From IMG/VR virus record IMGVR_UViG_3300043436_003473, positions 1 through 27,483 of that record: a stretch of DNA of 27,483 nucleotides. One strand, 5' to 3'. Under the pieces are notes generated by a model. The model did no database searches. It had not been told where the DNA came from and saw nothing but the letters and a program-made list of their open reading frames with translations. Below are positions 1 through 27,483 of this stretch, in pieces. Source of the stretch: a virus. Numbering within the stretch: position 1 is the stretch's first letter; every line of letters starts with the position of its first letter. Both the position numbers and the translations under genes were made by a program.

Positions 1-390
1 TTCCCATCTTATTACCTATTAAATAAAATTATTGGTAAAGAATGTCGAGAAAAACTTAAAGAGATTGAAGTTATTGAAGTGTTTGCGTTAGCGTTTATGA
101 GAGGTATGAATATTGACAATTCAATATTAATATTTGAAGAGGGTCAAAATGCGTCCCCGAGTCAAATGAAACTTCTTTTAACAAGAATAGGTTATAATAG
201 TAAATTTTTTATATCAGGAGATGTTGAACAGTCTGATAAATATAAAAATAAAACATTAAGTGGGTTATGGGACGCAATTGAAAAATTTAGAGATGACGAC
301 TATGTTTCCACATTTGAGTTTAAAGATAAAAATGATATCGTTAGAAATCCATTAATAAGTAAAATATTAGAAAAATACGAAGATAAATAG
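1..390 (+). CDS. phoH: PhoH-like ATPase, 3' part (5' end outside window)
   Basis: The reading frame is open from base 1, so the gene starts left of the window and only about 129 C-terminal residues are visible. The visible part matches the second half of the PhoH ATPase fold: a FALAFMRGMNIDNS segment, a Walker B-like LIFEEGQN, then QMKLLLTRIGYNSKFFISGDVEQSD, which corresponds to the family's QMKMFLTRIG...GDxxQxD block. The first Walker B acid and the following Ala differ from the usual DEAQN, reading EEGQN. PhoH-like proteins are P-loop ATPases related to helicase domains and are common in phages; their phage role is not settled. A hairpin terminator follows, so this gene ends its own transcription unit. 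Confidence 0.85.
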   Translation, partial: FPSYYLLNKIIGKECREKLKEIEVIEVFALAFMRGMNIDNSILIFEEGQNASPSQMKLLLTRIGYNSKFFISGDVEQSDKYKNKTLSGLWDAIEKFRDDDYVSTFEFKDKNDIVRNPLISKILEKYEDK

Positions 391-415
391 AATTAAAAAC
401 ATTAATTTAATAGAG

Positions 416-456
416 AAGATAAGTGACTATATTTTAGTTTACTTATCTTTTTTTTT
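416..456 (+). terminator. Rho-independent terminator after phoH
   Basis: A 9-bp perfect stem, AAGATAAGT (416-424) against ACTTATCTT (441-449), with a 16-nt loop runs directly into a T tract ending at 456. It separates the PhoH gene from the following cassette. Confidence 0.8.
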
Positions 457-473
457 ATATAACTTTTATTGAT

Positions 474-1076
474 ATGAGAATCGGTATAGAAATTAATGGA
501 GTATTACGAAATACTTTGGGGAAAATTGAACAAACTTATCAAAAATTTTTAATTGATAAAACAGATGGTATAGAGAATGAAGACTCTTTTGAATATAAGA
601 TGACTTATCCGATAAACAGTTTAACGTTAAATGAACATTTCTCATTTCCGGATGAAGATGAATTATTTTCATTTTTATATGAAGAATTTGCTATGGAAAT
701 TTTTGGTCACGCACAGTCTTCAGAATATAACACTTTTACTGATTTAAACGAGGTTTACGTCTCTTTAAGAGATAATAATGATTTACTGATAGTTTCTGAT
801 GAAATAGGTAAATCAAAACCTGCATCACTATTCTTTTTATCCAAATTTGGTTGCCAATTAGAAAAAGTAAAATTTTATAGTAATTCAACAATTAATTCAA
901 TGTGGGATGAAATTGATATTTTACTTACATCAAATCCCATCTTATTATTGGAATATCCCTCAGATAAAATATTAATAAAATACGACACTGAGTATAATGA
1001 GAATATTAACACAATCCATTCTATAAAATCAATAAAAGAATTGGAGGATAAATTAAAACAAATTTTAGAATGTTAA
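474..1076 (+). CDS. HAD-like protein with degenerate catalytic motif
   Basis: A 200-residue protein whose start MRIGIEINGVLRNT (residues 1-14) matches the haloacid dehalogenase (HAD) motif I layout hhhDxDGVLxDT. Both Asp residues expected for nucleophile and acid/base are replaced, by Glu6 and Asn8. A later LLIVSDEIGKSKPASLFFLSKFG segment fits motif II plus the cap-following helix, and MWDEIDILLTSNP fits the motif III/IV region. HAD enzymes are usually phosphatases, including nucleotidases; with these substitutions this member may be inactive or a binding protein. The next gene starts inside its stop codon (ATGTTAA overlap), so the two are translationally coupled. Assignment is from motif shape only. 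Confidence 0.55.
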   Translation: MRIGIEINGVLRNTLGKIEQTYQKFLIDKTDGIENEDSFEYKMTYPINSLTLNEHFSFPDEDELFSFLYEEFAMEIFGHAQSSEYNTFTDLNEVYVSLRDNNDLLIVSDEIGKSKPASLFFLSKFGCQLEKVKFYSNSTINSMWDEIDILLTSNPILLLEYPSDKILIKYDTEYNENINTIHSIKSIKELEDKLKQILEC

Positions 1077-1348
1077 AAGTATTAGGAGAAAACTATTATG
1101 TAGATTTGGATAAAATAGATGACTATGTCCAAATAAAACCAAAAAAAAATATCACATCAGGTGATACTGAAGGTACCGCCATTAGTATAATTAAATATGA
1201 AACTATCAAGTTAATGTTAGAAATAATTATGGATGAGCCTGAAGAGATTGACGAACAATTAGGGGCTAAAGGAACTAACAATTTATCTATACCCTTTAAA
1301 TTAGCGTTTAATACTCTATTATATAAAAAATTACTAAATAAAATATAA
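1070..1348 (+). CDS. Hypothetical small phage protein
   Basis: A 92-residue protein that I do not recognise. It overlaps the preceding gene by 7 bases and is followed after 5 bases by a glycosyltransferase gene, which places it in the same operon. The N-terminal half is lysine-rich and polar (DLDKIDDYVQIKPKKN), the middle is acidic (MDEPEEIDEQLGAKG), and the end looks helical and amphipathic (FKLAFNTLLYKKLLNKI). No signal peptide or membrane segment is visible. Codon use resembles its neighbours, and the tight packing supports it as a real gene. Confidence 0.7.
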   Translation: MLKVLGENYYVDLDKIDDYVQIKPKKNITSGDTEGTAISIIKYETIKLMLEIIMDEPEEIDEQLGAKGTNNLSIPFKLAFNTLLYKKLLNKI

Positions 1349-1353
1349 TTAAT

Positions 1354-2418
1354 ATGACACAAGAACAAATTACAAAGCTAGAACAGTCAATTCAAAACAT
1401 GAAAGATAAAAAATCGAGAATTTATCTTTTAGTACAAGACACTAAAGGTAATGCAAAAGCCTCTGTTGCTTACATATACGATTTAGGTATGACATTACTA
1501 AAAATTGGATATAATCCAATTATCTTACACGAAACACCGGATTATACTGGTGTTGGAGAATGGTTAGGTGAAGAATACATGACATCATTACCTCATAAAA
1601 CTATTGAGGGTCAAAATTTGGAAATTGCTCCTGAAGATTTAATTGTTATTCCTGAATTATATGGGTTTGTTATGAGTCAAATTGCAAAGTTACCTTGTGG
1701 TAAAATTGTATTATCTCAAGCTCACGACCATATTTTGGAAACTCTACAACCAGGTCAGACATGGTCGCAATTAGGGTTTTATAAATGTATAACAACATCT
1801 GAAACTCAAAAAGAATATATTGAAAATCTTATGAGAGGCATTTCAATTGATGTGTTAAAACCATTTATTTCAGATAAATTTAAACCTAATCCATTACCAG
1901 CAAAACCAATTATAGCGATTCACGCTAGAGAACAAAGAGAAGCTGTTAATATGATTAAAAGTTTTTACATTAAATTTCCACAATACAGATGGATAACTTT
2001 TAGAGATATGAGAGGATTAACTATTGACGAATTCGCAACAGCGATGAAAGATTGTTTCTTATCTGTTTGGATTGATGAGACAAGCTCTTACGGTACATTC
2101 CCATTAGAATCGATGAAATGTAAAATACCGGTAGTTGGTTTAGCACCAAATTTGGTACCTGAATGGATGAATGAAGATAACGGTATTTGGGTAAACAATA
2201 AAACTCAAATGGTTGATTATGTTGCCGACTTTTTACAAAATTGGTTAGAAGATAGTATTAATGAAAATTTAGAACAAGAAATAATTAAAACATCTGAAAA
2301 TTTAAGTACTAAAGAAGATTTTGAAAAAATAGCGACAAATTTATTTGAAGGATATCTAACAAAAAGATTAGAATCATTTGAAGAACAATTAAATAAACTA
2401 CAAACAATAGAAGAATAA
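1354..2418 (+). CDS. GT-B fold glycosyltransferase (GT4-like)
   Basis: A 354-residue protein resembling GT-B glycosyltransferases. The N-terminal domain begins after about 20 residues with a strand (RIYLLVQDT) and a GNAKASVAYIYDLGMTLLKIGYNPIIL segment typical of the acceptor-side Rossmann fold. The C-terminal domain has the sugar-nucleotide region SSYGTFPLESMKCKIPVVG near residues 244-262, corresponding to the family's ExxxxxxxE stretch. Glu252 is kept; the first Glu position appears to be Ser244. A lysine/glutamate-rich tail follows. It lies one base from a GT-A gene, so the two probably act in one pathway, such as glycosylating a virion protein, a modified base or a host surface sugar. The acceptor cannot be read from sequence. 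Confidence 0.7.
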   Translation: MTQEQITKLEQSIQNMKDKKSRIYLLVQDTKGNAKASVAYIYDLGMTLLKIGYNPIILHETPDYTGVGEWLGEEYMTSLPHKTIEGQNLEIAPEDLIVIPELYGFVMSQIAKLPCGKIVLSQAHDHILETLQPGQTWSQLGFYKCITTSETQKEYIENLMRGISIDVLKPFISDKFKPNPLPAKPIIAIHAREQREAVNMIKSFYIKFPQYRWITFRDMRGLTIDEFATAMKDCFLSVWIDETSSYGTFPLESMKCKIPVVGLAPNLVPEWMNEDNGIWVNNKTQMVDYVADFLQNWLEDSINENLEQEIIKTSENLSTKEDFEKIATNLFEGYLTKRLESFEEQLNKLQTIEE

Positions 2419-2419
2419 T

Positions 2420-3226
2420 ATGGAAAATTACTTTGACGTATCAGTTATATTACCGATTAAATCGGCAACCGTACCATTTTTTGAGGATTACTTTAAAAAA
2501 TGTATCGAATCATTAAATAATCAAAAATTAAGAATTAATGAATTAGTCATTGTTCATACAAATGAAACACCATTAGTAGAACTTATTAAAGATTATGATT
2601 TTGGTGATTTAAATGTTGTTAAATTAGAATGGGATAAAGACCCTAATTATGCCGCACAAGTTAATCATGGTGTTAGAAATTCTAAATCTGAATGGATTTC
2701 ATTATTTGAATTTGACGATGAGTACTCAAATATATGGTTTAAAAATGTTAACGTTTATGCAAACGCATATCCTAATATCGACGCATTTTTACCAATAGTT
2801 GTTGATACAGACCAAAAAGGTAAATTTGCTGGATTTACTAATGAAGCTACTTTCGCGGCAAACTTTACACCTGAAATGGGTATTTTAACACATGATACTT
2901 TATTAGATTATCAAAATTTCCAATCATCAGGAATGGTAATTAAAAAATCAAAATTTGTTGATTATGGATTATTTAAACCATCGTTTAAATTAACGTTTGG
3001 ATATGAATTATTCTTACGATTAACACATAATTCCATTAACATAATGTCTATACCGAGAATTGGTTATAAACATACAAATTTAAGAGATGGTTCAATCTTT
3101 TGGAATTACAAAAATGGTAGAGATATTTTAACTCCGGAAGAAGTTAAATTTTGGATTGAATCCGCAAAAAAAGAATATTTTTTCATTAATGACAGAGCAA
3201 TAAAATTTGAATCTCAAGAATCTTAA
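2420..3226 (+). CDS. GT-A fold glycosyltransferase, family 2-like
   Basis: A 268-residue protein beginning with a GT2-type core: VSVILPIKS (residues 7-15), a KKCIESLNNQKLRINELVIVHTNE segment, then NYAAQVNHGVRNSKSEWISLFEFDDEY at about 76-102. In that last segment D99/D100 correspond to the metal- and nucleotide-sugar-binding DxD region. A later FGYELFLRLTHN stretch matches the acceptor-side helix of family 2 enzymes. No membrane segment is present, so it is probably a soluble cytoplasmic transferase. Its stop overlaps the start of the sigma factor gene (TAATG), coupling glycosylation and late-transcription genes in one operon. Donor and acceptor are unknown. Confidence 0.8.
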   Translation: MENYFDVSVILPIKSATVPFFEDYFKKCIESLNNQKLRINELVIVHTNETPLVELIKDYDFGDLNVVKLEWDKDPNYAAQVNHGVRNSKSEWISLFEFDDEYSNIWFKNVNVYANAYPNIDAFLPIVVDTDQKGKFAGFTNEATFAANFTPEMGILTHDTLLDYQNFQSSGMVIKKSKFVDYGLFKPSFKLTFGYELFLRLTHNSINIMSIPRIGYKHTNLRDGSIFWNYKNGRDILTPEEVKFWIESAKKEYFFINDRAIKFESQES

Positions 3227-3975
3227 TGAATGAAAATATTAATTTAACAGGAGATACAAATGTTGAGTTAAAAAAGAAAGGTAGAAAACCAACACAAGCA
3301 AATTATTTTGATGTTAGAGAAGAATTAGCTGTAGTCAGATTTTTAGAATCATCCTCGTATGAAGAAAAAAATAAGATTTACAACGAATTTTTAAAAAAAC
3401 CTTTAGACAAGATGATATCTTCAATTATTAGAAGATACAAATTATATAGAAAAGACATGGATTTCACTGATATACATGTAGACACTCACTCGTTTTTAAT
3501 GACTAAAATAGATAAGTTTAAACCTTCTCGTGAAAAGAAGGCTTATTCTTATTTTGGTACAATATGTAAAAACTATTTAATGGGTCAAATCATTAAAGAC
3601 CAAAAAGAAACCAATAGAAAAATATCGTATGAAGATATTTCATCAAATTTAGAAAATAATGAAAACTTCGCGTATTATATTGAGAATGATAGTTTAGATT
3701 CTGAAAAAGTTATTAAACACTTTTTAATTGAATTAGAGAGATTTATCAAGGAAGAAAATTTATCGGAAAATGAGATTAAACTAGGTCACGCTCTTTATGA
3801 TATTTTTGAAAATTACGATTCAATATTTATTGGAAATGATAATAACAAATTTAATAAAAATATTATTTTATTGTCTTTAAGAGAGATGACTAATCTTTCA
3901 ACAAAAGAAATTAGAGGGTCAATGAGAAAATACAAAAATATGTATTACACATTGATTCAAAATATGGTTAATTAA
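3226..3975 (+). CDS. 55: T4 gp55-type late-transcription sigma factor
   Basis: A 249-residue protein resembling phage late sigma factors of the T4 gp55 type. The core, about residues 55-135, contains the region 2-like string AYSYFGTICKNYLMGQIIKD preceded by FLMTKIDKFKPSREKK, which fits the helix that binds the RNA polymerase clamp and melts the -10 element. The C-terminal part (LREMTNLSTKEIRGSMRKYKNMYYTL) could form a helix-turn-helix. T4 gp55 is shorter, 185 residues, and lacks a normal region 4. This factor probably directs host RNA polymerase to the late promoters, here suggested to be the TATTTAT elements. It is coupled to the upstream GT-A gene by a TAATG overlap. Confidence 0.8.
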   Translation: MNENINLTGDTNVELKKKGRKPTQANYFDVREELAVVRFLESSSYEEKNKIYNEFLKKPLDKMISSIIRRYKLYRKDMDFTDIHVDTHSFLMTKIDKFKPSREKKAYSYFGTICKNYLMGQIIKDQKETNRKISYEDISSNLENNENFAYYIENDSLDSEKVIKHFLIELERFIKEENLSENEIKLGHALYDIFENYDSIFIGNDNNKFNKNIILLSLREMTNLSTKEIRGSMRKYKNMYYTLIQNMVN

Positions 3976-3991
3976 AAAACAATAAATTAAA

Positions 3992-3998
3992 TATTTAT
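3992..3998 (+). promoter_or_regulatory. TATTTAT element, candidate late promoter
   Basis: AATATTTATCA lies only 4 bases before the ATG at 4003, so any transcript from it would be nearly leaderless. This is the weakest-spaced member of the repeated element set. Confidence 0.35.
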
Positions 3999-4002
3999 CA
4001 TT

Positions 4003-4380
4003 ATGGCAAGACCGACAAAAAAAGAAATTAATCTAAGTAAAGAATCAATGTTATCATTGATGCAAGAAATCTATAATGAACTTGTAGAACAAAGAAGCAC
4101 TGCGATTAGAATTCAAAATAAAATGTTAACAATGATGAAAAACCCTGAGGACATGACTTTAATCGGTCCCGTTATTGAAAAACAACAAAAAATAATTAAC
4201 GATTGTGTTGAAAAAAAATTAACCCTTTCAAAACTACAAGCAGGAATGTGGGAAAAATCAAATACAGGTACGAGTGAAAGTTTTTCAATTTCAGATTTAG
4301 GTGTTGATGATGAGATGTTAAAAACTTTAATTGAAAAAGACGCATCCAAAACTGAAGGTTCCTATAAAATGAAAAAATAA
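4003..4380 (+). CDS. Small helical protein, unknown function
   Basis: A 125-residue, mostly helical protein with an MARPTKKE start and long heptad-like stretches (MLSLMQEIYNELVEQRSTAIRIQNKM and PVIEKQQKIINDCVEKKLTLSKLQAGMWEK). The size and coiled-coil character would fit a small terminase subunit of the gp16 type or a tail assembly chaperone. No specific motif proves either, and the large terminase gene is far away on the other strand. It opens the structural part of the rightward cluster, 6 bases upstream of a large structural gene. I do not assign a function. Confidence 0.7.
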   Translation: MARPTKKEINLSKESMLSLMQEIYNELVEQRSTAIRIQNKMLTMMKNPEDMTLIGPVIEKQQKIINDCVEKKLTLSKLQAGMWEKSNTGTSESFSISDLGVDDEMLKTLIEKDASKTEGSYKMKK

Positions 4381-4386
4381 TTTGTT

Positions 4387-6300
4387 ATGGCGTCATTAGA
4401 TTTAGGATTTGATTATAAAAAAATACAAGACAAAATTACCGCAACTAGAAATTATAACGAGTTAAAATCTCAATATGATGATACTAGAAAACAAGCCGGA
4501 GATGCGTTTGAACAAAAAAAATCTGCAGTTACCGGTCAACTTGGAAAAATTAAAGAACAAACTAAACGTTATCAAAAAGAAATTAAAAATCAATTTGAAC
4601 AACTTTTAGATATTAATAATACAACCGGTGGTAAAGGAAGTAATTCAACTAAATACATTAAAAAATTATTAATTACCGCAATTAAGAATGTTGAACCAAG
4701 ACTTTCTGAAATTGTTATGGAAGAATCACTAAACGCTGTTGGTTGTGACCAACAACAAGCTTATAATGGGGGTGCAACATATTATATAAAAGTGAAATCT
4801 ATCGACCTTTTAAATATACTAACTTTAGACCCTAAAACTGAAGGTAAACCTCTATACGAAAAATCTCCAATATTAGTTCAGGATTATCCTTTTTCAATGA
4901 ATAAGGAATTATATCAATTAATACAAACGGGTCAACCATACTCAACAGATAATGGACAAAATTACATTGGTCAATCTGGACAAGATTTATTTAATATTCA
5001 ATATGTTGATACAAATCTTCAAGGTGAAACAGGCCCTTGGTTTAAAGTTGATTTATCAAATAGAGTTAATGGTGTTAATAAAGTTGGGACTTTTTTAGTG
5101 GACTACTATAAAACAATTAAAGTTTCGGAACCAACTAACATTATGGCTTCAATAATGGAATCATTAAGTGGTGTTGTTTCTATGAGTGCAAGTGCTGGTG
5201 TTGGACAAGTCGAAGACCAAAGTAAATTCGACCTTTTAGTTCAAAGAATTCTTGGGTTATGTTTTGACAATAGAAGTGAAATTGATGTTAGTGGTATTGC
5301 TAAAGTACCTGAACTTGATGGTGTTGATGAAACTTTTTTTGAATTTACTGAGATTGATTTAAGAAAAATAGAACAAAGAATAACTAACATTAAAAATAAA
5401 GTGATTGAGTTAGAAGATTGTGATGGAATATTATTACCCGTAGATTATCCGGCGGTAATTAACCAAATAAATAATTTAAATTTAATCGAGAATAATAGTG
5501 ATTTTATTAATGCTGCCGATAATTTAACTCAAGTCTTAGCAGATAATCCTCAATGGGGTGCCGGTATTCAAACCAACGCACAAGCGGCTTTAAATTTAAA
5601 TTTTATAAAATTAATCGCTCAAGGTATTGCAAGTGCTTTTTTAACACCTAAAATATTGTTACCAATATATGTAATGTTAAAAGCCATCGGTCAAGAAACT
5701 ACGGACTCAATAAAAGGATTAGTTGATTTTACTAAACAATTCAAAAAATTCGCAATAAATTTTATTTCCAAAATAGGGGCAATATTTGTTCAAGAATTAT
5801 TTGAATTAATAAAAAAAGATATTTTAGCATTGATTCAAAGAGTTATTACAGATATTGTTAAAGAAAAAATTGATAAAAGAATATCAATGATTTTAAAACT
5901 CATTCAATTATTATTAATTGTTGCGTCTTTTATTAGTGATTGGCGAAAATGTAAAAGTGTTGTAGATGAATTATTAGCTTTATTAGATTTGATAACTAGT
6001 AGTCTCGGTTTTGGTAGTCAAATACCTTTACCATTATTATTCGCTTCACAACTATTAGATGGTTACTCAGAATCAAGAGCCTTTGTTGGAGCTATTGAAG
6101 AACTACAAAAAATTGGTATCCCAACAGGTCCTTTACCGGATGGTAGCCCTAATTTAGATATTTTAGGTAAATTTGGTCAAATGAAAGCAATGGCAAAAGA
6201 AGATTCGGATAATAATAAATTACAAATTGCTATTGGACCATTAACAATGACACCCGCAGGTTTAACAGTACCAGCAAGTGCTTTCGGTAAAAAAATATAA
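4387..6300 (+). CDS. Putative baseplate or tail structural protein
   Basis: A 637-residue protein that I cannot match to a named T4 gene. The first 75 residues form a charged coiled coil (ELKSQYDDTRKQAGDAFEQK). The middle, about 90-300, looks like a globular domain. From about residue 400 there are long hydrophobic helices (LLPIYVMLKAIG, FVQELFELIKKDILALIQRV, MILKLIQLLLIVASFIS at about 501-517) that resemble membrane or tail-lumen segments. It ends with a Gly/Pro-rich region. Its position just upstream of a gp5-like hub gene suggests a baseplate or hub component, or one that inserts in the host envelope on ejection. The function is inferred from neighbourhood only. Confidence 0.6.
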   Translation: MASLDLGFDYKKIQDKITATRNYNELKSQYDDTRKQAGDAFEQKKSAVTGQLGKIKEQTKRYQKEIKNQFEQLLDINNTTGGKGSNSTKYIKKLLITAIKNVEPRLSEIVMEESLNAVGCDQQQAYNGGATYYIKVKSIDLLNILTLDPKTEGKPLYEKSPILVQDYPFSMNKELYQLIQTGQPYSTDNGQNYIGQSGQDLFNIQYVDTNLQGETGPWFKVDLSNRVNGVNKVGTFLVDYYKTIKVSEPTNIMASIMESLSGVVSMSASAGVGQVEDQSKFDLLVQRILGLCFDNRSEIDVSGIAKVPELDGVDETFFEFTEIDLRKIEQRITNIKNKVIELEDCDGILLPVDYPAVINQINNLNLIENNSDFINAADNLTQVLADNPQWGAGIQTNAQAALNLNFIKLIAQGIASAFLTPKILLPIYVMLKAIGQETTDSIKGLVDFTKQFKKFAINFISKIGAIFVQELFELIKKDILALIQRVITDIVKEKIDKRISMILKLIQLLLIVASFISDWRKCKSVVDELLALLDLITSSLGFGSQIPLPLLFASQLLDGYSESRAFVGAIEELQKIGIPTGPLPDGSPNLDILGKFGQMKAMAKEDSDNNKLQIAIGPLTMTPAGLTVPASAFGKKI

Positions 6301-6302
6301 TA

Positions 6303-6524
6303 ATGAATATCCAAGAAAAATCTGAAAAAGCTAAAAATATTATTAAAGAATATAAAAATTCATCAAATAAAGATTTATCATTTGTTATGGATTTTATTCA
6401 GGAAGATTTTGTTTTAACTAAAGAATCGTTAATTAAATTAACGCACCATTTAGATAAATTAGAATTAACTTATAATACAATATTAAAAGAATATAACTCA
6501 AGAACAAAGAAAAATGGTAACTAA
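6303..6524 (+). CDS. Small hypothetical protein
   Basis: A 73-residue highly charged helical protein ([22 protein letters not shown], then [19 protein letters not shown]). It begins 2 bases after the stop of the large structural gene and overlaps the gp5-like gene by 11 bases. This places it in the baseplate operon, where it may be a chaperone or small structural part. No family is recognised. Confidence 0.7.
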
Positions 6525-8085
6525 TCAAATAATTTTTCCAGGAATAGTACTTAACAATGAAGACCCTATGATGTTAGGAAGACTTCGTGTTATACCTGAA
6601 ACAAAAAATTATCAAGATATTATAGCAGCAATTCCAAATTGGAATGAGGAAACGGACCCCTGGACTTCAAAAGACCCTTTAATTTGTTTATCGTTATTAC
6701 CGTTTTATGTAAGTCAAGTACCTCTTAAAGATGAGTATGTTCATATAATATACTCAAATAAAGATTTCCCATTCACAAATCAATTTTATATTCAAGGACC
6801 ATTTTCATCACCAATGATTAGTCCTTTTGAAAATTTTCAAGGAGCAAAAAAATTCTTAGCATCAGGTGACAGAATTGCTCAGGGAATTTCAATTAAAAAT
6901 CAAGTAGGTGCCTATAGAAATCAAGAGAGTAAAGGAGTGTTTCCTGAACCCGGTGATAATGCGTTATTAGGAAGAGGAACTGCCGATGTGATTGTTAAGG
7001 AAAATGAAGTATTAATTAGAGCGGGTAAAACTAAAAGATTGGTGAAAGACCAATTACCATTAGGAAATGTTAATAGAGCCTTCATTCAATTATCTAATTT
7101 TTCCCAACAAAAGACAACTAAAGACCCTGAGGGGATTACTCGATTAATTGAACAAGTTAAAGTTGTGAAAAAAATGATTATTTGGAATATTGATAATTTA
7201 GAGAACTTATCAATACCGGGAGCATTTAACGGTTCTGTAGGGTTATATAATGTAGTTCCAAGTGTAGCAGTAAACTCAAAAAACTTTAAATCTGATACAA
7301 TAACAACTTTATCTGTTGGGACAAATTATGGCTCTCCATTAGAAGAAATTAAATTTACTGCGAAATCATTTGATGATGCGTCCGCTATTATAAATAATTT
7401 CATACAGGGAGTGTTTAGCGGATTTATAAACATATCAGGTTATACTGTAAACAATCCTCAAAATTTTGCACCTAACGTAACATTCCCATTAGTTATCACA
7501 CCATCAAAATTAACTTATACCACCGGAAATAAATTTTCACCAAATGACCTTATAACTGAAGTCGCGGAATATGTTAATTATGTAAGATTTTATGATAAAA
7601 TAACATTAAACCCTGCTAGTAAAAAATTTAAAGGATGGTTTTTAGTTTGGGAAAACAAATCGGGTAAACCAATTCTTGGTCCTCAAGCCGATTTAAAAGA
7701 AGAAGTAGTGATACCTACCGAATTTATTCCGGCAGATATTAGTTATAGTATTATGGGTTCTCAAAGAATGTATTTCTTATCTCAAGATTCTGCAGGTCCA
7801 AAAGGAAAAATTAGTTTAAGTCAAACTTTATATGGGATTCCTCAGGATAAATTTATTGGAGATGAGAATAGTATTCTTAATAAAACATACCCTGTTGTGA
7901 GGGGTGATGAATTAATGGGATTACTTAGAAAAATTTTCTCATTTGTTACAGGACACGTTCATCCGGTTGCAACAATGGCTCCTGTTCCGGTTGCCGCGGG
8001 TAATGGGCAAACAACCTCAGAAATCAACGCAATCCTCGCAGATGCAGAAAATACAATATTAAATCAAAATATTAGAATTAATTGA
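6514..8085 (+). CDS. gp5-like baseplate hub/spike protein
   Basis: A 523-residue protein whose N-terminus has the layout of the gp5/gpV OB-fold: [23 protein letters not shown] (about residues 8-30), followed by [25 protein letters not shown], the usual LPF...P..GE.V.V block. No T4-type lysozyme domain is visible. Near the C-terminus is GHVHPV with H481-V-H483. An HxH pair near the end of contractile-injection spike proteins can bind an iron ion at the tip, so this may be similar, but no clear beta-helix repeat is seen. It would sit at the centre of the baseplate and pierce the outer membrane. It overlaps the small upstream gene by 11 bases. Confidence 0.65.
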
Positions 8086-8092
8086 TATTTAT
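8086..8092 (+). promoter_or_regulatory. TATTTAT element, candidate late promoter
   Basis: GATATTTATATATAAAAC directly follows the stop of the gp5-like gene and ends 15 bases before the ATG at 8108. It matches the set seen upstream of gp20, gp21 and gp22. Confidence 0.55.
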
Positions 8093-8107
8093 ATATAAAA
8101 CATTTAT

Positions 8108-9586
8108 ATGTCAATTATTAATTCATATTTCAGTAAGAACAATACACTTATTTCAAATAGTTTTACCAACACAGGTAGAAATCCTGTTATGGAACTATTC
8201 TATGGTAATGTGGCAACAACTCAATACCCAAACAATTATAGCCGTTTCATTTTTGATATAGACTTAACATTATTAAAAGAGAAAATTTTTGATGGTACTA
8301 TAACCACTGGATGTACAGATACTATTACACATACATTAAGAATGACAAACACTTCAACATTTGATGTGGAATTGTTAAATACTCTAACATCTCAAATGAG
8401 GATGAGAGCAACGTCATTTGATTTAATTTTATTTAGAATCCCTTATTTAAATAATGACCCATCAACACCCCAACTTTGGGATGAAGGTGTTGGTTATGAT
8501 TTTGCGGATTTAGTTTACAAATATAGTGAATCAGATAGAAGCTTTTCTGATAGACCATCAAATTGGTTTCAAACAACAACCATTGGTGTTTGGCAACAAC
8601 CCGGAATTTATAATAACAAAAATTTAGGACCGGTTCCTTTTAGCGGAATCACTATAGTTGACACTCAACATTTTGAATTTGGTAATGAAAACATTGCTTT
8701 TGATATGACAAATGAAATTAATGGTATGTTAAATGGGACAATACCAAATGTGTCAGGATGGGGAATAGCGTATAAACCTCAAGTTGAAAATCTTACAGGT
8801 CTTACAAATAACTATGAAGTGCAATTTTTCACTCAACACACTCAAACATTCTATGAACCATATCTTGAAACAAATTATAATGACTTAATTGAAGATGATA
8901 GAAATCAATTTACGTTAGGTAGAGTTAATAAATTGTATTTATACTTATTTGATAATGGTAACCCAATCAATTTAGATTACCCACCTAAAGTGGATATATT
9001 AGATATGATGGGGGATGTTATTCCGGGACTATCAGGGTTAACAACATGTCAAAGAACTCGAGGAGTTTATGAAGTTGTTATACCACCTCTTATGGGATAT
9101 AAAACACCGTGTATGTTTTCTGATAGATGGTACAATATTAGTTACAATAACTTCCCATTACCTCAAGTGTTAAATGATTTCACATTACAACCATTAAAAA
9201 ATGCTATTCAAATGGGTGTGGTGTCTGCAAATCCTTTATTATATGGATTTGATTTTTACGGTTTAAAACAAAATGAAGAAATTGTGAATACCGATACACG
9301 TAAAGTTGGTGTCATAATTAAACAAGCATATACCACCCAAAATTTATTATTAAATGTTGATGCTTCATATAGAATATATGTTAAAGAAGGGACGACAGAA
9401 GTACAAGTTCAAGGATGGACAAAAATTAATAGAACCCCTAACGAATACTATTTTATATTTGACACTAGAGACAAAATACCTAACGAATATTTTATTGACA
9501 TACAAGTAATTAGTAGTGGTGAAATAAACACATATAAACGACAAATTAAATTTCAAGTAGTAAATACAAAGTATTTGAAATTGTAA
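8108..9586 (+). CDS. Putative tail or fibre structural protein
   Basis: A 492-residue protein rich in Asn, Thr, Tyr and Phe, with beta-strand character and no signal peptide. The N-terminal 250 residues contain SRFIFDIDLTLLKEK, TSFDLILFRIP, LWDEGVGYDF and EVQFFTQHTQTFYEPYLET. These resemble carbohydrate-binding jelly-roll modules of the DNRLRE-like kind that end in a YEP.LE motif. The C-terminal half has Ig-like strands (YRIYVKEGTTEVQVQGW). A role in a tail fibre, neck fibre or other adsorption structure is plausible. It has its own TATTTAT element and is followed by a second small structural-type gene. The assignment is by composition and position, not a firm family match. Confidence 0.55.
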   Translation: MSIINSYFSKNNTLISNSFTNTGRNPVMELFYGNVATTQYPNNYSRFIFDIDLTLLKEKIFDGTITTGCTDTITHTLRMTNTSTFDVELLNTLTSQMRMRATSFDLILFRIPYLNNDPSTPQLWDEGVGYDFADLVYKYSESDRSFSDRPSNWFQTTTIGVWQQPGIYNNKNLGPVPFSGITIVDTQHFEFGNENIAFDMTNEINGMLNGTIPNVSGWGIAYKPQVENLTGLTNNYEVQFFTQHTQTFYEPYLETNYNDLIEDDRNQFTLGRVNKLYLYLFDNGNPINLDYPPKVDILDMMGDVIPGLSGLTTCQRTRGVYEVVIPPLMGYKTPCMFSDRWYNISYNNFPLPQVLNDFTLQPLKNAIQMGVVSANPLLYGFDFYGLKQNEEIVNTDTRKVGVIIKQAYTTQNLLLNVDASYRIYVKEGTTEVQVQGWTKINRTPNEYYFIFDTRDKIPNEYFIDIQVISSGEINTYKRQIKFQVVNTKYLKL

Positions 9587-9588
9587 TA

Positions 9589-9600
9589 TATTTATAAATA
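9589..9600 (+). promoter_or_regulatory. TATTTATAAATA, candidate late promoter
   Basis: This site contains both the local TATTTAT element (9589-9595) and an exact T4-type late -10 box TATAAATA (9593-9600). It ends 6 bases before the ATG at 9607. Confidence 0.55.
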
Positions 9601-9606
9601 AAAAAT

Positions 9607-9987
9607 ATGGAAGAATTAAATATTATAGTAACGGCAACAACTTGTGGTGAAGAATCAATACAAGTTATTATTTTACCAATAAATGGAACTGACTTTAGTA
9701 AAGTTTATCAGTTACCAACAGGATATTGTGTAACATTAACTTCGGGTGAAACAACAACACAATTCGCTAATTCAATGTTAAGTTATGGACCATTTGATAC
9801 TTGTGACGAATGTATTGTACCATTTAGTGCAAACACAGGTGGTAATAATGGTTTAATTTGTGAAGATGACTGTAATGGTGGTAATTTATTAATTAACCCA
9901 CCACGTCCTGTTTATACAAATGGACAAAATAAAGCAATTGTACAATTAAATGCGGTCACAATTGGCGGAAATGGATTAAACTCATAA
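9607..9987 (+). CDS. Small Cys-containing protein, probably structural
   Basis: A 126-residue protein with a beta-rich N-terminal half (LNIIVTATTCGEESIQVIILP) and several cysteines, including a C-x-x-C pair (TCDEC) and CEDDC. The C-terminal half is Gly/Asn-rich. There is no signal peptide or membrane segment. It follows a fibre-like gene and has its own TATTTATAAATA element, which suggests a virion decoration or fibre accessory part. Family unknown. Confidence 0.65.
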   Translation: MEELNIIVTATTCGEESIQVIILPINGTDFSKVYQLPTGYCVTLTSGETTTQFANSMLSYGPFDTCDECIVPFSANTGGNNGLICEDDCNGGNLLINPPRPVYTNGQNKAIVQLNAVTIGGNGLNS

Positions 9988-9991
9988 TCAT

Positions 9992-10489
9992 ATGAAAAAA
10001 GTAATTAAACTATCTGAATCAAAACTTACTGAATTAGTTAAACGAATCATGTCTGAACAAGATAATGAAAGATATATGTTTTTCAGTAATTTAGAACAAA
10101 TTCATAGACAAACAGGTTTGTTATTGGAATTAAATAAAAATACCGTTGAAGGTGTTTTAGATGGGGGTCATGATTGGGCTCAAGACCATTTATCAACCGC
10201 AAAAGAAAATATTGACCAAGTTTTTGATTTCATGATGAATGAAACTAAAAATGAAGACAATATGAATGTTTTAGAACAGGACTACTCGACTGACGTTGAA
10301 AGACCCACAAGTGATAGAGAACGTCAAGCAAAATCTTTATTTGGTGACAAATATGGTGCATATATACCTAATGATGTTATTAGGTACATAAGAAAAAATC
10401 CTGCACAATTCTTTAAACGACTCTACCAAATGTATGGGGACAAAGCTTATGAATATTTAGATAAATCAAAAAATAAAGGGGAAAATTAA
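9992..10489 (+). CDS. Phage protein with amphipathic N-terminal peptide
   Basis: A 165-residue protein beginning KKVIKLSESKLTELVKRIMSEQ. This is an amphipathic basic peptide of a kind that recurs at the start of structural-region proteins in T4-like phages of Bacteroidota and cyanobacteria. The next segment (ERYMFFSNLEQIHRQTG ... GGHDWAQDHLSTAKENIDQVFDFMMNE) resembles a conserved hypothetical domain of such phages, and the end contains IRKNPAQFFKRLYQMYGDKAYEYL. The leader ends in IMSE|Q, which does not exactly fit the [L/I]-x-E rule seen in the other leaders. It is the last gene of the rightward structural cluster and is followed by a terminator. Confidence 0.65.
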   Translation: MKKVIKLSESKLTELVKRIMSEQDNERYMFFSNLEQIHRQTGLLLELNKNTVEGVLDGGHDWAQDHLSTAKENIDQVFDFMMNETKNEDNMNVLEQDYSTDVERPTSDRERQAKSLFGDKYGAYIPNDVIRYIRKNPAQFFKRLYQMYGDKAYEYLDKSKNKGEN

Positions 10490-10506
10490 ATTTCTCCTTT
10501 TTTTTT
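10475..10506 (+). terminator. Rho-independent terminator ending rightward cluster
   Basis: The stem AAAGGGGAA (10475-10483) pairs with TTCTCCTTT (10492-10500), with one G-T wobble, and continues into a T tract to 10506. The left arm lies inside the last codons of the preceding gene. Confidence 0.75.
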
Positions 10507-10539
10507 ATAAAAATATTTTTTATTCTCAAAAAATATAAT

Positions 10540-10558
10540 TACATTTGTACTATAAATA
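10540..10558 (+). promoter_or_regulatory. Host-like -7 box next to late-type box
   Basis: TACATTTG (10540-10547) is an exact match to the Bacteroidota -7 consensus TAnnTTTG, but no clear -33 TTG lies 19-21 bases upstream. Four bases later comes TATAAATA (10551-10558), an exact T4 late -10 box. The ATG at 10572 follows 13 bases later. The gene may be read both early and late. Confidence 0.5.
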
Positions 10559-10571
10559 AATCAAGTACATA

Positions 10572-11015
10572 ATGAAAAAAATATTTAAATTTTTTAAAAG
10601 ATTGGTGATAAGACGTATTGTTAAATCAAGAAGTCAATTTGATTATCAAGACTCGGGACTATTAGGCGATGTACATATCTGCAAATCAATATGTCGTAAG
10701 TTAATAACTAGTGAGGGGTCTAAATTTTTAATTGCCCCCCTTTCATCACAAAGATATATTAAACATTCCGAATTAGGAATATTTATTATTCTTGATGATA
10801 AAAAAATTAGTGTAATCAATCACGAGTACTACTACAGTAATATTTTAATGTCTAACAGAGATTGGGAAAAATTAACTAAAATGTACGATACTAAAGTAGA
10901 ACGTATTAGACAAGAACTTAAAAATGAAATGAAGTCTCAAATCAAATATTCTTTAAAAAGTATTTTAGATAGAGTGGATAGTTCCAAAAAAATAAAAACC
11001 CCTACTGTAGAGTAA
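10572..11015 (+). CDS. Hypothetical basic protein, single-gene unit
   Basis: A 147-residue protein with a strongly basic N-terminus (KKIFKFFKRLVIRRIVKSR) that could bind nucleic acid or a membrane surface. The middle has alternating beta strands (GIFIILDDKKISVINHEYYYS) and the C-terminal half is a long charged helix. It has no recognisable family. It lies alone between a terminator upstream and a bidirectional terminator at its 3' end, with host-like and late-like promoter boxes just before it. This makes it a separately regulated gene at the switch from rightward to leftward transcription. Confidence 0.65.
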   Translation: MKKIFKFFKRLVIRRIVKSRSQFDYQDSGLLGDVHICKSICRKLITSEGSKFLIAPLSSQRYIKHSELGIFIILDDKKISVINHEYYYSNILMSNRDWEKLTKMYDTKVERIRQELKNEMKSQIKYSLKSILDRVDSSKKIKTPTVE

Positions 11016-11021
11016 GGGTTT
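10996..11021. terminator. Bidirectional terminator between convergent genes
   Basis: The inverted repeat AAACCCCTACT (10996-11006) and AGTAAGGGTTT (11011-11021) has one mismatch and a GTAG loop. T-rich sequence follows on the plus strand and an A tract precedes it, giving a T tract for leftward transcripts. The stop codon of the rightward gene lies in the right arm. Confidence 0.7.
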
Positions 11022-11027
11022 CTTTAT

Positions 11028-12017
11028 TTAAAACATATCTTCTAATTTATCTAAATGTTTTCTAACAATATCCAAATCACTTATATCAGTATAGGTCATT
11101 CCTTGTTTTTTTAACATTTTAACATGGTTATGTAATTGTGTCATCATTTGTCTAATCATTCCGGACATTGTTGGGTAATTTTCAATCATCTTATCTAAAA
11201 AATAAACTTGTTCAGGTAAGTTTAGAACATTACCAATTTTTTTAACCCATTCTTTTCCATATTTATCAGCATCCATTTCCATATCCCAATAAATTTTGTA
11301 AAACTCCTCAAAGTCTTCAATATCTCCCATGTAAGAATCTTTCAAATTAAATTCCGACATTTGTTGTTCATGTTTCAATTCGTGAAATAAAACATATACA
11401 AATGATGCAAAATTTGAGAATGACTCAGGTGAACATATAATAATCGCCTTACTTGTTCGAACTCCTTGAAATCCTGTGTTACAGGCATTCAATACTTTTA
11501 TTGTATACCCCCTATCTTGAACATAATCTTTTATTTTACTAACGATTAAATCAAACGCTTTATATTTGTCTTCAGGAATGTCTTTTCTAAATTTATCAAT
11601 AACCCTTTCATAATTTGAGGTAGTTTTTAGACCGTTTGGGATGATATCTTCTAAAATCGTATCTTTGGTTATCTCAAACCATTCCGTTACAATAGGGACT
11701 ATCTTTTTCTTCCCACCGGGTGTTTGATTTAACACACCGCCTTCTTCATCATTGTCTTCAGGATGTTTTTTCACATATTTAGAAATTTTTCTAGACTCTT
11801 TTTCTATTTTTGCAATTTTATTCTTTGGTGTACTCATTTTACCATCATAACTATCAAACGCTAATTCTGCACTATCATACTTTGATGTTGGAACAATAAA
11901 GGGTTGTAATTGCTCTTTATTGAAAAGCCTAACACCAGGACTCATCGGAACTCTAAATGAACCCGAACCACCAGTACCTGTAGCTTCTTTAATTTGTTTT
12001 TTGTTATTTTTATCCAT
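11028..12017 (-). CDS. HExxH zinc metallopeptidase with capsid-type leader
   Basis: The start is taken at 12017 (MDKNNKKQ) rather than the in-frame ATG at 12035, because the promoter-like TATTTAT lies between them; this gives 329 residues. Residues 9-12 read IKE|A, a T4 gp21-type cleavage site, and the following ATGTGGSGSF (12-21) copies the pattern after the capsid protein cleavage site (ATSDGSSGSF). The catalytic part has FHELKHEQQ with His212, Glu213 and His216 of an HExxH zinc motif. About 30 residues on is MEMDADKYG, where Glu247 with Asp251 fits the ExxxD third-ligand motif of gluzincins such as M48 or ImmA-like peptidases. It is probably packaged in the head as a matured protein and may be injected. 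Substrate unknown. Confidence 0.75.
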   Translation of the reverse strand: MDKNNKKQIKEATGTGGSGSFRVPMSPGVRLFNKEQLQPFIVPTSKYDSAELAFDSYDGKMSTPKNKIAKIEKESRKISKYVKKHPEDNDEEGGVLNQTPGGKKKIVPIVTEWFEITKDTILEDIIPNGLKTTSNYERVIDKFRKDIPEDKYKAFDLIVSKIKDYVQDRGYTIKVLNACNTGFQGVRTSKAIIICSPESFSNFASFVYVLFHELKHEQQMSEFNLKDSYMGDIEDFEEFYKIYWDMEMDADKYGKEWVKKIGNVLNLPEQVYFLDKMIENYPTMSGMIRQMMTQLHNHVKMLKKQGMTYTDISDLDIVRKHLDKLEDMF

Positions 12018-12023
12018 ATACTT

Positions 12024-12030
12024 ATAAATA
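12024..12030 (-). promoter_or_regulatory. TATTTAT element, candidate late promoter
   Basis: The leftward strand reads GTATATTTATAAGTATATGG, ending 6 bases before the chosen ATG (12017). Read rightward the same site is TATAAATA (12023-12030), 15 bases before the ATG at 12046, so it could serve both diverging genes. Confidence 0.5.
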
Positions 12031-12045
12031 TACAAAATTTTAATT

Positions 12046-12279
12046 ATGGAACAACAACAACAAGAACTATTCGGAAAATTATTTAATACTATCCCATTAT
12101 ATAATGAAGACCATTTAGACGTACTACTATCAACAATGGATAAAGAACAATCAATCTATATTCTAACTCAAGCCGTTAGTTTTGCATTTCACTCAGGCGT
12201 GTTTTCATTGGGGGAATCAGAAATTATTTCAAAATCAATAAGAACATTAAATAAAATTGAAAAAAATGTTGTGGGATAA
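12046..12279 (+). CDS. Small hypothetical protein
   Basis: A 77-residue helical protein (MEQQQQELFGKLFNTIPLYNEDHLDVLLSTMDKEQSI...), with no motif that I can name. It is divergent from the metallopeptidase gene with only 28 bases between starts and precedes the secreted-protein gene in the same direction. It contains no signal peptide or membrane segment. It is part of a two-gene rightward island inside the leftward head cluster. Confidence 0.6.
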   Translation: MEQQQQELFGKLFNTIPLYNEDHLDVLLSTMDKEQSIYILTQAVSFAFHSGVFSLGESEIISKSIRTLNKIEKNVVG

Positions 12280-12299
12280 ATAATTTATATTTACATTTG
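12269..12299 (+). promoter_or_regulatory. Bacteroidota housekeeping-type promoter
   Basis: TTG (12269-12271), a 20-base spacer and TACATTTG (12292-12299) match the Bacteroidota primary-sigma consensus TTG/TTTG-N19-21-TAnnTTTG. The ATG at 12320 follows. The -33 box lies in the end of the preceding small gene. Confidence 0.65.
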
Positions 12300-12319
12300 T
12301 AAAATAAAATACAAACACT

Positions 12320-12592
12320 ATGAAAAAAATATTCTTATCACTTTTACTTATTGTAAGTCTATCCTCATTCTCTCAAGATAACCCAAAACCAAAAAACATT
12401 GATAAAGGTATCAATGTTTTGTTAGATTCGTTATCCAATGTTTATCGTGTTAAAGTAGGTGCGGTCATTGTTAATGATTACCCAAACTTAAGAACAACAA
12501 CAATCGTTTATGTTAAAAATGGTGAATTAGTTAAAAAAATTATTAAAACTGAAAAAAATCCACCAAAACGAGATATATTAAGTAAAAATTAA
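12320..12592 (+). CDS. Small secreted protein with Sec signal peptide
   Basis: A 90-residue protein starting MKKIFLSLLLIVSLSSFSQD, a clear Sec signal peptide. It has two lysines, a hydrophobic core and an SFSQ end of the sort very common in flavobacterial exported proteins; cleavage is probably before or at Gln19. The mature part, about 70 residues, is basic and soluble, with a beta-hairpin-like stretch (RVKVGAVIVNDYPNLRTTTIVYVKNGELVKK). It would be exported to the periplasm during infection and could act in superinfection exclusion or lysis timing, but nothing in the sequence decides this. A housekeeping-type promoter lies upstream. Its 3' end overlaps the convergent gene by 4 bases. Confidence 0.75.
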   Translation: MKKIFLSLLLIVSLSSFSQDNPKPKNIDKGINVLLDSLSNVYRVKVGAVIVNDYPNLRTTTIVYVKNGELVKKIIKTEKNPPKRDILSKN

Positions 12593-13746
12593 ATTGTTTT
12601 ATTACACAGTGCGGTAACACTATATCCGGTTTTAATTGTATCAGTACCAATTGGTGAATAAACTCTAACAATTGATTCTCCTGATGAACTATTGAAATTT
12701 ATTTTAATAGGTGCCTCTCCTATTGTATAAATAACAAATTCTTTAACACCTTTATTACAAAGTTTTTGAAGGTCTTTTAAAGCATATTCTACTTCAATTC
12801 CACCTCTTTTAAATGTTTTTGATTTGGATGGGTCAACTAAAAGTTGTTCCAATAACTCTTGATAATTATTTGCTGTTATTTTTACAAGTTTATCACCACT
12901 AACTGACACATTATTTCTTGAATTTATAAGAGTTAATTGATAAACATATAATGGGACCCATTTAAAATCAACATATTTATGTGGTCTAGTCGTCACATAA
13001 CCAGTGTCTTGAATCACCTCTTCCCCCTTATTAAGAACAACTAATCTATCGGGAATGGTTCCGGTATCAAAAGTTACAACACCATTACCATATAATTTTT
13101 CATTAGTTAATACATAATTAAGACTTGCATCTCCTTGACCCGCCTCAATTTTTACACCAACCCAATTACAAATATCTTTGGAATCTTTATCTTTAACTTC
13201 CCCCGTTCCTTTAATATCGAAATTAACAAACTGTTCTTGTTTGTATAATTTAATTTTTTCAGGGTTTTTATTATCACCTTTAGTCTTATCATACGGAGTT
13301 TTACCTAATGTAACTTGATTAACATCTGTTGGAACTTGGATAGTTAAAACACCATTCTTGATTAAATCAGGAAATATCTCCTGAAAATATTTTTTAACCG
13401 AATTTGCTCTTGCCAATGCCAAACTTCCCTTTGTCTCATATCCTTTAGGATTCGTCACATTTGATTCTCCAGATGTTATATTAACTATAAATGTCTTACC
13501 ACCATTGTCTTTAATAAATTTTTCAATCTGAGGTTTTAATGCGATAATATCGTTTTTAACGGTTGGGGAATCAATCTGACCAAACCCAAATTTATCTCCA
13601 ATACTTTGTATTGGGAATTCTGTGTTAATCAACGATTGTTTTGTAGAAACTTGTTCCAGGTTTAAATATTGTCGTTTTGTCGCGCCTTCGTGAAGATTCA
13701 TTATTCTATTTCTTTCCTCACTAGATATCTCAAATAAATTATTCAT
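12589..13746 (-). CDS. OmpA-like domain protein with cleavable head leader
   Basis: The start is taken at 13746 (MNNLFE), not 13770, because TATTTAT lies between the two ATGs; this gives 385 residues. The first 20 residues (ISSEERNRIMNLHE) end at LHE|G, fitting the [L/I]-x-E|[A/G] prohead-protease rule. Residues about 65-178 resemble an OmpA C-terminal peptidoglycan-binding domain: FIVNITSGESN, then KGSLALARANSVKKYF (the LSxxRAxxVxxYL helix) and an end strand QFVNFDIKG. The rest, about 185-385, looks beta-rich and is unknown. There is no signal peptide, so it should stay in the cytoplasm and enter the virion. It follows the capsid gene after a terminator, with its own promoter-like element. 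Confidence 0.6.
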   Translation of the reverse strand: MNNLFEISSEERNRIMNLHEGATKRQYLNLEQVSTKQSLINTEFPIQSIGDKFGFGQIDSPTVKNDIIALKPQIEKFIKDNGGKTFIVNITSGESNVTNPKGYETKGSLALARANSVKKYFQEIFPDLIKNGVLTIQVPTDVNQVTLGKTPYDKTKGDNKNPEKIKLYKQEQFVNFDIKGTGEVKDKDSKDICNWVGVKIEAGQGDASLNYVLTNEKLYGNGVVTFDTGTIPDRLVVLNKGEEVIQDTGYVTTRPHKYVDFKWVPLYVYQLTLINSRNNVSVSGDKLVKITANNYQELLEQLLVDPSKSKTFKRGGIEVEYALKDLQKLCNKGVKEFVIYTIGEAPIKINFNSSSGESIVRVYSPIGTDTIKTGYSVTALCNKTI

Positions 13747-13760
13747 ATTTTTCTTTTTAT

Positions 13761-13767
13761 ATAAATA
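13761..13767 (-). promoter_or_regulatory. TATTTAT element, candidate late promoter
   Basis: The leftward strand reads GTATTTATATAAAAAG, ending 14 bases before the ATG at 13746 of the OmpA-like gene. Confidence 0.55.
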
Positions 13768-13805
13768 CATTATTATTTATTTAAACTTAATATTTGTGCA
13801 TAAAA

Positions 13806-13829
13806 AAAAGGGACATATAGTCCCTTTTT
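13806..13829 (-). terminator. Terminator after major capsid gene
   Basis: The perfect stem AAAAGGGAC/GTCCCTTTT with loop ATATA lies 23 bases past the capsid stop. The leftward strand continues into a run of T, as expected for intrinsic termination. Confidence 0.85.
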
Positions 13830-13851
13830 ATTAAATATTTTAAGATTTTGA

Positions 13852-15708
13852 TTATCTCAATTCTCTTAAATCGAATGTTCTAACACCATCTACAGTAATT
13901 CTTCCGTAAAATCTGTTGTTCACCATTTTTTTCGCGTAACGAGTCATTATACCTTTAATCGGTGTAAAGTTGAATGGGTTGTACATTGTTGGTGTTAATT
14001 GTAATGGTACATACGGTGCGTAGATGTATCCTGTGTCTAACAATGATGTTCCTTTGTGTCCAATTAACACTTGGTTAGCTGGGAAGTAAGGGTCACGGTA
14101 AACTTGGTAACGTCCTGCTAATGTTCCAACTCTTTCAATACCCATGTTATATTGGTCTTGTTCAGGAGAAGCATTAGATACGTGGAAGTACTCTAAATCA
14201 TCAAAGATAGCAGAAACCTCAGAAGATACAACAATCCAGTTTGCTCCACCTCTTAAAGTAGATTTGTGGATTTGTGCAGACAATTGGTTAATTGCTGTAA
14301 TTAATGTTTGGTTCCAATCTTTTTGAGTGTAAGAAGTTACTTGAGAAATTCTTCTCCAACCATTGTAATCCCATCTCAAGTTCCATGCAGCACCTTTACG
14401 TAAATCTCTTAAGATTTCACGGTCAATTTCTGCCGCAACTTGCTCAGATAATAAAGCTGTTAATTCAGCTTCAGCATCGATGTTGTGGAAAGCTGCAACG
14501 TCTTGAGCTAACTCAGGAGACCATTGTGCTCTTAATTTTCTTTCTGTAACTGATACAGTAACTGAATCTAAATCGAAAGAAACCTCACCGATTTTATCTT
14601 CAAATTCTAATTCTTCATAACGTCTGAAAACAGCTTTAAATGAAGTTGTTGCTAATGCTTCAGAAATAGTTGTACCTGTGTAACCATCTAACGATGAAGA
14701 ATCACAATCAGCACATACTGGACAAGATAAATCAACTTCTAACCAAATACAACCATCAACGTCACATACATTTTTGAATGAACCACCGTTACCAGTAGAT
14801 GCAAATGTTGTTTGAGTTGTGTTACCATATTTCACAATACCTCTACCATAGATTTGAGTTACAACTCTAAATAATAAAGCTCCTGTAGATACAGCACATG
14901 GTGAACTAGCGTCAACTGTTAAACCAGCTCCTGTATAGATAATTAAATCAGATAAGAATGATTCAGTATCCATTTCGTTACCATCAGGTCCGATTAATTT
15001 TCCTGCACCTGTGTCAGCAAAACCACACATTTTAATGATAACTTTTCTTGTGTTACCTGAAGCAATTACTGCTGCTCCATCAGTTGTTCCTGAAATAACT
15101 GCATCAACTAAAACTCCACCTGTCCATTTTTGGATAGTTGTTGTTGCTGTGATAGCTGACCAACGACCTTTAGAATAATCAAATAATCCTGGTGGGTCTA
15201 AACTTGGTTCGTTACCTTCATAGAATAAATCATAAAGATTTTTTTCATATACTGGGTTGTTTGAGCCTGAACCTGCTGTGTAACCTTCACTTGGAGAACC
15301 TGGATAATTTCCTGGAGACCCGATTGGTGCGTAGTGCTCACCTGAATACTGACCGTCAATACCGTCTTTGTATCCTTGAATTTTTGGTACAAAATAGAAT
15401 AATTTACCGATTGGTAAGTTCATTGCTTGTACAGAAACGATATCATTCGCTAATAATTTAGAGAATACTCTTCTTACGATAGGAAATACAACAGTTTCAA
15501 ATGAACCTGAAGACCCGTCAGAAGTTGCTTCGTTTATTAAGAAAGACGCTTGGTTCTCATATAATTGAGCTACGTTTTCTCTTAAGTGACCTTTAAGACC
15601 TTCAAGAAATCCTAATTTGTCCCATTTGTTGATTGTGTCTTCTTTAATAACTTTAAGGTGTTTTAACCCGATGTTACCAACTAGACCTGATTCTAATAAT
15701 GCTCCCAT
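13852..15708 (-). CDS. 23: Major capsid protein, T4 gp23 type
   Basis: A 618-residue T4-type major capsid precursor; T4 gp23 has 521. Residues 1-60 form a helical propeptide ending FLINE|A, which parallels the T4 gp23 site FLTE|A, so cleavage after Glu60 is expected. The shell part contains VRRVFSKLLANDIVSVQAMNLPIG (79-101) and RAQWSPELAQDVAAFHNIDAEAELTALLSEQVAAEIDREIL (393-433), matching the gp23 spine and axial region. An insertion at about 225-345 carries cysteines C315, C320, C329, C332 and C335 (CPVCADC). The gene is less AT-rich and more regular in codon use than its neighbours, as for a highly expressed protein. It sits directly after the scaffold gene, as in T4, and is followed by a terminator. 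Confidence 0.95.
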   Translation of the reverse strand: MGALLESGLVGNIGLKHLKVIKEDTINKWDKLGFLEGLKGHLRENVAQLYENQASFLINEATSDGSSGSFETVVFPIVRRVFSKLLANDIVSVQAMNLPIGKLFYFVPKIQGYKDGIDGQYSGEHYAPIGSPGNYPGSPSEGYTAGSGSNNPVYEKNLYDLFYEGNEPSLDPPGLFDYSKGRWSAITATTTIQKWTGGVLVDAVISGTTDGAAVIASGNTRKVIIKMCGFADTGAGKLIGPDGNEMDTESFLSDLIIYTGAGLTVDASSPCAVSTGALLFRVVTQIYGRGIVKYGNTTQTTFASTGNGGSFKNVCDVDGCIWLEVDLSCPVCADCDSSSLDGYTGTTISEALATTSFKAVFRRYEELEFEDKIGEVSFDLDSVTVSVTERKLRAQWSPELAQDVAAFHNIDAEAELTALLSEQVAAEIDREILRDLRKGAAWNLRWDYNGWRRISQVTSYTQKDWNQTLITAINQLSAQIHKSTLRGGANWIVVSSEVSAIFDDLEYFHVSNASPEQDQYNMGIERVGTLAGRYQVYRDPYFPANQVLIGHKGTSLLDTGYIYAPYVPLQLTPTMYNPFNFTPIKGIMTRYAKKMVNNRFYGRITVDGVRTFDLRELR

Positions 15709-15740
15709 TTTTTTTGGTTTTTATTAATTTTTATTTATTT

Positions 15741-17291
15741 TTATTTTAATTTTGACATTAAGTCTTTCATTCTTAAGAACTGTGGATTCTCATATGTTTT
15801 AGATTCAATTAGATTAATTGCTGAACCTGTTGAAGGTGCTTTAGCAATTGTTCTTTCTAATGACTCATTCATAGGTTGAGAAGAAGTCCCTGTAAGTTCA
15901 TCCTTAATGACTTTGTATAAGTTTTTAGATTCTTTAATGTTTTCAACACCGTCAAATCTTCTTAAGATATTTATTTTTTCTTGTTTTGATGTTGAATGTT
16001 CTGTAAACAAACGAGTAGCGTAAGCTAAGTTTGAATTAAACACTGCAACCTCATTCAATTTATTTCTAAATACGTTAAGAGCTTTTCTGTATTCTTCATT
16101 TTTTTCTCTAAGAACTGTTAACTCAGTTGTATTAGTATTCTCTTTAATTGCGGTATTAAAAGATGAGTGTGCTCTTGGTTTTGGCAAACCACCTTTTCTG
16201 AAATTACTTCCATTACCTAATGTGCGAGAAGCCTCTTTTGTTTCAGCTTTTTTAGTTGTGTTAGCAACTTGCTCTTTTGTTTCTGTTTTTTTAACAGTTT
16301 TCATTTTACCTTCAAGATTTTCACCATCTTTGTAATCAAATTTTGCTTTTCCTGTACCCATAGTTACATTAGCAGATTTTTTTACAGTTTTGAAACCACC
16401 ATTTTGATTAGGTTTAGTATCATATTTAAATTTACTAGGATTCCCTAATCCGGTTCCTTTAGGTTTTACAGTCATTTTAGATTCTACTACTGTATCATCA
16501 TCCATGTCCATATCATCTTGTTCATCTAACTCTGTGTCGTCTTCGTCATCAAAAGAAATTTCATAAACGATTTCTTCATCGTCCATATCTTCTTCTTCGT
16601 CAAATTCTGATTCAAAATCTTTGAAGTGTCCATCAACATCTCCAATTTTATGACCATTACGTCTTTTAAAATCGTGTTTGTTTCCTCCAAACGCTTCACC
16701 CATTTCTGAATCTTCGTCGTCATTATCAAATACTCTAGATATGATATCTTCGATACCTTCAGAATCATCGTCTTCATCTTCGTCTTCAAATTCGAATTCG
16801 TCTTCGTCTTCGTCTTCGTCGTTAAATTGTTCAAACATTTCTTCATCTTCGCTCTCACCAACAATCATGTATTCTTTATTGTTCTCGTTGTCTTTTAAAC
16901 TGATGTTACCAGAATCATCTTTAGTAACTACAATATTATCCTCAGGTCCCATTAATTGAAATACACGTAAGATTTCTTCATCGTCATCTACGTCAGTAAG
17001 GTCTATGGTTTCTTCGTCATCATCCATATCTACATTATCAGTATCCATGTCGTCTTCCATATCTACATCAACATCCATGTCATCCATGTCTGTATCCATA
17101 TCCATGTCATCCATGTCAACTTCAGTGTCAATCTCTTCTTCTTCTTGTTCTGTAAGAGATTCTTTTACTAGTTCTTTGATTTCTTGCGACATTGTCGAAG
17201 CAAGTATTCCTTTTGCATTTTCAGCTACCGCTTCTTCCAAATTTTTCATTTGGATGATAGCTTCTTCAACTAAAGATTTTTCTTTTGCCAT
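15741..17291 (-). CDS. 22: Prohead scaffold/core protein, gp22-like
   Basis: A 516-residue, very acidic protein directly upstream of the capsid gene, the place of T4 gene 22. The N-terminus (KSLVEEAIIQMKNLEEAVAENAKGILASTMSQEIKELVKESLTEQ) is helical. Three acidic blocks follow at about 50-105, 148-192 and 226-268; the first is a run of Asp-Met repeats. Residues 270-385 are basic and low in complexity, and the C-terminal third (AVFNSNLAYATRLFTEHSTSKQEKINILRRFDGVENIKESKNLYKVIKDEL) is the conserved helical part. It should form the internal scaffold on which the capsid protein assembles and then be digested by the protease. T4 gp22 is much shorter, 269 residues. Confidence 0.8.
   Translation of the reverse strand: MAKEKSLVEEAIIQMKNLEEAVAENAKGILASTMSQEIKELVKESLTEQEEEEIDTEVDMDDMDMDTDMDDMDVDVDMEDDMDTDNVDMDDDEETIDLTDVDDDEEILRVFQLMGPEDNIVVTKDDSGNISLKDNENNKEYMIVGESEDEEMFEQFNDEDEDEDEFEFEDEDEDDDSEGIEDIISRVFDNDDEDSEMGEAFGGNKHDFKRRNGHKIGDVDGHFKDFESEFDEEEDMDDEEIVYEISFDDEDDTELDEQDDMDMDDDTVVESKMTVKPKGTGLGNPSKFKYDTKPNQNGGFKTVKKSANVTMGTGKAKFDYKDGENLEGKMKTVKKTETKEQVANTTKKAETKEASRTLGNGSNFRKGGLPKPRAHSSFNTAIKENTNTTELTVLREKNEEYRKALNVFRNKLNEVAVFNSNLAYATRLFTEHSTSKQEKINILRRFDGVENIKESKNLYKVIKDELTGTSSQPMNESLERTIAKAPSTGSAINLIESKTYENPQFLRMKDLMSKLK
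17016..17120 (-). repeat. Asp-Met coding tandem repeats in scaffold gene
   Basis: Short direct repeats based on GAYATGGAY encode residues 58-92 of the scaffold, mainly D and M. Slippage-prone repeats could vary in number between related phages. Confidence 0.7.
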
Positions 17292-17314
17292 TTGTGTTTA
17301 AGTTATTTTAATAT

Positions 17315-17321
17315 ATAAATA
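17315..17321 (-). promoter_or_regulatory. TATTTAT element upstream of scaffold gene
   Basis: The leftward strand reads GATATTTATATATTAAAATAAC, 23 bases before the scaffold ATG (17291). A second copy lies at 17381-17387 in the same intergenic region. Confidence 0.6.
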
Positions 17322-17380
17322 TCTCCCATTATTAAAAAATCATTATTTTTAATAATTTGGTGTTGAGTTTTTTTATAACT

Positions 17381-17387
17381 ATAAATA
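17381..17387 (-). promoter_or_regulatory. Second TATTTAT element upstream of scaffold gene
   Basis: The leftward strand reads AATATTTATAGTTATAAAAA. It lies between the terminator at 17413-17436 and the proximal element, so the scaffold-capsid unit may have tandem late promoters. Confidence 0.45.
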
Positions 17388-17412
17388 TTACCAAAAAAAT
17401 AAAAGCATAAAA

Positions 17413-17436
17413 AAAGGAGACATTTCTGTCTCCTTT
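17413..17436 (-). terminator. Terminator between DUF4494-like gene and scaffold
   Basis: The perfect stem AAAGGAGAC/GTCTCCTTT (17413-17421 with 17428-17436) is followed on the leftward strand by a T run. It ends the transcript from the protease region, so scaffold and capsid form a separate unit. Confidence 0.85.
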
Positions 17437-17458
17437 ATTAATTATTGAATATAAATTC

Positions 17459-17668
17459 TTATTCTATCACTTCATCAATTTTGCTTTCAACAATTGCTGT
17501 GATTCTCCATTCCATTGTATAATGCTCAAAAACTTTCGTAACTTTCGCTTCTACATCAGTTGGGTTATAACCACTAACTAATTTTTCTTCTCTTAATTTT
17601 TTAATCTTTCCTGATGCCTCATCAACTGAGTCTAAGGTAATTTTTGCAATGAAATACTTCTCGTCCAT
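17459..17668 (-). CDS. Small protein, possibly DUF4494-like
   Basis: A 69-residue protein of the pattern strand, charged KKLREEKLVSGYNPTDVEAKVTKVFE, then a strand and a C-terminal SKIDEVIE. This recalls DUF4494 proteins of Bacteroidota and their phages, which have a 'KVTE.YLVDA.SFTEAEARI' core, but the match is loose. It lies 17 bases after the protease gene, and a terminator follows it, so it is co-transcribed with the prohead protease. Confidence 0.6.
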   Translation of the reverse strand: MDEKYFIAKITLDSVDEASGKIKKLREEKLVSGYNPTDVEAKVTKVFEHYTMEWRITAIVESKIDEVIE

Positions 17669-17685
17669 AATTTTTTTTATTTAGT

Positions 17686-18411
17686 TTAATGACCTAAATA
17701 ATCGTTTAATTTTTTCATTAAGTCAAGTGATTTATTACCTGAATTACCAACATGTCTTTCAACACTCATTCTTTTCTCTTCATCTAAGTTTTCATCATAC
17801 AAACTTTTATCCTCTTTATTTAAAAATAGGTATGCTCCCGGTGTTGAAGGTGAAGACACTAAGTCAAAACAAATTAATTCAAAATCATCTTGTACTTCGT
17901 TTTGGTCACCAATTTTTTTAAGTGACCCAACACCCCTTGATGATATACCTAAAGTAACTCCTTGTCTTAAGTAATTTGCAGCTAAATCTCCTTTAGTTGA
18001 ACAGATACCTCTTTCATGGTAACCCGGTGATGTCAATAATTTAATCTTTCCCATTAAGACGTTACCTTCCCACCATACTTCAGTGATTGCATGAGAAACT
18101 CTATCTAAATCAATTAGTGATGATTCCGGGTGATTTAACTCTGATAGAGCAGTACCCTTTTTAATCATTTTTTTATAATTCTCAGATTCTCTTTTTAATA
18201 TACGTTCAGGGTATAATCTACCATTTCTATTTGGGGTGTCATATTTTTGTAATACGGCATAAAATTCAAATGGTTTTGAGTGGTCCAACATCTCGCTAGA
18301 TTCTCTAATTAAAGTTTCGTTACGATTATCCTTTGGGTTAATATAACCCGCATCGTATTCAACTAATATACCTTTTCCTGATTCATTCGGTTGTAATATT
18401 TTTAAACTCAT
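17686..18411 (-). CDS. 21: Prohead maturation protease, T4 gp21 type
   Basis: A 241-residue serine protease of the T4 gp21 kind, with the herpesvirus assemblin-like fold. The diagnostic motifs are present in order: YDTPNRNGRLYP (about 57-68), ELNHPESSLIDLDRVSH (91-107) with catalytic His94 in the NHP motif, and TLGISSRGVGS (153-163) with the catalytic Ser in GISSRG at 157/158. It should cut scaffold, capsid propeptide and head-internal proteins after [L/I]-x-E inside the prohead. Its position upstream of scaffold and capsid genes is as in T4. A TATTTAT element lies 16 bases before the ATG. Confidence 0.92.
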   Translation of the reverse strand: MSLKILQPNESGKGILVEYDAGYINPKDNRNETLIRESSEMLDHSKPFEFYAVLQKYDTPNRNGRLYPERILKRESENYKKMIKKGTALSELNHPESSLIDLDRVSHAITEVWWEGNVLMGKIKLLTSPGYHERGICSTKGDLAANYLRQGVTLGISSRGVGSLKKIGDQNEVQDDFELICFDLVSSPSTPGAYLFLNKEDKSLYDENLDEEKRMSVERHVGNSGNKSLDLMKKLNDYLGH

Positions 18412-18427
18412 TTTAAATGTTTTAATA

Positions 18428-18434
18428 ATAAATA
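18428..18434 (-). promoter_or_regulatory. TATTTAT element upstream of protease gene
   Basis: The leftward strand reads AATATTTATTATTAAAAC, 16 bases before the protease ATG. It fills the gap after the stop of the upstream gene. Confidence 0.55.
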
Positions 18435-18905
18435 TTAAACATTTTCGGTTTGTGACGGATATTCAACGGATTTGATTTTTTTAGTTAGATAAAAGTTAAA
18501 ATAATTATTTTTATAAAAGTTATCATTAAAGATTTGATTTGTTATTTTAATTAATGAATCTTTAATTTGTTTTGATTTAAAATCGAAGTTTTCCTCAATA
18601 ATAAAAAAGTTAATTTCAATATTCATAAATGATTTTTTCCCCAAATTTAAACCGCTTGACCTTAAATCTAAATCAACGATAAATTTTGTATCAAAAATTT
18701 TATTATTTAAAGAGTCATAAACTGAGTGTTTTACTCCCCTACTTAGGTTTAAAACTGTTCGATTCCAATTATCACAATCATAGAATGGTTCGACCCATGT
18801 TTGTATATTTAAGTAAAGTGATTTTAAGTTGACAGAATCAACTGTTCCATAAACAACTTTTGCAGTTTTAAAACCGTTTAGTTGAGAGGTTTTCCCCTTT
18901 TTCAT
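18435..18905 (-). CDS. Hypothetical protein in head cluster
   Basis: A 156-residue protein with a beta-rich middle (GTVDSVNLKSLYLNIQTWVEP, KFIVDLDLRSSGLNLGKKSFMNIEINFFII) and a long aromatic, Asn-rich C-terminal helix. I do not recognise it. It lies upstream of the protease gene. Its own upstream region (18906-18997), shared with the divergent bS21 gene, shows no TATTTAT element. A role in head assembly is only suggested by position. Confidence 0.65.
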   Translation of the reverse strand: MKKGKTSQLNGFKTAKVVYGTVDSVNLKSLYLNIQTWVEPFYDCDNWNRTVLNLSRGVKHSVYDSLNNKIFDTKFIVDLDLRSSGLNLGKKSFMNIEINFFIIEENFDFKSKQIKDSLIKITNQIFNDNFYKNNYFNFYLTKKIKSVEYPSQTENV

Positions 18906-18997
18906 TAATTTTCATATTTTTCCTTTTATTTTTAAAAAAGATAGGTAAAAATAGGTGTTAGGTCAAATTTTTTGTTAATTTGGAATATATGTATAAT

Positions 18998-19192
18998 ATG
19001 TTAATAATTAAATTAGATAAAAATACATCAATAGAGAAAGCGTTAAAACTCTATAAAAGTAAAGTTATTAAGACACGTCAAAGCTCTGAACTTAATAAAA
19101 GAAAAGAATTTATTAAACCTTCCGTAAAAAAAAGAAACGTGTTAGCAAAAGCTAAACACGTTCAATTAAAATATTATTCGGATAATAATTAA
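18998..19192 (+). CDS. rpsU: Phage-encoded ribosomal protein bS21
   Basis: The start is taken at ATG 18998, which gives MLIIKLDKN like cellular Bacteroidota bS21, rather than the upstream TTG (18980) or ATG (18989). The 64 residues follow the Bacteroidota bS21 layout: LIIxLxxxxSIxxALKxYKxK (2-22), then KT, a variable link, LNKRKEFIKPSVKKR (32-46) and a basic C-terminal helix to about 57. bS21 joins the 30S platform near the 3' end of 16S rRNA. In flavobacteria it helps to hide the anti-Shine-Dalgarno sequence, and Tyr54 is reported to contact it; here position 54 is His. The gene stands alone, rightward, inside the leftward head cluster, and its stop overlaps the convergent gene. Confidence 0.85.
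   Translation: MLIIKLDKNTSIEKALKLYKSKVIKTRQSSELNKRKEFIKPSVKKRNVLAKAKHVQLKYYSDNN
19136..19162 (+). other. Strong hairpin inside bS21 coding sequence
   Basis: AACGTGTTAGC (19136-19146), loop AAAA, then GCTAAACACGTT (19151-19162) form an 11-bp stem with one bulged A. No T run follows, so it is not a standard terminator. It may be structural or regulatory, or incidental. Confidence 0.5.
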
Positions 19193-19908
19193 AGATTTTC
19201 TTTTAAACTTTTAAGTTTAAAATAAGTCAACTTGTCGTATTTCTCAGATATCACTTTTGTAAGTGTTTCATCAATCCTACCTTTCACTGAATTATCTTCA
19301 GATGACTCTTTCATTGCATTTAATTTATCAACCACACTTTCTTTAAGAGTGTTAAATTTAATTGATAATTCTTTATCATCTTCAGACAACAATTTAACAA
19401 TTTCTTTTTTATCAGACTCACTTAAACCATCAATATAATTTTTAATGGTTTTGTTTGCAACACTAACCATAGTTGATAATGGAAGTTCAATACCTTTAGT
19501 TTGTATAACCGGTATTTTTTTTAAATTTTCTAAAATTAAATTTTTACTTTTAAGTCTTGATTCAATAGTTAAAACATCTGTTGAAAATAGGTTGTCAATG
19601 TTTTCATATGAATTATTTGATTTCGTATTTTTAACCCATGTATTTAATTTTTTTAAATCTGCCGGTAAAATTTTATTAACAGCATTTTCATATAGAGTAA
19701 TACATTCATGGATGTATTCTCTTGAATATGAATCATTCAAACCTTTTCTAGTGTTTAATTCATCATACATGTAGAAAATTTTACTAACATTTTTATTTTC
19801 TAATACAAGTTTTTTAAATGTTTTTAATTCGTCTTTAAATGTATCGTTTTTATACGATTCAAGTAATACGTTTTCTATCTTCGATTTTAATATTCCAAAC
19901 TTTGTCAT
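19189..19908 (-). CDS. Putative prohead core protein
   Basis: The start is taken at 19908 (MTKFGILKSKIENVLLE), not 19932, because TATTTAT lies between the two and the later start avoids overlap with the portal gene; this gives 239 residues. It is almost wholly helical and lysine/glutamate-rich, like an internal scaffold part. The leader ends LLE|S, a possible gp21-type site. It occupies the place between portal and protease where T4 keeps its small core genes 67 and 68, so a prohead core role is likely, though it is much longer than either. Its stop overlaps that of the convergent bS21 gene. Confidence 0.6.
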   Translation of the reverse strand: MTKFGILKSKIENVLLESYKNDTFKDELKTFKKLVLENKNVSKIFYMYDELNTRKGLNDSYSREYIHECITLYENAVNKILPADLKKLNTWVKNTKSNNSYENIDNLFSTDVLTIESRLKSKNLILENLKKIPVIQTKGIELPLSTMVSVANKTIKNYIDGLSESDKKEIVKLLSEDDKELSIKFNTLKESVVDKLNAMKESSEDNSVKGRIDETLTKVISEKYDKLTYFKLKSLKENL

Positions 19909-19921
19909 TTTCTTTTTAATT

Positions 19922-19928
19922 ATAAATA
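19922..19928 (-). promoter_or_regulatory. TATTTAT element upstream of core-like gene
   Basis: The leftward strand reads GATATTTATAATTAAAAAG, 13 bases before ATG 19908 and immediately after the portal stop codon. Confidence 0.55.
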
Positions 19929-21785
19929 TCAATCATTTAAGATTTTATCCAATTCTTTCTCGATATCACCTAAAGAATTTCTTGCTCGAGATAAATCAAT
20001 ATACGAATCATCTTCAGTTAAACTACGGCTTTCCAATAAAATGTTCATATTCTCCCGTGTTTTTGATTCAGGTGTTAATTCTGCTTCACCACCAGCTTCA
20101 GGCGCTCCACCCGGTTCAGGTGCTCCACCCGGTTCAGGTGCTCCACCTAATTCAGACTCAAGACCACCTAAGGCACCTCCTCCACCAGCAGGTGGTGGTG
20201 CAGGAACAGCTCCACCAACAGCGGTTGTTCCGGATTTACTTGCGTATAATTTATCAATAGTATCAAATACTCCTGTATGAGTGATAATTGTTGCGGTATT
20301 AGTTAACTCAGCACCAACGGCTTTTTCAATACGTTGTTGTTGTAAATCTAATTTAATTTCTTCATCAGAGAATCCTAACACATGTTTTTTAGCCCATGTT
20401 ACCGATACCGGAGCAATACCTTCGATAGCAGCCACTGCGTCTTTATACAATAAAATTTTCTCTTTCCAAATATCGATTTTTAATAAATCGGCTTGTGAAG
20501 ATGGGTTAGTTAATGCCAATGTAAAGTTTGATAATTCATCCTCAAACCCTAATAAAAATAAATGAATAATTGCGATTTTGTTTAATTCTGCAATCATCGA
20601 TTTTTGTATTCTATTAATTGTTCTTGCGAAACGAATATCCATTAATGATAGATTTTTACCATCACCAGTAACTTCTTCAAAACCTAAGAATGCTTTAGGT
20701 ACACGAAGAGCGGTTAACAATTTCTTTTGGATGTATTCAATATCCGCAATCTCAGCTAAGTTTTGTGCTCCCGGTAATGTATCAATTGGGTTTGGTGCCG
20801 CAGGGTCACGAACAGGAATAAAGTAATCTTGGTCAACAGCCATTTGATTGAATCTCATATCAACATTACCTGTTTGAGAATCCACAACTTGACTTCTTTT
20901 AAATTTATTAGCAACACGTTGTACATACGGTTCAACATCTTTATCATCCATGTTACCAACATAAACTTTAAAAACACGTCTTTCAGGTGCTCTTGATGTT
21001 CTATAAATTAACATCGCATCTTCAGACAATAATAATTGTTTCCATATACGTCTTGCTTTCTCTAACATAGAAGTACCATAAGGAAGTTTTCTATCATCAC
21101 CTAGTAATCTAAAGTGAGCTATCTCCCATGAATTAAACTCCATGTCTTTAACTTTCCATTTGAAACGTAAACCCCTATTTTCAAGTGGTTCATCAACATT
21201 TGCCGCCTTCGCAGCCATACCACGTTCCAAACGTTCAATTTCAATGTTTGGTAATTGCATACATCCAACAATACCTTTTTCAGCATCCAATTTTAGATAC
21301 ACAAAATTATCCCCATATTTACAAGTGTTTCTTGTCCACATAGGTAAGTTAGTATTTAAATCTAAAACATTGTTAAATAAATCCGTTAAGATACTTTTTA
21401 TTCTTTTTGATTCAGAATAAATTTGTAACATATAACCATTTTGGTCAACAGTTGTTGATTCCTCACCATAGATATCTAATGCCGCAGAAATTTCAGGAGT
21501 GTACTCCATAGATTCATAATCATAAAATGACGCTAAACGAGTTGGTTCATAATATACCGCTTGGGTATATAAGTTACTCTCAATTTTAGTCCATTGGTTG
21601 GCTAAGTAATAAGTTTGTTGTGCCTGTAATTTTTCTCTCTCGTATTCGGCTTTAGATGTGGTTTTTAATAATTCCTTCTTATCTAACTTATATACGGGAT
21701 AATCTTGGTTCAATAACGAGTTCGGTCCAAATGCTTTGGATAATCTTTGCCAAACTGTTAAATCATTATTTTGATTGTTTTCCAT
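19929..21785 (-). CDS. 20: Portal protein, T4 gp20 type
   Basis: A 618-residue T4-type portal; T4 gp20 has 524. Features of the family are TRLASFYDYESMEYTPEISAALDIYGEEST (82-111), the MWTRNTCKYGDNFVYL segment (149-164), HFRLLGDDRKLPYGTSMLEKARRIWKQLLLSEDAMLIYRTSRAPERRVFKVYVGN (224-278) and the crown-side LPGAQNLAEIADIEYIQKKLLTALRVPKAFLGFEE (337-371). The extra length is a C-terminal tail: a Pro/Gly-rich linker (523-566) with GGAPEP repeats and a final acidic helix. The dodecamer would form the head vertex for DNA packaging and the head-tail joint. A TATTTAT element lies 29 bases upstream. Confidence 0.93.
   Translation of the reverse strand: MENNQNNDLTVWQRLSKAFGPNSLLNQDYPVYKLDKKELLKTTSKAEYEREKLQAQQTYYLANQWTKIESNLYTQAVYYEPTRLASFYDYESMEYTPEISAALDIYGEESTTVDQNGYMLQIYSESKRIKSILTDLFNNVLDLNTNLPMWTRNTCKYGDNFVYLKLDAEKGIVGCMQLPNIEIERLERGMAAKAANVDEPLENRGLRFKWKVKDMEFNSWEIAHFRLLGDDRKLPYGTSMLEKARRIWKQLLLSEDAMLIYRTSRAPERRVFKVYVGNMDDKDVEPYVQRVANKFKRSQVVDSQTGNVDMRFNQMAVDQDYFIPVRDPAAPNPIDTLPGAQNLAEIADIEYIQKKLLTALRVPKAFLGFEEVTGDGKNLSLMDIRFARTINRIQKSMIAELNKIAIIHLFLLGFEDELSNFTLALTNPSSQADLLKIDIWKEKILLYKDAVAAIEGIAPVSVTWAKKHVLGFSDEEIKLDLQQQRIEKAVGAELTNTATIITHTGVFDTIDKLYASKSGTTAVGGAVPAPPPAGGGGALGGLESELGGAPEPGGAPEPGGAPEAGGEAELTPESKTRENMNILLESRSLTEDDSYIDLSRARNSLGDIEKELDKILND
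20088..20147 (-). repeat. Tandem 18-bp repeats coding GGAPEP in portal tail
   Basis: Three near-identical 18-base units encode residues 547-566 of the portal as GGAPEP-type hexapeptides. They link the portal core to a short acidic C-terminal helix. Confidence 0.75.
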
Positions 21786-21814
21786 ATGAAAAATTTAAAT
21801 ATTTTTTTATTTTA

Positions 21815-21821
21815 ATAAATA
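21815..21821 (-). promoter_or_regulatory. TATTTAT element upstream of portal gene
   Basis: The leftward strand reads ACTATTTATTAAAATAAAA, 29 bases before the portal ATG (21785). Confidence 0.5.
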
Positions 21822-21842
21822 GTTGAGATTAATCAATTATTA

Positions 21843-22526
21843 TCATGGGATGGTTGGTGTGGGGGTTGGCATAGGATAATTTGCTGGTGGTGTTGGTATA
21901 GGGAATGGGTGACATTCAACAATTAAATTGTCATCATTTTCCGCAGTAATTCTAATATAATCCTCAGTTGCCAAGTAACAAATTTCAACAATTGGTGACG
22001 GAGTCATAGTAGGTGTTGGTGTAGGCGTTGGAGTACTTGTTGGTGGTGGTGTCGGTGTTGGTGTCGGTGTTGGTTCAGGAGTAGGTGTTGGAGGAAGAGC
22101 TCCACTAAACACATCAATTGTTTTAGGTTTTTTGAATTCCGGTGCAAATACTTTAACACTTAAAATGTCTTGACCCGGTACAACCATTCTAGAACCTGCA
22201 AAAATATTTCCAGATTTTTTTCTATTTTCAAAACTACCACCTTTTGTGGTACTTTTGTTCAATGCGGTATAGATAATAGATTCTGACGCAAAATTAAGTC
22301 CGCCACCACTAGGTTTAAAAATTGACTCAACTCTATAACTTAAAATGTTTTGTCCCGGAACAACCATTGTCGAACCAGCGATAGCATTACCTGATTTTTT
22401 CCTATTCTCAAATCCACCTGATTTACCAACACCAGTATTAAGTAAACCATTCGAGTACAAATCTGCATTTGCGTCAAAGGTTATACTATTATTTAATGAT
22501 GAGGTCTTTCTATCGGTGGTACCCAT
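21843..22526 (-). CDS. Duplicated-motif protein with Pro/Thr linker
   Basis: A 227-residue protein between terminase and portal, not recognised. It holds two copies of a 30-residue unit, GGFENRKKSGNAIAGSTMVV (37-56 and onward to 66) and its partner at 97-126; both contain FENRKKSGN and MVVPGQ(N/D)ILS. Next comes a Pro/Thr linker (145-178, mostly PT repeats), a small domain with two cysteines (182-205) and another Pro-rich end. The layout suggests a virion surface or whisker-like protein with a flexible stalk. In T4 the tail sheath and tube genes occupy this place, but nothing here resembles them. A TATTTAT element lies 13 bases upstream. Confidence 0.65.
   Translation of the reverse strand: MGTTDRKTSSLNNSITFDANADLYSNGLLNTGVGKSGGFENRKKSGNAIAGSTMVVPGQNILSYRVESIFKPSGGGLNFASESIIYTALNKSTTKGGSFENRKKSGNIFAGSRMVVPGQDILSVKVFAPEFKKPKTIDVFSGALPPTPTPEPTPTPTPTPPPTSTPTPTPTPTMTPSPIVEICYLATEDYIRITAENDDNLIVECHPFPIPTPPANYPMPTPTPTIP
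21993..22096 (-). repeat. Pro-Thr coding low-complexity repeat
   Basis: Short direct repeats coding PT dipeptides (residues about 144-178), seen on the plus strand as GGTGTTGGTGTCGGTGTT-like sequence. The stretch is strongly biased and likely to vary in length. Confidence 0.75.
22149..22238 (-). repeat. Internal 90-bp repeat, second copy
   Basis: Encodes residues 97-126 of the protein at 21843-22526. It pairs with the copy at 22329-22418; the FENRKKSGN and MVVPGQ parts are identical at protein level. Confidence 0.75.
22329..22418 (-). repeat. Internal 90-bp repeat, first copy
   Basis: Encodes residues 37-66, the partner of the copy at 22149-22238. The two are 180 bases apart, start to start. 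Confidence 0.75.
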
Positions 22527-22539
22527 TTATGTTTATTTG

Positions 22540-22546
22540 ATAAATA
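22540..22546 (-). promoter_or_regulatory. TATTTAT element after terminase gene
   Basis: The leftward strand reads AATATTTATCAAATAAAC, placed exactly between the terminase stop and the ATG at 22526, with a 13-base gap to the ATG. Confidence 0.55.
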
Positions 22547-24316
22547 TTATCTATTCCCAAATAACCAGCCGTATTTTAGATAATCGTCTTTACTTATATT
22601 ACCATTACTGAATTGACCAACTCTTTCATTGGTGTTAGGAATTACAGGGTTAAACGATATGGCTTCTCTAACATTATCATTATTACTAATCGACCAAGAA
22701 TCAATCATCGCTTTGGTATGTTCAGTCACTTTTGTTAATTTACTGAATGAAGATTCTGCAACATATGTCGCCATAGCAATCGACATAATTAAATCGTCGT
22801 GATGACCCTTTTGATGGTCAGGTCGACCATTCATATAGATAAATGTATTCATTTCGTTATATAGTCTTGAACTATATATCCTGAACCCGTGTCTCATAAC
22901 TTCTTCATAAGACGCTATAATTTGTACCCTCTTATTGTTAAAGTTAATACCAGGTATTTTTTCAGCAGCTTTTGGGTCGTACTTCCATTTGTTCGCGGAA
23001 TCAACACCATCAATGTATAAATCTTTGAAATTCATTTCCTGTAACTTTCTCGCTGTCGATACTCCCATTCCACCTGTAATATCAATAACGACAAAACAAG
23101 AATATAATGTTGCCCATTTGTGACAAATTTCCGCCATCGTATCGGGGGGTAATTTTCCAACATATTCAGCAACTTGTTCCATAGTGTCAAAATCAACAAT
23201 TTGAAAAGAACTAAAATCTTCTGAATCTCCACGAGAAACGTCAACACCCATGATATATTTATGTCCAACAATAGGGTCTTTCCAAATCCAAAGAGCGTTA
23301 CCCATTCTTTTACTTATTGGTTCTAAAATCATGTTTTCACGAATCTTATTCATCATAATAGAATCAAATACGTTATCACCCGAACCTAAAAAGTTACATT
23401 CTAACTCCTGAGATACTTTACGTTTATCGTATTTTAATTTTTTAACCATCGCCTCAAACCAAGAAGAACAAGGTTTAAAACCGGCATCCATAATAATTCT
23501 TAATTCTTTGTAATTTCTATCCTCATATGGTATTTTAGCCCAATCAATAATGTCGTCCGGTTTGTAATCTTCTTTATTTAATAAATAATGAATAACATCC
23601 TCAGTTTTAACTAAATATAAATCTTTAGTATAACGTGGGTCACGATACCAAAACATTTCTGTAATTTTGAAATCATTCATATTACGTAATGCTTGGTCAT
23701 ATATCTCATAATAAATCGCGTCATAACCATTAGGTGTGGAGACAACAATTACTTTACCACCCGTAGATAGAGAAGCCATACAGGCAGCCCAAAAGTCACT
23801 ATCAGCCTCAATAAAGGCTGCCTCATCAAATATAAGTATGGTTGGTGTAAATCCACGTAAGGCATCCTTAGATGTCGCAACGGCTTTAACCTCACACCCA
23901 TTTGTTAATTTATAATGTTTTTGAGAATTTTTTGTTTTGTCAAAGTCAACACCTGTCCAAGAAGGCCATTGACCAACAAACGCTTTTATTTTATTAGCCA
24001 TCTCTAATGAGGTGTCTAATTTATTGGCGATAATTAGAATTTTTTCAGGGGTTTCTTTTCTTGCGAATACAAGTTTTCGTGACATCCAAGCCGCAGTAAC
24101 TGTTGATACTCCGGCTTGTCTATACTTCAATGCAATGTTTTCATTGTATTCTTCGTAATCTTGGAGTAAGGATAATTGGTCAGGAAAAAGTTCCAATGGA
24201 ACATATTTTTTAACTGTATTATCGTATGTTTCTAAATACGTTTTGAGTGCGTACTCAACATCTCTACTACATTTTACGTATTCTATTAATACTTGTTCTT
24301 TAGTTAAATTTGACAT
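22547..24316 (-). CDS. 17: Terminase large subunit, T4 gp17 type
   Basis: A 589-residue packaging motor with both expected domains. ATPase: Walker A-like KYRQAGVST (64-72), Walker B ILIFDEAAF (160-168) with Asp164 and Glu165, and the coupling motif VSTPNG (192-197). Nuclease: YIMGVDVSRGDSEDFSSF (354-371) with Asp359, FVVIDITGGMG (408-418) with Asp412, and HHDDLIMSIAMA (505-516) with Asp507/508, the three-acid RNase H-like centre. The Walker A lacks the usual GKT/S end, as the Gly-Lys is replaced by Gly-Val; variant P-loops are known in this family. It cuts concatemers and pumps DNA through the portal. It is closely packed with the upstream gene, 15 bases apart. Confidence 0.95.
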   Translation of the reverse strand: MSNLTKEQVLIEYVKCSRDVEYALKTYLETYDNTVKKYVPLELFPDQLSLLQDYEEYNENIALKYRQAGVSTVTAAWMSRKLVFARKETPEKILIIANKLDTSLEMANKIKAFVGQWPSWTGVDFDKTKNSQKHYKLTNGCEVKAVATSKDALRGFTPTILIFDEAAFIEADSDFWAACMASLSTGGKVIVVSTPNGYDAIYYEIYDQALRNMNDFKITEMFWYRDPRYTKDLYLVKTEDVIHYLLNKEDYKPDDIIDWAKIPYEDRNYKELRIIMDAGFKPCSSWFEAMVKKLKYDKRKVSQELECNFLGSGDNVFDSIMMNKIRENMILEPISKRMGNALWIWKDPIVGHKYIMGVDVSRGDSEDFSSFQIVDFDTMEQVAEYVGKLPPDTMAEICHKWATLYSCFVVIDITGGMGVSTARKLQEMNFKDLYIDGVDSANKWKYDPKAAEKIPGINFNNKRVQIIASYEEVMRHGFRIYSSRLYNEMNTFIYMNGRPDHQKGHHDDLIMSIAMATYVAESSFSKLTKVTEHTKAMIDSWSISNNDNVREAISFNPVIPNTNERVGQFSNGNISKDDYLKYGWLFGNR

Positions 24317-24331
24317 AAGTCAACTTGGTTA

Positions 24332-25699
24332 TTAGAATCCAAGAGATGATAAGTCAATATCGTCTAAATCATCAAAATCATCATTATAGTCATCATCATC
24401 ACTATCTTCATCAGACATTTTTGATTCGTACTCATGTTTTTTAAGGATTTCTACAATCTCATTAACCATTCTATCAATCATCTTTTTAGCTTCCGGTTTA
24501 TCTGCCATAATAGCTTTCGCTAATGTTATAAAATCTTTTGCTTCTAATTGAGACAATTTCATAAATAAATATTGTTGAAGATGTCTTTGGTCCTCTTCAT
24601 ATAATTTGTCAGGCCAAACATTTCTAAATTTTTCCCAAAATATTGGTCCTAACCTTGAATCCCATATTTCAGCTGGTAATGTATCTTCAGCACCAACAAC
24701 CATACTTCTTTGAACAGGGTCGTTCGGTAAGCCTTGGTCACCATATAATGAGTAAATACCTTTTACAATTTCGTGAACTAATAATGGAAAGGTAAAAGCT
24801 TTTGCTTTAATTGTTGGTGGGTCAGTTTCAGGGTCTGCTTCAGATTGTCCCATTTGACCACTACCACCACCTGCCATTCCTTCCATATCAGGATATAACC
24901 AATATAAGTGTTCCATTAATGATTGTGTTACACCATATAAATTTAGTAGCTCAGGATTCAATCTATTTATTTCATCACTAACTAATGTATACATATGACC
25001 ACCTTTAAATGCCGCTCCTTGAACTAATGAATTAATCATTCTTCTTTTCGCTTTTTCTAAATTAAATTTTTCCATAGAATCCATAAAGTCTTCTATTTCT
25101 TCTTGGTGTTCTTCACTTTCTTTAAATGCTTCTTCTACGTCTTCTTCATCCGGTTCTTCAGCTTTATTTTGCATTCCCTCAGAGGCTCCCATAGAACCAC
25201 TAACTAATTCAACATCAAATTGTAATTGTCCTTCAGGAATACCTAATTCTTTTTTAACTAAATTAACCGCTAAATTTTCAAGATATTCTTTATGTTGACC
25301 TTCAACTTGTTTAATTTGTTGTAAACTACGCATAACAGAACTCATTAAACCCATCATAGGGTTATTTCCTTGAATTGGTGTAGTATCACCTAAAAACCTT
25401 CTTACTTTATCAACGGAGTCTTTAAATCGTTGAGAAGAAATTAATTCAACAAAGTCGTTATCACCATCTTGTGGTAATGCAGGGTGTTCGGCGTATGGGG
25501 TTTTTCTTTGAGTAATTTGTCTTTCAATACCCGGTTCCATTCTTTCAGGTCCTTCATAACCAACAGGAGCCTCATTTAAAAGACGATTAATTTTTGTTAA
25601 TCTAGTTTGTTGACTATTAGTCAATCCTTCATTAATCAATTTCCTATCTAAATCACTTTTGATTTTTAATATTTTTTCCATTTCTAAATTTACGCTCAT
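24332..25699 (-). CDS. Unknown phage protein with possible cleavage sites
   Basis: A 455-residue protein of unknown family. The N-terminus is a basic helix with two possible prohead-protease sites, LINE|G (after residue 24) and LLNE|A (after 43). Next comes a Pro-rich stretch, a helical region (90-165), an acidic segment (EEPDEEDVEEAFKESEEHQEEIEDFMD, about 186-212), a helical domain (215-395) and an Asp-rich tail (DEDSDDDDYNDDFDDLDDIDL). The gene lies just upstream of terminase, 15 bases apart, the position of a small terminase subunit in many phages. The sequence gives no support for that. A head-internal or head-completion protein is the better guess. Confidence 0.6.
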   Translation of the reverse strand: MSVNLEMEKILKIKSDLDRKLINEGLTNSQQTRLTKINRLLNEAPVGYEGPERMEPGIERQITQRKTPYAEHPALPQDGDNDFVELISSQRFKDSVDKVRRFLGDTTPIQGNNPMMGLMSSVMRSLQQIKQVEGQHKEYLENLAVNLVKKELGIPEGQLQFDVELVSGSMGASEGMQNKAEEPDEEDVEEAFKESEEHQEEIEDFMDSMEKFNLEKAKRRMINSLVQGAAFKGGHMYTLVSDEINRLNPELLNLYGVTQSLMEHLYWLYPDMEGMAGGGSGQMGQSEADPETDPPTIKAKAFTFPLLVHEIVKGIYSLYGDQGLPNDPVQRSMVVGAEDTLPAEIWDSRLGPIFWEKFRNVWPDKLYEEDQRHLQQYLFMKLSQLEAKDFITLAKAIMADKPEAKKMIDRMVNEIVEILKKHEYESKMSDEDSDDDDYNDDFDDLDDIDLSSLGF

Positions 25700-25701
25700 A
25701 A

Positions 25702-26694
25702 TTATTTTGTTTTTAACCCTAATTGATTAAATTTTAAAAAACTTGGTAATTCTTTTTTTATTGCCTTAGGAGCACCTTGTTTACTAGGGTCCGGAGCAAA
25801 AGGATGTTTTGGTTTAACACCAGGGCTAACTTTTGGTTTTGCTGGTGCTGTTTTAGTGTCCTCATCCATTTCATGTTTTTTTGCTTTAGGAGCTCCTTTT
25901 TTATTAGGGTCCGGTTGAAATGGGTGTTTTGGTTTAACACCAGGACTAACTTTTGGTTTTGCGGGAGCAGTTTTAGTATCTCCTTCAATTAATTTTAAAA
26001 AATCTTGTTTAGACATTTTAGGTGTTATATGTTTTTCAACTAATCTCATGATGTGTTTTTCTATTTTGTTTTCACCAATAGTAACACTTGGAGATATTTT
26101 TGTCAAATTTTTTTTAAATCCTCCGGAGACAGCTGCCTCTAATTTCTTATCATAATCTTTAAAGTTAAAATCTTCTTTTGTTTCTTTTTTCTTTTCAGGT
26201 AATTTGTTAAATTTAGTGTTTTGGGCAAATTCATCAGCCATTCTACACCATTTATCTCTAACTTTTTTAGATTGAGATTTATCGTTACATCTTGCAAAAA
26301 AATATTTTTGTTGACTTTTAGATTCAAATTTTTCTTGAAGTTGACTGTCAGAATCATCATCCATACCATCAGGTCCTTGAACCTGTACAGGAGATTGACT
26401 TACCTCACCTTTATCAATATCATTATTATCTACATTACTATCTTCAGTAAATTCTACTTTACCATCAGGTAACATTTTAGCCATCGTCTTTCCTTGAGTA
26501 GATACACCTTTTTTAATTTCATCCGGTGTCGCAATAACTTTAGTTGATGTAACTGTTTGAACTTCTTTAGGTTCTTTCTTACTTTCCAATAAACGAGTAA
26601 ACAATGAATTAACTTGTTTTTCTGATAAATATTGTAGTGTTGAGGCTTTAAATCCTTCTTTAATAAGTTTTAATTTTTTTTGATTAGTGTTCAT
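25702..26694 (-). CDS. Basic repeat protein with head-type leader
   Basis: The start is taken at 26694 (MNTNQKKLKLIKEG), not 26712, to reduce overlap with the upstream gene; this gives 330 residues. The leader ends IKE|G (after residue 13), a prohead-protease-like site. Around 123-168 is ESKSQQKYFFARCNDKSQSKK followed by DKWCRMADEFAQNTKFNKLPEK. This resembles a phage-associated SKAQQ...KW...E...T.F..LP.K domain of unknown role. LIE|G at about 235-238 precedes two 40-residue tandem repeats (239-278, 279-318) rich in Lys and Pro (TAPAKPKVSPGVKPKHPF). It could be a DNA-binding head-internal protein. It begins inside the 3' end of the preceding gene. Confidence 0.65.
   Translation of the reverse strand: MNTNQKKLKLIKEGFKASTLQYLSEKQVNSLFTRLLESKKEPKEVQTVTSTKVIATPDEIKKGVSTQGKTMAKMLPDGKVEFTEDSNVDNNDIDKGEVSQSPVQVQGPDGMDDDSDSQLQEKFESKSQQKYFFARCNDKSQSKKVRDKWCRMADEFAQNTKFNKLPEKKKETKEDFNFKDYDKKLEAAVSGGFKKNLTKISPSVTIGENKIEKHIMRLVEKHITPKMSKQDFLKLIEGDTKTAPAKPKVSPGVKPKHPFQPDPNKKGAPKAKKHEMDEDTKTAPAKPKVSPGVKPKHPFAPDPSKQGAPKAIKKELPSFLKFNQLGLKTK
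25741..25860 (-). repeat. 120-bp tandem repeat, second copy
   Basis: Encodes DTKTAPAKPKVSPGVKPKHP and the next 20 residues. It is directly adjacent to the first copy and differs at few protein positions, mostly in the PDPNKKGAPKAKK part. Confidence 0.85.
25861..25980 (-). repeat. 120-bp tandem repeat, first copy
   Basis: This is the upstream copy of the 40-codon unit. The first 25 codons encode the same residues as the second copy, pointing to a recent in-frame duplication. Confidence 0.85.
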
Positions 26695-27094
26695 ATACAA
26701 CTTTTTTTTCAAATTCTAAAACGATATCTCGTTCATATAATTTATTTTTTACTGATTCTTCTGTTTCTCCAAACGAGAAAACTAGTCTAGTTTGTCTATC
26801 AAAATCAACATCATCACTTTCATTTTCATACCCTAAGGCTATTATACCATCCATAGAATCAATCATTGAAAAATAATCAGAGTTTTGAATTACTGACATG
26901 GTTACCATATCATTCTTCAAAACTCCTACTTTTTTTATGTGTTCTAAATCAGGTGGGAGAGGATATCTATTGGACGGTTTTGAGTCCCAGTTTTCCCCCC
27001 AAATGTTTTCCGAACTATCTGAGAAAATAAATTCATATATGTTATCTCCTTTATAGTTTGGACCTAATTCATTAACATATATTAAATAACTCAT
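26684..27094 (-). CDS. Hypothetical phage protein
   Basis: A 136-residue, probably globular alpha/beta protein (MSYLIYVNELGPNYKGDNIYEFIFSD..., later DGIIALGYEN and RLVFSFGETEESVKNKL) with no recognised motif. Its start overlaps the stop of the upstream gene by 4 bases (ATGA), and its 3' end overlaps the next gene by 11 bases. The head of this leftward operon is therefore translationally coupled. I have no function to propose. Confidence 0.7.
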   Translation of the reverse strand: MSYLIYVNELGPNYKGDNIYEFIFSDSSENIWGENWDSKPSNRYPLPPDLEHIKKVGVLKNDMVTMSVIQNSDYFSMIDSMDGIIALGYENESDDVDFDRQTRLVFSFGETEESVKNKLYERDIVLEFEKKVVYEH

Positions 27095-27483
27095 AGTACT
27101 TCACCTTTAGTGTTTACTCTAAGTTGTTTATTATTCATTTCAAATACCAAATTATTTTTATTTGTTTTACCAACTAATTTTGCGTTTGGATATTTTATTA
27201 CTAATTTAGTAGAAGCGACTTCTTGAGAAATACTTTCAGAAATTTGTTTGATTTTAGAAATTTTATTTTTTCTTTCTTCTTTAATCAAATTAGTTTTTTG
27301 TGTTTTATTTTCTAATAATTGTTTTTCTTTTTGGTCAATTTTAAAATAACCTCTTAATACTTCATCAACTTTTGATTCTGTAAACATACCTTCAAACATA
27401 TCTTCTAAATGATTTGCGTGGTCGTCTTTCATTGTGTGAGGATTTAATCTTCTATGTCTTGGGTGAGAAGGTAATTCATCTTC
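27091..27483 (-). CDS. Hypothetical protein, 5' end outside window
   Basis: An ATG is present at 27432, but the frame stays open to the window edge and encodes EDELPSHPRHRRLNPHT before it. The gene therefore very probably starts further right and is partial here, with 130 residues visible. The visible part has MKDDHANHLEDMFEGMFTESKVDEVLRGYF, then a long Lys/Glu-rich helix (KEKQLLENKTQKTNLIKEERKNKISKIKQ) and a small C-terminal beta domain (KLVIKYPNAKLVGKTNKNNLVFEM). The function is unknown. It overlaps the next gene by 4 bases and appears to lead into the head and packaging genes. Confidence 0.7.
   Translation of the reverse strand, partial: EDELPSHPRHRRLNPHTMKDDHANHLEDMFEGMFTESKVDEVLRGYFKIDQKEKQLLENKTQKTNLIKEERKNKISKIKQISESISQEVASTKLVIKYPNAKLVGKTNKNNLVFEMNNKQLRVNTKGEVL

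Follow-up and report, generated by a model that had tools for sequence, protein, structure and literature searches.

The Locus and Its Neighborhood

The window examined here, one whole virus record with a length of 27,483 bases, carries on a common strand Pfam-recognized genes for a Gp23 capsid protein, an S77 prohead protease, a Gp20-type portal and terminase, together with the gene of a putative zinc metallopeptidase of the zincin type (Table 1). To judge from these head genes, the window is part of a T4-like phage. The zincin gene lies about 1.8 kb downstream of the capsid gene, and a TTG at 12035 provides another possible in-frame start. An identical protein is encoded in seven IMG/VR contigs, one of which (318 kb; G001) was surveyed with other window-lineage relatives, including G002. 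ORFs (447 in G001) were called on 20-kb pieces with 1-kb overlaps, a procedure in which long ORFs crossing the borders may be missed.

Table 1. Features at the zincin locus and among the neighboring head genes (positions in the window)
Feature	Position	Strand	Remarks
Zincin gene with capsid-type leader	11028..12017	-	ATG at 12017; 329 aa + stop
Zincin domain, residues 131-329	11031..11627	-	AlphaFold domain-only model, pLDDT 82.6, pTM 0.80
EMDAD, residues 247-251	11265..11279	-	Predicted third ligand E247
HELKH, residues 212-216	11370..11384	-	Predicted zinc ligands H212 and H216, predicted general base E213
Carrier module, residues 12-108	11694..11984	-	Predicted disordered; homologous to the sister-carrier N-terminus
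Predicted leader MDKNNKKQIKE, 11 aa	11985..12017	-	Cut expected after E11
TATTTAT, promoter-like	12024..12030	-	-13 from the zincin ATG
Small divergent gene	12046..12279	+	Homolog in sister locus L227, similar one in L228; synteny marker
Major capsid protein (Gp23 family)	13852..15708	-	PF07068 E 2.6e-74; inferred cut LINE↓A
S77 prohead protease	17686..18411	-	PF03420 E 1.2e-23; expected processing enzyme

In the 22 window-lineage loci read, the TATTTAT element stands at -13 from the zincin start in 20 and at -16 in two; in loci of the sister lineage it is found at -11 (L136, L139) or -12 (L138) and is absent in L140. Within -45 to -8 it precedes 57 genes out of 336 in G001, where 9.9 would be expected, and 55 out of 328 in G002, where 8.3 would be; the expectation comes from single-base shuffles of each 37-base stretch and the zincin's own element, at the edge, falls outside the count. 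The portal, protease and scaffold-like genes are preceded by it; the capsid gene is not. This candidate promoter possibly signifies late expression of the zincin. The T4 late promoter TATAAATA has 12 matches in the window against 7.24 expected, and 10 of 100 shuffles score as high. Across the window, G001 and G002, TATTTAT lies mostly 20-25 nt before start codons and is about sixfold commoner than in shuffled sequence.

A Conserved Domain of Probable Zincin Type

The HExxH motif and downstream ExxxD motif from which the initial annotation had read a zinc metallopeptidase are strictly conserved. In an alignment of 26 homologs (A3), H212, E213, H216, E247 and D251 are all invariant, and a pattern test finds HE..H and then E...D in 26/26 proteins. 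A wider scan of viral contigs gave 160 relatives, of which the best 80 loci (L144-L223) were kept, comprising 55 distinct proteins; HExxH and ExxxD are present in 55/55. The two sets overlap by five genes (L136-L140).

In the full-length AlphaFold model, residues 1-132 have pLDDT <50 and are predicted to be disordered, HELKH falls within a predicted helix at 203-222 and EMDAD within another at 233-265. For the zincin fold, which the initial annotation had proposed seeking by structure prediction, the comparisons point both ways. Alignment of the domain-only model with VIA-align returns numerous rows named as zincins, with ArdC (6sna) as the top row (Z 6.2, rmsd 5.3, 118 residues) and, further down, PprI (8sln; Z 5.5, rmsd 4.2, 93 residues), IrrE (3dti; Z 5.3), BepA (6ait; Z 5.0), Spartan (6mdw; Z 4.4, rmsd 4.1, 100 residues), selecase (4qhj; Z 4.2) and Wss1 (5xbn; Z 4.1), and Foldseek against viral models (BFVD) places two phage proteins of SprT-like type first (probability 0.99; E 0.027 and 0.048). 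Against these stand a Foldseek search of the PDB with the domain model, which returned nothing at E<=0.001, and a designed helical protein at Z 5.7, on a par with the zincins, so that unrelated helical proteins score alike and Z values that nowhere exceed 6.2 may reflect just a common arrangement. We take the domain to be a zincin from motif and fold matches together, neither being proof alone; the predicted metallopeptidase is supported by conservation and by a zincin-like model of modest fold scores.

At the level of sequence the family is remote from described ones. The window protein has two Pfam rows, both under their cut-offs, with DUF6782 at 13.8 bits against a gathering threshold of 27; PhageMetallopep (PF18894) gave it no row at E<=1, PHROGs nothing at E<=0.001 and NCBIfam nothing at E<=0.1. 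Across the 26 proteins at E up to 1, DUF6782 matches 21 and PhageMetallopep 16 (best E 0.0037), and PHROGs rows for these relatives are weak and scattered. The domain model aligns to zincins of the ArdC, IrrE/PprI and SprT/Wss1 types, but a PDB sequence search with A3 found no significant match and one chance row (E 0.45). In SprT zincins the third ligand differs. Searches of phage isolates turned up a single row at E 1 and another four at E 4-7. When bacterial and archaeal genomes were scanned, 143 pattern matches emerged with no relatives among them, so that at this sensitivity the zincin family appears to be phage-only.

The Leader and the Modules Behind It

Both the 11-residue leader ending in IKE↓A and the LINE↓A context of the capsid protein are present as first described: the zincin begins MDKNNKKQIKE↓ATGTGGSGSF and the capsid context reads FLINE↓ATSDGSSGSF, the arrow marking the expected cut. 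Leaders in the window lineage are 10-11 residues long. In 20 of the 21 window-lineage rows of A3, the leader ends, at residue 10 or 11, in an IxE site with T or S one residue on, and in the remaining row (L130) the assigned start is too late, the true start giving the same leader reading; all rows with two modules have a second IxE site (8/8). The 28 sites so counted have K, N or D at P2 and, at P1', most often A (15) or N (10), otherwise G, S or V. Since the site pattern requires I.E, the IxE in them holds by construction, and the informative counts are the 20/21 leader-end sites and the 8/8 second sites. Two extra ITE sites near the zincin domain (L032, L107) lie outside the 28.

Relatives carry the first module, the second (IKE↓NTTSSSGEYNGP), both, or a remnant, and the boundaries of these changes coincide with xxE↓ sites both for insertions and for one deletion: a single in-frame gap of 309 nt between L032 and L033 ends at two IKE sites, and in the sister family the extra domains of L151 and L180 are flanked by the leader on one side and a second xxE site on the other (KIITE↓TV and IKITE↓SV). 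In four proteins (L042-L045) leader and modules are retained but the zincin domain is missing; FHExxH was sought on both strands of all four loci and found in none. Leaders of similar type also occur on other proteins, one with a peptidoglycan-binding domain, which counts against a role in head packaging.

The near-identity of the zincin N-terminus to the string after the capsid cleavage site, emphasized in the initial annotation, holds for the window phage and less well beyond it. The pattern [ILVM]xE[AGNS][TS]x(1-5)[GS]G[SAEQ][FYV] occurs in two of the 447 ORFs of G001, those of the capsid protein and the zincin, whereas 200 shuffles gave 0.055 on average and never more than 1, and the two segments align with a score of 54, reached by none of 2000 zincin shuffles (best 46). 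The strict pattern finds no ORF in G002. A looser pattern, widened after this result was known, recovers capsid and zincin in both genomes (in G001 the same two ORFs, in G002 three sites), but with a mean of 0.475 and a maximum of 3 in shuffled sequence it is weak on its own. In G002 the best non-capsid match to the capsid segment is another protein, with the zincin outside the best eight, and the sister capsids read LINE↓ASSTSDTGAF (9/10) or LINE↓ASTSSDTGAF (one), so that the literal string is partly particular to the window phage. Sister carriers mostly read xxE↓ATGSGSAG or close to it, and the proposal that the zincin N-terminus is a copy of the capsid string is weakened by these differing capsid and carrier readings. 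The more general feature is an IxE↓ preceding a small residue and T or S.

Exchange of Bodies and Leaders in Sister Phages

The window capsid protein served as query against twelve records of the wider family, ten of which gave full matches at 76-79% identity; G015 (no capsid match) and G017 (25 residues only, at the record end) were left out of the sister set. Downstream of the capsid gene, at a distance of 306-3023 bases and on its strand, every sister record (10/10) has a protein of 229-297 aa bearing a carrier module that reads E↓ATGSGSAG or close to it; BLASTP of one such carrier (L239) matches residues 5-93 of the window protein at E 2e-17. At L227 a homolog of the small divergent gene of Table 1 (BLASTP E 5e-17) lies between the carrier and capsid genes, in the order seen in the window. 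Nine of the ten sister carriers have 8-10 leading residues ending in [IL]xE. The tenth (G007), with a GTG start, reads VKDIIRKIIKE↓VSGAGLAGSY, the leader type otherwise found on sister zincins.

The body of the sister carrier is not a zincin (LKE↓DLAVWFG...GPWVNIC...CGR). In L238 it matches Pfam DUF5872 proteins of G001 and G002 (BLASTP E 2e-20 and 6e-23); the Pfam DUF5872 model itself covered none of five carriers at E<=0.01, and the link is that BLASTP match. This DUF5872-like body is part of the carrier in the ten sister records and has a gene of its own in five records of the window lineage, while the carrier, joined to a zincin body in the latter five and to a DUF5872-like body in the former ten, places its leader on unrelated bodies. 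The separate gene starts MK[VL]IITERQ in G001, G002 and G004; in G003 and G006 the match starts at the same residue and the open frame extends further upstream. In eight sisters, the first half of the separate-gene protein weakly matches a small frame near the carrier. One zincin was found in each of these records (15/15), a number that is a lower bound because the records are fragmentary or of unknown completeness. Among phage isolates the DUF5872-like body has matches in seven records, including three Pelagibacter phages and one Prochlorococcus phage, as hypothetical proteins in six and with no annotated feature in one; neither the domain of the third gene nor the leader with zinc ribbon had a match among the isolates.

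Within one clade, then, leaders and bodies have been re-paired, and this re-pairing is the strongest evidence for reading the zincin as head cargo.

The sister carriers L235-L244 also have a C-terminal tail, NESLxDLIxKVLRE or close to it, that resembles the N-terminal leader of sister zincins, as if the address helix may be usable at either end of a protein. The zincin-less protein of L042-L045 ends in a tail of similar appearance.

Zincin Genes of the Sister Phages

In the sister lineage the zincin locus sits by a ClpA-type gene, away from the head genes. Of the 55 distinct members from the best 80 of 160 relatives, 53 have a ClpA/ClpB-type pattern upstream, within the flank examined, and 52 have an M20-like peptidase pattern nearby. 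The ClpA-type gene that was tested (L136:3939-5954) contains Pfam AAA_2 and ClpB_D2-small. The neighborhood of ClpA/ClpB-type AAA+ protein, zincin and M20-like peptidase is conserved in L136, L138, L140 and most of the 55 loci, with an Hsp20-like pattern present in some.

The same 55 proteins (best 80 of 160) comprise 36 with a leader, 17 without and 2 fragments. The leader is mostly M[KR]xLIRKILxE, with E at position 11 in 35/36 and I, L, V or F at position 9 in 35/36, while positions 10 and 12 vary, as the [ILV]xE protease rule predicts; the exception is L189, MRNLIKE↓N. As the sister-family leaders resemble one another, the 35/36 are not 35 independent cases. This tally left out the 17 leaderless proteins and the fragments L171 and L192, and for it the starts of L169 and L214 were shifted to a downstream GTG. 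In 18 proteins of this set (best 80 of 160) the leader is followed by a CxxCG pair resembling a zinc ribbon.

A quick tree of 70 proteins, from which the leaderless L193, L198, L212 and L213 and the two fragments were left out, recovers the window lineage as one supported clade. The leaderless state needs one change, with a group support of only 29, and the zinc-ribbon label at least 6 changes by starred branches. A view of the leaderless forms as degenerate is not supported, their active-site residues being intact.

A Head-Cargo Model and Its Alternatives

A leader following the prohead-protease rule, on a carrier of exchangeable bodies near the capsid gene, is best explained as head cargo. 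The zincin is probably such a cargo, targeted to the prohead, relieved of its leader by the S77 protease and kept in the head as a mature enzyme. The leader and the disordered carrier module would bring it into the prohead, the S77 protease would cut after IKE (E11), and the mature zincin would remain in the head, from which it would exit with the DNA or in which it would act. Elsewhere zincin and carrier are separate: the sister carrier has another body, and the zincin lies at another site, either behind a different leader that obeys the rule or leaderless. The sequences themselves, their conservation, the synteny, the body exchange and the indels at xxE↓ sites are observed; the time at which the enzyme is expressed, its targeting, cleavage, packaging and delivery, and its metal binding and proteolysis are what the model infers from them. 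The proposal of packaging through a cleaved leader, as first made from the window, is thus retained in a qualified form: the sister carrier, a second leader obeying the [ILV]xE↓ rule and the indels at xxE↓ sites argue for it, but the leaderless relatives (17/55, best 80 of 160) argue against obligatory packaging.

That the same enzyme stands on a different tag in close relatives suggests interchangeable cargo travelling inside the particle. More tentatively, then, these jumbo phages may possess a system of exchangeable head cargo in which a few leaders and carriers, each ending in an [ILV]xE site, are re-paired during evolution with various bodies, among which are the zinc peptidase and a basic protein of DUF5872-like type, some of the cargos being tandem polyproteins. 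In the tandem forms the prohead protease would cut the internal xxE sites to give separate packaged chains.

The most serious competitor, though we consider it rather unlikely, is that the zincin, brought into the prohead by this leader, serves there as an auxiliary maturation protease, acting on scaffold or core substrates during assembly and not in the next host. The position of its gene among head genes in the window lineage agrees with this, and PMC7824862 proposes a possible maturation role for an uncharacterised zincin of other jumbo phages; yet an S77 protease is already encoded, and in the sister lineage the gene lies away from the head genes and is sometimes leaderless. That sister locus invites another explanation, in which the zincin would be the cytosolic partner of a ClpA-type unfoldase in a two-part ATP-dependent metalloprotease, with the leader as docking peptide instead of capsid address. 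The upstream ClpA-type pattern in 53/55 (best 80 of 160) and the AAA_2 and ClpB_D2-small domains of the tested gene favor such a pairing, but by eye, in the 40 nt upstream of the zincin, a GC-rich inverted sequence and a T run lie between the two genes (L136, L138, L139, L140), with TATTTAT after the inverted sequence in three of these four, and the window-lineage zincin lies elsewhere although G002 retains a ClpA gene. For G001 the piecewise ORF caller, which can miss long ORFs crossing the borders of its 20-kb pieces, lists no ClpA ORF. We regard this partnership as improbable.

We give still less credence to the possibility that the N-terminal part is a structural head protein and the fused zincin a passenger without a function in the head. 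The proteins of L042-L045, with leader and modules and no zincin domain, would fit such an arrangement, as would the occurrence of the carrier with two different bodies, but active-site residues kept in 26/26 and 55/55 proteins (the latter from the best 80 of 160) are unexpected for a functionless passenger.

Relation to Known Packaging Systems

The window zincin and the T4 internal proteins are alike in a short leader ending in [IL]xE before a small residue and in the presence of an encoded S77-family protease. They are unlike in that the putative window system has an enzyme body and a longer carrier module, and in that relatives of the window zincin show tandem modules and bodies behind unlike leaders. 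Among T4 head proteins, gp24 begins MAKINELLRESTTT (MAKINELLRE↓STTTNSNS), which resembles IKENTT of zincin relatives, and gp23 has FLTE↓AEIGG; we take FLTE↓A and LLRE↓S to be the cut positions in gp23 and gp24, respectively. Alt, an enzyme that according to a database record note is present in the capsid and enters the host, may be likened to the window zincin. As a vertex protein and an ADP-ribosyltransferase, gp24 and Alt have bodies unlike the zincin, and homology is not claimed.

Extracts of PMC9026906 describe the T4 proteins IPI-III as diverse bodies targeted by a short N-terminal leader, of 10 residues in IPIII, that is cut by the prohead protease, and extracts of PMC5694885 describe A-x-E cutting and propeptides in SPN3US. 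Moraphages, aquatic jumbo phages, have a core that in extracts of PMC12619734 includes major capsid, prohead core protein protease, ClpA, PhoH-like protein and a "putative peptidase"; kinship of the window phage with them would be a guess from gene content alone. Among the matches listed (titles and abstract openings) in literature on prohead proteases, phage metallopeptidases, internal and ejection proteins, jumbo and Bacteroidetes phages and DUF5872, the protein is unreported, and the same titles and abstract openings hold no report of leader exchange of the window type.

If the head-cargo model is correct, uncultured jumbo phages would use the T4 manner of packing by a short cut leader as a modular route of delivery, and packaged proteins could be proposed from sequence alone by their leader type and xxE sites. 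The zincin would then be a candidate enzyme brought with phage DNA to cut host proteins or, alternatively, a candidate for an unsuspected second protease inside the head.

Other Leader-Like Sequences

Leader-like N-termini are also seen on two further window genes, at 9992-10489 (+; MKKVIKLSESKLTELVKRIMSE↓Q) and 12589-13770 (-; ISSEERNRIMNLHE↓GATKRQYL). A tag of the MKxIITE type starts 18 of 363 ORFs of at least 70 aa in G001 and 18 of 354 in G002, compared with 1 of 1709 and 4 of 1736 internal methionines, respectively; some of the tagged ORFs reach an [IL]xE, and the tag may be another leader class. A protein of G001 (205723-206496) and G002 (124351-125217) has a KFPYCNQGDI stretch and internal E[AS]TGSGS[SA]G strings that resemble the capsid and zincin sites, and is perhaps a prohead substrate.
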